Of a stretch of DNA of 64,000 bases, positions 1 through 64,000 are shown piece after piece (the first letter of the stretch is position 1; each line of letters starts with the position of its first letter). The notes below the pieces were generated by a model. That model saw only the letters and a list, made by a program, of their open reading frames with translations. It did not search any database and was not told the DNA's origin. The DNA is from Ketobacter alkanivorans. GTDB taxonomy: Bacteria; Pseudomonadota; Gammaproteobacteria; Pseudomonadales; Ketobacteraceae. Location: the NCBI RefSeq assembly GCF_002863865.1, contig NZ_CP022684.1, positions 1,046,931 to 1,110,930 of the forward strand, given 5' to 3'. Made by a program: the position numbers and the translations under genes.

Positions 1-472
1 TAGTGCAGGCTGAAATACACGACCCTACCGCCAGCATGGCTCCCGCCATAAACCAACTGCCAACGTAACTGCCCAATATCACGCCATTATCAGGATCGCC
101 CAGATAATTCACGGTAAACCACATGGGAAACGTCAAAAACAACGCAATACCCGTAAATACCCATGCAGCCAGATACTTGCCCAGCACCATATCACGCAGG
201 CTGATCGGCAGTGTCATCAACAGCTCGAGGGTTCCACTTTTACGTTCCTCTGCCCATAACCGCATCGACAATGCAGGCACCAAGAACAAATACAGCCAGG
301 GATGGTAATTAAAGAACGCCTTAAGATCCGCCTGCCCGTTCTGAAAAAAACCGCCGAAGAAGAACGCGAACGAACCCGCCAGCACTAAAAAGATAACGAT
401 AAATACGTAAGCCAATGGCGTTGCAAAATAGCTGGCCAGCTCCCGCTTAAATACGACTGATAGCTGACTCAT
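1..472 (-). CDS. ABC-2 type transporter permease, GldF-like (partial)
   Basis: Membrane subunit of an ABC exporter of the gliding-associated (GldF) type, which despite the name is widespread in non-gliding proteobacteria. It pairs with the ATPase just upstream. The visible 157 codons begin MSQLSVVFKRELASYF and show a hydrophobic first helix (about residues 20-42). Next comes the ABC-2 permease hallmark PALSMRLWAEERKSGTLELL near residues 70-90, then two more hydrophobic segments. The 3' end lies beyond the window. The start ATG shares one base with the ATPase stop (TGATG), so the two are very probably translationally coupled. The substrate cannot be told; in related operons a GldG-like substrate-binding protein and a DUF4340 protein follow. 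Confidence 0.85.
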   Translation of the reverse strand, partial: MSQLSVVFKRELASYFATPLAYVFIVIFLVLAGSFAFFFGGFFQNGQADLKAFFNYHPWLYLFLVPALSMRLWAEERKSGTLELLMTLPISLRDMVLGKYLAAWVFTGIALFLTFPMWFTVNYLGDPDNGVILGSYVGSWFMAGAMLAVGSCISACT

Positions 473-1389
473 CACGCCACCTCCCCTGTGATCGTACGAA
501 ACACCTCATCCAGACGGCCACGCTCTACGTGCAGCTCGTCAACCTGCCAGCCGTGCTTCTGGATCAAATTATTCACCGGAGCAAACAGCGCGGCACCGGA
601 TCGAGGAAACACCACGATCTTATGCTCGTCGACTTCAACACTGGCTACCTCAGGCAGCTTCACCAGCTCGCTTTCGGCATTAGCGGCGCTTTGCAAGCTC
701 ATGGTGACCGCGCCGTGATAACGAGAACGGGCCTCCAATTGATCGGGGGTGCCGTCCGCCAAAATACGGCCACCGGCAATGATGATTGCACGAGAACACA
801 CGGCAGAGACCTCTTCCAGGATATGGGTGGATACGATAACGATCTTGTCCTTGGAAAGATTGGCAATGAGGCTGCGTACCTCCTGCTTTTGATTAGGGTC
901 GAGGCCGTCGGTGGGCTCGTCCAGAATCAGTACCTTAGGATCGTGAATGATCGCCTGCGCCAGCCCCACCCGGCGCTTGAAGCCTTTTGACAGTGTTTCG
1001 ATGGATTGGTCGAACACCGCACTCAACTGCAGCGCAGCTTCCACCCGCTGTACTCTGGCATTCAGATCTGCACCACGAAAACCGCGAATCTGACCTATAA
1101 AATTCAAAAATTGGCGTGGCGTCATATCGCCATAACTGGGGGCCCCTTCCGGCAGATAACCAATCAGCTCTTTGGCTTTCAAGGGTTGCTCGGTGGCATC
1201 ATGACCAAATACAGTCACTTTACCGGAGGTAGGTGCCATAAAACCGGTGATCATCTTCATGGTGGTGGATTTACCGGCTCCGTTAGGGCCCAGAAAACCC
1301 AGCACCTCCCCCGGTGCCACTGAAAAAGAAAGGCCGTTTACCGCCGTAAACTGGCCAAATGTCTTAGTGAGATTGTCGATTCTGATCAT
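472..1389 (-). CDS. ABC transporter ATP-binding protein, GldA-like
   Basis: Cytoplasmic ATPase that powers the adjoining ABC-2 permease. It has 305 residues, with Walker A GPNGAGKST at 34-42, signature LSKGFKRRVGLAQ near 133, Walker B VLILDEPTDGLDP near 152 and a switch His in STHILEE near 188. A C-terminal extension of about 80 residues after the NBD is usual for ABC-2 exporter ATPases (CcmA/GldA/DrrA class). It overlaps the following permease start by one base. The closest named relatives are GldA and NosF-like ATPases. The family assignment is firm; the transported substrate is unknown. Confidence 0.9.
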   Translation of the reverse strand: MIRIDNLTKTFGQFTAVNGLSFSVAPGEVLGFLGPNGAGKSTTMKMITGFMAPTSGKVTVFGHDATEQPLKAKELIGYLPEGAPSYGDMTPRQFLNFIGQIRGFRGADLNARVQRVEAALQLSAVFDQSIETLSKGFKRRVGLAQAIIHDPKVLILDEPTDGLDPNQKQEVRSLIANLSKDKIVIVSTHILEEVSAVCSRAIIIAGGRILADGTPDQLEARSRYHGAVTMSLQSAANAESELVKLPEVASVEVDEHKIVVFPRSGAALFAPVNNLIQKHGWQVDELHVERGRLDEVFRTITGEVA

Positions 1390-1709
1390 GTTTGTTTCCT
1401 GTTGCTCCTGGCAGCGTGCGATAACATTCGCTCAGACACGAAAAGACAGTTAAACGTTAGATAGTTTGTCATAAGCGCGTTGGCTTATCCTGAAAACGCC
1501 TTTTTGACAGAGCCGGCTGCGGAAAGTTCTGAGAAATTTCACCCCCCGGCCCGCCGGTAATATGAGTTCACAACACTGACTTTTCAACCGCTTATTTTGC
1601 TATATCGTACACATTAATGCTTTGTTACAGTGAACGATGTAAGATTTTTGCCTAAGCCGTCGTTAGGCAGTAGACTGCAGCCATTTTGAAGGACTCTATA
1701 GGTAGTTAC
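1390..1709. other. Divergent intergenic region between ABC exporter and plsB
   Basis: About 320 bases without a gene. It must hold the promoters of the leftward ABC operon and rightward plsB. I see a small perfect inverted repeat, ATAAGC-6 nt-GCTTAT (1471-1488), that could be an operator, and an AT-rich stretch around 1590-1660. No convincing -35/-10 pair or hairpin terminator stands out. Confidence 0.4.
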
Positions 1710-4211
1710 ATGACTCACTGGTTAGGATTGGATCTGCTGCTCATCTGGCTAATCAAGCAATTTCTGTTCTGGATGGTACGTGCCAACGTGCAACCAGAGT
1801 CACGGGAAAGCCTGAATGTTGACCCCAATCTTCCGGTTTGCTATGTACTGAAAAACGAGTCTATCGCCGATTACCTGGTGATGGCCCGCGAGTGCAGTAA
1901 CCTGGGCCTTCCGGATCCTACCAAAGGCCTGCAGGTGGGCCAGTATCACCATAAACGGGCCTCTTATTTCCTGACCGCCAAGGGCTGGTTTTGGGAGCGC
2001 AAAGAAAAAGCACTGGCACAACCACAAAAACTTCTCAAGATGATTGATGAACTGGAGAAAAACCCAGAGCTGGATGTGCAGCTGGTGCCGGTTTCTCTGT
2101 TCTGGGGGCGCGCCCCCGCCCGTGAGAATTCCATATTTAAAATCATTTTTTCTGACACTTGGCGCGTACCGGGTCTGCTGCGCAAATTGCTTATCATAAT
2201 GATCCAGGGCCGTCAGACGGTGGTTCACTTCGATGAGCCCGTATCTTTGCGCAAAATGCTGGATGAGGGGCTCCCCAAAGAGCGTGCGATCCGCAAACTA
2301 GGCCGTGTATTCCGCACCCACTTCCGCCGATTGCGCGAGGCCGTGATCGGGCCTGACCTGTCCCATCGCCGCACCATGGTAAACGCCCTTCTGCGCATGC
2401 CCAGCGTTACCGCCGCCATCGAATCAGAAGCCAAACGCAACGGTAAAGGCGACAAGCGAAAAGCCGCCGCCACCGCACGCAGTTACGCCAATGAAATTGC
2501 GGCCGATTATTCCCATTCTGTTATACGCATCTATTACCTGGTGCTGACCTGGCTTTGGAACAAACTTTATAACGGCGTCTCCGTCAACGGAATGGATCGT
2601 CTGAAGAAGGTTGCCACCGATAACGAAGTGATTTACGTACCCTGCCACCGTAGCCACATCGACTATCTATTGATGTCCTATTTGCTGTTCCGCTACGGCA
2701 TGGTGCCGCCTCACATTGCCGCAGGTGTAAACCTGAATATGCCGGTGGTAGGCCCCATTCTGCGACGCGGCGGCGCTTTCTTCTTACGTCGCAGCTTCAA
2801 AGGCAACCGACTTTATACCGCCGTTTTTAATGAATACCTCAACATGACCTTCGACCGGGGCTTTTCCGTCGAGTATTTCGTCGAAGGCGGCCGCAGCCGC
2901 ACCGGCCGACTGTTGGCACCCCGCCCTGGAATGCTGTCCATGACCGTGCGCAGCTTCCTCCGCACCCGGCGACGTAACTTCGTGTTCGTCCCTGTCCATA
3001 TCTGCTACGAGAAAGTGCTGGAAGGAGGCACTTATCTGGGTGAACTGTATGGCAAGGAGAAAAAACAGGAATCCATTTTCGATATTTTCCGCACGCTGAA
3101 CAAAATTCGCGGCACCTTCGGCCAGGTCTATGTAAATTTTGGTGAACCGATTCACCTGAACGATGCACTGACCAACGCAGCGCCCGATTGGCGACAGTTC
3201 CAGTACGACGATAACAAACCACCCGCCTGGGTGTCCGAGACCGTCGATAGTGTCGGAACCGGTATCATCACTGGCATCAACAACGCTGCGGTAGCCAACC
3301 CCATCAATCTAATGAGCATCGTTTTGCTGTCCACGCCCAAACAAGCCATGGATGAAGGCGCACTGGCAAAGCAATTGGATTTCTATTTAGACTTCTTGCG
3401 CAAGGTTCCCTATACCGACCTGGTGGTGGTACCCGACATAAGCGGCGCAGACGTCATTGCATACTGCGAACGCATGGAAGTACTGACCCGTCAGAAGCAT
3501 GCACTCGGGGACGTGATTCGTCTTACCGATGACAAAGCGCTGCTGATGAGTTACTACCGCAACAACATCATTCATCTATTTGCGTTGATTTCACTGGTGG
3601 CCTGTCTGGTACAGAACAACCGCAGAATCAAACGACAAACACTGACCAAGCAGATCAGCCAGCTGTACGTGTTTTTCAAATCTGAGCTGTTTATGCATTG
3701 GCAGGATGAGGACATCCCTGGGGTAGTGGAACGCAGCCTGGCGCTGCTGGTAGAACATGGTTATCTGATTGCCAATGAAAAGGAAGTGTGGGCACCGGAT
3801 AGTCGCTCCACCGAATTCATGCACCTGAGCATTCTGGCCAATACCACCAAGCAATCTTTGGAGCGCTTCTTTATCGCGGTGGAGATTTTGGTGAAAGCAG
3901 GCTCAGGGAAATTACAGCGCGCCCAGCTGGAGAACGCCTGCACCATGCTGGCCCAGCGCATGTCGTTGTTACACGAATTCAGCGGCCCCGAGTTCTCAGA
4001 CAAATCATTGTTCCGTAACTTTATCCAAGCCCTGGTAAAAAGCGAAGTTCTGAATGTGAATGACAGTGGCAACCTGACGTTCGGTGATGCCCTGTTACGC
4101 TCCCATGAAGATGCACATTCCCTGCTGGGTGAAGATACCCGCCAAAGCATCCAGCAAATCGCAGACATGGATCTGGAAAAAGAGTTCAGCGAAGCAAACG
4201 CCGACAAATAA
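1710..4211 (+). CDS. plsB: Glycerol-3-phosphate 1-O-acyltransferase PlsB
   Basis: Inner-membrane enzyme that acylates the sn-1 position of glycerol-3-phosphate, the first step of phospholipid synthesis. I use the ATG at 1710 (833 aa, starting MTHWLGLDLLL) rather than the TTG 24 bases upstream. It matches the usual PlsB length of 800-840 and begins at the hydrophobic N-terminus. The four acyltransferase blocks are visible. Block I is CHRSHIDYLL (the HX4D catalytic motif, near residue 310) and block II is GGAFFLRRSFKGN. Block III is VEGGRSRTGR and block IV is VPVHICYEKVLEG. It stands alone, convergent with rsmJ. Confidence 0.96.
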   Translation: MTHWLGLDLLLIWLIKQFLFWMVRANVQPESRESLNVDPNLPVCYVLKNESIADYLVMARECSNLGLPDPTKGLQVGQYHHKRASYFLTAKGWFWERKEKALAQPQKLLKMIDELEKNPELDVQLVPVSLFWGRAPARENSIFKIIFSDTWRVPGLLRKLLIIMIQGRQTVVHFDEPVSLRKMLDEGLPKERAIRKLGRVFRTHFRRLREAVIGPDLSHRRTMVNALLRMPSVTAAIESEAKRNGKGDKRKAAATARSYANEIAADYSHSVIRIYYLVLTWLWNKLYNGVSVNGMDRLKKVATDNEVIYVPCHRSHIDYLLMSYLLFRYGMVPPHIAAGVNLNMPVVGPILRRGGAFFLRRSFKGNRLYTAVFNEYLNMTFDRGFSVEYFVEGGRSRTGRLLAPRPGMLSMTVRSFLRTRRRNFVFVPVHICYEKVLEGGTYLGELYGKEKKQESIFDIFRTLNKIRGTFGQVYVNFGEPIHLNDALTNAAPDWRQFQYDDNKPPAWVSETVDSVGTGIITGINNAAVANPINLMSIVLLSTPKQAMDEGALAKQLDFYLDFLRKVPYTDLVVVPDISGADVIAYCERMEVLTRQKHALGDVIRLTDDKALLMSYYRNNIIHLFALISLVACLVQNNRRIKRQTLTKQISQLYVFFKSELFMHWQDEDIPGVVERSLALLVEHGYLIANEKEVWAPDSRSTEFMHLSILANTTKQSLERFFIAVEILVKAGSGKLQRAQLENACTMLAQRMSLLHEFSGPEFSDKSLFRNFIQALVKSEVLNVNDSGNLTFGDALLRSHEDAHSLLGEDTRQSIQQIADMDLEKEFSEANADK

Positions 4212-4238
4212 TTGCCGAACTGACTGCCTGATTGAAGG

Positions 4239-5009
4239 TTACACCGGGTACACATCAAACCGGCTGCTCTTACCCAGCAGCTGGTAGCCCGGTTTACGCC
4301 CCGCCACACTATCGGCCTTGCGTGGGCGCTTCACTACCACACGCTTACGAGCAACCTCCAGAGCAATCTCCATCAATGCGTCAGCGTCCATATCATCCCC
4401 CACCACATCTCGAAACAGGCGCATTTCCTTTTTTACCAACGCGTGCTTGGTGCGTTCAGGGAACATTGGATCCAGATACACCACATCTGGCCGCTCTGAC
4501 TCTGCAAGCTGTGCCAAAATTGAATGCGCGACACCCCACTGAAGTTGAATCCGCTCCGCCACTGCTGCACCCTCTGGTGAGTAGCGGGCTCGATCCAAGC
4601 CGTCGGCCAAAAGACAGGCAATTGCCGGATGGCGCTCTATTGCAGTAACCGCAAATCCTGCGGCCGCCAGAATAAAGCTATCACGACCCAGCCCGGCAGT
4701 GGCGTCCATTACGCGCAGCGGATCCTTGCTGCGCCCGGCCACTGCTTTCACGATCATTTCATGCTGCGCCCGCATAAAACGAAAGCCTGTTTTGCCGTGA
4801 ATAAAATCCACTGTCACCGGGTTTCCCAGCTCCTTGTCCAGCGGCCGCAACTGAACCACACCATCACGCCATTCCAGCACGGCTTTCAACCCTGCTTGAT
4901 CCTGCCCCTGGCTGGACCAATGGCCATCCAAACACGCCAACGGCAGGTGAAGTTGACGGACACGATCACGAAAGTCAGGCTGATCGACAGCAATCCAGGT
5001 AGCGCTCAC
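4239..5009 (-). CDS. rsmJ: 16S rRNA m2G1516 methyltransferase RsmJ
   Basis: SAM-dependent methyltransferase that modifies guanosine 1516 of 16S rRNA (the YhiQ family). It has 256 residues. The SAM-binding motif DATAGLGRDSFILA lies near residues 120-133 and the family signature YLDPMFPERTKHALVKKEM near 190-210, followed by a basic C-terminus (KRVVVKRPRKAD). The start is GTG at 5009; no better ATG lies upstream. Its stop faces the plsB stop 27 bases away, so the two genes converge with no obvious terminator between them. Confidence 0.93.
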   Translation of the reverse strand: MSATWIAVDQPDFRDRVRQLHLPLACLDGHWSSQGQDQAGLKAVLEWRDGVVQLRPLDKELGNPVTVDFIHGKTGFRFMRAQHEMIVKAVAGRSKDPLRVMDATAGLGRDSFILAAAGFAVTAIERHPAIACLLADGLDRARYSPEGAAVAERIQLQWGVAHSILAQLAESERPDVVYLDPMFPERTKHALVKKEMRLFRDVVGDDMDADALMEIALEVARKRVVVKRPRKADSVAGRKPGYQLLGKSSRFDVYPV

Positions 5010-5043
5010 TATAAAAACTCGCTTGAATCAAAAACGGGCAGTA

Positions 5044-5430
5044 TTACACAAACAGATCGATGCCACCCAGAAACTCACCACTGCCTTGGGCTTCACGGCT
5101 AATCTGCTGGGTATTGGTATACGCTTGCAAGGCACGCTGATTGGACGATGGCAGCGTATTCTGCTCCACCGGGCGATAGTACTGATAGCTAGGTTGGGCG
5201 GCCTCAGGGCGACTGGCTGGAACCACTTGTTGCAAAGCGGAAGCCTGGCGGGCAGCTTCACTTATTTGGACATCAGACTGCTGAGGCGAGGGCCCTGTTT
5301 GAGATGAGCGCGCATTGCCCTGCGACGCGTCACGGGCACGGTCAACGGGTTGCTCAATGAGCCGGTTTTCATCCCGACCCTGCAACCCATTAGATACCGC
5401 AGATTGTATGGCGCTACCGCTTATTCGCAT
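5044..5430 (-). CDS. Small hydrophilic protein of unknown function
   Basis: A 128-residue protein I do not recognise. It begins MRISGSAIQSAV, has no signal peptide or membrane segment, and is rich in Gln, Ser, Ala and Pro, so it is probably largely disordered. The middle (SDVQISEAARQASALQQV) looks helical. It starts 35 bases upstream of rsmJ on the same strand and may be cotranscribed with it. The MRI-S-G start and Q/S/N composition recall small flagellum- or surface-associated proteins, but that is only an impression. Confidence 0.6.
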   Translation of the reverse strand: MRISGSAIQSAVSNGLQGRDENRLIEQPVDRARDASQGNARSSQTGPSPQQSDVQISEAARQASALQQVVPASRPEAAQPSYQYYRPVEQNTLPSSNQRALQAYTNTQQISREAQGSGEFLGGIDLFV

Positions 5431-5556
5431 ATCGATCCGGCAACCAACTCAACTCAATCAAACCCTGGGTAGTTAAGTATAGCTCTGCTGTAAAGACTGG
5501 CCATATTCACTGGCTGTCTAACCCGCATCAAAACCTGATCGGGGCTTGCAGCCTAA

Positions 5557-6363
5557 TTAATTTAGCCCCACAAACATAAACAACGCCGCCCCAAGCAACA
5601 GTCGATATACCACAAACGGCGTCATACCAATGCGCTCAAGCAAACTCAGAAACACATGAATGCACAAAAATGCGCTGATCGAAGACGCCAGAATCCCCAG
5701 CACCATCAAATTCCAAGGTACCTCCTGACCGCTAACCGCAAGCTTGGCCGTTTCCAATGTGCCCGCTGCAACGATGATAGGAATGGACAGCAACATGGAA
5801 AAGCGCGCTGACGCCACTCGACTGAACCCCAGGAACAACGCAGCAGTCATGGTTATACCGCTGCGGGAGGTACCAGGGATCAATGCAATCGCCTGGGCCA
5901 AGCCGATCACCAACGCAATGGTCAGTGTCATTCGATCCAGTTCCAGCCTGCCATTACCCTGCTTATCAGAGGCCCAAAGCAACAAGCCGAACACCACCGT
6001 TGTACAAGCAATCACAAAACTGGTGCGCATGTTCATTTCAATAAAATCACTGAACAGTCCACCGAATATCACCGCCGGAATGGTGCCAATAATCACGGCA
6101 AACGCCAGGTTCAGATCCTGATTCATTGATCGGGTCTGCACACCCGTCACCATACCACCCAGCATGCGCCGGATATCATGATTGAAATAGGTCACAACCG
6201 CCATCAACGTACCTAGATGCACCGCCACATCAAAAGCCTGCCCCTGATCCGGCCAACCCAACACCTGCGACGGTAAAATCAAATGCGCGGAGCTGGAAAC
6301 AGGCAAGAACTCCGTTAAGCCCTGGATGATGGCTAATACCAATGCCTGAAGAATGATATCCAT
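5557..6363 (-). CDS. uppP: Undecaprenyl-diphosphatase UppP (BacA)
   Basis: Integral membrane phosphatase that removes a phosphate from undecaprenyl diphosphate, recycling the lipid carrier used for peptidoglycan and other cell-wall polymers; overexpression gives bacitracin resistance. It has 268 residues, typical of the family. The two catalytic consensus regions are present: GLTEFLPVSSSAHL near residues 15-28 and PGTSRSGITM near 165-174. About eight hydrophobic segments are visible. It sits upstream of no obvious partner on this strand but complements uppS later in the window. Confidence 0.95.
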   Translation of the reverse strand: MDIILQALVLAIIQGLTEFLPVSSSAHLILPSQVLGWPDQGQAFDVAVHLGTLMAVVTYFNHDIRRMLGGMVTGVQTRSMNQDLNLAFAVIIGTIPAVIFGGLFSDFIEMNMRTSFVIACTTVVFGLLLWASDKQGNGRLELDRMTLTIALVIGLAQAIALIPGTSRSGITMTAALFLGFSRVASARFSMLLSIPIIVAAGTLETAKLAVSGQEVPWNLMVLGILASSISAFLCIHVFLSLLERIGMTPFVVYRLLLGAALFMFVGLN

Positions 6364-6394
6364 GTATGAATCCTTTTTTATAATACTGCGAGCG

Positions 6395-6853
6395 TTAAAC
6401 TGGTGCTGTTAACTGATATCCACTCACGAACTCCGGGGGCATACGCTTGGGTCTGCCGGAATCCACCGCAACACACACCCACTTGGTACAACCGCGCAAC
6501 GCAGTCACCCCATCCTTTGGCCGAATCAATTGATACCGTCGAGTAATGGAAATTTTTTGATCATTCTCCGTGATCCAGGTTCCCATTACCAAGGTATCGC
6601 CATTGAAGGTCGCCGCCAGATAGTCCACTTCATGACGTCTTGCCACCATTGCCCGATTCAGTTCAGTGTATTTATCCCAACCCAAACCCAATGCCTGCGA
6701 ATGGCCCCAGGCTACATCTTCCAACCAACTGACATAGACCACATTATTGGTGTGCCCCATGATATCGATATGATCATCCACAACCTGGATAACACGATAG
6801 AAAGAAGGTGCTCCGAAATCCCAATCCAGCGCATTCACTTCTGCCTGATTCAT
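6395..6853 (-). CDS. Acyl-CoA thioesterase, 4HBT hot-dog family
   Basis: A 152-residue single hot-dog-fold thioesterase that should hydrolyse acyl-CoA or acyl-ACP thioesters. The family core HTNNVVYVSWLEDVAW (near residues 34-49) carries the Asn/Tyr/Glu positions typical of YbgC/FadM-like enzymes, followed by the central sheet ending RRYQLIRPKDG. Its start is 21 bases from the tsaB stop on the same strand, and uppP starts 31 bases beyond its stop, so tsaB, this gene and uppP may be one transcript. The exact substrate cannot be inferred. Confidence 0.85.
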   Translation of the reverse strand: MNQAEVNALDWDFGAPSFYRVIQVVDDHIDIMGHTNNVVYVSWLEDVAWGHSQALGLGWDKYTELNRAMVARRHEVDYLAATFNGDTLVMGTWITENDQKISITRRYQLIRPKDGVTALRGCTKWVCVAVDSGRPKRMPPEFVSGYQLTAPV

Positions 6854-6874
6854 GGCTCACTCCCAATTTCTGTC

Positions 6875-7576
6875 TTATGAATGTTTGGTGGATTTCACTG
6901 CCACATTATTGCGCAGATAAACCGGTACCACCTGTTCTGCAGGAATCAGCTCCCCCGCCGCAAACCCCGTTTGTGCCAGAGCGAGAAGATCCAGCCCGTG
7001 GGGTAACAGAGAGGGTTGGCAATGTTGCAACGGCCCTGTGCCTAACTCAAGTAGCTTTTGGTAACACCAACCACTACCAGCACCATTCCAGCTTGATTCA
7101 GCCTGAATTGCCCCATGACTGGCCACTTCTTCCGGCTTGCAAACACACTCACGCCCCACCAACTCAACTGATCCAGCTCCGCTTATACGATAAGAGCCCC
7201 AGTAAACCTCCCCCATGCGCGCATCGAATGCTGCGTGGCACTGGGTCCAACCCATTTCACGCCAGGTTCGATGGGCCAGAACTGCCAGCGACGACACAGA
7301 CACCACAGGCAGGCCTGCACCAAAGGCCAATCCCTGCACCATACCAGCGGCGATACGCAACCCGGTGAACGCACCCGGGCCACGACCAAAGGCAATGGCA
7401 TCGAGGTCTGACAGGGCCACCCCTGCCTCTGCCAGCAAGGCATCAACCATGGGCAGCACCAACTCAGCGTGCTTGCGTGGTTCATCCGTATGTCGAAAAA
7501 GATCCCCGGCCCCGGTACTAAGCGCCACAGAACAAGCTTCAGAGGAGGTATCAATAGCAAGAATTTTGGCGGTCAT
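6875..7576 (-). CDS. tsaB: tRNA threonylcarbamoyladenosine biosynthesis protein TsaB
   Basis: Scaffold subunit of the TsaB-TsaD-TsaE complex that makes t6A at position 37 of ANN-decoding tRNAs. It has 233 residues. The N-terminal ASKHA motif ILAIDTSSEACSVAL is at residues 5-19. The TsaB signature FGRGPGAFTGLRIAAGMVQG lies near 63-82 and DARMGEVYWG near 119-128. The length is typical. It lies 67 bases downstream of the helicase gene on the same strand; yoaA-tsaB neighbourhood is common in gammaproteobacteria. Confidence 0.95.
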   Translation of the reverse strand: MTAKILAIDTSSEACSVALSTGAGDLFRHTDEPRKHAELVLPMVDALLAEAGVALSDLDAIAFGRGPGAFTGLRIAAGMVQGLAFGAGLPVVSVSSLAVLAHRTWREMGWTQCHAAFDARMGEVYWGSYRISGAGSVELVGRECVCKPEEVASHGAIQAESSWNGAGSGWCYQKLLELGTGPLQHCQPSLLPHGLDLLALAQTGFAAGELIPAEQVVPVYLRNNVAVKSTKHS

Positions 7577-7643
7577 ACTGCAGCTCGCATCCTAAACAGA
7601 GGCGGCATTATCTCAGGTTTCCGCAACGCTGAAAAACCCGCAA

Positions 7644-9566
7644 TCAAAATGGATCTCTACCAATGCCCATTTTCAGCAGAAAAGCATCCACCTCCTGCAG
7701 CGATTCCGCCAAAGGCATAGGGGGCAGCGAGGATAAGAACCGTGGGCCGTATGATTTCTTCAGAATCCGGGTATCTCCCAGCACCACCAAACCTTCATCC
7801 TCGGTTGAGCGCAGCAGCCGCCCCACCCCCTGCCGCAGTCGGGTGATGGCATTGGGCACCATGTAATCATTAAACAGTGAAAGTTGCTCCTGACTGGCTT
7901 TGTAGCGCCACGCCAGACTGAGCACATCATCGGGGGAAGCAAACGGCAATTTATCGATGGCCACGCAGCGTAAGGCGGCACCACTGACGTCGATCCCCTC
8001 CCAGAAACTGCCCGTGGCCAATAACAAGCTACTGCTGTCTTGACGGAACTGTTGCAACAATTTATGGCGATTACTGTCCGGCTCGTAAATCAGCAATGTG
8101 CGGTCGGTGCGGCCCTGCAGAATCTGCGCCGTCTGCTGCAATGCTTCGTGACTGGAAAACAACAGCAACATGCCACCGTCCAAACGATCGGCTACCATCA
8201 ACAACGTGTCTGACCAGGCCTGATAGAAGTCCTCATCTGCTGGCAGGGGCAGGTTCGTTGGAACCCAGAGTAAAGACCGATTAGAGTAATCCATCGCGGA
8301 TTGGTGATGATGCGTTTCAACATCAGTTAGCGACAGACAACGCTTAAAGTAATCAAAGCTGCTATCAACCATCAAGGTTGCAGAAATAAAGATCCAGGCA
8401 GCAGAATCGGTATTCAGGCTCACAAACGGATTATGCAGGCGAGCCGCCACGATTCGTAGTTGGCTTTGATCTACATCACAGTACAGAACCGCCTTATCAT
8501 CGCAAGCCTGCTGGAACATACTGATCCATTGCTGCAACTGTTTGATTTCTTTTTCTACGTCAACCGCAGCAAGATGCAGTGCAGCCAGCTGGGCCTGTAG
8601 CTGTAGCAATATTCCCTGCAGCGGTTTAAAACTGGTTGGTGCCACTGACTGAACACTGTCTGCCCCGCCTTTTTGCAACAATTGCTGACGGATTTGCCCC
8701 CACAACTGCTCCAGTCGCAATAACAGCGTGCCAAGATCGGCGAACAAGCCTGAATGCTCGGCACTACATCGACGAACCCGTTTCAACCAACGTTGGAATC
8801 CGTACTCCTCCATGGTTTCGGTATTACGGCGCACCAGCAGATCCGGTAACTGGTGGGCCTCATCAACGATGACCACATCCACCGCAGGCAGCAATGCTCC
8901 CATTCCCTTTTCAAACAGCCCCTGATCACTCAGAAGCAGCGTGTGGTTAATCAATAAGACATCAGCGTTTGCTGCTCGCTGGCGTGCTTTCTGGAAATAG
9001 CAGTTATCAAAATGTGGACAACGACGCCCCACGCATTGATCCGCACTGAGGGTTAACAGGGGCCGCAATTGAGAAATCTGTTCGCCCGTTACCGGCAGAG
9101 TCTGAATTTCACCATGACGGGTCTGCATCTTCCACGCCATGAGTTCAGACCATATGGAATGCACCAGCGCTGCCGCACCTGGTGCGGCCTTTCCATTCTG
9201 AATTTGCTCAAATCGGTAATGGCAAAAGTAGTTATCACACCCTTTCAACACAGATAACTGGCGCAATTCAGGTAACACCGCACGCAGTTTCTGATATTCA
9301 CCCAACAGTAAGTGATCCTGTAATGTCAGGTTTCCCACTGACAATATAATGCGCCGACTGGACAGTAGCGCTGGCAGCAAATAGGACAGCGTTTTACCGG
9401 TGCCGGTGGGTGCTTCCAGCGCTAGGGATTTACCGGCAATCACCCCCTGCTCAACCTCAAGTGCCAGCCTGATCTGTTCTGGTCGCACCCCATAGCCAGG
9501 CCAGTGCTGAGCCAATAAGCCGGTCGGAGATAAACATTCTTCCACTCTGGATATCTGGGGATGCAT
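7644..9566 (-). CDS. yoaA: ATP-dependent Fe-S DNA helicase, YoaA/DinG family
   Basis: XPD-like 5'-3' superfamily 2 helicase acting in DNA repair; the E. coli homologue YoaA works with the polymerase III chi subunit. I start at ATG 9566 (640 aa, MHPQISRVEE). A longer reading would run into mobA's start and add residues unlike the family. Walker A is APTGTGKT near residue 52. The Fe-S cluster cysteines are visible as GCDNYFC followed by CVGRRCPHFDNC. The DEAH box is VDEAHQLPDL, and helicase motif VI is RLRQGVGRLLR near the C-terminus. All four cluster-type cysteines are intact. Confidence 0.92.
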   Translation of the reverse strand: MHPQISRVEECLSPTGLLAQHWPGYGVRPEQIRLALEVEQGVIAGKSLALEAPTGTGKTLSYLLPALLSSRRIILSVGNLTLQDHLLLGEYQKLRAVLPELRQLSVLKGCDNYFCHYRFEQIQNGKAAPGAAALVHSIWSELMAWKMQTRHGEIQTLPVTGEQISQLRPLLTLSADQCVGRRCPHFDNCYFQKARQRAANADVLLINHTLLLSDQGLFEKGMGALLPAVDVVIVDEAHQLPDLLVRRNTETMEEYGFQRWLKRVRRCSAEHSGLFADLGTLLLRLEQLWGQIRQQLLQKGGADSVQSVAPTSFKPLQGILLQLQAQLAALHLAAVDVEKEIKQLQQWISMFQQACDDKAVLYCDVDQSQLRIVAARLHNPFVSLNTDSAAWIFISATLMVDSSFDYFKRCLSLTDVETHHHQSAMDYSNRSLLWVPTNLPLPADEDFYQAWSDTLLMVADRLDGGMLLLFSSHEALQQTAQILQGRTDRTLLIYEPDSNRHKLLQQFRQDSSSLLLATGSFWEGIDVSGAALRCVAIDKLPFASPDDVLSLAWRYKASQEQLSLFNDYMVPNAITRLRQGVGRLLRSTEDEGLVVLGDTRILKKSYGPRFLSSLPPMPLAESLQEVDAFLLKMGIGRDPF

Positions 9567-9634
9567 AACAACTCGGGTATACTTTGGGCACTGGCGCGCG
9601 AATGAAGCGCAATGTATCACAATGGGAGATAGGC

Positions 9635-10216
9635 ATGTCAAAATCGCGAGCTATTACCGGCATCATATTGGCCGGAGGTGAAGGCCGCAGAATGGGAGGT
9701 CAGGATAAGGGCTGGCTACAACTTCAAGGCCTGCCGATGATTCGCAGGGCCATTGAGCGACTGCAGCCCCAGGTGGAGCAAATCGTTATCAGCGCCAACC
9801 GCAATTTAGATGCATACGCCAAACTGGATGCTCGTATTTACTCTGATGATACGCCTTATCAGGGCCCGCTAGGGGGAATCGCAGCCTGCCTTGAACACAT
9901 TGACACGGATTACGGTTTGATCGTGCCCACCGACGCACCGCTGATCCCAATTAACCTGGTGGAAAGTTTGAGCGCGCATATACCTGCCAAATTAATACTG
10001 TGTCGGGATGAAAAGCGTATGCAACCGCTGTTTGGGCTTTATCATCGCTCGTTGGCCGCGTCGATTAGAGCATTTCTGGCAGGAGGGGATCGTAAACTAA
10101 TGCTGTGGTGTGAGCAGCAAGACCCTGAAGTTGTCACGATCGGTGACAATAGTGCTTTCACGAATCTTAATACGCCGTCTGAATTGAGCGAATTTGAGAA
10201 AAAACTTCACATATAA
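9635..10216 (+). CDS. mobA: Molybdenum cofactor guanylyltransferase MobA
   Basis: Transfers GMP from GTP to molybdopterin to make the MGD form of the molybdenum cofactor in the cytoplasm. ATG 9635 is preceded by GGGAGA at good spacing and gives 193 aa. The nucleotide-binding loop LAGGEGRRMGGQDKGW is near residues 11-26, the metal-binding aspartate lies in VPTDAPL near residue 100, and the FTNLNTPSEL motif is near the C-terminus. It is divergent from the helicase gene (68 bases between starts). A likely client, a bis-MGD oxidoreductase, is encoded at 55.3 kb. Confidence 0.94.
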   Translation: MSKSRAITGIILAGGEGRRMGGQDKGWLQLQGLPMIRRAIERLQPQVEQIVISANRNLDAYAKLDARIYSDDTPYQGPLGGIAACLEHIDTDYGLIVPTDAPLIPINLVESLSAHIPAKLILCRDEKRMQPLFGLYHRSLAASIRAFLAGGDRKLMLWCEQQDPEVVTIGDNSAFTNLNTPSELSEFEKKLHI

Positions 10217-10218
10217 AC

Positions 10219-10247
10219 AAGAAAAGCCCCAAAAAGGGGCTTTCTTG
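10219..10247. terminator. Bidirectional intrinsic terminator, mobA / AlgP-like gene
   Basis: GCCCC and GGGGC arms around an A-rich loop, extended by A-rich and T-rich flanks (AAGAAAA...TTTCTT) on both sides. The gene stops point towards each other across it, so it can serve both mobA and the leftward histone-like gene. Confidence 0.85.
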
Positions 10248-10270
10248 TAGCACATCACATCAAACCGATA

Positions 10271-11074
10271 TTACGCTTTCTTTGGTCTGCCACGTGATAC
10301 TGCTTTTTTCTTGGCTGGAGCCTTCTTGGCGGCTGCTTTTTTGGCTGGTGCCTTTTTAGCAGCTACTTTCTTGGCTGGCGCCTTTTTAACGGCTTTCTTC
10401 TTGGCTGGTGCCTTTTTCTTGGCTGGAGCCTTAGGAGCCGCCGGTGCTGCAGCTTTCGCTACACGCTTTTTGGCAGGACGCTTCTTGGGCTTGGCAGTAG
10501 CCTTTTTAGCAATAGCCTTCTTCTTGGCGGCTGCTTTCTTGGCTTCGGCCTTGGCCTTGGCAACTTCTTTTCTTTCCTTCGCCTTCACTTTCTTGGCGTC
10601 GGCAGCTGCGCGAGACTTCTTCCAGCGAGCTTCGAAAGCATTTACTGCTTTCTTCAGATCCGCTTCAGCACGGCTGGAAACCGACTCGGCGAACTCTTTA
10701 ACGGCATGAACTGCTTTCTGTTCAGCTTCGATCACAGAAGCTTCAACTCGGGCAACTGCATGTCCCACTTTGGCGTGACGCAGAGCTTCGCGCTTTGCCT
10801 TGGCCTGCTCAGCAGCTTTAGCAGCGGCCTTTTTAGCAGACTCAGCAGAACGCTGGGCAGCTTTGGTGCCAGCTTTCTTGGCAGCCACAGCTTTGGTTTG
10901 AGCTTCTTTGCTTGCAGCAGCCGCTTTTTTGGTTGCTTCATTCAGTTCAGCTTGGACTTTAGATAATGCAGCTTCCGCTTTCTCCAGGATAGGATGCGCA
11001 GGTGCTGCCGCTTTTTTTGGAGCTGCTTTACGTACTGGACGTTTTTTCGCAGCGGCTTTTTTAGCTCTTGCCAT
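10271..11074 (-). CDS. Histone H1-like Lys/Ala-rich protein (AlgP-like)
   Basis: A 267-residue, very basic protein composed mostly of Lys and Ala. The middle region (residues about 25-185) is strongly helical, with a segment predicted to form coiled coil ([16 protein letters not shown]). The C-terminus (about 200-258) consists of KAPAKK / [10 protein letters not shown] repeats ending SRGRPKKA, an AT-hook-like motif. This matches the eukaryotic H1-tail-like proteins of pseudomonads (AlgP/AlgR3), which bind DNA and influence transcription of alginate genes. Whether it regulates anything specific here cannot be seen. It is transcribed alone, leftward, into the shared terminator. Confidence 0.85.
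10300..10440 (-). repeat. Tandem KKAPAKK-coding repeat in AlgP-like gene
   Basis: Imperfect tandem units coding [16 protein letters not shown]. On the plus strand they read as repeated TTCTTGGCTGG(C/A)GCCTTT blocks of about 27-33 bases. Such repeats change length by slipped pairing in AlgP of Pseudomonas, so length may vary between strains. Confidence 0.75.
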
Positions 11075-11473
11075 GATTCTGTCTCCTCAGCTATGGCATT
11101 TTCAGGCACACACATTTACTCAGCTAGCAAAATGTGCTTAAAGAAAAAGTAGCACAAAAAAAATGCATGTGATACATACACATGGCAATATTATTTAATA
11201 ATTAATTTATTTCCAGTATAAAGCCCCTTTTTTTCCAAAAAACGATCTAAAAACTCCTCTTTTTTTATTTTTTGAACTGTTTTTAATTCAAAACAAGTCT
11301 TCTGTGCGCAAGCCATTTGTTCGCATCACTCACAACAAAAGGCAAAACAAAAATGAACAGCCGAGGCATCTATTAAGCATTCAATTTACCAGCAAGCTTG
11401 TTCTTGAATCGAATAACGGCATTGAAAACTTGCCCCACACCAACACCGCATCACTGATCAATCCAAATCTGGA
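11075..11473. other. AT-rich intergenic region between adk and AlgP-like gene
   Basis: About 400 bases, strikingly A/T-rich with long T and A runs (11150-11290). It must contain the promoter of the leftward AlgP-like gene. An open frame at 11304-11507 reads through the adk terminator, has no ribosome binding site and is not accepted. No other gene or RNA structure is evident. Confidence 0.45.
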
Positions 11474-11500
11474 CAAAAAAAAAGGCACCTCACGGTGCCT
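11474..11500 (-). terminator. Intrinsic terminator of adk
   Basis: On the minus strand a perfect 7-bp stem AGGCACC/GGTGCCT with a 4-base loop is followed by nine T residues, 23 bases beyond the adk stop. It is a textbook Rho-independent terminator. Confidence 0.93.
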
Positions 11501-11522
11501 TCTCTAATAATCTGCCGACTTT

Positions 11523-12537
<1,015 letters not shown>

Positions 12538-13944
12538 TCAGGCAGCCATATTATCAGCCAGATTGTCTAATTCGGGGCACAGCTCCATCACTTTATCCAA
12601 TACAGTCTCTGCATCTTCCCTTGTAATAAATTCGTTGCCCCATTCATCCAGTTCTGCCCCCGCCAAACCCGCATCACCAATGCCTTTCTGGGCCAGCAAC
12701 AGATTACTGAGACGAATCAGCGAGGCATATTCAGAGCATTCCCCCTCATATTCGTCATCGTGATGATGATAAGCGCACACACTGACAGCTTCTGGCAGAT
12801 TCCATTTTTCCAGCAGGTACCCCCCCATATGGTCATGCCCCAGACGAATAAATTGCTGTGCATCGCCACCAATCACCAGGCTTCGCTCTATATCCTGCAA
12901 TGAGCGTTGCGGGTAGCGTTCCAGCTCATGATTTAAGAGGCGAAACTCCTGAGGAAACAAATGCCCCATCAAAAGCACACCCAAATTATGGAGCAATCCG
13001 CACAGATACGCTCTGGCCGGGTTAATAACCCCCGGTCGGTTTATTTTTCGCGCCAGGCTTTGCGCCAGCACCGCACTGTAAAGCGCATGTTTCCAGAAAG
13101 CCCGCAGCCCCAGCGGCCCTTGTTGCGGAACAGAAAACGCCTTGCTTGATGCGATGCCCAACGCAATATTGCTGACCAACTCGAACCCCAGCACCCGTGT
13201 GATGGCATCCTGCACCGAATCCAGGTTGCCTCGGTAACCAAAATAAGGCGACCCTGCATAACGCATTACCTGAGCTGCAACACTCGGATCCAGTTCAATG
13301 GTGTCCGCCAGATCTGCAGCCGTACTCTCTGGGCTACTGGCCTGCTCCAAAAGACGCAAAGCCATTGCAGGGATCGGCGGCAGGCGCTGCAGCTTATCCA
13401 ATGCGTTGTAAATTGCGGTAATGGTACGAGGATCTTCTGCCGCCAGCGCGTCACTGGTTGCTGCGGAAAAAACAGAAGGATTAGAAATTACAGCTTTGGG
13501 ATAAGATTGATACAGTTTGGTCAGATTCGCGATATCAAAGCTGACCAACGCTCTATGACTGCCTCCGCGCATGAATATTCGAGGTTGATCGAACAGGCTG
13601 CGATCAATTATGCAGGGTAGATCATAGGGTTCCGCCACCGGAGGCTCAGCCCCTGGTTCTGAATCAAGAAACCAGGCCGACGTCTCCGCCTCATCCAAAT
13701 ACAAAAACTCCCTGCGCAGCAGAGCGGCCAAGCGATCCAGATCCAGCGAGCGGCTGAGGGGCAAAATCGCCATCAGAAACGCCTGTTTTTGTGTGCGCAG
13801 CAGAACCGGAACAGCAGTTTGCTCGGGATCAATACCCATTTCATCACACAGTTTGGACAGACTGGTTTCCAGCACATGAGGGTGCACGCGAAACTCCACT
13901 GCTTTCTTCTGTAAGTAGCGTCGCAGTGACTCAGCCATTTCCAT
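12538..13944 (-). CDS. YbaK-like domain fused to HDOD signalling domain
   Basis: 468 residues in two parts. Residues about 1-150 resemble the YbaK/ProX aminoacyl-tRNA deacylase fold: AVEFRVHPHVLE near 15-26, LPCIIDRSLFDQPRIFMRGG near 110-129 and LVSFDIANLTKLY near 134-146. Residues about 195-400 form an HDOD domain (LPPIPAMALRLLEQASSP, then a helical core with HNLGVLLMGHLFP), a degenerate HD-type fold used in bacterial signalling and often linked to c-di-GMP or surface behaviour. No receiver or output domain is present. It appears monocistronic. The pairing of the two domains suggests a sensor role for the deacylase-like part, but this is inference. Confidence 0.8.
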   Translation of the reverse strand: MEMAESLRRYLQKKAVEFRVHPHVLETSLSKLCDEMGIDPEQTAVPVLLRTQKQAFLMAILPLSRSLDLDRLAALLRREFLYLDEAETSAWFLDSEPGAEPPVAEPYDLPCIIDRSLFDQPRIFMRGGSHRALVSFDIANLTKLYQSYPKAVISNPSVFSAATSDALAAEDPRTITAIYNALDKLQRLPPIPAMALRLLEQASSPESTAADLADTIELDPSVAAQVMRYAGSPYFGYRGNLDSVQDAITRVLGFELVSNIALGIASSKAFSVPQQGPLGLRAFWKHALYSAVLAQSLARKINRPGVINPARAYLCGLLHNLGVLLMGHLFPQEFRLLNHELERYPQRSLQDIERSLVIGGDAQQFIRLGHDHMGGYLLEKWNLPEAVSVCAYHHHDDEYEGECSEYASLIRLSNLLLAQKGIGDAGLAGAELDEWGNEFITREDAETVLDKVMELCPELDNLADNMAA

Positions 13945-14113
13945 AAGCGCCTCGGAACAATTTAACCATCAATTAAAACAGTCTAGCCCCTACAGCAGGA
14001 CAGAATGGACTCAAGGCTGAATTGATTGCTCAGGATTAAAAAAACATCTCGTAACTGGTGAGACTTTAATCACAAAGGCGACAGTAGGCAGGAATAACAG
14101 AGTGAGCAGACAG

Positions 14114-14147
14114 AAAAAAGCCGTTCGATTCCAACAAAGAACGGCTT
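14114..14147 (-). terminator. Terminator of the ccmFGHI operon
   Basis: The inverted repeat AAGCCGTTC / GAACGGCTT, with a loop of about 12 bases, lies just beyond the ccmI stop. On the minus strand it is followed by a run of T residues (plus-strand A-run at 14114-14119). Confidence 0.85.
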
Positions 14148-14160
14148 CAAACAAACCACA

Positions 14161-15420
14161 TTAGGGCAATCGTGAATGAATATTCAACTCAACACGGTGC
14201 GAACCTTCCGAAACCGTTAACGGAAAAGGCTCTGCGCTCCAATCACCACTTTGTGGAATAGCGTTACCACTGGGGGAAATTCGCGCCTGTACCACTACCT
14301 CTTTAAATTTCGAAAGCGTCATGGCAGGCGTCATCGCATTGTTATCGTTCAATGTTGCCGAAACCGGCCAGCCAGACACGGGTTGACGCACCACAGCCAG
14401 GGGCATCGGCGGGCCATTGGCGGCTTTTGCATAGATAAAGAGCACATCCGTCGGGTTGAGATTCGCCTTCACCTCATCTGATACGTCAACCGTCACCACA
14501 ACTTCTGGCCCAGCTGCCACCTCTTGAGTGGCACCGCTCGATTGCGCCATCTCATTACGTGCTACCTCAATACTACGCTGCAACAACTCAGCGGCTCTGG
14601 GGTCAACCTGCTCCCGATTAAGATAAAGCTCCCAAACATGAATGGCTGATTTAAAGTCGCCATCCTGAAACATCGCCATGCCCATGGTCATATACGGCTT
14701 GGGGTTATCGGGCTGGGCGCGCATGACCTGCTCCAGCGTACGACGTATTTCAGGCGTCATGTTACCTCCGTTGGCCGCGAGGGTAGCCTGCGTAAACCCC
14801 AATACGTAATCCACATTATTGGGGCTTAGGCCCAGCGCACGGCTAAAAGCCAGCTCACTCTGCTGAGGCATTTGTACCTGCAGGTAACTGACCCCCAGCA
14901 AGTACCAGCCCTGATCATCTTCGGGGTTCGACTGTAACTGACGTTGCAGTGCACGAATAAAATCATCAACACCTATATCTTCTTTTTCCACGGCCTCAAA
15001 GTTTCCGGCCATCATCATCGGCATCACCCGCTGCATGCGCTGCTCTGTGCTGAACCATTCTTTCAGCTCTGGGTGATACCCTTCTGTCCAATACACCAAA
15101 AACGCCGCAGCAGGCACCAGCAACACCACAGGCCAGATCATCCACTTACCGCCCTGACCGCGTCGCCTGCCTAGCTCGCTTACCCCAACATCACTCAAAA
15201 GAGTCAGCTCAAGCTCCTGTTTCAACTGATCGTATTCGGATTGCACGATGCGTCCATCAATCAGATCCTGATCCAGTTCTTTCAGGCGATCTTTAAACAC
15301 CATGGCATTGATTACATCGCCAGAAAGCTCCTGTTTAGGGCGAAAATTCAAGACCGGGAGAATGATTATCAGCACGCCAACAATGGTCATGGCACCCAGC
15401 GCTACCCACATCAGGGTCAT
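14161..15420 (-). CDS. ccmI: Cytochrome c biogenesis protein CcmI
   Basis: Membrane protein that holds apocytochrome c for haem attachment by CcmF/CcmH. It has 419 residues. Two hydrophobic segments lie at about 5-25 and 93-112, enclosing a cytoplasmic loop with the coiled-coil-like sequence FKDRLKELDQDLIDGRI. A periplasmic TPR part follows (GWYLLGVSYLQVQMPQQSELAFSRAL near 170-195), then a C-terminal beta-rich domain. This is the CycH-type layout found when CcmH and CcmI are separate proteins, as in pseudomonads. Last gene of the operon, before the terminator. Confidence 0.93.
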   Translation of the reverse strand: MTLMWVALGAMTIVGVLIIILPVLNFRPKQELSGDVINAMVFKDRLKELDQDLIDGRIVQSEYDQLKQELELTLLSDVGVSELGRRRGQGGKWMIWPVVLLVPAAAFLVYWTEGYHPELKEWFSTEQRMQRVMPMMMAGNFEAVEKEDIGVDDFIRALQRQLQSNPEDDQGWYLLGVSYLQVQMPQQSELAFSRALGLSPNNVDYVLGFTQATLAANGGNMTPEIRRTLEQVMRAQPDNPKPYMTMGMAMFQDGDFKSAIHVWELYLNREQVDPRAAELLQRSIEVARNEMAQSSGATQEVAAGPEVVVTVDVSDEVKANLNPTDVLFIYAKAANGPPMPLAVVRQPVSGWPVSATLNDNNAMTPAMTLSKFKEVVVQARISPSGNAIPQSGDWSAEPFPLTVSEGSHRVELNIHSRLP

Positions 15421-15457
15421 AATCGGATTCCTTTAATTCAGTTCAGGGGTGAAATTA

Positions 15458-15919
15458 TCAACGATCAATGTCATCGAGCTTTTTCAGCAGATCTTCGACC
15501 TTGCGATGCTTATCTGCATCAATGACAACCGGCTTAGACGGTTTCGCACTGAGTTTTCGTGCCAGCAGAATAACCACGGTAATCAACGCAATAGCAAACG
15601 GCCCAAACCACAAAAACCAGGTGGATGGCTTTATGGGAGGGCGATAGGTAATAAAGTCACCGTAGCGCTCCACCATATAATCCGTGATTTCGCCATTACT
15701 GCGGCCCTCGTTTATTAACTTATAGACACGATCTTTGATGTCTTTCGCCAAACCCGCGTTAGAGTCGGATACGTTCTGATTCTGGCATTTAGGGCAACGC
15801 AGCTCTTCTACCATCACTCTAAAACGCTGCTCATCGTCATTATTCTTAAATTCATACGCATCAATGGTGGCAAATACACTGCTGCTTGCCAGCATGAATA
15901 CCCATAGCAACCGAATCAT
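15458..15919 (-). CDS. ccmH: Cytochrome c biogenesis protein CcmH (thiol-disulfide subunit)
   Basis: Periplasmic, membrane-anchored protein that reduces or holds the apocytochrome CXXCH cysteines. I start at ATG 15919, which overlaps the ccmG stop by four bases (ATGA); this gives 153 aa. A signal peptide (about 1-18, ending SSVFA) is followed by the family signature LRCPKCQNQNVSDSNAGLAKD with the CXXC pair. A C-terminal membrane helix, WFLWFGPFAIALITVVILLA, is near 105-124. The short form is complemented by separate CcmI downstream. Confidence 0.94.
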   Translation of the reverse strand: MIRLLWVFMLASSSVFATIDAYEFKNNDDEQRFRVMVEELRCPKCQNQNVSDSNAGLAKDIKDRVYKLINEGRSNGEITDYMVERYGDFITYRPPIKPSTWFLWFGPFAIALITVVILLARKLSAKPSKPVVIDADKHRKVEDLLKKLDDIDR

Positions 15920-16452
15920 GGTTTGCCTCCCATTTCCTGCCATTTAGGCCACAGTAATTCGCGCCAGTTTTGCGGCGTAATCACACCCACATGGCGATAA
16001 CGAATCACCCCGTCTGCATCAATCAGATACGTTTCCGGCGCGCCATAAACCCCTAAATCAAGGCCTAAATCTCCGCCTTCATCATAAATATTGTACTTGA
16101 ATGGATTGCCATGGATTTCCAGATACTTCAGGGCCGCCTGCCTGACATCTTTGTAATTCAAACCGACAATGGTAATACCGTTTTTAGCCAGCTCATTTAA
16201 CACCGGGTGCTCCACCTGGCAGGAAGGACACCAAGTGGCCCATACATTCAACAACAACGGCCCCTTCAACTGTCGCTCTGTCAGTAGCTGGGCCGGATCT
16301 TCCAACCCAGGCAAGGAATACGCCGGAACCCGTTGGTCGATACGAGTAGAAGGTAGTAAAGAAGGGTCAGAATTGAGCGCTTCAAGAAAGAAGTATCCCA
16401 ACACCACAAATGCAATAAACGGAATCGAAAACAACAGTTTGCTACGACTCAT
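15916..16452 (-). CDS. ccmG: Thiol:disulfide interchange protein CcmG (DsbE)
   Basis: Membrane-anchored periplasmic thioredoxin that supplies reductant to the cytochrome c maturation system. It has 178 residues: an N-terminal membrane anchor at about 8-26, then a thioredoxin fold with active site WATWCPSCQVEHP near residues 73-85 and the cis-proline region YGAPETYLID near 136-145. It overlaps ccmF by four bases upstream and ccmH by four downstream, so translation of the three is coupled. Confidence 0.95.
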   Translation of the reverse strand: MSRSKLLFSIPFIAFVVLGYFFLEALNSDPSLLPSTRIDQRVPAYSLPGLEDPAQLLTERQLKGPLLLNVWATWCPSCQVEHPVLNELAKNGITIVGLNYKDVRQAALKYLEIHGNPFKYNIYDEGGDLGLDLGVYGAPETYLIDADGVIRYRHVGVITPQNWRELLWPKWQEMGGKP

Positions 16453-18437
16453 GCCGCATTGCCCCCCATCAAACCGGACGCTGCATTGGCCACCCTCTGC
16501 TTAACCTTGACTCGGTAGCGACGATCGCTCATAGCAACAAAACCACCCAGCGCCATAATCATGCCACCACCCCACACCCAGCGCATAAAGGGTTTAAAAT
16601 ATATCCGCACCGCCCAGCTGCCATCGGCCAACGGCTCACCCAAGGCCACGTATAGGTCACGGGTAAAGCCTGCATCTATGGCCGCTTCTGTCATCATATC
16701 TTTACGTACATGATAGCGACGCTTTTCCGGGGTCAGAATAGCGATGTGCTCACCATCCTGGGTCACAGAAACAATGCCTCGAGTAGCGAAGTAATTAGGG
16801 CCTTCAACATCTTTGACCCCTTCAAACACAAAGTGATACGGGCCAATGTTCACCTCATCACCCGCACTCATGCGCACATCCCGCTCAACATCATAGTTGG
16901 CCGTCATGGCTACACCCGCCACGGTTATGGCCATGCCGATATGCGCAATAACCATACCCCGATAGCTCAGCGACAAGCGCTTGAAGCCCGCAACAACACC
17001 AGCCTTGGCTGTGCGAATCTTTTTCCACATTTCGAACAAGGAATGGAAAACCACCCACACGCATAACAATAACGTAACAAACACCAGCCAGTTCCAGCCT
17101 TCATCAAACAACCACAGGCCAAGCGCTGCGGCCGAAGCAGAAATAACAAACGCCTGAATCATAGTGGTACGCAGCAAAGCAGCATTATGACGTTTCCAGT
17201 TCACCAGGGGCCCAATGGCTGAAAAGGCCATCAACACCAGAGTAATAGGCGCAAACATCGTATTAAAGAACGGCTCGCCCACAGAGATTTTGCCCAATTC
17301 CAGCACATCAAACAGGATGGGGCTTAGGGTTCCTGCCAACACCACACCGGTAGCGCAAATCAGAATAATGTTATTGATCAACAAGAACACTTCACGAGAG
17401 AACAAATCGTAATTGCTTTCACTGTTTAAGGACTGGGCTCGCAGCGCAAACAGCAACAAGGATCCCCCCACCACCAGCAACAGGAACACCAGAATAAAGA
17501 ACCCACGGGTTGGATCCGCGGCAAACGCATGCACCGACGTCAACACACCGGAGCGCACCAGGAACGTACCCAACAAACTGAGGGAAAACGCCAAAATAGC
17601 CAGTAGCACGGTCCAGGCTTTAAATACACCACGCTTCTCAGTCACTGCCAGGGAGTGCATCAACGCAGTTCCGGCTAACCAAGGCATAAAAGAGGCATTC
17701 TCTACTGGGTCCCAGAACCACCAACCGCCCCAGCCCAATTCGTAATACGCCCACCAGCTGCCCAGAGCGATACCAATAGTCAGAAAACACCAGGCGACTA
17801 TTGTCCAAGGGCGCGACCAACGAGCCCAGGCACTGTCCAGCCTTCCCCCCAACAACCCGGCGATGGCGAACGCAAAAGCAACTGAAAAGCCCACATACCC
17901 CATATACAGCATGGGCGGATGCACAATCAGTCCGGGATCTTGCAACAGCGGATTCAAATCACCACCATCGGGAGGAAAATCAGGTAGCAGGCGAGAAAAC
18001 GGATTAGAGGTAAACAGCAGGAATGAATTGAAACCGATAGCAATCAACCCCATCACCCCCAGCACTCGGGATGACACGACAACAGGCAGGTGATGGCTCC
18101 AAATGGCTACCGCAGCCGTCCAACCGGCAAGCACCAAAGCCCACAACAGCAACGAGCCTTCGTGCCCACCCCAAACCGCTGAGATCTTGTATCCCACCGG
18201 CAGTAAGGTGTTGGACTGGTTAGCCACGTAGGAAACCGTAAAGTCGTTAACCAAAAAGCTATACGCCAGCATCACAAATGCCAACAACAGGAAAGCAAAC
18301 TGCCCATACGCCGCTGGCCTGGCCACCGCCATCCAGCGCTCATTTTGGAGCCCGGCTCCAACCAGAGGTAACACCGCTTGCACCACGGCCAAGATCATGG
18401 CCATCACAATAGCAAAATGCCCGATTTCTGGAATCAC
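16449..18437 (-). CDS. ccmF: Haem lyase subunit CcmF
   Basis: Large integral membrane subunit of cytochrome c haem ligation. It has 662 residues with about 14 hydrophobic segments. The tryptophan-rich WWD haem-binding motif is visible as GWGGWWFWDPVENASFMPWL near residues 233-252, with conserved periplasmic His contexts (VHPPMLYMGY near 171). It is the first gene of this operon; the usual upstream ccmABCDE genes are absent and fabA lies divergently upstream. Confidence 0.96.
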   Translation of the reverse strand: MIPEIGHFAIVMAMILAVVQAVLPLVGAGLQNERWMAVARPAAYGQFAFLLLAFVMLAYSFLVNDFTVSYVANQSNTLLPVGYKISAVWGGHEGSLLLWALVLAGWTAAVAIWSHHLPVVVSSRVLGVMGLIAIGFNSFLLFTSNPFSRLLPDFPPDGGDLNPLLQDPGLIVHPPMLYMGYVGFSVAFAFAIAGLLGGRLDSAWARWSRPWTIVAWCFLTIGIALGSWWAYYELGWGGWWFWDPVENASFMPWLAGTALMHSLAVTEKRGVFKAWTVLLAILAFSLSLLGTFLVRSGVLTSVHAFAADPTRGFFILVFLLLVVGGSLLLFALRAQSLNSESNYDLFSREVFLLINNIILICATGVVLAGTLSPILFDVLELGKISVGEPFFNTMFAPITLVLMAFSAIGPLVNWKRHNAALLRTTMIQAFVISASAAALGLWLFDEGWNWLVFVTLLLCVWVVFHSLFEMWKKIRTAKAGVVAGFKRLSLSYRGMVIAHIGMAITVAGVAMTANYDVERDVRMSAGDEVNIGPYHFVFEGVKDVEGPNYFATRGIVSVTQDGEHIAILTPEKRRYHVRKDMMTEAAIDAGFTRDLYVALGEPLADGSWAVRIYFKPFMRWVWGGGMIMALGGFVAMSDRRYRVKVKQRVANAASGLMGGNAA

Positions 18438-18832
18438 GCGCCAACCTCTCTCTCAATTGCAATGTAAGTTGCGATACCCACAGTAAAAAACGCCGCTAAC
18501 CTTACCATAAACCCCACCTACGCCCTAGTATTGGGCGCTGTGAGAAGCTGCTGTCAAGCAATCAAAGTCAGCAAACCGGCGCGACAACAGCCTAATCTGC
18601 CAAGTCTGAAACACATTCCCACACAATTTAGAGGATCAGGTTGTCGATTCTTGACCCCAGAACCGCTAACATGTGTGACTGAAAATAAAGCGTAATTTTG
18701 CGCAGGCTGCAGTCAGCTCGAGCCCAATAACAATAACAACACGAAGCGTTGGCCTGGCAATTGGGAATGCCATCTCGAACATCGACTTATCAGCCTGATG
18801 ATTCTTTTCACTAACAAGACCTCAGATTACTC
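18438..18832. other. Divergent intergenic region ccmF / fabA
   Basis: 395 bases that must carry promoters for the leftward ccm operon and rightward fabAB. A small hairpin CGCCC-7 nt-GGGCG (18521-18537) and a TTGACC (near 18652) are present, but I cannot assign a full promoter or a FabR/DesT-like operator with confidence. No open frame looks real. Confidence 0.4.
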
Positions 18833-19348
18833 ATGAATCAAAAAAGCTCTTACACCCTCGAAGAACTCTTGGACTGCGGACACGGCAAAATGTTCGGTCC
18901 CGGTAATGCTCGTTTACCATTACCCAACATGCTGATGATGGATCGGATCACCAACATCACAGCGGATGGTGGCGAACATGGCAAAGGCGAAATCATCGCC
19001 GAGCTGGATATCACCCCAGAACTATGGTTCTTCGCCTGTCACTTTGAAGAAGATCCGGTAATGCCCGGTTGTTTGGGCCTGGACGCAATGTGGCAGCTGA
19101 TCGGCTTCTTCCTCGGCTGGAAAGGCAATAAAGGACGTGGCCGCGCACTGGGTGCCGGTGAGGTGAAATTCTTCGGCCAGGTACTGCCTACCGCCAAGAA
19201 AGTACGTTACGAAATTCAGATGAAGCGCGTAATCGAACGCAAACTGGTGATGGGTATCGGCGATGCCTCACTGCAGGTAGATGGCCGTGAAATTTATACC
19301 GCCAAGGATCTGCGTGTAGGGCTGTTCACCTCCACCGACGGCTTCTGA
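18833..19348 (+). CDS. fabA: 3-hydroxydecanoyl-ACP dehydratase/isomerase FabA
   Basis: Bifunctional enzyme that dehydrates 3-hydroxydecanoyl-ACP and isomerises trans-2- to cis-3-decenoyl-ACP, the branch point to unsaturated fatty acids. It has 171 residues, exactly the usual length. The catalytic histidine is in [20 protein letters not shown] (near residues 67-86), which also carries the conserved Asp. Followed 50 bases later by fabB, with which it surely forms an operon. Confidence 0.98.
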
Positions 19349-19398
19349 TCAAGAACAATATAACGACAACAAACGCGACACACAGAAAGGGTATTACC

Positions 19399-20613
19399 AT
19401 GAAACGTGTAGTGGTTACAGGCATGGGCATCGTATCCTGCCTAGGCAACGATAAGGAATCGGTTACTGCGTCCCTGCGCGAAGGCCGTTCCGGTATTCGC
19501 TTCAAAGAGGAATACAAGGAAATGGGTCTGCGCAGTAACGTGGCAGGCCAAGTAGACATCGATATTTCCGAACACATCGACCGTAAACCTTTGCGTTTCA
19601 TGGGCGATGCAGCGGCCTATGCATACATTGCCATGGGCCAGGCTATCGCCGACGCCGGTTTAACAGAAGATCAAGTATCCAACATCCGCACCGGAATCGT
19701 AGCCGGCTCCGGTGGTGGCAGCTCCAAGAACCAAGTTGAAGCCGCCGATATTCTGCGCGCCAAAGGCGTCAAACGCATTGGGCCCTATATGGTTCCCCGC
19801 GTGATGACCAGCACCGTGTCCGCATGCCTGGCCACCCCATATAAAATCAAAGGGGTCAACTACTCCATCACCTCAGCCTGCGCCACCAGCTCCCACTGCA
19901 TCGGCAACGCCATGGAGTTAATCCAACTGGGCAAACAGGACGTAATGTTCGCGGGCGGCGGTGAAGAAGAACACTGGAGCCTGACCATGATGTTTGACGC
20001 CATGGGTGCACTCTCCTCCAAGTTCAATGATACGCCAGAAAAAGCGTCCCGCGCGTTCGATGCAACCCGTGACGGTTTTGTTATCGCTGGCGGCGGCGGC
20101 ATGCTGGTGCTGGAAGAGTACGAACATGCCAAAGCCCGTGGCGCGAAAATCTACGCAGAGCTGGTAGGCTATGGCGCTACCTCGGATGGCAGCGACATGG
20201 TTGCCCCCTCTGGTGAAGGTGCTACCCGCTGCATGCAAATGGCCATCGCCACCGTAGACACCCCCATCGACTACATCAATGCCCACGGTACCAGCACGCC
20301 AGTAGGCGATGTGGCTGAAATGGGCGCTGTGCGCAACGTATTTGGTGATAACATGCCAGTGGTTGGCTCTACTAAATCACTGACCGGTCACTCACTGGGC
20401 GCTGCTGGCGTGCAAGAGGCCATTTACAGCTTGTTGATGATGGAGAACGACTTTATTGCTGAATCCATCAACATTGAGCAACTGGATGAAAAGCTGGAAG
20501 GCGCCAACATCGCCCGCGAGCGCAAGGACAACGCCGGTTTGAAAACGGTGATGTCCAATAGCTTTGGCTTTGGCGGTACCAACGCTACTCTAGTGTTTCG
20601 CAAGATGGGCTGA
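19399..20613 (+). CDS. fabB: 3-oxoacyl-ACP synthase I FabB
   Basis: Condensing enzyme that elongates cis-unsaturated acyl-ACPs. It has 404 residues with the KAS Cys-His-His triad: nucleophile in [14 protein letters not shown] (near residue 162), His in [11 protein letters not shown] (near 297) and His in [12 protein letters not shown] (near 332). The N-terminus [18 protein letters not shown] is typical. Second gene of fabAB, ended by a strong terminator. Confidence 0.98.
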
Positions 20614-20648
20614 CCTTTAGGGTTGATTGAGGTTATCCGCGAAATCGT

Positions 20649-20680
20649 AAAAAAGGCAGCTTCGGCTGCCTTTTTTATTG
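20649..20680 (+). terminator. Intrinsic terminator of fabAB
   Basis: GGCAGC-TTCG-GCTGCC: a six-base-pair stem closed by a stable UUCG tetraloop, extended by A/T pairs and followed by TTTTTTATT. It lies 36 bases beyond the fabB stop. Confidence 0.95.
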
Positions 20681-20704
20681 GACGTAAGAAACCACACTTC
20701 CGCG

Positions 20705-20712
20705 TAAATGCC
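20705..20712. repeat. Left 8-bp target site duplication of the IS
   Basis: TAAATGCC directly before the left inverted repeat; an identical copy follows the right inverted repeat at 22010. Eight bases is the usual duplication length for IS256-family elements. Confidence 0.9.
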
Positions 20713-20736
20713 GGTAGTGTTCAGAATTCTGTGTCA
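20713..20736 (+). repeat. IS left terminal inverted repeat (IRL)
   Basis: Contains GTTCAGAATTCTGTGTCA (20719-20736). It matches the reverse complement of the right end except at five positions, four of them in the outer six bases. Confidence 0.9.
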
Positions 20737-20768
20737 TTTCTTTATCATTAGACCAAAAGAGGTGACCT

Positions 20769-21974
20769 ATGACCAAACCTACTTTCGATATGGAAGCCGC
20801 CCTCAAAGCCCTGCGTGAAGGCCAAGACCTCACTGGCAAGGACGGCATCCTGACACCCCTGATCAAACAGCTCACTGAGGCCGCCATGAAGGCCGAGCTG
20901 GAAGAGCATCTGGCCAACGAGGAAGCCCCTAACCGTAAGAACGGCAAGTCTTCCAAGACCATAAAAGGCCCTACGGGCAGCTTTGAGCTGGATACCCCCA
21001 GAGACCGGTCTGGCACCTTCGAACCCCAGCTGGTCAAAAAGAACCAGACTCACCTCACCGATGAATTGGAACGCAAGATCCTGGCTCTGTTTGCCCTGGG
21101 TAACAGTTATCAGGATATCCGCGGCCATATTGCCGATCTCTACGGTGTCGAGCTTTCCAATGGTACCATCAATGCTGTCACCGACAAGCTTCTCCCAGAG
21201 CTTCAGGCATGGCGTGAGCGAGATCTGGAGGCTATCTATCCGATCGTCTGGCTGGATGCGATTCACTACAAGATCAAGGAAAACGGCCGCTATGTCAGCA
21301 AGGCTATCTACACCATTCTGGGCCTCAATATCGAAGGCAAGAAGGAGCTGCTGGGCCTGTATTTATCGGATCAGGAAGGTGCTCACCACTGGCTATCTGT
21401 GTTGACCGACCTGAACAACCGGGGCCTAAAAGATATTCTGATTGCCTGCGTGGATGGCCTGAAAGGCTTCCCTGAAGCCATTGAGACCATCTACCCCGAC
21501 ACCGAGATTCAGCACTGCATCATCCACCAGATCCGCAACTCCATGAAGTACGTTGCCTCCAAAAATCAGAAAGCCTTCATGAGTGACCTGAAGTGCGTTT
21601 ACAAGGCTACCACCCTCAACGCCGCAGAAATTGCCTTGGACGACCTGGAAGCCAAATGGGGCGACAAATATCCAATGGTAATCCAGTCTTGGCGCAGTAA
21701 ATGGCCGACGTTATCGACTTACTTTAAGTACCCGGATTACGTGCAGAAGGCGATCTACACGACAAACGCTGTCGAGGCTGTACACCGCCAGTTCCGAAAA
21801 CTCACCAAGACGAAAGGCGGCTTCCCTAATGAAAACAGCTTACTGAAGCTGTTGTATGCCGGTATACTCAAAGCCACTGAGCGATGGACTCACCCGATAC
21901 AGAACTGGAACCTGACGCTGTCACAGCTCACAATCCACTTCCCAGACCGGCTGGAGAAATACATCAGCTTATGA
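20769..21974 (+). CDS. IS256-family transposase
   Basis: DDE transposase of the Mutator-like IS256 family, 401 residues, complete. The catalytic triad is seen as D163 (VWLDAIHYK), D229 (ACVDGLKGF) and E336 (TTNAVEAVHRQFRKL). The family signature region with H/C residues (QHCIIHQIRNSMKYV) is near 248-262. An N-terminal helical DNA-binding part precedes these. The ATG has AGAGGTG upstream. It fills almost the whole element, leaving 56 bases at the left and 35 at the right. Confidence 0.97.
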   Translation: MTKPTFDMEAALKALREGQDLTGKDGILTPLIKQLTEAAMKAELEEHLANEEAPNRKNGKSSKTIKGPTGSFELDTPRDRSGTFEPQLVKKNQTHLTDELERKILALFALGNSYQDIRGHIADLYGVELSNGTINAVTDKLLPELQAWRERDLEAIYPIVWLDAIHYKIKENGRYVSKAIYTILGLNIEGKKELLGLYLSDQEGAHHWLSVLTDLNNRGLKDILIACVDGLKGFPEAIETIYPDTEIQHCIIHQIRNSMKYVASKNQKAFMSDLKCVYKATTLNAAEIALDDLEAKWGDKYPMVIQSWRSKWPTLSTYFKYPDYVQKAIYTTNAVEAVHRQFRKLTKTKGGFPNENSLLKLLYAGILKATERWTHPIQNWNLTLSQLTIHFPDRLEKYISL

Positions 21975-21985
21975 CGCCACTAGGC

Positions 21986-22009
21986 TGACACAGAATTTTG
22001 AACGCCCTC
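21986..22009 (-). repeat. IS right terminal inverted repeat (IRR)
   Basis: Its reverse complement begins GAGGGCGTTCAAAATTCTGT, the more family-typical of the two ends, and ends 12 bases after the transposase stop region. Confidence 0.9.
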
Positions 22010-22017
22010 TAAATGCC
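22010..22017. repeat. Right 8-bp target site duplication of the IS
   Basis: TAAATGCC, identical to the copy at 20705-20712. Confidence 0.9.
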
Positions 22018-22023
22018 ACGCAC

Positions 22024-22057
22024 AAAAAAACGCCAGCGGTTAAGCTGGCGTTTTTAT
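22024..22057. terminator. Intrinsic terminator of the porin gene (bidirectional)
   Basis: The stem CGCCAGC/GCTGGCG has a six-base loop, an A-run on one side and a T-run on the other, 23 bases beyond the porin stop. On the minus strand it ends the porin transcript; on the plus strand it also isolates the IS. Confidence 0.93.
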
Positions 22058-22079
22058 TAAGCGCTAGTCTCAGGAGAGA

Positions 22080-23177
22080 TTAGAACTTGTGGACGATACC
22101 AACACCCAGGTTATCTTTGCCTGAGTCAAGCTCAGAAACTTCAAAACTATAAGTATTGTAGTATGCATAAGCGGTTGTTTGCTTAGACAGCTTGTGATCT
22201 ACACCCAAAGACAGTGCTTCCACATCAATATCTTGTTCCACACCATCAATTTCAGTAGTGGCAGAAGAGTACTGAACTTTAAACAAATTTGACCCTGCAG
22301 TGAAGCCAGCGCTCAAGACATATCCATCTTGCTCCAATGAGCCACCATCCACATCTTCATCACTGTTCTCAGCCATCTGATAAATCACCCCAAACTGGAA
22401 CGCATCCATTTGGTATTGACCCACCAATCGCAAGGTATCAAAGCGAGAGCTAAAGACGCCAAACGATTCTTCATAGTCTTCGGCATCATCAGGATCCAGC
22501 ATAGCTGTAAGTTCATCAAGAGCAGGATTCTTGATGCTGGAGCCCACCTCGGAATCATAGGCAATTGCTCCATATAGACCATCTTGCTCAAATGTTACGG
22601 ATGCAGAAAAAGCATCAGCTGGGCCATCTTTAGCATCTTGGCCTGGAACATCCAGGTCATACTCTTCGCCAGGCTGCATAGCAATATTAAACTGCACTCC
22701 ACCCATATCCGCAGTGGAATACTGGATAACGTTACTGAGGCGGTTCTCACCAACAATCACGTAACCAATATCACCAGACAAGTCATTGAACAGGTCAACC
22801 TTTCCCTGTGCTTTCTTTAAAGGGCTATCAAACTTACCCACTTTAACAGTACCAAAGCCGCCCGACAAACCAACAAATCGATCTCGTTGAGACATGTCTT
22901 CGCCACTATCAATGTTTACTCCCCACTCGATTTGATAGATAGCTTTCAGGTCATCAGTAATATTCTCACTACCTTTAACACCTACGCGAGAAGCGTTGCT
23001 AATAACCTGCCAATTATCCGAATCCAAGTCTAAATCTTCACTTGGGAGCTCGATATTCCAATCAACCATTTCGTAAGATACATTCACCTTACCGTAAACA
23101 GTAGGTCCATCTGCCAAAGCCACACCTGGCATAGCAATAGCAGCACCAATAGCTAAAGGAAGCAATTTTACTTTCAT
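22080..23177 (-). CDS. General porin, OmpC/OmpF-like outer membrane protein
   Basis: 365 residues. A clear Sec signal peptide, MKVKLLPLAIGAAIAMPGVALA, is cleaved before DGPTVYGKVNVSYE, the typical first strand of trimeric Gram-negative porins. Alternating strands continue throughout (IEWGVNIDSGEDMSQRDRFV, GTVKVGKFDSPLKKAQG), and the chain ends in Phe (VGIVHKF), the outer-membrane insertion signal read by BamA. It is very acidic, with many Asp/Glu in loops, as often seen in marine bacteria. A good AGGAGA site precedes the ATG. Solute preference cannot be predicted. Confidence 0.93.
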   Translation of the reverse strand: MKVKLLPLAIGAAIAMPGVALADGPTVYGKVNVSYEMVDWNIELPSEDLDLDSDNWQVISNASRVGVKGSENITDDLKAIYQIEWGVNIDSGEDMSQRDRFVGLSGGFGTVKVGKFDSPLKKAQGKVDLFNDLSGDIGYVIVGENRLSNVIQYSTADMGGVQFNIAMQPGEEYDLDVPGQDAKDGPADAFSASVTFEQDGLYGAIAYDSEVGSSIKNPALDELTAMLDPDDAEDYEESFGVFSSRFDTLRLVGQYQMDAFQFGVIYQMAENSDEDVDGGSLEQDGYVLSAGFTAGSNLFKVQYSSATTEIDGVEQDIDVEALSLGVDHKLSKQTTAYAYYNTYSFEVSELDSGKDNLGVGIVHKF

Positions 23178-23595
23178 TTTTCTCTCCTAGAGGGTCCGAG
23201 GTTTTTTCGCAAATATTGTCGGCTTACGAACGGAGCGAAGTATGAATAAGCACTATGACACTTTCGTGACAAACGCATTATTCAAAATGACATCATTAGA
23301 ATGAATTTAATACGGGGATCATTGGGCACAGCCCACACCATTTGTAGTCGATGCATTATGTGTTATCTCCGTATTTTTCTAATAATATCCTTCCCCTACG
23401 CGACCGCCTTAAACAAAAGAATCCGCGACATCGCCCATATGCACAAAAAAGCGATGTTTCGATTATATGACAATCAAGTTAAATGCAAAGAGCTTAGTGC
23501 ACTTTTTTTGGTCGAAAAGCACACCAAATTCATGACTTGAAACAATATTGGTGCAGTTTGCTGCATAAGTGATCTGAAAGCACACCAATGGGCTG
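23178..23595. other. Intergenic region upstream of the porin gene
   Basis: 418 bases. On the minus strand, TTGTCA (near 23262) is a likely porin -35 element. It overlaps an imperfect palindrome TGACAC-TTTC-GTGACA (plus strand, about 23248-23263) that could be an operator. The 12-mer AAAGCACACCAA occurs twice in direct orientation (23516-23527 and 23577-23588), with an inverted partial copy ATTGGTGC between (23547-23554). An open frame at 23301-23540 lacks a ribosome binding site and is not called. Confidence 0.45.
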
Positions 23596-24234
23596 CTACT
23601 TTTGATTCACCCACTGCAAAAATGCATCACGGTCAGCATCAGAGGCGCTTTTCCACAGCGACTGCAAACTTTCCATCACTGACTGATTCGCCATTGGCGC
23701 TGACACCGGCGCTGCGGTTTGCACCTGATCACTTTCGAATTCATACACCGGTGCCACAGCAGAGCGCAGCTGTGTCATGAACGTTCTGGGCCGGCTCAGC
23801 TCCACTGTCGCTTCAACTGTCTGCTTGTTCGCGACATTAATCACGTTAAATTCCGGCTTTTCGGCAAAGCTTTGAGCAGCCCCCAGAGTCACCTGCTTTG
23901 GATTAACAACCTGATAGGTCTTACCCGCTTCTGCAAGAAACGTGATTTTTGCAGGGCGAGAAACCACTTTTTCGTGCTCATCATTGGATATTTCAAACAG
24001 ATCCGAATACTCCACCATCAAAGTACGCTCACCGGCTTGCACGCGATAAGTGGTTTGCTGGCCAATGAAGCCCGTGCTCACCTCATCGTTATCAATATAT
24101 TTAAACAACACAGTTGGTGAAGATTTGATCAGAGCAGCTTGTTTGTCCTGGCCTTCATACAGGTTTTGTACTTTCTGACTGGCGCATGCCGATAACAAAG
24201 AAACCAGCAACACAGAGAGAATCAGACGCTTCAT
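23596..24234 (-). CDS. DUF2057 family lipoprotein (YccT-like)
   Basis: 212 residues. The signal peptide ends in the lipobox LLSAC (Cys about residue 17), so it is a lipoprotein. The body matches DUF2057 proteins: SSPTVLFKYIDNDEV, YRVQAGERTLMVEYSDLFE and KPEFNVINV, a beta-sandwich-like pattern in which an induced tail of 60 residues is variable. Function of the family is unknown. Not Asp+2, so the mature lipoprotein may go to the outer membrane. Monocistronic between the TauE gene and the porin region. Confidence 0.8.
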   Translation of the reverse strand: MKRLILSVLLVSLLSACASQKVQNLYEGQDKQAALIKSSPTVLFKYIDNDEVSTGFIGQQTTYRVQAGERTLMVEYSDLFEISNDEHEKVVSRPAKITFLAEAGKTYQVVNPKQVTLGAAQSFAEKPEFNVINVANKQTVEATVELSRPRTFMTQLRSAVAPVYEFESDQVQTAAPVSAPMANQSVMESLQSLWKSASDADRDAFLQWVNQK

Positions 24235-24379
24235 AAAATCATTTCCTTAATCACAGCGGAGTTTTCGGCATCATATTACAGAATTATGTCACGGCTGTGA
24301 CATACATTCTTAGCACGCATAAAATTCATGACGGAAACCGGCGATCGAAGAACAGGCTGCAGAACAGGTGCGCGGGCCT

Positions 24380-25162
24380 CTATCCCAGCAGTAATTTAAC
24401 ACCCACTACTACCAGCAAGGCTGCAAAGATCTTTTTAAGAGTGGCCGCCGGTAATCTGTGGGCCAGACGGGCACCGACTTGAGCGAAGATAACGCTGGTA
24501 ACAGAGATCCCAAGCAGTGCAGGCAGATAGACATAGCCAAAACTGTATTCAGGTGTTGATTCATCCCACCCGGTAACGATAAAACCAAAGGCTCCCGCTA
24601 CTGCGATTGGCATTCCCCCTGCGGCTGAGGTGCCAACAGCCTGCTGCATCTTAACGTTGCACCAGGTCAGGAAAGGCACACTAAGAGACCCTCCGCCGAT
24701 ACCGAATATTGCAGAAATTGAGCCTATCACCACACCCACCAACGATAGCCCCGCCTTACCAGGAAGCTCTCGGGACGCCTTGGGTTTTACTCCGGCCGCC
24801 ATCTGCAGTGCTATGAGTATGGCAAATACACCAAACAGCATCTGCAATACTCGGCCGTTGATGATGTCTGCCAGCTTGGCACCCAAAAGGGCTCCGCCGG
24901 CTAATCCAAATGCAAACCAGGTAAGCACAGGCCAAAGCACAGCGCCTTTTTTATGATGCTGATAAACTGATCCAGAGGAGGTAATGATGATGGTGGCAAG
25001 GGAGGTGCCCACTGCCATATGAGTGAGCACGTCGGGTGAAAACTGAATTGCGCTAAAAGCGTAGATCAACACCGGGACAATAATTAAACCGCCGCCCACA
25101 CCAAGCAGGCCAGCGGCTAACCCTGCCACTATACCCAGGGCAGGGTATATCAAGTATTCCAT
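24380..25162 (-). CDS. TauE/SafE family anion permease
   Basis: 260 residues with about eight hydrophobic segments and internal symmetry: GLAAGLLGVGGGLIIVPVL near 13-31 and GSISAIFGIGGGSLSVPFL near 151-169, the repeated glycine-rich motif of the sulfite/sulfonate exporter family. It probably moves sulfite, sulfoacetate or a related organic anion across the inner membrane. The start shares one base with the accA stop (TAATG), so it is translationally coupled to accA. That link to fatty acid synthesis has no obvious functional reason. Confidence 0.88.
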   Translation of the reverse strand: MEYLIYPALGIVAGLAAGLLGVGGGLIIVPVLIYAFSAIQFSPDVLTHMAVGTSLATIIITSSGSVYQHHKKGAVLWPVLTWFAFGLAGGALLGAKLADIINGRVLQMLFGVFAILIALQMAAGVKPKASRELPGKAGLSLVGVVIGSISAIFGIGGGSLSVPFLTWCNVKMQQAVGTSAAGGMPIAVAGAFGFIVTGWDESTPEYSFGYVYLPALLGISVTSVIFAQVGARLAHRLPAATLKKIFAALLVVVGVKLLLG

Positions 25163-26115
25163 TAACCGGTGAAGCCGTAACTCATTAAACGCTGATAGCG
25201 CTCCGCCATCAGGGCTTCTTCATCTTTGGCGGTAAGGCGCTCCAGGTTTTCGATCAAGGCAGCCTTAAGTGAATCGGCCACTGCGCTATGATTACGATGA
25301 CTGCCACCCAGCGGCTCCGGAATAATCTGATCCACCAGCCCCAGCTCATGCAGTCGTTCAGCCGTGAGCCCCATGGCGGCTGCCGCATCCGATGCGTACT
25401 CGGCACTTTTCCAAAGAATGGAGGCACAGCCTTCGGGCGAAATGACTGAGTACGTACTGTACTGAAGCATCTGTAAATGATCACACACGCCAATGGCCAG
25501 CGCACCGCCGGAGCCACCTTCGCCGATGACAGTGGCGATGATGGGGGTTTTCAAACTGGCCATTACCGCTAGATTACGGGCGATGGCCTCGCTCTGACCT
25601 CGCTCTTCTGCTTCGATGCCAGGATAAGCTCCGGGGGTATCGATAAAGGTCAGCAGTGGCATTTTAAAACGCTCCGCCATCTGCATCAGGCGCATGGCCT
25701 TGCGATAGCCCTCTGGCTGCGGCATGCCAAAATTACGGCGTACTTTTTCTTTAACATCCCGACCTTTCTGATGGCCGATGATCATTACCGGCTTGCCGTC
25801 CAAACGGGCCACACCGCCAATAATGGCCTTGTCATCCCCAAAGGTACGATCACCGTGGAGCTCATCGAACTCGGTAAAAATCAGGTCGATATAATCCAAG
25901 GTGTAGGGACGCTTGGGGTGGCGCGCCAGCTGGGCAATTTGCCAGGAGGTTAAATTGGAAAAGATGGTTTCAGTCAGCGAAAGGCTCTTGTCTTTCAGCT
26001 GTTTCACTTCATCGGTAATATTCAGTGCGGTGCTGTCGCCCATATTGCGCAGCTCGTTAATCTTGGATTCCAGTTCTGCGATAGGTTGTTCGAAATCCAG
26101 ATAGTTAGGATTCAT
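25162..26115 (-). CDS. accA: Acetyl-CoA carboxylase carboxyltransferase subunit alpha
   Basis: Alpha subunit of the carboxyltransferase that makes malonyl-CoA with AccD. It has 317 residues. Family landmarks: [19 protein letters not shown] at the N-terminus, [19 protein letters not shown] near 85-103, the oxyanion-forming [16 protein letters not shown] near 200-215, and [13 protein letters not shown] near 228-240. It lies downstream of dnaE on the same strand (157-base gap), the standard order lpxB-rnhB-dnaE-accA. Confidence 0.98.
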
Positions 26116-26272
26116 AACTCATTGATCCTGTTTAATTGTTATAGGCTATGGGTTAGCGAGTTTATTCAGCCCAATACCTTACGTGAAGCGCGCCAACCTG
26201 TCGAGATTTAGGCTGGCAAGAAGGGGCGCGATTTTGTGGCAAAATGTTATCCCAACCGGCTGGCAGTCAGGA

Positions 26273-29200
26273 TCAGCGATAATGCACTGTCAGGGTTCGC
26301 TCACCACACAGCTGCTCTAATTGTTTTATAAGCTCCGGCTTGGGGGAAATACGCCAGTCGTCCCCCAGGTATAGGCGTCCATGAGCACCCTGACGGGCAT
26401 ACTGAATCCGGACCTTGCAGCCGCCTTCGCGATAGGGTGTCAGGGCAGCCTGCAATTGTTGGCTGAACTCTGGCCCTACTCGGGACTGGTCGATGTCTAA
26501 ACTGATCAAACGGGCGTAGTTTTCCCGCGCTTGAGCGATACCAAAGACTTTGCGGGTTACCATTTTCAGGCCGCCGGAGTAGTCATCCATGCTGACATCC
26601 CCTTCCACCACCAGTACCGCATCTTTGATAAGCTGATCCTTATATTCTTCATAGGTATCAGAGAAGATGGATATTTCCAAACGCCCGCTCTTGTCATCCA
26701 ACGTCAAGAATGCCATTTTGTCGCCGCGTTTGTTTTTCATGACCCGCTGAGCAATCACCAGCCCGGCCACGATGGAGCGCGACTCTTTAGTGTTACCTGG
26801 TTTCACATCGGCGATCCGACAAGAGATAAAGTGGGAAATCTCCTCTAGATACTGATCTATAGGGTGTCCGGTCAGATACAGGCCAAGGGTATCTTTTTCG
26901 CCGTTAAGACGCTCATCATCACTCCAGGGTTTGACCTTGGCCCACTCGGGTTCGGGCTGCTCCTCTTCTTCCACAGCACCGAACATGTCCATGATGCCAA
27001 GATCCTGGTTTTTACTTTCCTGCTCGGCGTAACGCATGGCCTCCTGCAGGCTGGCCATAAGAGTGGCGCGGTCTGGCCCCAGCTTGTCCAATGCGCCGGC
27101 ACGCACCAAGGCTTCCATAGAGCGCTTATTGAGTTTTTTCAGATCGACTCTGCGGCAGAACTCAAACAAGTTTTTGAAGGGCTTATTAGCGTCGCGGGCC
27201 TCCAGGATAGCCTCGATGGGGCCCTCCCCCAATCCTTTGATTGCGCCTAACCCGTACACAACCTGCTCTTGCTCACCCACTGTAAACTTGTACTCACTGA
27301 CGTTCACATCCGGCGACACAATAGCCAGTTTCATGCGACGACATTCATCAATCAACGTCACCACTTTGTCGGTGTTGTGCATATCGGCAGACAGCACCGC
27401 GGCCATAAAACCAGCTGGATAATGGGCCTTGAGCCAAGCTGTCTGATACGACACCAGTGCATAGGCAGCGGAGTGGGATTTGTTAAAGCCGTACTTGGCG
27501 AACTCTTCCATGGTGTCGAAGATTTCGCCTGAAAGTTTAGGGTCGATGCCATTCTTGGCAGCACCATCCACAAACAAACCCCGTTGCTGGGCCATAACGT
27601 CGGCTTTCTTTTTACCCATAGCACGACGCAACAAATCAGCGCCGCCCAGAGTAAAATCTGCCAGCACCTGGGGAATCAGCATCACCTGTTCCTGATACAG
27701 AATGGTGCCGTAGGTGGTATCCAGAACAGGCTTCAGATCGGGGTGGGGGTAATCTACCTTTTGCCGCCCATGCTTTCGGGCGATAAAGTCATCCACCATG
27801 CCAGAACCCAGAGGGCCAGGACGAAACAAGGCCACCAACGCGACGATGTCTTCGAAGGTGTTAGGTTTGAGGCGTTTTATCAGATCTTTCATACCCCGTG
27901 ATTCCAGCTGGAATACGGCGGTGGTCTCGGCTCTTTGCAGCAGGTCAAAAGAAGCTTGGTCATCGAGCGGAATTCGCTCAATGTCTACCGGTGGCTCGCC
28001 CTGCTTTTCCAATACAGGATTGATGGTTTTCAGGGCCCAGTCCACGATGGTCAACGTGCGCAGGCCGAGGAAATCGAACTTCACCAAGCCCGCTGCTTCC
28101 ACATCGTCTTTATCAAACTGGGTAACCAGGTTGTTACCGTGTTCATCGCAATAGAGAGGCACGTAATCCGTAAGGGCAGAAGGCGCAATGACCACACCTC
28201 CGGCGTGCTTACCCACGTTACGGGTAATACCTTCCAGCTTGAGGGCCATGTCCAGCAGTTCACGGACGTCCTCATCGCGATCGTACAATTCTTGCAGCTG
28301 GGGCTCCTGCTCTATGGCTTTGCTGAGTGTCATACCGACTTCAAAGGGAATCAGTTTGGCAATACGATCCACGAAACCGTAGGATCGACCTTGTACTCGC
28401 CCAACATCGCGCACTACCGCTTTTGCCGCCATCGAACCGAATGTAATGATCTGGCTGACCGCATTACGACCATATTTTTCGGCCACATAATCGATAACAC
28501 GATCACGACCGTCCATACAAAAGTCAACGTCGAAATCGGGCATGGATACCCGCTCAGGGTTGAGAAACCGTTCGAACAGCAGATCGTATTCCAATGGATC
28601 GAGGTCGGTTATTTTCAGCACGTAGGCAACGAGAGAGCCTGCGCCGGAGCCCCGCCCCGGCCCCACCGGCACACCATTGTTTTTGGCCCATTGGATAAAG
28701 TCCGCAACAATGAGGAAGTACCCAGGAAACCCCATCTGAATGATTACATCCAACTCACTCTGCAAACGCTCATCATAAGGTTTGCGGATTTCGGCAAACC
28801 CAGGATCATTCACGTCATACAGAAAGGCCAGGCGTTGCTCGAGCCCCTTGCGGGATTCGGCGATGATAAAGTCGTCCAACGTCATGCCTTCAGGCACTGG
28901 GTAGTCCGGCAGGAAATAGGTGCCCAGGGGGATCTCAAAACTGCAGCGCTTCGCTATCTCAACCGTGTTTTCGATGGCCTCAGGGATGTCCTGAAACAGC
29001 TCACACATCTCTTCGGGGGATTTCAGATACTGCTCTTCACTGTAGCGTTGCTCACGACTGGGGTCTTCCAGTGTCCAACCCTCGTATATACAGACGCGGG
29101 TTTCGTGGGCTTCAAAGTCATCCCGTTTCAGAAAACGGACATCGTTGGTCGCCACCACCGGCAAGTTGAACTTCTGCGCGACATCTACAGCAAGGTGCAA

Positions 29201-29740
29201 ATAGGTTTCATCATCCTGACGCGAGGTACGGTGAAGCTCCAAATAAAACGAATCAGGAAACAGCTCGCTGTACTCTGCAAGCAGCTGCTCGACTTTGTCG
29301 TGCTTCCCCCCTAGTAATGCACGACCGATTTCGGCTTGCCTGCCACCGGACAAACAGATCAAGCCATCTGTTTTTTGTCGCAGGTAGTCACGGGCAATAA
29401 TTGCTTTGTCGAGCTTTTGGCCATGTAGATAAGATTCAGACACCAGTTCAGTCAGGTTGCGATAACCTTGTAAGCTTTTGGCGAGCAATACGATCTGGGT
29501 TGGCGGCTCATCGGGCTGGGCTGATTCAAGCAGTACGTCTGCGCCGTAAATGGGTTTGAGCCCCGCATCCATGGCAGACCGCTGAAACTTCACCAGGGCG
29601 AACATGTTGCAGAAATCCGTAAGAGCCAAGGCTGGCATATTCATTTCAGAACACAATTTCGCCAACGGCTTAATACGCACCAGTCCATCCACCAGTGAAT
29701 ATTCAGAATGAATACGCAGATGTACGAATGGTTGTGTCAT
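26273..29740 (-). CDS. dnaE: DNA polymerase III alpha subunit
   Basis: Replicative DNA polymerase catalytic subunit, 1,155 residues (E. coli 1,160). The N-terminal PHP domain starts VHLRIHSEYSLVDG (residues 6-19). The polymerase catalytic aspartates lie in MPDFDVDFCMDGR near 398-410. A helix-hairpin-helix segment and an OB domain (GDKMAFLTLDDKSGRLEISIF near 1010-1030) follow. Downstream of rnhB, with only 27 bases between rnhB's stop and its start. Intact throughout. Confidence 0.98.
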   Translation of the reverse strand: MTQPFVHLRIHSEYSLVDGLVRIKPLAKLCSEMNMPALALTDFCNMFALVKFQRSAMDAGLKPIYGADVLLESAQPDEPPTQIVLLAKSLQGYRNLTELVSESYLHGQKLDKAIIARDYLRQKTDGLICLSGGRQAEIGRALLGGKHDKVEQLLAEYSELFPDSFYLELHRTSRQDDETYLHLAVDVAQKFNLPVVATNDVRFLKRDDFEAHETRVCIYEGWTLEDPSREQRYSEEQYLKSPEEMCELFQDIPEAIENTVEIAKRCSFEIPLGTYFLPDYPVPEGMTLDDFIIAESRKGLEQRLAFLYDVNDPGFAEIRKPYDERLQSELDVIIQMGFPGYFLIVADFIQWAKNNGVPVGPGRGSGAGSLVAYVLKITDLDPLEYDLLFERFLNPERVSMPDFDVDFCMDGRDRVIDYVAEKYGRNAVSQIITFGSMAAKAVVRDVGRVQGRSYGFVDRIAKLIPFEVGMTLSKAIEQEPQLQELYDRDEDVRELLDMALKLEGITRNVGKHAGGVVIAPSALTDYVPLYCDEHGNNLVTQFDKDDVEAAGLVKFDFLGLRTLTIVDWALKTINPVLEKQGEPPVDIERIPLDDQASFDLLQRAETTAVFQLESRGMKDLIKRLKPNTFEDIVALVALFRPGPLGSGMVDDFIARKHGRQKVDYPHPDLKPVLDTTYGTILYQEQVMLIPQVLADFTLGGADLLRRAMGKKKADVMAQQRGLFVDGAAKNGIDPKLSGEIFDTMEEFAKYGFNKSHSAAYALVSYQTAWLKAHYPAGFMAAVLSADMHNTDKVVTLIDECRRMKLAIVSPDVNVSEYKFTVGEQEQVVYGLGAIKGLGEGPIEAILEARDANKPFKNLFEFCRRVDLKKLNKRSMEALVRAGALDKLGPDRATLMASLQEAMRYAEQESKNQDLGIMDMFGAVEEEEQPEPEWAKVKPWSDDERLNGEKDTLGLYLTGHPIDQYLEEISHFISCRIADVKPGNTKESRSIVAGLVIAQRVMKNKRGDKMAFLTLDDKSGRLEISIFSDTYEEYKDQLIKDAVLVVEGDVSMDDYSGGLKMVTRKVFGIAQARENYARLISLDIDQSRVGPEFSQQLQAALTPYREGGCKVRIQYARQGAHGRLYLGDDWRISPKPELIKQLEQLCGERTLTVHYR

Positions 29741-29767
29741 GTTAGTGCGCCTGTGCTGTAGGTGAGT

Positions 29768-30358
29768 TTAATCCAGCAATTTTGCCACCGGCCCGAACGA
29801 GCGGCGGTGTATTTCCGTAGGGCCGAGCTTATGCAAGGCATCCATGTGAACTTTGGTAGGATAGCCTTTATGCTTGGCAAAGCCATAGCCAGGATAGCGC
29901 TGCTCCATCTCATCCATCTCTCGGTCACGAGTGACTTTAGCGAGGATAGAGGCCGCGCTGATGCAGGGTTCAGTGAGATCCCCTTTTACAATTGCCTGAG
30001 ATGGGCAGGGCAAATTCGGACACCGATTACCATCCACCAAGGCAAATTCTGCCATCGGTGACAGTTGTTCTACTGCCCTCTGCATAGCCAGCATACTGGC
30101 GTGCAAGATATTGAGTTTATCTATTTCCTCTACATTGGCTCGGCCAATGGCCCACGCCAGAGCATCCCGCTGGATGATCTCAAACAGAGCTTCGCGCTTT
30201 TTTTCTGAGAGTTTCTTGGAATCGGTAAGCCCCGCAATGGGTTTGTCAGGATGAAGTATCACCGCTGCAGCAACCACATCCCATGCCAATGGCCCGCGCC
30301 CGACCTCATCAACACCTGCGATCAGTTTACCATTGGCGAAGCCAATCTCAGCCTGCAT
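29768..30358 (-). CDS. rnhB: Ribonuclease HII
   Basis: Removes ribonucleotides from DNA and cleaves RNA:DNA hybrids. It has 196 residues. The catalytic start [20 protein letters not shown] is near residues 14-33, [13 protein letters not shown] near 45-57 and [16 protein letters not shown] near 136-151 with the further acidic ligands. One oddity: the nearly invariant Gly of GPLAGDVV is Trp here, a single-base change (TGG). Overlaps the lpxB stop by 11 bases, so it is coupled to it. Confidence 0.95.
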
Positions 30359-31544
30359 TTACTACGCCCTCACCCGCCGAACTAGCCTGCTTTTCGAGCA
30401 AACCGGCAATGGCCGCAGCGGCCTGCTCGCTGGCATTCATATTCAGTTGATCGTGGATTTCACCGAAACGTGCCTGCATGGTCTTACAGCGCTGTGGATC
30501 CTGCATTAAACCAAAGAGCGCACGAGCCAGAACCTCCGGGCGTGCATTTTCCTGCAAGAATTCAGGGGCAATTTCTTCATCCGCCAGTAAGTTGGGCAGG
30601 GCAATAAACTTGTTCTTCACCAATGGGGACAAAATCGCATGAGTAATCGCCCCCCAGCTGAAGGCCACTACCATCGGGCGTTTCAGCAACATGGCTTCCA
30701 ATGTCACGGTGCCAGAGGTAGCCAACACGTAATCAGCGCCCGCCATCACCTCTCGGGCATGACCATCCACCAACTGGATGGGCAATTCAGTATTCAGTTG
30801 TTTCAACTGCAGTTCGAACTGGTGTCGACGCTGATCATTCGCTAACGGCACAATAAACTTGGTTTGGGGGCTCATGATGGCTATCAGGCGCATGGTTTCC
30901 AAAAACAATGGGCCCATGTATTTCAGTTCACCACCGCGACTTCCTGGTAGAACCGCTACAACCTTATCGGCCGGCGCAAATTCCCAATAGCGCTTGGCGC
31001 GGTCATGATCGATTTTGGAATCAATATCTGTCGCAAAGGGGTGCCCAACAAACTTTACCGGTACATCAAAGCGTTTATAGAAATCTGCCTCGAACGGAAG
31101 CAGTGTCAGCATCAAATCCACATCGCGGCGAATTTTGAAAACCCGCTTCTGTCGCCAGGCCCAAACGGTTGGTGAAACGTAGTGTACGGTTTTGATACCG
31201 TGCGTTTTTAAGAAGCCTTCTACGGGTAGATTGAAATCAGGGGAATCAATACCGATGAACACATCAATTTTTTCATCGAGAAATCGCTGTTTTAAAGTCT
31301 TGCGAATATTGAGTAGTTCTCGCAACCGGCCCAGCACCGCAAATATACCCATCACACTCAGTCGGTCTATGGGGAAAAGACTTTCGCAACCGGCCTCGAT
31401 CATAGCCGGACCACCAATCCCCACAAATCGAGCGCTCGGCCAGTGTTTGCGCAACGCCTTAATCAGGCCGGCACCCAGCTGGTCACCGGACATTTCGCCC
31501 GCAACAATGCCAACAGTGATCGCAGAACTGTTATGAGGAGGCAT
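30348..31544 (-). CDS. lpxB: Lipid-A-disaccharide synthase
   Basis: Glycosyltransferase that joins UDP-2,3-diacylglucosamine and lipid X to form the lipid A disaccharide at the inner membrane. I choose ATG 31544 (398 aa, [20 protein letters not shown]). A GTG 30 bases upstream is in frame but would overlap lpxA and adds an unusual N-terminus. Key segments: [20 protein letters not shown] near 12-31, [11 protein letters not shown] near 125-135, [11 protein letters not shown] near 197-207 and [10 protein letters not shown] near 271-280. Member of the lpxD-fabZ-lpxA-lpxB block. Confidence 0.95.
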
Positions 31545-31557
31545 ATCAGTACCGAAA

Positions 31558-32325
31558 TTAGCGGGCAATGCCACGACTGGAAGACTTTATCGAATCGATG
31601 AAAAGCTGTAGATTGGGATCGTGGGGCTTCGCTTCGAGCTGAGCCAAAGCCTGCTCGAGTTTCAATCCACGCATGTACACGGTTTTGTAGGCATCTTTCA
31701 ATAACGACATGGATTCCTTGCTGAAATTGCGCCGCCGCATGCCTTCAAAATTCATACCTGCGGGCCTTGCCGGGTTACCCGCTACCATCATAAAGGCTGG
31801 CACGTCCTTACCGGTCAACGCTCCCATCCCCAGCATTGCATAAGGCCCCACGTGACAGAACTGGTGAGCACCGGAAAACCCGGCAAAAATCACATCATGG
31901 GCCACATGCACGTGCCCAGCCATGGTGGCATGGGCTGCAAAAATATTATCATCGCCGATCTGGCAGTCATGGGCCACATGCACGTATCCCATGATCAGGT
32001 TGCGACTGCCGATACGGGTTACACCTTCATCCTGTATGGTTCCACGATGAATCGTACAACACTCACGAATGTGGTTATCGTCACCAATTTCCAGGCGGGT
32101 TGGTTCGCCTTTGTATTTTTTGTCCTGGCAATCCTCTCCCACCGAGGCAAACTGGAATATGCGATTACGCTTGCCAATCTTGGTGGGGCCTTTAATGCAG
32201 GCATGAGAATTAACTACGGTACCAGAGTCGATTTCGACACCGGGACCGATATAGGAAAACGGGCCAACTTCGACATCCGCAGCCAGCTCCGCCTTTGGAT
32301 CAACTACAGCTTGTGGGTGGATCAA
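31558..32325 (-). CDS. lpxA: UDP-N-acetylglucosamine acyltransferase LpxA
   Basis: First enzyme of lipid A synthesis, a trimeric left-handed beta-helix acyltransferase. Hexapeptide repeats are visible throughout (VDPKAELAADVEVGPFSYIG, IGDDNIFAAHATMAGHV). The catalytic histidine is in YVHVAHDCQIGDD near 118-130, and family motif MNFEGMRRRNFS is near 194-205. I prefer a TTG start at 32325 (255 aa). It follows the fabZ stop by one base, has AAAGGGA eight bases upstream and aligns with family N-termini. A GTG at 32346, overlapping fabZ, is the alternative. No ATG is available. Confidence 0.93.
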   Translation of the reverse strand: MIHPQAVVDPKAELAADVEVGPFSYIGPGVEIDSGTVVNSHACIKGPTKIGKRNRIFQFASVGEDCQDKKYKGEPTRLEIGDDNHIRECCTIHRGTIQDEGVTRIGSRNLIMGYVHVAHDCQIGDDNIFAAHATMAGHVHVAHDVIFAGFSGAHQFCHVGPYAMLGMGALTGKDVPAFMMVAGNPARPAGMNFEGMRRRNFSKESMSLLKDAYKTVYMRGLKLEQALAQLEAKPHDPNLQLFIDSIKSSSRGIAR

Positions 32326-32326
32326 T

Positions 32327-32764
32327 CTACAAATCCCTTTCTGCACAGGTTATATCGGAAACGGCGACCTCTTGCCCGTCCACCGTTGCTACCGCATGGA
32401 ACTTCCAAATAGTACGTTTTCTGGATTTAATGGTAGCTCGCATCACCAACTGCTCACCCGGCAAAACCGGCCGACGAAACTTGGTTTTATCTACAGAGGC
32501 CACCACATAAACCTTGTTGCTGCTGGCAGTCTGACCGACTGTCTTGAACGCCAGCAAGCCCGCCGTTTGCGCCATTGCCTCGATAATGAGTACGCCGGGC
32601 AAAATAGGGTTATCGGGAAAATGCCCTTCAAATACTGGCTCATTATTGGAAATGCCGCGTACCGCAACAATGTACTCCCCTTCAACCAGCTCAAGCACCC
32701 TGTCCACTTGCAGGAATGGGGCACGATGGGGAAGGATCTCTTTAATTTCGTTAATATTCATCAT
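32327..32764 (-). CDS. fabZ: 3-hydroxyacyl-ACP dehydratase FabZ
   Basis: Dehydrates 3-hydroxyacyl-ACPs of all chain lengths in fatty acid elongation; competes with LpxA/LpxD for 3-hydroxyacyl-ACP. It has 145 residues. The hot-dog active-site motif FEGHFPDNPILPGVLIIEAM is near 46-65 with catalytic His and Glu. N-terminal NINEIKEILPHRAPFLQVDR is typical. Sits between lpxD and lpxA as in most gammaproteobacteria, giving coordinated membrane and lipid A synthesis. Confidence 0.97.
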   Translation of the reverse strand: MMNINEIKEILPHRAPFLQVDRVLELVEGEYIVAVRGISNNEPVFEGHFPDNPILPGVLIIEAMAQTAGLLAFKTVGQTASSNKVYVVASVDKTKFRRPVLPGEQLVMRATIKSRKRTIWKFHAVATVDGQEVAVSDITCAERDL

Positions 32765-32855
32765 AGTTCAACGGGTAGAATCTATCTCATTTTAAATCAC
32801 TAGCTTAGGGGGATTCCAGCAACAATTCATCTCTTATAAGGTAACACGATATGAA

Positions 32856-33911
32856 TCACTGGTCAGAGGTTTGCTGAGATTTTAACAGCTTCTCCAGTCG
32901 GCTGATTTTGCGGGCCATTTCATCGAGCTGACGGAACCGCGCTGCATTTTTGCGCCAAAGAGACGTGGTAGACATGGCGGTACCTGAGGAATAGGAGCCG
33001 GGCTCTGTAATGCTTTTGGTAATAGCGCTGCGCATGGTGAGATGAACTCGATCTGTTATCTCAAGGTGTCCGGCAATGCCAACGGCACCGGCAATTGTAC
33101 AGTACTTACCAATTTTGGTGCTTCCCGCGATGCCGGTACAACCGGCGATGGCGGTACACTCCCCTATCTCAACGTTGTGCGCTATCTGAATCTGGTTATC
33201 CAGAATCACCCCGTTGCCGATAATCGTATCCTGAATGGCACCGCGATCGATGGTGGTATTAGCGCCCACCTCCACATCATTGCCAATGCTGACCGCACCC
33301 ACCTGGGCGATTTTCTGCCACTGGCCTTGGTCATTGGCAAAACCGAAGCCATCGGCACCAACCACTACACCACTGTGAAACGTGCAGCGATCACCGGTTT
33401 TGACGCCATGATAAAACGTTACGTTGGCATGCAGCGTTGTGTTTGCACCGATGCTGCAATTTGCACCCACTACAGCCCCTGCACCAACCTCGACGTTGTC
33501 CGCCAGTACAGCGCCAGACTCAATAACCGCCATTGGGCCAATTCGACACCCGGCACCCAACACGGCATCCGTTGCCACATAGGCAGAAGGATGCACTCCG
33601 CAATCTGGGCGAGGACGACGATCGAAAAAGTGGGATACTTTGGCGTACATCAGATAAGGGTTATCTGCCACCAATGCGGCCACAGGGCAATCGCTGGCAA
33701 ACTGTGGATTGATAATAACCGCAGTGGCGGCTGTGCTATCAAGTTGGCGACGATACATGGGATTGGCAAGAAAACTGAGCTGCCCGCTCCCGGCGCTGCC
33801 CAAGGTAGCAAGACTATGCACCTCGAGATTCGGATTGCCGACCAGTTCCAGACCCAACGACTGAGCCAGATCCCCCAGTCGCCAGCTTGATTTAACCACC
33901 GCGCCAACCAT
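32856..33911 (-). CDS. lpxD: UDP-3-O-(3-hydroxyacyl)glucosamine N-acyltransferase LpxD
   Basis: Adds the N-linked acyl chain in the third step of lipid A synthesis. It has 351 residues: an N-terminal uridine-binding domain (SSWRLGDLAQSLGLELVGNP), about ten left-handed helix coils from about residue 105 (GVHPSAYVATDAVLGAGCRI), the catalytic His in QIQIAHNVEIGECTAIAG near 243-260, and a C-terminal helix (RKISRLEKLLKSQQ). Six bases separate its start from the ompH stop. Confidence 0.97.
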   Translation of the reverse strand: MVGAVVKSSWRLGDLAQSLGLELVGNPNLEVHSLATLGSAGSGQLSFLANPMYRRQLDSTAATAVIINPQFASDCPVAALVADNPYLMYAKVSHFFDRRPRPDCGVHPSAYVATDAVLGAGCRIGPMAVIESGAVLADNVEVGAGAVVGANCSIGANTTLHANVTFYHGVKTGDRCTFHSGVVVGADGFGFANDQGQWQKIAQVGAVSIGNDVEVGANTTIDRGAIQDTIIGNGVILDNQIQIAHNVEIGECTAIAGCTGIAGSTKIGKYCTIAGAVGIAGHLEITDRVHLTMRSAITKSITEPGSYSSGTAMSTTSLWRKNAARFRQLDEMARKISRLEKLLKSQQTSDQ

Positions 33912-33916
33912 AACTA

Positions 33917-34435
33917 TTAGTCTTTAATGCTGTTCATCTTCTGGACCACCATATCCGTTATGTCCAGCTTGGGGTTGATACCCACAACGACGTCGCTGCG
34001 CAGCACCATATCTATGCCTTGCTCTGCGATCACAGCGTTCACTGCTTTCTTGAACTTGGGCAGCAATGATTCGACCACTTGCCGCTCATCAGCCTGACCG
34101 CTCTTTTGTAGCTGCTGCTGCTTGAATTTGAGCTCGTTGGCAATTTCCATAAGTTCTTTTTCCATCTTATGCTTTTCATCGGTGGACATGATGGCAGCAT
34201 CTTTCTGCAGCTTTTCCTGCAGGTTCTTACCCTTCAAGCTGAGCGCTTCCAAGCCTGCACGCTCACGCTCAAATTCACCCTTGAGCTTCTCAATTTTAAG
34301 CTTGCCTTCCTCGGTACCCATCACAGCACGCATAAAATCCACTGTCACAATCTTGGAAGCTTCTTCAGCCATTGCAGATTGCAGCGCAAACAAACCCAAC
34401 AAAACCACTAATATTTTCTTCACAACAAACCTCAT
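33917..34435 (-). CDS. ompH: Periplasmic chaperone OmpH/Skp
   Basis: Trimeric chaperone that carries unfolded outer-membrane proteins across the periplasm to BamA. ATG 34435 gives 172 aa; the longer open frame overlaps bamA and lacks the signal peptide at its start. The signal sequence MRFVVKKILVVLLGLFALQ ends AMA before EEASKIVTVDFMRAVMG. Long charged helices (LKGEFERERAGLEALSLKGK, DAAIMSTDEKHKMEKELMEI) form the typical tentacles. Immediately downstream of bamA, as usual. Confidence 0.95.
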   Translation of the reverse strand: MRFVVKKILVVLLGLFALQSAMAEEASKIVTVDFMRAVMGTEEGKLKIEKLKGEFERERAGLEALSLKGKNLQEKLQKDAAIMSTDEKHKMEKELMEIANELKFKQQQLQKSGQADERQVVESLLPKFKKAVNAVIAEQGIDMVLRSDVVVGINPKLDITDMVVQKMNSIKD

Positions 34436-34451
34436 TATTCTGTGTATAGAG

Positions 34452-36809
34452 TTAGAACGGTTGCCCCAGAGAGAACTGGAACGACTGCACATCATCACCG
34501 GGCTGATCATTAAAGGCCTTGGACAGGCTGAATGACAGAGGGCCAATACCGGTTATCCACGACAGGGCTATACCCGCAGACATGCGCATCTCACTTAGCT
34601 CGAAACCATATTCGTCTTTACGATGGGTATCAAACACGTTACCCGCGTCGATAAAGAACAGGGTACGGAATGATCGACTGTCTTTAACAAAGGGCATCGG
34701 AAATATGAATTCGGCGCTGGCTTCTGCCAGGAAATTACCACCAATCGCTCGGGGATCACCAAAGTCATAGGCTGACTGAATCTCACGAGGGCCCAGAGAG
34801 CGATCCTCATAGCCACGAATAGACCCAAAACCGCCAGCATAATAGTGCTCATAAAATGGCGGCTTATCATCATCGCCATAGGCATCCAGATAACCCAGTT
34901 CAGAGCGCAACCTCAATACCCAATCCTGAGTTATAGGGAAATACTTCTGTGACTGCAAACTGGATTTGAAATACTCAAGGTCACTACCGGGCGAGGTAAT
35001 CTGCAGCGAAACCGTGTGAGACGATCCTCGGGTCGCGAATACTCCACGGTTCAACGTGCTAATAGACCAAGAACCCGTGAGAGGGAAATTCAGGAAATCC
35101 TCTGATTGAGTGAAAGCACCATTAATGTTTGCTTCATACAGGTCATAGCCTACCAACTCCCATACCTGGAGCGGTGAACGCCGACTGCCGTAGACCGTCA
35201 CACTCTCGAAACCAATGCCGAAACTCAATCGCGAGATATCACTGGTCGGGTACCCAAAGGTTAAATTACCGCCCAAGCGATCCGATGCCCAGTTGGAAAT
35301 TACGTCGTCTTCACTGATATCAGTTTTTTGGTAGAACAGCGAGTACCCTCGGGACACACCGTCAATGGTGTAATAGGGATCGAGGAACGAGAAGCTGATG
35401 CTGTCACGAATATCGCTGCGATTGGCCGCAATAGTCACCCTGTTGCCAGTACCCAAAAAGTTGGTTTGAGACAGGTTGGCACCAAAGACAAAACCGGTTC
35501 CCTGCTGATACCCCACACTGGCACCGATGGAGCCGGATGGCTGCTCTTCTACCGAGTAGGTGACGTCCACCTGATCGTCTTCACCGGGGACCCGCGGCGT
35601 CTCCACCGTCACACCTTTGAAGAAGCCGAGTCGCTCAAGGCGCACCTTGGAGTTTTCGATCAACTGACCAGAAGCCCAGGAGCCTTCCATTTGCCGCATT
35701 TCACGACGCAACACCTCATCGCGGGTTTTGGTGTTACCTAAGAAGTTAATTCGGCGCACATACACCCGGGTACCAGCATCCACGTAGAAAGTCACATCTA
35801 CCGTATTATCCCCGGCTGGAGACAGTGACGGTACGCCGTTGACGTTGGCGAAGGTGTATCCCTCATTACCCAAGCGCTTGGAAATCAGTTCATTCGAGGT
35901 GGTCACCAGCGAACGGGAGAAAGTCTGCCCTGAACGCAACAAAATCAAACGACGCAGATCCGCCTCAGGTACTTTGAGGTCCCCGGTGAGTTTCACTTCG
36001 TTTACGGTAAAACGCTCACCTTCGGAAATATTAGCTGTGATATACACTTCTGATTTGTCGGGGGTTACCGATACTTGAGTGGATTCCACCCGGAAATTCA
36101 CGTAACCGCGATCCTGATAAAAGGACGACAGCTTCTCCAGATCGCCGGATAGTTTTTCCCGCGAGTACTTGTCATCCCCTTTGAAAAAAGAAAACATGTG
36201 AGATTCTTTCAGCTCAAAGTTTTCCACCAGCTCTTCATCGGTGAATACAGTGTTGCCTACGATATCGACCTTGGAAATGGTCGCGACATCGCCTTCCTTG
36301 ATTTTGATGTTGATAGCAACCCGGTTGCGAGGCAGAGGCTTCACCTCTGGCTCTACTCTGGCACCGTAACGGCCCTGGGCAATATACTGGCGCTCCAACT
36401 CAACCTTGAGGCGATCCAGCGTTACCCGCTGGAATACGCTGCCTTCACTGAGCCCAGCCTGTGATAGCCCCTGCATCAGGTTTTCGGTTTCGATGGATTT
36501 ATTACCATCCAACTCTATGCTAGCAATCGACGGCCTTTCGCTTACCTGAACCACAAGGATATCGCCATCCCGCGCCAGGCTTATGTCCTGAAAATTGCCG
36601 GTTTTGAATAGAATACGAGCAGAACGGGCCAGAATGTTCTCGTTTACTTCATCCCCTACCTGTAATGGCAGCACGTTAAATACAGCACCAGCGGAGATTC
36701 GTTGCAGGCCTTCGACCCGGATATCTTTTATGACGAAGGAATCAGCCATTGCTGCGTTCGCAAAAAATGCCATCCAACACAACAACACTAATGTGGTAAT
36801 TCGATTCAT
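34452..36809 (-). CDS. bamA: Outer membrane protein assembly factor BamA
   Basis: Central beta-barrel of the BAM complex that inserts outer-membrane proteins. It has 785 residues: signal peptide about 1-22 (ends AAMA), five POTRA domains (about 23-420; for example SFVIKDIRVEGLQRISAGAV starts POTRA 1), then a C-terminal barrel. The lid-loop motif is seen as GGFGSIRGYEDRSLGPR near 655-671, and the chain ends FQFSLGQPF with the terminal aromatic signal. Lies between rseP and ompH. Confidence 0.97.
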   Translation of the reverse strand: MNRITTLVLLCWMAFFANAAMADSFVIKDIRVEGLQRISAGAVFNVLPLQVGDEVNENILARSARILFKTGNFQDISLARDGDILVVQVSERPSIASIELDGNKSIETENLMQGLSQAGLSEGSVFQRVTLDRLKVELERQYIAQGRYGARVEPEVKPLPRNRVAINIKIKEGDVATISKVDIVGNTVFTDEELVENFELKESHMFSFFKGDDKYSREKLSGDLEKLSSFYQDRGYVNFRVESTQVSVTPDKSEVYITANISEGERFTVNEVKLTGDLKVPEADLRRLILLRSGQTFSRSLVTTSNELISKRLGNEGYTFANVNGVPSLSPAGDNTVDVTFYVDAGTRVYVRRINFLGNTKTRDEVLRREMRQMEGSWASGQLIENSKVRLERLGFFKGVTVETPRVPGEDDQVDVTYSVEEQPSGSIGASVGYQQGTGFVFGANLSQTNFLGTGNRVTIAANRSDIRDSISFSFLDPYYTIDGVSRGYSLFYQKTDISEDDVISNWASDRLGGNLTFGYPTSDISRLSFGIGFESVTVYGSRRSPLQVWELVGYDLYEANINGAFTQSEDFLNFPLTGSWSISTLNRGVFATRGSSHTVSLQITSPGSDLEYFKSSLQSQKYFPITQDWVLRLRSELGYLDAYGDDDKPPFYEHYYAGGFGSIRGYEDRSLGPREIQSAYDFGDPRAIGGNFLAEASAEFIFPMPFVKDSRSFRTLFFIDAGNVFDTHRKDEYGFELSEMRMSAGIALSWITGIGPLSFSLSKAFNDQPGDDVQSFQFSLGQPF

Positions 36810-36856
36810 TTAACGCTCAAGTCCGAAGGAAATTGAAATGGTCCAAAAAGGCGGGA

Positions 36857-38221
36857 TCAAAGCCCCATTATATCGTTATAAAATGCCAGCCCCATAAACA
36901 TGACCAGCAAGCCGAGGCCAAGGCTGTTTCCTAATGCCTGTGCCTTCTCTGATACCGGGCTTCCTTTAATCATTTCAACGAGATAGTACATTAAATGCCC
37001 ACCATCCAACACCGGGATGGGCAGCAAATTTAACACTCCAAGGCTGATACTTAAATAGGCCATAAAGCCAAGGAATGCTTCTATACCATAACCGGCACTG
37101 TCTCCTGCCACTTTAGCGATGGTAATAGGGCCACTGAGGTTATCCAGCGAGATCTTGCCAGTCACCATCTTTCCGATGGACATAAGCGTCAGCTCTACCC
37201 TGGACCAGGCATACGAGATGGATTTGCCAATTGCCGCAATCGGCCCATATTGCTGATCCCGGATCATAAAATCGGGGAACTGGGCAAATTCTTCAGGTGC
37301 ATGAGCACCGATCTGCCCCATGGGCTCCCCGTTATCACCCTTTACCGTGTCGGGAGTGATTTGAACCAGCTGTTCCATCCCGTCACGAATGACCTTGAGC
37401 GTCATGGTGGTTCCGGGGTTTTCCTGGATCAGCATGACCCATTCACTCCAGTCCAGAATGTCTACATCATTGACCGACAGTACCTGATCTCCGGTTTTAA
37501 GCCCCTGACGCGCAGCGGCACCACCATCAACCAGCTTGCCCAGTATGGGGGGCACGGAAGGGAAGAACGGTTCCAGACCTAACAATTTAAGCGGGTGGGT
37601 TTTCTCAGCACCCTGCATCCAGTTCTGCAAATCGACAGACCGTTCAACGGTAGCGCTGCTGTTTTCCGGACGCACAGTGAACCGAACTTCAACGCTCTCT
37701 CCAATCCGGGAGATCAGCGCCATGGTGACGTCTTCCCAACTCTCGGTTGGTTCGCCATCGACAGCAATAATCTCATCCATGGTCTGAAACCCGGCTTCAG
37801 CTGCGTACCCTTTGGACTCAACATCGCCAACAAAGGGTGCCAGAGAGGTCACACCTGAGACAAAAACAACCCAGTACAGCAGTACCGCAAATACCAAGTT
37901 CACCAACGGGCCGGCTGCCACGATAGCGAAGCGCTGAAATACGGTTTTGTGGGCAAAAGAGAGGTGGCGCTGGTGCTCATTAACATCGCTGCCGGGTTCG
38001 CCCAGCATTTTAACAAAGCCACCCAAGGGGAGCGCCGCTATAACAAACTCGGTGCCTTGGCGGTCTTTCCATTTAACAAGGGGCTGCCCAAATCCGATGG
38101 AAAAGCGGATCACGCGCACACCACAACGACGAGCCACCCAAAAATGACCATATTCATGGACAAATATAAGCAGTCCAAGAGTTACAACGAACGCCAGCAG
38201 GGTTTGCAGAAAGTCGAACAA
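36857..38221 (-). CDS. rseP: Site-2 protease RseP
   Basis: Intramembrane zinc metalloprotease that cleaves RseA to release sigma-E under envelope stress. It has 454 residues. The zinc motif HEYGH is at residues 22-26, two PDZ domains occupy about 115-310 (GYAAEAGFQTMDEIIAVDGE; AARQGLKTGDQVLSVNDVD), and the third ligand motif, NLLPIPVLDGGHLMYYLVE, is near 395-413. Four membrane helices. Its position directly upstream of bamA fits its role in sensing barrel-protein folding. Confidence 0.97.
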   Translation of the reverse strand: MFDFLQTLLAFVVTLGLLIFVHEYGHFWVARRCGVRVIRFSIGFGQPLVKWKDRQGTEFVIAALPLGGFVKMLGEPGSDVNEHQRHLSFAHKTVFQRFAIVAAGPLVNLVFAVLLYWVVFVSGVTSLAPFVGDVESKGYAAEAGFQTMDEIIAVDGEPTESWEDVTMALISRIGESVEVRFTVRPENSSATVERSVDLQNWMQGAEKTHPLKLLGLEPFFPSVPPILGKLVDGGAAARQGLKTGDQVLSVNDVDILDWSEWVMLIQENPGTTMTLKVIRDGMEQLVQITPDTVKGDNGEPMGQIGAHAPEEFAQFPDFMIRDQQYGPIAAIGKSISYAWSRVELTLMSIGKMVTGKISLDNLSGPITIAKVAGDSAGYGIEAFLGFMAYLSISLGVLNLLPIPVLDGGHLMYYLVEMIKGSPVSEKAQALGNSLGLGLLVMFMGLAFYNDIMGL

Positions 38222-38258
38222 ATCAGCCTCTATATTGTTGTTGTGTCAGCCATTCAAG

Positions 38259-39449
38259 TTAGCGGTTAAGTGATCGCAGGAGGCCCCGCGCCATTATACG
38301 GGCTTCTTCATCAGCCCTCAGGATAGTATCAATATCCACCGCATCCACCAACGTAATACGCTCTAATACCTGTTCTATCACTGTCGGGATAGCTGAAAAA
38401 CTCAGGTTCCCATCCAGAAACGCAGCCACCGCTTCTTCATTGGCTGCATTCAGCACCACGGATGCTGTGCGCCCTGCCTGCATGGCTTCGCGGGCCAGCC
38501 GCAAGCAGGGGAAGCGAACCTCATCGGGCGCCTGAAAATCCAACTGCGCCACTTTAATCAGATCTAGGGGGCCCACTCCAGAATCCACCCGCTGCGGCCA
38601 CCCGAGGCCATAAGCAATGGGGGTTCTCATATCCGGGTTGCCCATTTGTGCCAAAACTGAGCCATCCACATACTGCACCATGGAGTGAATGACACTTTGC
38701 GGATGCACCACCACATCAACCTGCTCTGGGTTTGCAGAAAACAGCCAGCAGGCCTCAATAAATTCCAAGCCCTTGTTCATCATGGTGGCAGAATCCACTG
38801 ATATCTTACGCCCCATGGACCAGTTGGGATGGGCACAGGCCTGATCCGGCGTGACGCTCTCCAACTGATCCAATGGCAGATCACGGAAAGGGCCTCCAGA
38901 CCCGGTAAGCAAAATGCGCGACACACCTTTTTCCGCCAATCCGCCCGCGTAATCCGAGGGCATACACTGGAAAATGGCATTATGCTCGCTGTCGATAGGC
39001 AACAGCTCTGCCCCACTTTGCTTTACTGCGGTCATGAATATCTGGCCGCTCATCACCAGGGCTTCCTTGTTGGCCAGCAATACACGCTTGCCTGCGCGTA
39101 CGGCAGCCATAGTCGGCAACAAACCAGCAGCACCAACGATCGCAGCCATGACCTGATCGACTTCCTGCTGGCACGACACCGCCACCAAGCCCTCAGTGCC
39201 CGCCAAGACTTCAGTATCTGACCCCGCCTGCTGCAATCGGTTCCGCAATTGCTCCGCCAGCGGCTCATCCCGCATCACGGCGTAGCGAGGACAAAATTCT
39301 ATCACTTGCGCGAACAATGTCTCCAAACTGGTATTGGCGGTCAGCGCGAATGCCCGATAACGATCGGGATGTCGCTTAAGCACATCCAACGTACTGACTC
39401 CAATTGAGCCGGTACTGCCAAGCACTGTGATGTTTTGGATGCTATTCAT
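38259..39449 (-). CDS. dxr: 1-deoxy-D-xylulose-5-phosphate reductoisomerase
   Basis: Second enzyme of the MEP isoprenoid pathway; makes MEP using NADPH. ATG 39449 gives 396 aa; the extra upstream residues of the longer frame overlap cdsA and lack family character. NADPH loop [14 protein letters not shown] is near 9-22, metal/substrate motif [10 protein letters not shown] near 148-157, SGSGGPFRD near 184-192 and [18 protein letters not shown] near 211-228. Supplies the precursors used by uppS upstream. Confidence 0.97.
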
Positions 39450-39459
39450 AGGGTGCCCG

Positions 39460-40269
39460 TCAGTGGAATACGCCCAGCACCAACATGCCGGCTGCGAATA
39501 ACGGAACCGCTGCGGTAATGCTATCGATTCGATCCAGCACCCCGCCATGACCGGGCAGAACTTGGCTGCTGTCCTTGATGCCCCTGTGACGCTTAAACAT
39601 GCTTTCCGCCAGATCGCCGAATACCGAGCCTACCACAGCCACCAGACTAACCAGCAGGAACCAGCCGAGCCCTAGGTTTTTTAGGGCGTCTGTTTGAGTG
39701 GCCACCAACAAGGCAATAACCAAGGTCAGGGCCAGCCCCCCCAGCAAACCTTCGATGGTTTTTCCTGGGCTCACATTGGGAGCCAGCTTACGCTTACCAA
39801 ACGCGCGCCCGGCAAAATAGGCACCCGTATCAGCGCCCCAAACCAGCACAAAGGCATACAACATCCACCAGGGGCCACCGTCCTGACGGTGCAACACCAC
39901 CAAACCCTGCCAAGCCGGAAGCAACAGAAGCAAGCCGATTCCACCTTGTATATAAGGGGACGCCCAGCGCGACACATTGTTGGGGTAGGCTCGTACCAGC
40001 GACACGGCTACCGCCCACCAAATGACAGCCAACCCCAGCACCCAATCTGTTTGCAGCCAGTATTCCAGCAACATGCCCACCACTACCAGCGCAGCATAAC
40101 TGCAACGCCGGGCCTGACTGGTGATGCCCATTATATTGGCCCACTCCCAGGCAGCGACGGCCACTGGCAGCATCATAGCCAAAGCAAACCACTGAGTCGG
40201 CAAATAGAATATCGCCCCTAACACCAGGGGCAACAGTACAAGGGCGGTGATGATGCGCTGTTTTAGCAT
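39460..40269 (-). CDS. cdsA: Phosphatidate cytidylyltransferase CdsA
   Basis: Integral membrane enzyme that converts phosphatidic acid and CTP to CDP-diacylglycerol, continuing the pathway started by PlsB. It has 269 residues and about eight hydrophobic segments. The family signature is present as [20 protein letters not shown] followed by [14 protein letters not shown] near 213-246. One base separates it from the uppS stop, and its own stop lies 10 bases before the dxr start. Confidence 0.96.
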
Positions 40270-40270
40270 G

Positions 40271-41038
40271 TTATTGTTGGCTCGCTTCTATTTGTTCGCT
40301 GGTTCGCCCAAAGCGTCGCTGACGGCTCCGAAATTCAGAAAACGCTGCTTCCAGTGCCTGCTGATCAAAATCGGGCCAGAACAGATCAGTGAAATACAAT
40401 TCGGCGTAGGCCAATTGCCACAACAGGAAGTTGCTGATGCGGTTATCACCGCCGGTGCGAATGCACAGATCCGGTGGCGGGAGATTGCCTAACGCCACAT
40501 GGGACTGCATCAATTCAGTGGTAATGTCTTTAGGGTCAAGTTCACCAGCCTGGACTTTAAACGCCAGTTGCTGCGCTGCATTAGCGATGTCCCACTGCCC
40601 GCCGTAGTTCACCGCAACTGCGAACACCATCTGTTGGTTAGCAGCGGTCTGCTCCATGGCCAGTTGCATTTTACTGCGCAACTCATCGCTGAAGGCAGAA
40701 AGGTCGCCAATAAACACCAATTTAATGCCATTTTTGTGCAGGTCGGGCACTTCATCCGCCAACGCTTCCAGGAAAAGGTTCATCAGTGCACTAACTTCAT
40801 CCTGCGGACGACGCCAGTTTTCACTGCTGAAGGCATACACGGTAAGCACTTCGACACCCAGCCTGGCGCAGCTTTCAACGGTATCACGTACGGTTTTAGC
40901 GCCCTGCTTGTGCCCCTCTACGCCACGCAGACCAAGCTGCTTGGCCCAACGGTTGTTACCATCCATGATGATGGCCACGTGACGCGGATTCGAGGACTGG
41001 ACGCTGTCCAGATCCGGCGCAGAAGATTGTACTTTCAC
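40271..41038 (-). CDS. uppS: Undecaprenyl diphosphate synthase
   Basis: cis-Prenyltransferase that makes C55-PP, the lipid carrier for peptidoglycan and O-antigen. It has 255 residues. Catalytic Asp in IIMDGNNRWAKQLGLRGVEG near 24-43; SSENWRRP near 82-89; RTGGDNRISNFLLWQLAYAE near 205-224; LYFTDLFWPDFD near 225-236. Small variants GNNRWA and GGDNR (for GNGRWA and GGEHR) should not affect activity. Preceded by a strong terminator only 33 bases upstream. Confidence 0.96.
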   Translation of the reverse strand: MKVQSSAPDLDSVQSSNPRHVAIIMDGNNRWAKQLGLRGVEGHKQGAKTVRDTVESCARLGVEVLTVYAFSSENWRRPQDEVSALMNLFLEALADEVPDLHKNGIKLVFIGDLSAFSDELRSKMQLAMEQTAANQQMVFAVAVNYGGQWDIANAAQQLAFKVQAGELDPKDITTELMQSHVALGNLPPPDLCIRTGGDNRISNFLLWQLAYAELYFTDLFWPDFDQQALEAAFSEFRSRQRRFGRTSEQIEASQQ

Positions 41039-41070
41039 TGGTATCCTCTGGGGGTCAGGATGATTGGCAG

Positions 41071-41093
41071 AAAAAAGGGGCCGTAGCGGCCCC
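41071..41093 (-). terminator. Intrinsic terminator between frr and uppS
   Basis: GGGGCCG-TAG-CGGCCCC: a seven-base-pair, all-G/C stem. On the minus strand it is followed by six T residues (plus-strand A-run 41071-41076). It lies 18 bases past the frr stop and 33 bases before the uppS start, so transcripts reaching uppS must read through it or start within it. Confidence 0.92.
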
Positions 41094-41110
41094 TCGAAGG
41101 GACTGGTAGG

Positions 41111-41668
41111 TTATACCTCCATCAAATCCGCTTCTTTTTTCTTCAGCATGTCTTCAATGATGGCGACGTATTTATCGGTCAGCTTCTGGATGTCATCCTG
41201 ACCCTTACGCTCTTCGTCTTCACTGATTTCTTTTTCTTTCAGCAACTCTTTCAGGTCGCTATTGGCATCTCGGCGGATATTACGCACCGACACACGCCCT
41301 TGCTCTGCTTCTGCCTTACAGACCTTGGCCATTTCCTTACGAGTCTGCTCGGTCAAAGCGGGCATGGGCACCCGAATCAAATCACCATTACTGCTGGGAT
41401 TGAGGCCTAAGTCCGCTTTCATGATGGCTTTTTCGATATCGGGAATCAGGTGTCGCTCCCAGGCACTGATCGCCAGGGTACGGCCATCTTCAATGGTGAT
41501 GTTGGCTACTTGTTTTAGAGGGGTATCTGATCCGTAGTAGGACACCATTACCCCATCCAGAATACTGGGATGAGCACGACCGGTGCGCACTTTTTTGAAG
41601 GCATTTTCCAGCGCTTCAAGGGATTTTTTCATACGAGATTCGGCGTCTTTTTTAATATCGTCAATCAC
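41111..41668 (-). CDS. frr: Ribosome recycling factor
   Basis: Splits post-termination ribosomes with EF-G. It has 185 residues, the standard length. Family features: [20 protein letters not shown] near 27-46, [19 protein letters not shown] near 52-70, and the C-terminal long-helix segment [20 protein letters not shown] near 145-164. Five bases downstream of pyrH; last gene before the strong terminator. Confidence 0.98.
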
Positions 41669-41673
41669 GGCCT

Positions 41674-42405
41674 TTATCCTTTTTCGATGAGGGTTCCATC
41701 AGCACCGCCCAAAGTGACGGTGAGCAACGAACCTGCTTGGTTCATATTGAACACGCGCACGGGCATATCGTGATCCCGGCACAGACAGATGGCAGTAAGA
41801 TCCATGACTCCCAGCTTTTTTTCAAGCACTTCGTCATAAGTGAGACTATTGTATTTGACCGCTTCCGGGTTTTTCACAGGATCAGAATCGTATACGCCAT
41901 CCACTTTGGTGGCCTTGAACACTACATCGGCCTCAACTTCAATACCGCGCAAACAGGCAGCAGAATCCGTTGTAAAGAACGGGTTGCCTGTACCTGCAGC
42001 AAATATCACGACGTCCCCTTGTTCCAGCAAACGCATGGAACGACGACGATCATAGTGCTCAACCACGCCGCTCATCTGGATGGCCGACATTAAGGTGGTT
42101 GAAATATTGGCGCGCTCCAGCGCATCACGCATGGCCAAACCGTTCATTACGGTAGCCAACATGCCCATGTGATCTCCGGTAACCCGATCCAGGCCAGCCT
42201 TCTGCAACGCAGCCCCCCGAAACAGGTTGCCGCCGCCTACCACCAGACCCACCTGTACGCCAATGCCTCGCAGCTGGCCGATTTCAAGGGCCATTCGATC
42301 CAGTACGTTTGGGTCTATGCCAAAGTCCATCTCGCCCATCAGGGCTTCGCCACTGAGCTTCAACAGGATACGTTTATACTTGGGGGTACGGTCAGACGCA
42401 GGCAT
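41674..42405 (-). CDS. pyrH: Uridylate kinase
   Basis: Hexameric UMP kinase of the amino-acid-kinase fold, feeding pyrimidine nucleotide pools. It has 243 residues. N-terminal [20 protein letters not shown] (near 10-29), [10 protein letters not shown] near 56-65, and [17 protein letters not shown] near 131-147 are characteristic. A hairpin terminator separates it from upstream tsf; frr follows after five bases. Confidence 0.97.
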
Positions 42406-42439
42406 GCATTACTCCAATATCAGGAAAGGGGTAGTTAAC

Positions 42440-42502
42440 AAAAGGCACCCATGGGGGAGCATGATACCCAGAGTGTACCATGCAGTCCATGAGTGCCTTT
42501 TT
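42440..42502 (-). terminator. Hairpin between tsf and pyrH
   Basis: Arms AAAAGGCACCCATGG (42440-42454) and CCATGAGTGCCTTTT (42487-42501) pair at 14 of 15 positions. The 32-base loop can form a further small stem (GCATG/CATGC). On the minus strand the stem ends in TTTT just beyond tsf. Reads as a terminator or attenuator before pyrH. Confidence 0.75.
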
Positions 42503-42513
42503 GGAAGTATCTA

Positions 42514-43398
42514 TTACTGGCCGCGAGCTTGAGCCATTACTTCGGCAGCAAAATCCACTTCTTCTTTCTCAATACCTTCACCAACTTCAATGCGGGTGAA
42601 AGAAGTCAATTCAGCACCAGCAGCCTTAACCAGCTTGCCAACAGTGGTATCTGGATCTTTAACAAAAGGCTGGTCAACCAAGCTGACTTCTTTCAGGAAC
42701 TTGGAAATGCGTCCCAGTACCATCTTTTCGATGATGTCAGCAGGCTTACCACTTTCTGCCGCCTGAGCAGAGAAAATTTCTTTTTCTTTATCCAAAGTGG
42801 CTTGATCAACCTGGTCAGGGTTAACAACCAGCGGGTTGGAAGCCGCTACATGCATGGCCACATCTTTGCCCAGATCATCATTACCGCCATTCATGGAAAC
42901 CAGAACGCCGATTTTACCACTGTGCACGTAAGCAGATACCAGGCCTTCGCTCTCTACAACGTAGGAACGGCGCACCTGAATGTTCTCACCGATTTTCTGC
43001 ACCAGCGCGGAACGAGTCTCCTCGATTGAATCGCTGCCACCCTCAACCATAGCCACTTCCAGCAGCTTGGCGATGTCAGTTTCTTTGGTGGACAGAACGC
43101 GGTCAGCCACGCCATTGGCGAAGTTCAGGAAGTTATCATCACGGGCAACGAAGTCGGTTTCGCTGTTGATTTCCAACAGAATACCGGTTTTGCCATCGTC
43201 TGATACCTTGGCAATTACGATACCTTCTGCAGCCGTACGACCGGCTTTCTTGGCGGCTTTAGCCTGGCCAGACTTACGCAGGTTGTCGATTGCAGTTTCA
43301 ATGTCACCATTGGTTTCTACCAGGGCTTTTTTGCATTCCATCATGCCCAAGCCGGTGCGCTCACGAAGTTCTTTTACCAGGGCGGCAGTCACAGCCAT
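42514..43398 (-). CDS. tsf: Translation elongation factor Ts
   Basis: Nucleotide exchange factor for EF-Tu. It has 294 residues. The N-terminal UBA-like part is [20 protein letters not shown] (2-21). The TDFVARD motif lies near 80-86, where EF-Ts contacts EF-Tu. The core and the C-terminal part are typical ([18 protein letters not shown] near 244-261). Downstream of rpsB with a hairpin in the 130-base gap. Confidence 0.98.
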
Positions 43399-43451
43399 GA
43401 GAATATCCTCTTTATACCTTGAATGAATTTGGTTGCTATCTGATCAATTGG

Positions 43452-43478
43452 AAAAAAGGGGGCCAAGCCCCCTTTTTT
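43452..43478 (-). terminator. Intrinsic terminator/attenuator between rpsB and tsf
   Basis: Symmetric AAAAAAGGGGG...CCCCCTTTTTT with a very short loop. On the minus strand it is followed by a T-run, 50 bases after the rpsB stop. It probably lowers tsf expression relative to rpsB; an attenuator here is also known in E. coli. Confidence 0.9.
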
Positions 43479-43528
43479 GATCCGCCACAACAATGACTGT
43501 TATAACGTAATTGTGTGACGGCTATTTT

Positions 43529-44299
43529 TTAGCTGGCAGCAGGTGCTTCAGGGCTAGCTTCTTCAGCGACTTCAACAAAGCCGTCTGAGTCAGAGGCGCC
43601 GCCGGAAGTTTTTGCGTATTCAGCACCATCCAGACAAGCGTTGGCAATGGACTCAACATACAACTGAATGGCTTTGATGGCATCATCATTGCCAGGAATA
43701 ACATAATCGATGCCGTCTGGGTTGCTGTTGGTATCCACGATACCGATAACAGGAATGCCCAGTTTGTTGGCTTCAGTCACAGCGATGCGCTCGTGATCAA
43801 CGTCGATTACGAAAATCGCGTCTGGCAGGCCGCCCATATCCTTGATACCGCCTAAGCTGCGCTCCAGTTTTTCCATCTCACGGGTACGCATCAGTGCTTC
43901 TTTTTTGGTCAGCTTATCGAAGGTACCGTCCTGGCTCTGGGCTTCCAGATCCTTCAGGCGACGGATGGACTGACGAATGGTTTTCCAGTTGGTCAGCATA
44001 CCACCCAACCAGCGGTGGTTTACGTAAGGCATGCCGGCACGGCGAGCCTGCTCCTGGATGATTTTGCTGGCAGCACGCTTGGTGCCAACAAACAGAATTT
44101 TGTTTTTGTGCGAAGTCAGTTTGTTAATAAACTGCAGGGCATCATTAAAGGCCGGAACGGTTTGCTCCAGGTTAATGATGTGAATTTTGTTACGGGCGCC
44201 AAAGATGAATTCGCCCATCTTGGGGTTCCAGAAACGGGTTTGGTGACCAAAGTGGACACCGGCTTTCAACATTTCGCGCATGCTGACTTGAGTTGTCAT
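43529..44299 (-). CDS. rpsB: 30S ribosomal protein S2
   Basis: Small-subunit protein on the back of the 30S. It has 256 residues. Typical N-terminus [20 protein letters not shown] (5-24), [11 protein letters not shown] near 38-48, [20 protein letters not shown] near 190-209. The acidic Ser/Ala-rich tail is variable. First gene of the long leftward block; promoter and a leader of about 135 bases lie upstream. Confidence 0.98.
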
Positions 44300-44592
44300 A
44301 TAAGACTCCAGATTTTAATGGGTTAAGCCTCCATGAACCCCATGAATCAACCTTTGAACATTGGCAACCAAGGCCTTGGAACAAAGGCACCCTGACTCAC
44401 GTGACGGTGCATGTGTGGATTACGGTTTTATTTGAGCGGCGCTTTATACCACAAAGCACCCACCACAACAACCAATTAGCGACGAACCAGGGCATAAATC
44501 CCCCACCCATCAGGGGTATATCCTGGCCGTAAGCCCATGTACAATACCCTGCTTTGCCCAGCCCCAGCGGATTCTAAGCGGTTTCCATATTC
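44300..44592. promoter_or_regulatory. Divergent region: rpsB leader and map upstream region
   Basis: 293 bases between rpsB (leftward) and map (rightward). From the predicted rpsB start point (about 44436) to the rpsB ATG there are about 135 bases of leader with pairing potential, including the palindrome CCAAGGCCTTGG (near 44369-44380). S2 represses its own operon through the rpsB leader in enterobacteria, so a similar element is plausible here, but I cannot align it by eye. On the plus strand TACAAT (about 44539) is a possible -10 for map. Confidence 0.5.
44443..44471 (-). promoter_or_regulatory. Predicted sigma-70 promoter of rpsB
   Basis: On the minus strand TTGTTG (44466-44471) and TATAAA (44443-44448) are separated by exactly 17 bases, with TG upstream of the -10 (TGTGGTATAAA), an extended -10 form. 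Confidence 0.7.
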
Positions 44593-45366
44593 ATGAGCAT
44601 TATTATCAAGACCCCCGAACAGATCGAAAAGATGCGCGTTGCCGGCCGTCTGGCAGCAGAAGTGCTTGAAATGATTGGCGATTACGTGCAGCCAGGTGTC
44701 ACTACCGGTGAACTGGACAAGATCTGTCACGACTACATTGTGAACGAGCAGAAAGCCATTCCTGCCCCGCTCAACTACAAGGGCTTTCCCAGGTCGATCT
44801 GCACGTCGGTAAACCATGTCATCTGTCACGGCATCCCCAGCGACACCAAAGTGCTGAAGAAAGGCGACGTCGTAAACATCGATATTACGGTGATCAAAGA
44901 CGGTTACCACGGCGATACCAGCAAGATGTTTTTTGTGGGGGAACCCTCAATTCAAGCCCAGCGCCTGGCCACCATCACACAAGAATGCCTCTATCTGGGC
45001 ATTAAGATGGTAAAACCGGGTGTCAGACTCGGGGATATCGGTGCCGCCATCCAGAAACACGCCGAAAGCAACCATTATTCGGTGGTACGGGAGTATTGCG
45101 GCCACGGCATAGGCGAAGGCTTTCATGAAGAGCCACAGGTGCTGCATTACGGTAAAGCAGGCACCGGCCTTGCTCTGCAAGCGGGCATGACTTTCACCAT
45201 CGAGCCCATGATCAATGCGGGCAAGCGCTTCACCAAACTTCTGCCTGACAAATGGACTGTGGTCACCAAGGATCACAAGCTGTCGGCCCAATGGGAGCAC
45301 ACCTTGCTGGTTACCCAAACCGGCTATGAAGTGCTGACTCTGCGTTCCGAAGAAACCGGCCTCTAA
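44593..45366 (+). CDS. map: Methionine aminopeptidase, type I
   Basis: Removes N-terminal Met from nascent proteins. It has 257 residues. Metal ligands are visible: two Asp in VVNIDITVIKDGYHGDTSKM near 94-113, His in EYCGHGIGEGFHEEP near 167-181, Glu in FTIEPMIN near 201-208, and Glu in QWEHTLLVT near 233-241. Divergent from rpsB, as in E. coli, and followed by glnD after six bases. Confidence 0.97.
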   Translation: MSIIIKTPEQIEKMRVAGRLAAEVLEMIGDYVQPGVTTGELDKICHDYIVNEQKAIPAPLNYKGFPRSICTSVNHVICHGIPSDTKVLKKGDVVNIDITVIKDGYHGDTSKMFFVGEPSIQAQRLATITQECLYLGIKMVKPGVRLGDIGAAIQKHAESNHYSVVREYCGHGIGEGFHEEPQVLHYGKAGTGLALQAGMTFTIEPMINAGKRFTKLLPDKWTVVTKDHKLSAQWEHTLLVTQTGYEVLTLRSEETGL

Positions 45367-45372
45367 GCCACG

Positions 45373-48069
45373 ATGAAAACGCCTCTCGTTACTGAGCTGA
45401 AGCACGATCCAGAGCTGTTCGAAGAGGAACGCTTCGAGCGACTGGTGGCCGAAAAAGGATCCGTTGCACTGGCGTTCAAACAGGCTATTCGAGACGCCGA
45501 TGAGATCCTGAATCAACGGTTTCTGCGCCTGGAAAACATCAAGCTGATTATTCGCCGTCGCGCCTGGGTGATGGACAACCTGCTGCAACGGCTTTGGTCA
45601 CATTATTCATGCGCGCAGTGCCCCGATATTGCGTTGTTGGCCGTGGGCGGTTACGGCCGGGCCGAACTCCACCCCCATTCCGACATTGACCTGATGATTC
45701 TGCTGCGGGACGACGCCAGCGCCGAACGCTTCAAAGAGGATCTTTCGGCGTTCGTCACCCAGCTGTGGGACATTGGCCTGGATGTGGGCCACAGCGTGCG
45801 TACGCTGAAGCAATGTGCCGAACTGGCAGACAGCGACATCACCATCGCCACCAACCTGATGGAATCCCGGACCATCTGCGGCGACCCAAGCCTGACCGAA
45901 GAGATGCAAAAGGTCACCGGCCCAGAGCACATTTGGGACGCTAAAGCCTTTTTTATGGCAAAGTGGACGGAGCAAATCGCCCGTTACGACAAATTCAGCA
46001 ATACCGAGTTCAACCTTGAGCCCGATATCAAGGGCGCTCCTGGCGGCCTGCGGGACATCCAGAATATCGGTTGGGTAGCGAAACGCTACTTCAATGCCAA
46101 CCGTATGAGCGAGCTGGTCAGCCACGGCTTTTTGACCAGTGACGAATATGACATTCTCAATTCCGGGCACTTGTTTCTGTGGGAAGTGCGCTACGCTCTG
46201 CACCTGATCACCGGTCGCGGCGAGAACCGCTTGTTGTTTGATCACCAAAGAGCCGTGGCAGACATGCTGGGCTATCGCGATTCCAAAGCCACCCTGGCGG
46301 TGGAAAAGTTCATGAAACGGTATTACCGGGTGGCGCTGTCTATCTCGCAACTGAATGACATGCTGCTGCAGCACTTCGACGAGGCCATTCTGCGGGCAGA
46401 TGAGCCAGAGGTGATCACGCCGGTCAACAGTCGTTTTCAGATTCGCAATGACTTCATTGAAGTCACTCACGACAAAGTGTTTGAACGCACGCCATCGGCA
46501 CTGCTTGAGGTGTTCCTGATTCTGGCGCAGAACGAGAACATTCAGGCTATCCGCGCATCCACCATTCGCCTGATCCGCGACAGTCGACACCTGGTCGACG
46601 AGCACTTTCGTAATGACATTCGCAATATCTCACTGTTTATGGAGCTGCTGCGATCGCCGAACAAGATCTATACCCAGTTCCATCGCATGAAGCGCTACGG
46701 CATTCTGGGTAATTATATTCCAGCCTTTGGCCAGGCCATCGGGCAGATGCAGTACGATTTGTTCCACATTTATACGGTGGACGCCCACTCCCTGCACGTA
46801 TTGCGGAATCTGCGTATGTTCCGCCATCCAGAGGTGAAAAAGGATTTTCCTATTGCCCACTTTTTGGTGCAAAGGATTCCAAAAATTGAGCTGCTCTACA
46901 TCGCCGGACTGTTTCACGACTTGGGCAAAGGTCGCGGTGGCGATCATTCTAAACTGGGTGCAGTAGATGCCTATAATTTCTGCATCCATCACCGGCTCAG
47001 CAAGTGGGACGCCAGTCTGGTGGCTTGGCTGGTAGAAAATCACTTGCTGATGTCCATCACCTCTCAGAAAAAAGACGTATCAGACCCGGATGTTATTCAC
47101 GAGTTCGCCTGTAAAGTAAGCGACCAGATACGACTGGATTACCTGCACGCACTTACCGTTGCAGACATTTGCGCTACCAACCCCAAACTATGGAATGGTT
47201 GGCGCGGCGCGCTGTTGCGGCAGCTCTACGCTGAAACACGCAGGGCATTACGACGCGGCTTAGAAAACCCGGGCAACCGCGAAGACTGGATCGAGGAAAC
47301 GAAAGAACGTGCCATGGCGCTGCTCTCCAACCACAATTTCAAGGAAGCGGACGTTACCGCCCTCTGGGACTACCTGGGAGATGATTATTTTCTGCGGGAA
47401 ACCTATGGTGATGTAGCCAGGCATACAGAAGCCATTCTGAACCACGCCGACAGCGATGAACCACTGGTGCTATTGGGCAAAACCGATGAACGCAACTATC
47501 AGGGAGCGGCAGAAGTTTTCATTTACACTCAGGATGCCCCCAACCTGTTTGCAGCAACAGTGGCTGCGCTGAACCAATTAAATCTGTCCATTGCTGACGC
47601 AAAAATCATCACCTCCAGTACCGGTTTCAGCTTGGATACCTATATTATTCTGGAAGAAAACGGCTCTCACATCGGAGACGATCCAGCGCGGGTTCAGCAA
47701 ATTCAGACCAAATTACGCAAAGCCCTGAAAGATCCCAGCAAATATCCTGAAATTGTACACAAGCGCATGCCAAGAGCGCTAAAACACTTTAACATCCCCA
47801 CTGAAGTCATCATCAGCAATGACATCGAGAAGGAATACACCATTTTAGAATTGGTGGCACTGGATCGCCCCGGCCTTTTGGCTGAAGTAGGCTGCATCTT
47901 TCTCGAAAACAATATGCTGATTCAAAACGCACGCATTGCGACCCTGGGTGAACGGGTGGAAGACGTGTTCTACATTACCGATCACAATGGTGACATGATC
48001 AAAGATCCTGCCCTGTGTGAGCAGCTGAAATCAGCCTTCAAAGAAAAACTGGATCAAACGGCAACCTGA
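45373..48069 (+). CDS. glnD: Bifunctional PII uridylyltransferase/uridylyl-removing enzyme
   Basis: Senses glutamine and uridylylates or deuridylylates PII, controlling nitrogen assimilation. It has 898 residues. Nucleotidyltransferase motif GGYGRAELHPHSDIDLMILL near 94-113, HD hydrolase motif LFHDLGKGRGGDHSKLG near 515-531, and two C-terminal ACT domains (FAATVAALNQLNLSIADAKI near 725-744; ILELVALDRPGLLAEVGCIF near 824-843). Downstream of map, followed two bases later by dapC. Confidence 0.97.
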   Translation: MKTPLVTELKHDPELFEEERFERLVAEKGSVALAFKQAIRDADEILNQRFLRLENIKLIIRRRAWVMDNLLQRLWSHYSCAQCPDIALLAVGGYGRAELHPHSDIDLMILLRDDASAERFKEDLSAFVTQLWDIGLDVGHSVRTLKQCAELADSDITIATNLMESRTICGDPSLTEEMQKVTGPEHIWDAKAFFMAKWTEQIARYDKFSNTEFNLEPDIKGAPGGLRDIQNIGWVAKRYFNANRMSELVSHGFLTSDEYDILNSGHLFLWEVRYALHLITGRGENRLLFDHQRAVADMLGYRDSKATLAVEKFMKRYYRVALSISQLNDMLLQHFDEAILRADEPEVITPVNSRFQIRNDFIEVTHDKVFERTPSALLEVFLILAQNENIQAIRASTIRLIRDSRHLVDEHFRNDIRNISLFMELLRSPNKIYTQFHRMKRYGILGNYIPAFGQAIGQMQYDLFHIYTVDAHSLHVLRNLRMFRHPEVKKDFPIAHFLVQRIPKIELLYIAGLFHDLGKGRGGDHSKLGAVDAYNFCIHHRLSKWDASLVAWLVENHLLMSITSQKKDVSDPDVIHEFACKVSDQIRLDYLHALTVADICATNPKLWNGWRGALLRQLYAETRRALRRGLENPGNREDWIEETKERAMALLSNHNFKEADVTALWDYLGDDYFLRETYGDVARHTEAILNHADSDEPLVLLGKTDERNYQGAAEVFIYTQDAPNLFAATVAALNQLNLSIADAKIITSSTGFSLDTYIILEENGSHIGDDPARVQQIQTKLRKALKDPSKYPEIVHKRMPRALKHFNIPTEVIISNDIEKEYTILELVALDRPGLLAEVGCIFLENNMLIQNARIATLGERVEDVFYITDHNGDMIKDPALCEQLKSAFKEKLDQTAT

Positions 48070-48071
48070 GA

Positions 48072-49271
48072 ATGAATAGCGACCTACAAAAGCTGCAACC
48101 TTACCCTTTTGAAAAACTCGCCCAGTTGTTTGCTGGCGTAAAACACGAGGCTGGGCTGCCGCACATCGCCCTCTCTATTGGTGAACCCAAACACCAAAGC
48201 CCGGCATTTGTAAAAGACAGCATCATTCACAATATCGACAAACTGGCCGTGTACCCCACCACGAAAGGCCTGCCGGAATTGCGTAAAGCCATCAGTCAGT
48301 GGGCCTGTAAACGATTTGAACTGGGCAGCGAGGGCTTGTGCCCCGATACCGAGGTTCTGCCGGTCAACGGCACCCGTGAAGCGCTGTTTGCATTCGCCCA
48401 AGTGGTGGCTGATCGTCATCAGGCCGAACCACTGATTGTGTCTCCGAATCCGTTTTATCAGATCTACGAAGGCGCAGCGTATCTGGCTGGCGTAGAACCG
48501 CACTTTTTACCCTGCCTGCCGGAAAACGGTTTTGTACCTGATTACGATTCGGTGCCTGAGAGCGTCTGGCAACGTTGCCAATTACTGTTCTTGTGTAGCC
48601 CTGGCAATCCAACAGGGGCGGTAACCGACGAGGCGACTCTGCACAAATTGATTGCCTTGGCAGACCAGTATGACTTTGTCATCGCCTCCGATGAATGCTA
48701 TTCCGAAATATACTTCGATGAGACCAACCCACCCGTTGGCTTGTTGCAGGCCTGTAAAAACCTGGGCCGCACCGATTTCAAACGCTGCGTGGTGTTTCAC
48801 AGCCTGTCAAAACGATCCAACCTACCGGGCTTACGTTCCGGCTTCGTCGCAGGCGATGCAGATATCCTGGCTGCGTTTTTAAAGTATCGCACCTACCACG
48901 GTTGCGCCATGCCAGTGCAGCATCAATTGGCCAGCATCGCGGCCTGGTCTGATGAGAGCCACGCGCAGGAAAACCGTCGTATCTATCAGCAAAAATTCAG
49001 TTCCGTGTTAAATGTTCTGGATGGCGTACTGGATGTTCAACGACCTGATGCCAGCTTCTACCTTTGGCCAAAAACGCACATTGCCGATACCGACTTTGCC
49101 CGTGGACTGTTTCAACAACAACATGTCACGGTACTGCCCGGCCGCTATCTTTCGCGCACCATTAACACAATAAACCCGGGGGAAAACCGGGTCAGGATGG
49201 CCTTGGTTGCACCGCTTGAACAGTGCACTGAAGCTGCCGAACGAATCAAACAGTTTGTCCAGTCGTCTTAA
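48072..49271 (+). CDS. dapC: Succinyldiaminopimelate aminotransferase DapC
   Basis: PLP-dependent class I/II aminotransferase that converts N-succinyl-2-amino-6-oxopimelate to N-succinyl-LL-diaminopimelate. It has 399 residues. PLP lysine in [17 protein letters not shown] near 238-254; SPGNPTGAV near 177-185; [11 protein letters not shown] near 207-217. The neighbouring dapD and dapE support DapC rather than another aminotransferase. Forms an apparent operon with glnD (2-base gap) and dapD. Confidence 0.93.
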
Positions 49272-49299
49272 GGACAAGTCATTTTACAGGAGACCAATA

Positions 49300-50124
49300 A
49301 TGTCCGATTTGAAATCCATCATAGAGACCGCGTTTGAAAACCGCGCCAGCATTTCCCCTACCAGCGTTGATGCCAGCGTAAAAGCGGCAGTAAGCGATGC
49401 CTTGGCCATGCTCGATAGCGGTGAAGCCCGCGTAGCCGAGAAGCTGGACGGGGACTGGGTGGTAAACCAATGGCTGAAAAAAGCCGTGCTGCTGAGCTTT
49501 CGCATCAACGACAACGCCCCCATTGCAGGACAGTTCACACAGTATTACGACAAAGTACCCTCTAAGTTTGCCAATATGACAGCTGAGGAATTTAAAGCTT
49601 CCGGCGTTCGCGTAGTGCCCCCTGCGGTGGCCCGTGCCGGTAGCTACATCGCACCCAATGTTGTGTTGATGCCTTCCTATGTCAACATTGGCGCCTATGT
49701 CGACAGCGGCACCATGGTAGACACCTGGGCCACCGTTGGCTCCTGTGCCCAGATTGGCAAAAACGTGCATCTGTCTGGCGGTGTTGGCATTGGCGGCGTG
49801 CTGGAACCCCTGCAGGCCGGCCCCACCATCATTGAAGATAACTGCTTTATCGGTGCCCGCTCGGAAGTTGTTGAAGGCGTGGTGGTTGGTGAAGGCTCCG
49901 TTATCTCCATGGGAGTCTACATCGGCCAAAGCACCCGCATCTATGATCGTGAAACCGGCGAAACCCATTATGGTAGAGTGCCAGCAGGATCTGTTGTTGT
50001 ATCCGGCAACCTGCCGTCCGCCTGTGGCAAGTACAGCCTGTACGCCGCCATTATCGTGAAAAAGGTCGACGAGAAAACCCGTGGCAAGGTCGGCATCAAC
50101 GAACTGCTGCGTATTACTGACTAA
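49300..50124 (+). CDS. dapD: Tetrahydrodipicolinate N-succinyltransferase
   Basis: Succinyl-CoA-dependent step of the lysine/DAP succinylase branch, a trimeric left-handed beta-helix enzyme. ATG 49300 (274 aa, [18 protein letters not shown]) is preceded by CAGGAGA and follows dapC by 28 bases; a longer frame would overlap dapC. Family motifs [20 protein letters not shown] near 128-147 and [19 protein letters not shown] near 160-178. Confidence 0.98.
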
Positions 50125-50194
50125 GTAACACGCTGCAGACCGGCATCAGCAGGGTCGTGACCCGACCCTGCGCCACAGACTTCAAGAGGCCCCC

Positions 50195-50545
50195 ATGACC
50201 ACCACCCTTTACGGCATACCCAATTGCGACACCGTCAAGAAGGCCCGCAAATGGCTGGACGCCAATGGCATCGAATACCGCTTTCATGACTTCCGCAAAG
50301 ACGGCATCAACGAATCCATGATTCGTGAGTGGATGAAAACCCAGCCCCTGGAGATTCTGCTGAATAAGCGCGGCACCACCTGGCGCCAGCTCCCAGACGA
50401 CGTAAAAGACAGCGTAGATGAACGCTGCGCCGTGCAATTAATGGTGGAACACCCCGCCATGATCAAACGCCCGGTCATGGTCAGCGGCAACAACACCAGC
50501 GTTGGCTTTAAAGATCAGGATTTCCAGGCTTTTTTCGGCCTGTAG
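50195..50545 (+). CDS. ArsC/Spx-family protein YffB
   Basis: 116-residue thioredoxin-fold protein of the arsenate reductase ArsC/Spx family. The N-terminus TTTLYGIPNCDTVKKARKWL (2-21) carries a single Cys (PNCDTVKKA) as in YffB. Typical C-terminus KRPVMVSG near 91-98. It is usually found between dapD and dapE in proteobacteria, as here, but its biological role is unsettled (glutathione-linked reduction has been suggested for YffB). Lone Cys and no ArsB nearby argue against arsenate detoxification. Confidence 0.9.
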   Translation: MTTTLYGIPNCDTVKKARKWLDANGIEYRFHDFRKDGINESMIREWMKTQPLEILLNKRGTTWRQLPDDVKDSVDERCAVQLMVEHPAMIKRPVMVSGNNTSVGFKDQDFQAFFGL

Positions 50546-50629
50546 GTCATTCCCTTTGGCGTGCATACCTGACGTTCCCGCTGAGTTGTCTATACTAATT
50601 CATTATATTCAATGAATTTTTAGGACACT

Positions 50630-51376
50630 ATGAGCACCCTACCCTATCTGCTGCCCTGGATTATGTTACTAACCGCCGCTGGCTTGGCTGTAGCGGTGAA
50701 AATGTTACCGCTGAAATCCATCCCCGGTATTGCGGTCATTTCAGTTCTTAGCCTGATCATGTTGGCTGTTGCCATCTATGCCAATGTCGTCAGCAGCCAG
50801 CAGTTTGCAATGGTGGAAGAAAAAAACGCCGCTCTGGCTGAGATCGAGGATTGGAAGTACAGTCACCTGGACGAGCTGACCTTGATCCTGGCCCAACTCA
50901 AACCACCCTCCGATGAAGAGCAGGCGCTGCTTAAAGAGTTGATCAGTTATGGCTGGCTGCGCCAAAACCCAGCCATTACCCACGCCCAGCAATCACACCA
51001 GGCCCGGCAGCGCTTAATGGAACAGTACCAACCCAGTAAGCCCATGTTAATTAAAGGAATACCCACCTCGGTGGACGGCAACATCGTAAACCTGGCGCTG
51101 CGTGAAATAGGCTATCTGGTACTGCCCTATCGGGAGGACGAAACACCGGAAGCAGACGTGAACATCATTTATTTCGGCCGCGATATGGAGCTGATCGAAG
51201 TGAAGCTGGCCGCGCTGACATTGATGCAGGCCGGTGTAGACCTCAAGGCCATCAAGCCCTTCCCCAAAGCCACCCAGGGCAATATACGGGCGGTAAAAAT
51301 TGAATGGAACAAGTACTACGAAGGCCGCAAGTCGGTGCTACCCGACGAGGTAGAGGCCGCCAAGGCGTTCAACTGA
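50630..51376 (+). CDS. Membrane protein of unknown function in the dap cluster
   Basis: 248 residues, not recognised. Two hydrophobic segments (about 6-24 and 32-54) form a hairpin, then a soluble part starts with a helical, coiled-coil-like stretch (QQFAMVEEKNAALAEIEDWK) and ends in a mixed alpha/beta domain (IPTSVDGNIVNLALREIGYL; VNIIYFGRDMELIEVKLAAL). The orientation suggests a cytoplasmic globular domain. Located between the yffB-like gene and dapE on the same strand with 84-base gaps, so probably expressed independently or weakly coupled. No motif for an enzyme is visible. Confidence 0.75.
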   Translation: MSTLPYLLPWIMLLTAAGLAVAVKMLPLKSIPGIAVISVLSLIMLAVAIYANVVSSQQFAMVEEKNAALAEIEDWKYSHLDELTLILAQLKPPSDEEQALLKELISYGWLRQNPAITHAQQSHQARQRLMEQYQPSKPMLIKGIPTSVDGNIVNLALREIGYLVLPYREDETPEADVNIIYFGRDMELIEVKLAALTLMQAGVDLKAIKPFPKATQGNIRAVKIEWNKYYEGRKSVLPDEVEAAKAFN

Positions 51377-51450
51377 GGGTTTAACCAACGACGAGTCAAA
51401 CTGGCATTCGGTAATAGGCCCGGCTTTTGGTATCATAGCCGGCCCTTTAA

Positions 51451-52617
<1,167 letters not shown>

Positions 52618-52628
52618 GCGGACCCTCA

Positions 52629-53030
52629 ATGAGCAACGATTCCCTATCCCATCTGGACGACCTGGAAATCTACGTAGACAACAACGATGTGGAGGCCATT
52701 ACTGCGTGGCTTGGCAATGCACTGCCCCATTTCGAAGTGACCCGCAGCAGCAAAAAGGGCTGCAAGTTTCGCTGCGGCCAAACCGGCCTGGTGGCCAGTG
52801 GCATGGTGGTACTGAACGCAGGGCGCACCGGCTTCACATCGGTATGGATCGACAGCAAAGATACCCCGTGGGCTGACGATGTAGAAATGGGCCGCTCTGC
52901 CTTCAGCGCACTCAACAGCGAAGTGCGTTGCGTAGAAAGTGCCTGGAGCAATGGCGACGATCCAGATCAGTGGCTACAGATCAACGCACAGGGCGAACAC
53001 GTTATACAGTGGGTTACCGAGGAATCGTAA
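52629..53030 (+). CDS. Small conserved-looking protein of unknown function
   Basis: 133 residues, not recognised. It starts 11 bases after dapE, so it is likely cotranscribed with it. No signal peptide or membrane segment. Acidic, with N-terminal DDLEIYVDNNDVEAITAWLG and a beta-rich middle (ASGMVVLNAGRTGFTSVWID). Three cysteines but no CXXC metal site. Composition and codon use look like the neighbours, so I accept it as real. Confidence 0.7.
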   Translation: MSNDSLSHLDDLEIYVDNNDVEAITAWLGNALPHFEVTRSSKKGCKFRCGQTGLVASGMVVLNAGRTGFTSVWIDSKDTPWADDVEMGRSAFSALNSEVRCVESAWSNGDDPDQWLQINAQGEHVIQWVTEES

Positions 53031-53044
53031 CCCACTCTTATCAC

Positions 53045-54004
53045 TTAAGCGGACACTAGCGCAGACTGCCCCAGAATCAACTTGTTGAGGGTTCCGGTCA
53101 CCAAGCCTGGGGTATGCTTTCCCTTAAGACGGCGCTGAGCTTCGATATAAGGGGGCAAATACTTGAGGTGATTGGGCAGGTGAGGATAAACCCGCTTAAT
53201 CAACCGGATGTTACGCTCAAATAATTGACGACTCCTTGGAGTATCGGGTGTCATCCCATACTGCTCACGGATTGGCTCCGGCAACAACAGCGACGTAATG
53301 ATCTCATAACGATTCAGTACAGGCTTCAATATGGGGCTGAAGGTAAACAGAAACCCACCGATCTCTTGCGCCGCTGCCTGTACACTGAGCTGATCGGAAT
53401 ACCACATTTGCTCGTTGTATTCCAAAAACTCATTCCAGTTCGGGGGCAAGGCTTGCTCTGGAATGCCAAACAGATAAGCGAACATTTTCGATTCCTGGTA
53501 ATAACGCTCCTTCTCTTCTGCGGTAAGCGGGCCGACAAACATTTCATACATTTTCACCGCCCCCTCCCACAATGTTGCGTGCACCCAGATCATGGCATTC
53601 ACTTCATTGGCCATATAGCGACTGCCATCGGCAAAGGCACCCGACGCCTCCTCGACCTTGCCGACAATTTTGCGATGAATGTCGTGCACTTTAAGAGAGC
53701 TGTTAACCACTTGATCTAAATTGCCAAACACCATGGCAAACACATTGGTAAAGGTGCCGCGAAAACGCCCCAGAGGATCATCCAAGGTACGGGAATGCTG
53801 CTTAACGCCATTGGCAACCCAGGGATGAGCCGTTTGCAACAACACCGCACGCCCCGCTCCAACAAAACTGGCGGAGTGACGAATCACACGCCAGAACATG
53901 CTGTCAGGCCCAAAAATGCCCGCAGCGGGGTTTATTACCTGCCCCTTCATTTCTTCCAACTGTGCAATCAATTGATCCCGCGTGACCGGCTGAACCGAGG
54001 CCAT
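53045..54004 (-). CDS. Oxygenase MpaB / DUF2236 family protein
   Basis: 319-residue all-helical protein of the MpaB/rubber-oxygenase-like family (DUF2236), whose founding members bind haem and cleave or oxidise hydrophobic substrates. Recognisable segments are RHSASFVGAGRAVLLQTAHP near 42-61 and FADGSRYMANEVNAMIWVHA near 121-140, the latter including WVHATLWEG. No signal peptide. The role in this organism is unknown; relatives are abundant in lipid- and alkane-using bacteria. Divergent from an O-methyltransferase gene with a 161-base shared upstream region. Confidence 0.82.
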   Translation of the reverse strand: MASVQPVTRDQLIAQLEEMKGQVINPAAGIFGPDSMFWRVIRHSASFVGAGRAVLLQTAHPWVANGVKQHSRTLDDPLGRFRGTFTNVFAMVFGNLDQVVNSSLKVHDIHRKIVGKVEEASGAFADGSRYMANEVNAMIWVHATLWEGAVKMYEMFVGPLTAEEKERYYQESKMFAYLFGIPEQALPPNWNEFLEYNEQMWYSDQLSVQAAAQEIGGFLFTFSPILKPVLNRYEIITSLLLPEPIREQYGMTPDTPRSRQLFERNIRLIKRVYPHLPNHLKYLPPYIEAQRRLKGKHTPGLVTGTLNKLILGQSALVSA

Positions 54005-54165
54005 GGTTTACCCTCCAAAACAGACAACAACAAAACACCACAATCGTGTTCTAATAACAGGCTTCCATTGAACCGTTTTTGTCGGCCAAGCCTCAATGGC
54101 GCGATCAGCCAGCAACCGTGATAGTTGCTGCCACAGCAACCCCAAAGCCCAAAGGAGACGTCAAC

Positions 54166-54828
54166 ATGTCCAACACCCCCACCCTGGATCTACGCGCAAT
54201 CTACGGCTACGTACAGGAGCAATCCATTCGGGATGACGCCCTGTTGCAAAGCTTGCGACAGGAGACAGCGAAAGACGAAATGGCTCGCATGCAAATCGCA
54301 CCGGAACAGGGTCAGTTTATGGCTTTGCTGGTAAAACTGATTGATGCACGCCGCATCATTGAAGTGGGCACCTTCACAGGCTACAGCAGCCTGTGTATGG
54401 CCAGAGCCCTGCCACAAGATGGTGAGTTGATTTGCTGTGACGTCAATGAGGATTGGACCAACATCGCCAAACAGTACTGGCAACAAGCAGGCGTGCAACA
54501 GAAAATAAAACTGGTGCTGGCACCGGCAGCCGATACATTGCAATCACTGCTGGATGAAGGTGGCGCAGGCAAGTTTGACTTAGCCTTTATCGACGCCGAC
54601 AAAGAAAATTATGACCGTTACTATGAGCAATGCCTGGAGCTGATTCGACCCAACGGACTCATCCTGCTGGACAACATGTTATGGAGCGGAAGGGTCGCCG
54701 ATGAGAGTTGTGTGGACGTGGACACGGAAGCTCTGAGAGCGTTGAATAAAAAGCTGAAAAACGATCAGAGGATAGACCTGAGCCTGCTGACTATCGCCGA
54801 TGGAATCAGCCTGATCAGAAAGCGATAA
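54166..54828 (+). CDS. O-methyltransferase, CCoAOMT family
   Basis: 220-residue class I SAM methyltransferase (start ATG 54166, with AAAGGAG seven bases upstream; a longer frame is rejected). SAM-binding loop EVGTFTGYSSLCMARA near 66-81; metal/catechol motif LAFIDADKENYDRYYEQCLE near 139-158; LLDNMLWSGRVAD near 168-180. The family methylates catechol-like hydroxyls with a divalent metal. The natural substrate here is not evident; quinone or aromatic intermediates are possible. Monocistronic. Confidence 0.9.
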   Translation: MSNTPTLDLRAIYGYVQEQSIRDDALLQSLRQETAKDEMARMQIAPEQGQFMALLVKLIDARRIIEVGTFTGYSSLCMARALPQDGELICCDVNEDWTNIAKQYWQQAGVQQKIKLVLAPAADTLQSLLDEGGAGKFDLAFIDADKENYDRYYEQCLELIRPNGLILLDNMLWSGRVADESCVDVDTEALRALNKKLKNDQRIDLSLLTIADGISLIRKR

Positions 54829-55321
54829 TGCCTTAAAAATCAATTAGATCGACCTACCCGATCGCGAAAAAAAGCCTGCTTCACCATAGCTGAGGAGAGT
54901 CATTCGGAAGGCAAGACAATTTGAGCGATCGGGTAGTCGAGACCCTGATAATAGACCGCAAAAACTCTCATAAGCAAGGGCTGAAACCGATAAATTCTGT
55001 AGTAATTTTTAGCCAGTTTTTCGGTTAGCGCCCGCTTACATTTAACAGCCTGAGCTGCATACCTTTTTACATAGCCTAATATTAGTAGGCAAAATGCCTG
55101 CCAGAAAAAAGAAATTTATACTGGCTAATAAGACAGCTATTCCAAAGCCGATTTGTCTATTTTTTGTTCGGTCATAATTGCCCTAATATGTCTCAGAGCA
55201 ATTAAAGTGCAAAGCGGGGCAAAAATATGTGCATTTGGAAGGCAATGCCTTTTATGTACCGCATGCCAAGAGTAACATTGCTTCAAGCGAAGGCCAGACC
55301 CGCCAGCATAAAGGATTGACT
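54829..55321. other. Large intergenic region with inverted repeat
   Basis: 493 bases between the O-methyltransferase and the molybdopterin enzyme, with no credible open frame. It contains the perfect 12-bp inverted repeat at 54854-54865 and 54925-54936 (listed separately) and a shorter pair TAGCCAGT (about 55009) / ACTGGCTA (about 55119). TATACT near 55117 could be a -10. The last bases (AAAGGA) are the ribosome binding site of the next gene. A small RNA could be encoded here but cannot be proved from sequence. Confidence 0.5.
54854..54936. repeat. 12-bp inverted repeat CTACCCGATCGC, 59-bp spacer
   Basis: CTACCCGATCGC (54854-54865) and its exact reverse complement GCGATCGGGTAG (54925-54936). 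Both arms contain the palindrome CGATCG. With a one-base bulge the pairing extends by TCGA outside. No T-run follows, so it is not a standard terminator. Confidence 0.8.
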
Positions 55322-57652
55322 ATGCCTCAACCGCAAAAACATCTGCGTACCTGTAATCTCTGTGAAGCCATGTGCGGCATCGAAATCACCCATGATCAGG
55401 GCCATATACTGGCGATTAAGGGCGATCCCGGCGACCCCCTCAGTAAAGGCCATATCTGCCCCAAAGCCGTGGCTCTGCAAGATCTGCATGAGGATCCTGA
55501 CCGACTCAAGTACCCCCTTCTGAAAACGCCAGAGGGCTGGGAGCAAATCAGCTGGGAGAACGCCCTGAATGAAGTGGCCTCGCGTCTGCGCAACATTCAG
55601 GCGAAACACGGCAACAACGCCGTCGGCATTTATCTGGGCAACCCCACCATCCACAACCTGGGCAGCATGCTGACCCTGATGCCATTCCTGTCTGCCCTGG
55701 GCACCAGCAACCGCTTCAGCGCTACCTCCGTGGATCAATTGGCCCCCATGCTGGTGGCCATGAAAATGTTTGGCAACCAGCTGATGATTCCGATACCGGA
55801 CATCGATCGCACCGATATGATGATCTGCCTTGGTGCGAACCCAATGGCCAGTAACGGCAGCCTGATGACGGCTCCAGGGTTCAAAAATCGCGTCAAGGCG
55901 CTGCAGGATCGGGGCGGTAAACTGATCGTAATTGATCCACGGCTGACCGAAACCGCCAAAATAGCCGATGAACACCACTTTATTCGCCCCGGAACCGATG
56001 CGTTATTGTTGATGGCCATGCTCCACACCCTGTTTCGCCAGGATCTGGTGGATACCGGACGCCTCACCAATCATCTGCAAGGCATTAATATCGTCAAAAA
56101 CATGGTGGTGGGATTTACACCGCAAAAGGTTGCACGCATCACCGGCATGAAAGCCAAAGACATTCGCCAGTTGGCGATAAACTTTGCCAAGGCACCCAGC
56201 GCCTGTTTCTACGGTCGCATGGGTGCATCCACCCAAGAATTTGGCACCCTCACCAACTGGCTTATCACCGTATTCAACACCCTCACCGGCAACCTGGATG
56301 AGCCCGGTGGAGTCATGTTCACTCGCCCTGCGGTGGATCTACCCGGGCTGGCGAATGTGAGCGGAAACACCGGCAGCTTTAACTCACGTAAAAGTCGAGT
56401 ACGTAAATACCCTGAATTCGGTGGTGAGTTCCCCGCCTCCACCCTGGCAGACGAGATGCTCACCCCCGGTAAAGGTCAAATTCGTGCCTTCGTAACCTCT
56501 GCTGGCAACCCAGTCTTATCACTGCCCAACGGCCGCAAAGTTGAAAAGGCGCTGCAGCAGCTGGACTTCATGGTATCTGTGGATTTCTACCTAAACGAAA
56601 CCACTCGCCACGCCCACATTATTCTGCCCCCCACCGGCCCACTGGAACACGGACACTATGATCTGGCGTTGAATATGATGACGGTGCGTAATACCGCAAA
56701 ATACTCCAGCGCCCTTTACAAACCCATGCCTGACACCCGCCACGACTGGCAGATATTCAACGAGCTGACACGGCGCCTGCAATCACATTCACCACTGAAG
56801 TGGGCCGCCAGTGAAGCGCAATATCTGGCCATCAAAAAATTGGGTGACGAAGGCATGCTGGATCTGGCCCTGAAAGCTGGCCCCTATGGGCGACAACCGG
56901 AAGCGCTTTCGGATATGCAAAAACGCATGGCCCGCTTTATGTACAAGCGCTTCCCCGCCAGCGGCATCAGCGCTTTGCTGGATGTGAGCCCATACAGCCG
57001 CCATACCCGTGGCGAACAGCACAATCTGAGCCTGAAGAAACTAAAGCAGAATCCCCACGGTATTGATCTGGGGCCGCTGCAGCCATGCCTGCCGGAACGA
57101 TTAGGCACTCAAGGCAAAAGCATCAACCTGGTGCCAAAGTTGTTTATGAAAGACATCGTGCGCCTGCAAAAGCGCCTAGAGCGCAAAACCAAACCCGCGC
57201 CCGACTCTTTTGCCCTGATCGGACGGCGGGATGTGCGCAGCAACAACTCCTGGATGCACAATAGCGAACGGCTGGTGAAGGGCAAAAATCGCTGCACTGC
57301 GCTGTTACATCCTGACGACGCGAAAAAGTTGGGCATCAATAACGGCGACAACATCATTGTCAGCACACGGATTGGTGAAATCGAACTACCGGCCCAAATC
57401 ACCGAAGAGATTATGCCCAGCGTACTCTGTGTACCACACGGCTGGGGCCACCAACGTACCGGCACCCAACTTTCGGTGGCAGAAAAACATGCCGGGGTCA
57501 GCGTGAACGACATCACTGACGACTACAGCATTGATGCACTGACCGGCGTAGCCGCCTTCAACGGCCAGCAGGTCACTGTCAGCACCATCAAAATTGAAAA
57601 GAATGTGGTGCGGCTGAACGACAAACGATTGGCCTCAAGTTCAGCATCATAA
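55322..57652 (+). CDS. Molybdopterin oxidoreductase, bis-MGD family
   Basis: 776-residue enzyme of the DMSO reductase superfamily. Start ATG 55322 has AAAGGA upstream; an in-frame GTG 93 bases earlier adds a non-family N-terminus. The N-terminal [4Fe-4S] site is C11-x2-C14-x3-C18-x27-C46. Molybdopterin domains follow (LGANPMASNGSL near 177-188; TSAGNPVLSLPNGRK near 391-405), then the C-terminal MGD-binding domain (LGINNGDNIIVSTRIGEIEL near 671-690). No Tat signal, so cytoplasmic. Electron partner and substrate are unknown. mobA at 9.6 kb would supply the guanylylated cofactor. Confidence 0.93.
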   Translation: MPQPQKHLRTCNLCEAMCGIEITHDQGHILAIKGDPGDPLSKGHICPKAVALQDLHEDPDRLKYPLLKTPEGWEQISWENALNEVASRLRNIQAKHGNNAVGIYLGNPTIHNLGSMLTLMPFLSALGTSNRFSATSVDQLAPMLVAMKMFGNQLMIPIPDIDRTDMMICLGANPMASNGSLMTAPGFKNRVKALQDRGGKLIVIDPRLTETAKIADEHHFIRPGTDALLLMAMLHTLFRQDLVDTGRLTNHLQGINIVKNMVVGFTPQKVARITGMKAKDIRQLAINFAKAPSACFYGRMGASTQEFGTLTNWLITVFNTLTGNLDEPGGVMFTRPAVDLPGLANVSGNTGSFNSRKSRVRKYPEFGGEFPASTLADEMLTPGKGQIRAFVTSAGNPVLSLPNGRKVEKALQQLDFMVSVDFYLNETTRHAHIILPPTGPLEHGHYDLALNMMTVRNTAKYSSALYKPMPDTRHDWQIFNELTRRLQSHSPLKWAASEAQYLAIKKLGDEGMLDLALKAGPYGRQPEALSDMQKRMARFMYKRFPASGISALLDVSPYSRHTRGEQHNLSLKKLKQNPHGIDLGPLQPCLPERLGTQGKSINLVPKLFMKDIVRLQKRLERKTKPAPDSFALIGRRDVRSNNSWMHNSERLVKGKNRCTALLHPDDAKKLGINNGDNIIVSTRIGEIELPAQITEEIMPSVLCVPHGWGHQRTGTQLSVAEKHAGVSVNDITDDYSIDALTGVAAFNGQQVTVSTIKIEKNVVRLNDKRLASSSAS

Positions 57653-57701
57653 GTTTAATTTTTTGACCAAAATAAGGTGCCAAGTGCACCGGGAGCAGAA
57701 C

Positions 57702-58607
57702 ATGAACACATCAAGAATTACGTTTATCGCCCTAATCTGCGGGCTGGCTCTGGCTGCCTGTGGAGGCGGTGGCGGCGGTGAAGGCAATAGCCAACGCAGT
57801 GCCGGTACGGGTAACTTAACCCTCGGCATTACTGATGCTCCGGTTGACGGTGCCAAAGAAGTCTGGATCACCATTGATGAAATCCTCCTGAAGCGATCCG
57901 GCAGCAATGAAAAAAGAATTGCGCTGAGCGGCCCCGACGTAGACCCCGTAGACGGCACTTTGGAAGTAAACCTGCTGGCCCTGTCGGGGGGTGTCGTCAA
58001 GCAGCTCTTCACCAGTGAATCGGTTACCTCCGGTGACTACCAGTGGGTGCGTTTCAGCTTGGTGGAAAATAGCGCGCGCATCGTGTGGGAAGACAACTCT
58101 GAAGACCCACTAGAGCTACCCGCCAATAAAAACGAACTCAAAACCAGCGGTGGATTCAGCGTAGGTTCCGGTGATTCTGTTGCCTACGTAATGGACTGGG
58201 ATCTGCGCAAGTCCATTGTGGAGCGCAACAGCGGCTATCTGCTGAAGCCCGTCATTCACATCAAGCGGGACGACGAGTTCGCCCACGTCACCGGATCGGT
58301 GAACGACTCCCTCTATAACACCTGCGATGCGGACGACGTGCCAATGGTATATGTTTTTAACGGTACCGATGTAACACCAAAAGATATGAGCAACGTGGTC
58401 TTCCCCACCATGTCGGCACCGGTCAGTCCCGACCCCAACCAATCTTTCTATATTGGCCCGGTGGACGCCGACAATTATACCCTGGCCTTTGTCTGCAACG
58501 GTCAGGACGATAATCCCGAAGTGGACGACAACATTGTGTTCCCGGCAGAAGGTACCATTAATGTCACGTTACAAGTTGGCCAAAACACGGCGATCGTCAT
58601 TCCCTGA
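57702..58607 (+). CDS. DUF4382 lipoprotein
   Basis: 301 residues. Signal peptide with lipobox LALAACG (Cys at residue 20), then a Gly-rich linker (GGGGGGEG). The DUF4382 domain starts LTLGITDAPVDGAKEVWITI (about 39-58), with a beta-sandwich fold and the typical WDLRKSIV segment near 167-174. A second, carboxypeptidase-regulatory-like part (GPVDADNYTLAFVCNGQDDN near 254-273) ends the protein. Outer-membrane or surface lipoprotein of unknown role. It starts 49 bases after the oxidoreductase but has its own good AGGAGC-like site; cotranscription is uncertain. Confidence 0.85.
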   Translation: MNTSRITFIALICGLALAACGGGGGGEGNSQRSAGTGNLTLGITDAPVDGAKEVWITIDEILLKRSGSNEKRIALSGPDVDPVDGTLEVNLLALSGGVVKQLFTSESVTSGDYQWVRFSLVENSARIVWEDNSEDPLELPANKNELKTSGGFSVGSGDSVAYVMDWDLRKSIVERNSGYLLKPVIHIKRDDEFAHVTGSVNDSLYNTCDADDVPMVYVFNGTDVTPKDMSNVVFPTMSAPVSPDPNQSFYIGPVDADNYTLAFVCNGQDDNPEVDDNIVFPAEGTINVTLQVGQNTAIVIP

Positions 58608-58670
58608 ACCAAGCAGCATTCTGTGGCATAATCCTGATCAATTCAGTCAACGACTGGCATCAGGAACCAC

Positions 58671-59516
58671 ATGAAACTGCCACACAAGACCCTTAATTAC
58701 ATTGCACAGCATCTGCCTGGGCTGGCAGCCCCCGCGAAAAAAACCACGGAGCTGCCTCAAGGCAAAGAATACACAATCGATGAACTGGCGCGCGCCTGCG
58801 ACACCACGGTACGCAATATTCGCGCTTATCAGGATAGGGGGCTACTGGCGCCACCGGAACTTAGGGGGCGCAAAGGCTACTACTTCAACAGCCACCTGGC
58901 TCGTCTACGGGTTATTTCGGGCTTGTTAGACCGGGGCTATTCCCTCTCCAGCATCAAAGATCTTATCGATGCCCTGGAAAACGGCATCGATCTGCGCCAT
59001 CTCATGGGGTTGGAATCCGCCATAACCAGCCCCTGGACAGACGAAGAACCCATACTGGTGCCTATGACTGAACTGATCAAAATGTTCGGCGCCTACCTCA
59101 CCCCGGAAGCCCTTGCCCGCGCCACCGACCTGGATCTTATGAAACCGGAAGGCGCCATGGTACGGGTACGCAGCATGAGAACACTGCGGGCCGGAGCAGA
59201 ACTGGTGGCCACCGGCATCCCGCTGGAGGAATTGTTGGACATCGTGCGGATGCTGCGCGGCAACGTGGAACGAGTGGCTAACGAACTGGTTCGCCTGGTG
59301 GGAGAGCACGTGCTTTCCAACTACGAAACAGAGGAACTGCCCCCACAAGAGGAATTCCCCAAACTGGCCGATCTGGTATGGCGCATGCGCCCTCTGGCAG
59401 AGATGGCAGTCCATGCCGAGTTGGCTCGAGCTATGGAGAACGCCGCCAGCCGACTGCTGTCAGACCGGCTGGAAAATATTATCGAACGTATGGCGCGCGA
59501 AAAAGACAGCAAATAA
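58671..59516 (+). CDS. MerR-family transcriptional regulator
   Basis: 281 residues. The winged HTH of MerR lies at about 34-62 (YTIDELARACDTTVRNIRAY), followed by the dimer helix (LDRGYSLSSIKDLIDALENG). A long C-terminal helical part (about 110-281) has no Cys pair typical of metal-sensing MerR proteins, so it more likely senses an organic ligand or acts constitutively. Convergent with the PF10118 gene, with a shared terminator; that gene carries unusual operator-like repeats, making this protein one candidate to bind them. Confidence 0.9.
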   Translation: MKLPHKTLNYIAQHLPGLAAPAKKTTELPQGKEYTIDELARACDTTVRNIRAYQDRGLLAPPELRGRKGYYFNSHLARLRVISGLLDRGYSLSSIKDLIDALENGIDLRHLMGLESAITSPWTDEEPILVPMTELIKMFGAYLTPEALARATDLDLMKPEGAMVRVRSMRTLRAGAELVATGIPLEELLDIVRMLRGNVERVANELVRLVGEHVLSNYETEELPPQEEFPKLADLVWRMRPLAEMAVHAELARAMENAASRLLSDRLENIIERMAREKDSK

Positions 59517-59521
59517 GCTCA

Positions 59522-59557
59522 AATAAAAAGGGCTCCGCAAAGGGAGCCCTTTTTATT
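59522..59557. terminator. Bidirectional intrinsic terminator, merR / PF10118 gene
   Basis: A perfect 15-bp inverted repeat (AATAAAAAGGGCTCC / GGAGCCCTTTTTATT) with a 6-base loop, between two convergent gene stops. A/T-runs on both sides let it work both ways. Confidence 0.94.
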
Positions 59558-59571
59558 AATGTCACCAGTTA

Positions 59572-60447
59572 TCACGCGGCCGCAGAATTGCTCTGAGGAA
59601 CCAGCTGAGCCTGCTCCGCAAAACCATCTACCAGACGCATCAATTCTTCAGCTTCGTCCAACAAATGGATATTGTTGATGTCCCATGGGTGGAAACCAGG
59701 CTTAAAGAATCGTAGCCAGTCACCAATCAAGGAAGGGAACACGCCACGCTTGCCAAACTGGTAACGGAATGACTTCCTCCAACCGGCCATATTAGTGTGC
59801 TCACCACGGCTCTTCATTACGCGATAATAGTAACGATAGAACAGGCTCCAGAAAATCACATTGGCCGCGACAAACACTGTCGATCGCAACGCATAGGCAC
59901 CTGGGCCTTTACCCACCACCTCTTCGTACACATCATAAGCCACGCCTTTGTGCTCGGTTTCTTCCATGGCGTGCCATTTCCACAGGGCTTCATAATGTGG
60001 ATCAGAGTTCTTGATGAAGCGATCATCTTCCATAACGATATCAGCCAGCATGGCCGTAAGGTGCTCAAGAGCAACCGTAACCGCCAATTGAACAGGACGC
60101 GGCATCACTTTCTGAACAAACGCCAACAGCTTCTCTACGCTGGCTTCCATTTGATCAGTTGGAATACCGGCCTCAACCATGGCCTCGTTGTATTCTTCAT
60201 GTTCACGAGTATGGAACGCTTCCTGGCCAATAAAAGCAGAAACCGCTTTTTTCAGCTCTTTGTCCACCACGTCTTTACGGTAGTTACGTACGCTTTGGAT
60301 AAAAAAGCGCTCACCGGCTGGAAAGAATATCGAGAGGGTGTTCAAAAATTGGGTCCAATGAGGACCAGCGCCATTCCAGTCGTCGATTTTTTCTTTGGGC
60401 AAATGGAACTGAAGATTGCGGCGTACAGGAAGAATCGCAGCTGTCAT
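59572..60447 (-). CDS. Ferritin-like metal-dependent hydrolase, PF10118 family
   Basis: 291 residues, a predicted metal-dependent hydrolase with a ferritin-like helical bundle. Di-metal ligand motifs are visible: E76-x2-H79 and H83 in GQEAFHTREHEEYN, E128-H129 in VALEHLTA, and E163-x2-H166 in HAMEETEHKG, all in the expected order. A hydrophobic stretch (about 188-207) suggests membrane association. Function is unknown; relatives are common near lipid and PHA genes in hydrocarbon-using gammaproteobacteria. The start ATG 60447 has the site AGAGGG six bases upstream, which lies inside a strong potential hairpin (see 60455-60519). Confidence 0.85.
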   Translation of the reverse strand: MTAAILPVRRNLQFHLPKEKIDDWNGAGPHWTQFLNTLSIFFPAGERFFIQSVRNYRKDVVDKELKKAVSAFIGQEAFHTREHEEYNEAMVEAGIPTDQMEASVEKLLAFVQKVMPRPVQLAVTVALEHLTAMLADIVMEDDRFIKNSDPHYEALWKWHAMEETEHKGVAYDVYEEVVGKGPGAYALRSTVFVAANVIFWSLFYRYYYRVMKSRGEHTNMAGWRKSFRYQFGKRGVFPSLIGDWLRFFKPGFHPWDINNIHLLDEAEELMRLVDGFAEQAQLVPQSNSAAA

Positions 60448-60660
60448 AGGTTTCCCTCTGTGTCATTGTTTTATGTTACATCACTGAATGTAATATAAAA
60501 CAATGACGGCGTACAGAGGTTTTAACAGATATTAATGTAACATTATTCGATGTTATTGATGGTTATATATAACACAACTTAAACCTGTTTACATCTAGCT
60601 CAAATTATAGACAAACATGTCTCGAGATCAAATTTCAACCTAACCTACATAGCCTACAAT
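60448..60660 (-). promoter_or_regulatory. Upstream region of PF10118 gene with repeated ATGTTACAT
   Basis: The 9-mer ATGTTACAT (60473-60481) recurs in inverted form as ATGTAACAT (60535-60543), with near copies at 60488 (ATGTAATAT) and 60550 (ATGTTATTG). The AT-rich palindrome GTTATATATAAC (60562-60573) and a minus-strand TATAAT (about 60604-60609) are promoter candidates. Together it resembles an operator array. Confidence 0.6.
60455..60519 (-). repeat. Long inverted repeat overlapping the ribosome binding site
   Basis: Arm 60455-60481 (27 bases) pairs with 60488-60507 plus 60513-60519: 26 of 27 positions match, the far arm has a 5-base bulge (60508-60512), and the central loop is six bases (CACTGA on the plus strand). 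As minus-strand RNA the outer stem contains CAGAGG, most of the AGAGGG ribosome binding site of the PF10118 gene. Confidence 0.9.
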
Positions 60661-61737
60661 TCATACGGAGCGTTCACTCAGCCATTGTGCCGTCTGCGGC
60701 CAAGCCTCTGCCGGAGCGTGACTGCCGCTGAGAATACCGGTATGCCCTCCCTGACAACGAATAAAGGCTTTATCGGCGCTGCCCACCAGTTCCATCACCG
60801 GCTTACAACAGTGCTCGTTCGCCAGTTTATCGTTGCTGCCAGCCAGTGCCAGCAGGTTGGCCTTCACATCCTGCAGATACACCCGCTCCCGCCCCAGCGT
60901 CATATAACCTCGCGCTGCCTCATTCTCCAGCCAGATGCTGTACATCCAATCACGGATCACACCACCGGGATAGGCTTCCAGGTTGTCCATAAACGCACTT
61001 TGGTTCGCGTGCTGAATCACAAACTCACGATCATCCAGGTTACGAACCAAATCCACGTAGCCCTGCACACTGCTCACCGGATCGGATAATTTGAAACCAA
61101 TAGCGTTAATCCAGGCTGGCGCATAGGCCGCACTGGCGGGCACTTTACGGAAATTAATACCGACGCTTTTCAGGGCACGATTCAAGGCTGCATACTGACG
61201 ACCAATCTGACCGTTGGCATGGCCATCCACTGCAGTGCCCACTGTGACGATATTGCGTATCGCTGCATCCTTGCTGTAAGCCTGATAACACAGGCCGAAG
61301 CCACCCCCCATGCTCCAGCCATGCAAAGACAGATCCTGTTTTCCGCTGTGTTCACGCACCTGGGCGATAAACTCGGGCATCAGCTTGGTAATGTAGGTTG
61401 CCAGCGTGTACTTAGCGTGTTTACGGCTAGGGCTGCCCCAGTCAATCAGGTACAGATCAAACCCCTGCTGCATGAAGTACTTCACCAGGCTACGATCAGG
61501 AAACCAATCATAAATCAGCATATTGATTGCCAAGGGGGGAACAATCACCAAAGGTACCGCATGCTTGACTGGCGGCATCCCCACACGGCGGTAATGCCTC
61601 AGCTTCACCAGACCATTGTCATGGATGACGTCAAATGGCGTCTTGCCCGCAGTGATAAGGGTATGTGGTCGAAGTATCCGCTCCCCCGCGTTGGATAGAA
61701 CGGTTTTCACACGACTGGAATTGATTCGCTTCAACAT
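60661..61737 (-). CDS. PhaC-like alpha/beta hydrolase with Ser nucleophile
   Basis: 358 residues, resembling class III PHA synthase catalytic subunits in length and pattern: VPPLAINMLIYDWFPDRSLV near 66-85, a lipase-type box HGWSMGGGFG near 139-148, LLALAGSNDKLANEHC near 295-310 and QGGHTGILSGSHAP near 329-342. The triad is Ser142, Asp303, His332. True PHA synthases have Cys in the box (GxCxG), so this is more likely a hydrolase (for example a PHA or other polyester/ester depolymerase-like enzyme) or a divergent synthase. No phasin, phaE or phaR gene is adjacent. The PF10118 gene lies downstream on the same strand, 213 bases away. Confidence 0.85.
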   Translation of the reverse strand: MLKRINSSRVKTVLSNAGERILRPHTLITAGKTPFDVIHDNGLVKLRHYRRVGMPPVKHAVPLVIVPPLAINMLIYDWFPDRSLVKYFMQQGFDLYLIDWGSPSRKHAKYTLATYITKLMPEFIAQVREHSGKQDLSLHGWSMGGGFGLCYQAYSKDAAIRNIVTVGTAVDGHANGQIGRQYAALNRALKSVGINFRKVPASAAYAPAWINAIGFKLSDPVSSVQGYVDLVRNLDDREFVIQHANQSAFMDNLEAYPGGVIRDWMYSIWLENEAARGYMTLGRERVYLQDVKANLLALAGSNDKLANEHCCKPVMELVGSADKAFIRCQGGHTGILSGSHAPAEAWPQTAQWLSERSV

Positions 61738-61887
61738 AATTGGGCCTCCTAAGCATGGGGGGCATAATACCCAGCGCTAGCCGTCTGTCAGTGACTAATC
61801 AGATCAATAAATGGGCTAAGGGGCCAATTGCAGAGGATGAGTGCAAAAAGGAGTCGACAAGAAATTTACGAGAAGGTCTAAAAGATA

Positions 61888-61972
<85 letters not shown>

Positions 61973-61991
61973 GTAATGTTGAGAGGCGCGC

Positions 61992-62019
61992 ATTCTACCA
62001 ATTTTTAACGGGTTGTAAA
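61992..62019 (-). promoter_or_regulatory. Predicted promoter of tRNA-Leu
   Basis: Minus-strand TTTACA (62014-62019), 16-base spacer, TAGAAT (61992-61997), then a G/C-rich discriminator GCGCGCCTCTC, the form typical of stringently controlled stable-RNA promoters. Confidence 0.65.
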
Positions 62020-62036
62020 ATGCTTTTGCCCCAGTG

Positions 62037-63179
62037 TTAACTGCTTTCTATTTGCGACAGCACTGCTGACCGCTGCTCTGCCGACAAAGCCTGCCACAAG
62101 GGCAGCAATCTCTGCATAGCCAGCGGGATCTGATCTTCAATCGCTGCTACACCGTTTTCACTGAGTGTGAGCAGCAATGCGTCAATGGAGAAGTCAGTGA
62201 CATCCTGCAGACCCGGCTCCCGCGCTGCGGAGGTGGACTCTACCAACGCCTGAACCTGATTCCCCCCTGCTTCCACAGCAGATCGCAGAGCTTGCTCGGC
62301 CTTCTGCAGACAGGCTTCACTTAGATCACTGCCTTTGTCGCAGGGTACATACACCCCGATCGACACACTGATCTGCAGCACTTCACCCCGCAACTTGGCT
62401 TTAAAGCCAGAAACGGTCTGACAGATTCGTTCCGCCAGCCGGGTGGCCCCTTCCGGCCCTGCAGTGGGCAGTGAAGCCGCAAAACGGGCCAGGCCCAGGC
62501 GCCCGAGGCCGTCCTCTTTGCGCACATTCTTCGTCAGCACCTTGGCCACTTGCTGAACCAGGCTGTCAGCCCCTTTGCGGCCAATTTTAAGAAACAGGTC
62601 ATTAAAATTATCGATCTCCACCATCATCAACGCTATTTCGTGATTATGGCGGGCGACAAAGGAAAGGTCTTTTTGCAGGTGCTCATCAAAACTGCGTTCG
62701 TTATTCAGCCCGGTCAGGGCGTCCACGCTGGCGACTTGCTGCAAGGTTTTGGTGTTGCGCTGATAGGTGGCGTGGGCGTGGGCTCGCGCTTTCAGGTCTG
62801 TTGAATTGAAGGGCTTGGTAATAAAGTCAGTGGCACCTTGATTCAGGGCTTGTTCTTTGGCCTCGTCGTCATTCTCGGCGCCGGTCACCACTATCACCGG
62901 CAAATTACGTACACCTTCATCCTGAGAGGTGCGCACCGCTTCCAACAACTGATAGCCATTCATCTTGGGCATGTTCAAATCGGTAAACACGACCTGAATG
63001 CTGGAATCACCCAAAATCATGTCCAGACCTTGCTGGCCATCCTCCGCCACCACCACATCAAACTCAGCCCCCAGCATTTTGACGGCAGATTTACGCATTA
63101 CTTTGGAATCATCAATAAGCAGAATACGAGTTTGACTTTCTGCATCGGAATCAATCGAAGTTTGAACGGCTTCAGACAT
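62037..63179 (-). CDS. Response regulator with degenerate GGDEF domain
   Basis: 380 residues from ATG 63179. Receiver domain about 17-135: acidic pair D23-D24, phosphoacceptor D67 (VVFTDLNM), Thr in VTGAEND and Lys in ITKPFNS, all intact. A linker helix leads to a GGDEF domain (VDALTGLNNERSFDEHL, IDNFNDLFLKIGRKGADSL), but the active-site GGDEF is replaced by RLGLARFA and the preceding positions are not cyclase-like. It is therefore unlikely to make c-di-GMP. A C-terminal region of about 75 residues follows. No histidine kinase is adjacent. Confidence 0.9.
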   Translation of the reverse strand: MSEAVQTSIDSDAESQTRILLIDDSKVMRKSAVKMLGAEFDVVVAEDGQQGLDMILGDSSIQVVFTDLNMPKMNGYQLLEAVRTSQDEGVRNLPVIVVTGAENDDEAKEQALNQGATDFITKPFNSTDLKARAHAHATYQRNTKTLQQVASVDALTGLNNERSFDEHLQKDLSFVARHNHEIALMMVEIDNFNDLFLKIGRKGADSLVQQVAKVLTKNVRKEDGLGRLGLARFAASLPTAGPEGATRLAERICQTVSGFKAKLRGEVLQISVSIGVYVPCDKGSDLSEACLQKAEQALRSAVEAGGNQVQALVESTSAAREPGLQDVTDFSIDALLLTLSENGVAAIEDQIPLAMQRLLPLWQALSAEQRSAVLSQIESS

Positions 63180-63303
63180 GAACAGGAGGCTCCCACCGGA
63201 TCGTGACATCTATTCCTTCACTATAGACAGGAATGACCCGGTCGGGAGATTAACTGGATTAGGAACTGTGTGCAGCTGTGATAATGATCACAGTTTGAGC
63301 ACT

Positions 63304-64000
63304 TTAAGGAGTAGCCGTCCTCTGTAACAGGATGCCCATTTCTGTATTCAGCTTCTCAAGACGACCATTCACCTGACTGCGGTGAGCATCAATGGCCTTA
63401 ATAGCAACCTCAACACTGGTTATGCGATCATCAAAGTCAGCGGCACTGCCCAGCACCGCCTTCAATTGCAACAGATCTTTTTTCAGGGCATCGGTGGATT
63501 TTGCCAGCACGCCACTGCTTTCCTGCATATCACTGATTTGCTTTTTCAGAGCAGTCAGCTGGTCAGCGGAGGCGCTCACTTGTTTGCTCATGCCTCCCAG
63601 AGTACCTGAGCTGGCTTTGATATCCGCTTTCAATTCGCTGACCTGCTTGGTAAGCGCCGCAATTTCGGGCTTGTTGCGCTTATTGGCCAGATCCCACAAT
63701 TTACGCACCTCGCTTTCCAGCTCTTTAATGTCCGCCGTCATCTGATCACCGGACTTACTCAAGGTATTGTCACGGTTGGCCAGGTTTTTCTGCAGGCTGG
63801 ATAAAGCCTGCTCTGCCGACGCCAAGGCCTGTGTGGACTGGCTGAGACTGGTCTGCAGACGCTCTACCTTGTCCCATAAATACCAACCTCCACCTGCCGT
63901 GCAAACGATCATCACAATCAGCACCGACCACAAACCACCTTGGGTCGCGGCACTGCTGGGGGATGGCTTGGGGCTGGACGCCTGGGGTGCATTTCCTTTT
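63304..64000 (-). CDS. Coiled-coil membrane protein (partial)
   Basis: Reads without a stop to the window edge, so the true start lies beyond it. The visible N-terminal part is Ser/Pro-rich (SSPKPSPSSAATQGG), followed by one membrane helix (LWSVLIVMIVCTAGGGWYLW) and about 180 residues of heptad-rich sequence (LQTSLSQSTQALASAEQALS; LTALKKQISDMQESSGVLAK), which would form a long coiled coil, probably in the periplasm. I do not recognise the family. Its stop is 124 bases upstream of the response regulator gene on the same strand. Confidence 0.75.
   Translation of the reverse strand, partial: KGNAPQASSPKPSPSSAATQGGLWSVLIVMIVCTAGGGWYLWDKVERLQTSLSQSTQALASAEQALSSLQKNLANRDNTLSKSGDQMTADIKELESEVRKLWDLANKRNKPEIAALTKQVSELKADIKASSGTLGGMSKQVSASADQLTALKKQISDMQESSGVLAKSTDALKKDLLQLKAVLGSAADFDDRITSVEVAIKAIDAHRSQVNGRLEKLNTEMGILLQRTATP

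Follow-up and report, generated by a model that had tools for sequence, protein, structure and literature searches.

The gene for a predicted metal-dependent hydrolase of family PF10118 in Ketobacter alkanivorans is preceded by a long imperfect palindrome. It lies within the stretch of DNA analysed here (the window, 64,000 nucleotides), and its RNA copy could fold into a hairpin that buries the ribosome binding site of the gene. The question raised by this locus is whether the palindrome acts in RNA, as a switch on translation, or in DNA, as a site for a protein. Comparison of related genomes argues for the protein: the palindrome is very probably a two-site transcription-factor operator belonging to a regulon that extends through the order. 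The fuller explanation, in which this pair of TGTnACA sites is read, most likely, by the MerR-family protein encoded next door, appears likely as a whole. It would provide an order-wide and testable regulator-operator assignment for PF10118, an enzyme family of unknown function.

The hairpin has the geometry that was first described for it. Its arms (60455-60481 and 60488-60519) flank a six-base loop (60482-60487), the second arm carries a five-base bulge (60508-60512), and 26 of the 27 arm positions form 7, 13 and 6 Watson-Crick pairs, leaving one A.C mismatch. The outer stem joins CCTCTGT to ACAGAGG, and 20 positions with the single mismatch flank the loop inside the bulge. In an energy model one further G-U pair forms, which shortens the loop to four bases. 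The AGAGGG ribosome binding site ends six bases ahead of the ATG at 60447 (minus strand), as originally noted. Folding of the leader, which the original prediction had called for, gives a minimum free energy of -33.1 kcal/mol, compared with -15.65 +/- 2.84 for dinucleotide shuffles (z -6.14); none of 200 such shuffles matches the stability of the hairpin. The features of the locus are collected in Table 1.

Table 1. Positions in the window of the genes, predicted operator sites and hairpin elements at the PF10118 locus.
Feature	Positions	Strand	Remarks
MerR-family regulator gene, 281 aa	58671..59516	+	Convergent neighbour, candidate binder
PF10118 predicted metal-dependent hydrolase gene, 291 aa	59572..60447	-	Pfam Metal_hydrol, E 2.3e-84
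Ribosome-binding site AGAGGG	60454..60459	-	
Long imperfect palindrome whose RNA copy could cover the ribosome site	60455..60519	-	
Degenerate third unit TGACACA (minus strand), 5/6 positions	60459..60465	.	One 15-bp step from site B
Predicted operator site B, TGTnACA-N8-TGTnACA, 11/12 positions	60474..60495	.	Hairpin apex; kept in 8/8 orthologues
Arm able to pair with ribosome site, CCTCTGT on minus strand	60513..60519	-	
Predicted operator site A	60536..60557	.	62 bp upstream of site B; window units 6/6 and 4/6
PHA-synthase-like hydrolase gene	60661-61737	-	Same strand, upstream of PF10118 gene

A paired motif upstream of PF10118 genes

The orthologue set consists of the window and seven further genomes of the family, with protein identities of 63-89% (n=8). 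Their leaders retain one block with almost no change: TTTATATTACA followed by a loop that varies and by TGTAACAT. By its letters this site is an inverted repeat, built from two TGTnACA units that are set 8 bp apart and are each palindromic. A second copy (site A) is perfect in two of the orthologous leaders, where both units have six of six positions (L009 and L010). Sites A and B are separated by 61-62 bp in all eight orthologues, and much of the intervening DNA is variable. The third unit next to site B has 4 or 5 of its 6 positions across the same eight leaders. The operator would be composed of pairs of 7-bp palindromic TGTnACA units with 8-bp spacing and a 15-bp step.

The motif is not confined to the orthologues. 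Up to 330 bp was scanned ahead of 72 other close homologues (70 non-orthologous matches at E <= 1e-80 and two, L060 and L135, slightly above this threshold) and of 38 distant paralogues, which were hand-picked from a longer match list at roughly 30-41% identity. Sites with at least 11 of 12 positions occur in 8/8 orthologues, in 45 of the 72 close homologues across the order and in none of the 38 paralogues, compared with ~0.1% of shuffles that preserve base composition only. With at least 10 of 12 positions the counts are 57/72 and 3/38 (shuffles ~1%). This leaves 27 close homologues without a site at the stricter level and 15 at the looser one. When the spacing between units was varied from 0 to 21, only 8 stood out (45/72), the next best value being found in 6/72. 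The motif core also lies at differing distances from the start codons of these other genes. Occurrence ahead of one gene group, with fixed spacing and a varying distance to the ATG, points to a DNA site bound by a protein rather than to an RNA fold over a ribosome binding site. This supports the second option of the original prediction, a large DNA operator, since the motif at the centre of the palindrome keeps a fixed spacing and recurs before homologous genes across the order.

Pooling the 45 sites, 43 of which are distinct, yields the consensus AATGTnACAT-N6-ATGTnACAT. An additional unit, offset by 15 bp on one side, has a frequency of 0.105, compared with 0.014 per other offset; it accompanies just 7 of the 43 sites. 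Exact motifs number 16 in 15 genomes of the family (8 for the reversed pattern) and 17 in 20 genomes of the order (6 for the reversed pattern), or 33 and 14 in all 35, the 20 genomes being hand-picked and all among those with a close PF10118 gene. Nineteen of the 33 exact sites precede a PF10118 match by 20-147 bp, and one precedes the MerR gene by 158 bp. Five more are situated 34-43 bp upstream of relatives of a TetR-family gene considered below, and the remaining eight are elsewhere. With up to three mismatches allowed, the motif is not enriched in the window's genome (93 sites, and 148 for the reversed pattern), and weight is therefore given to near-exact sites only. We found no description of the motif or its regulon in the open-licence literature, a body that misses most subscription papers.

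A looser copy, TTGTTACA-N8-TGTAAGAT, is located between genes at 1622-1645 of the window, with two mismatches to ATGTnACA-N8-TGTnACAT. From a reading of its protein, the downstream gene resembles the glycerol-3-phosphate acyltransferase gene plsB.

Long arms around the core

If the core is an operator, the hairpin may be described as site B copied into RNA, with arms that in K. alkanivorans have grown until they reach the ribosome binding site. The arms then require an account of their own. There is about an even chance that they arose by accidental growth of the palindrome around the operator and have no function of their own, a reading that concerns the arms only and is compatible with the operator. 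Template-switch repair of imperfect palindromes is one possible route for such growth. Long arms of differing sequence are present at a few sites (the window, L008, L102 and L099) and are absent at the sites of near relatives (L035 and L037, and L097 when set against L102). However, in the window and in L008 the arms pair perfectly along 13-14 positions and differ in two pairs, a pattern that selection could also give. From its sequences, the distribution of long arms looks more like sporadic palindrome growth than selection. In the L102 case, near position 4816, the arms are extended by 12 further complementary bases, while the L097 site near 8818, which belongs to a related gene, has no extension.

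Candidate regulators

A total of 390 genomes of the order were examined for proteins that accompany PF10118. A close PF10118 gene (E <= 1e-80) is present in 51 of them, and 50 of these 51 have the MerR-family protein (E <= 1e-40), compared with 7 of the other 339 (Fisher p ~3e-54, a value that ignores kinship among species). The nearest PF10118 copy is no more than 10 kb from merR in 38 of these 50 genomes, where the copy nearest merR was used, if seen, for genomes with several. The exception, G014, contains motif sites and yields no MerR match. The helix-turn-helix of the MerR protein is strongly conserved among the 15 proteins compared, as is the motif. On these comparative grounds the window's MerR-family protein is the best candidate for reading sites A and B, and is probably their reader.

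Other tests bear on the limits of this pairing. In the seven genomes that have the MerR protein and lack a close PF10118 gene, the motif is not clearly in excess (16 sites and 11 for the control, at no more than one mismatch). Autoregulation of merR through the motif was considered and set aside: only one of 12 loci has a motif pair with at least 11 of 12 positions within 350 bp upstream of merR, and two of 12 do within 450 bp. No sigma70-like promoter is common to the eight leaders, and no promoter with the 19-20 bp spacer typical of classical MerR activators stands out at site B.

Several MerR-type regulators bind sites that resemble those described here. PmlR2, a LitR class II repressor of Pseudomonas mendocina, recognizes a pair of TGTACA-N12-TGTACA sites; the first overlaps the -35 element, and the other follows the transcript start and precedes the ATG (PMC9758184). 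The likeness lies in a MerR-type protein and two palindromic sites of the TGT..ACA type, and sites A and B would fit this two-site layout. PmlR2 differs in its motif (N12 and TGTACA rather than N8 and TGTnACA) and controls light-response genes with a LOV protein as effector (PMC9758184). The Ketobacter units depart from the LitR/PplR pattern T(G/A)TACA-N12-TGTA(C/T)A, as they carry an extra central base and a spacing of 8, and no LitR-type C-terminal domain was found by Pfam in the window's MerR protein.

GlnR and TnrA, of the MerR superfamily, share TGTNA half-sites in an inverted repeat, TGTNA-N7-TNACA, but differ in their N7 spacing, nitrogen regulon and Gram-positive hosts (PMC4959772). 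Only TGTnACA-N8-TGTnACA is enriched in our scans, and 12 bp separate its outer TGTnA from its outer TnACA. The best match by sequence of the MerR profile to a solved structure is GlnR chain 7tea_B (E 1.1e-6), and this match covers the helix-turn-helix only.

We infer the following mechanism, with PmlR2 as the guide to its sign. A transcription factor, most likely the window's MerR-family protein, would bind sites A and B, which are about six helical turns apart. A factor of this type would repress the PF10118 gene until a signal releases the repression.

Two further attempts to characterize the MerR protein were abandoned. A second helix-turn-helix, proposed as a match for the 15-bp array, gave an hhalign E of 0.04, compared with 0.08 for a control pair, and a structure prediction from six sequences was discarded (mean pLDDT 46.5). 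Residues 122-205, which follow the helix-turn-helix, faintly resemble a second copy (hhalign E 0.04, not significant).

A different protein could also bind the same operator. At another locus in the window's genome (L046), a TetR-family repressor is encoded beside SDR and ferritin-like genes, and TetR dimers fit palindromic sites such as these. The sole exact motif copy in the window's genome sits between these TetR and SDR genes. The exact sites upstream of TetR relatives mentioned above would place the site in the promoter of a cognate tetR, and TetR relatives occur in 25 of the 51 genomes with a close PF10118 gene, compared with 2 of the 339 without. Nevertheless, such relatives are absent from 26 of the 51 genomes at E <= 1e-30, with the L046 protein as the only query. 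These 26 include four further genomes of the genus to which the window belongs (G001-G004), of which at least three, including G002, keep site B. We consider it unlikely that this repressor is the protein that binds the operator.

The L046 locus holds a near-perfect operator copy between its TetR and SDR genes (1501-1524, G000:C1:4711054-4711077) that is conserved in G005, G009 and G011. The SDR gene there is followed by the ferritin-like gene and a flavin-monooxygenase-like gene. Near close PF10118 members generally, flavin-monooxygenase-like genes are found in 9 and SDR-like genes in 8 of 22 compared regions, which were partly selected around the TetR gene.

The RNA copy of the palindrome

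The operator reading leaves room for effects of the palindrome in RNA. If transcription enters from upstream or by read-through, the hairpin would form in K. alkanivorans and should lower translation. A precedent is the lac operator, which, when transcribed from upstream, folds over the lacZ ribosome binding site. The likeness is that of a DNA operator whose upstream-initiated transcript folds over a ribosome site; the operator and the repressor are different ones. Hiding of the ribosome site in K. alkanivorans is possibly a side effect of the operator palindrome, and this effect may have a use as insulation against read-through.

A more elaborate proposal is that the palindrome has dual use. 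Site B would be a DNA operator, and full-length RNA copies, made from a distant promoter or when transcription continues out of the PHA-synthase-like gene, would close the ribosome site. Efficient translation would then be limited to transcripts that begin inside the hairpin or beyond it. The window's best promoter-like site, TTGATC-16-TATAAT, would start transcription near 60597, and one such site is present in the region, compared with 1.6 in shuffles. No terminator-like site was found on the minus strand between the PHA-synthase-like gene and the PF10118 gene. We regard this dual use as quite unlikely.

The first option of the original prediction was a new cis-regulatory RNA. On this reading the leader hairpin blocks translation until it is opened by a ligand, a protein, temperature or processing. 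The fold is very stable and covers the ribosome site, and in 7 of 8 leaders the highest-scoring promoter-like site comes before the hairpin, at positions that do not align across the leaders and, in the window, do not exceed chance. Across the orthologues, 81.5% of cells in the hairpin structure pair, compared with 33-52% when one side is slid. Four inner pairs of the ribosome-site helix form in 6-8 of the eight leaders and its three outer pairs in 2-6, one of the seven forming in just two. Changes on both sides are found in 2 of the 27 hairpin pairs, both within the inner helix.

The compensatory changes that were proposed as a check are, however, absent from the ribosome-site stem, where none of the seven pairs has changes on both sides. 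Of 500 partner shuffles, 156 reach the observed covariation score, 28 the number of paired cells and 16 the number of double-change cells. The RNAalifold consensus drops the outer stem and retains only the 13-pair operator core. The A.C mismatch in this core is retained in 8/8 orthologues, a feature that pairing by itself would not require, and ahead of other genes the core lies at different distances from the ATG. A search of Rfam at gathering scores returned no family at the hairpin.

The predicted probability that the ribosome site is paired ranges over 0.46-1.00 in the eight leaders, with 1.00 in the window, 0.98 in L006 and 0.97 in L005. Shuffled leaders match or exceed the observed values in 0% of cases for the window, 3% for L005, 8% for L006, 10% and 11% for L009 and L010, and 26-56% for the other three. 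Because only the window beats all of its shuffled leaders, the complete hairpin over the ribosome site characterizes the window's species; weaker versions occur in some relatives. The claim of a new regulatory RNA therefore finds no support in the comparison, given the ribosome-site arm without double changes, the consensus fold and the shuffles, and such an RNA is highly improbable. The case illustrates how an operator close to a start codon may be mistaken for a regulatory RNA, and it supplies a test that separates the two. A mobile or repeated element was rejected, as the leader recurs nowhere else in the single 4.91-Mb contig of the window's genome at E <= 0.001, the sole other match being the palindrome against itself.

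Other structured elements occur in the window. A perfect 15-bp inverted repeat with A/T tracts (59522-59557) is located between the convergent MerR and PF10118 genes and looks like a shared bidirectional terminator for both. Matches to Rfam at gathering scores include a t44 RNA (72 bits, 44322-44435) and a tRNA (54.3 bits, 61891-61972), both on the minus strand.
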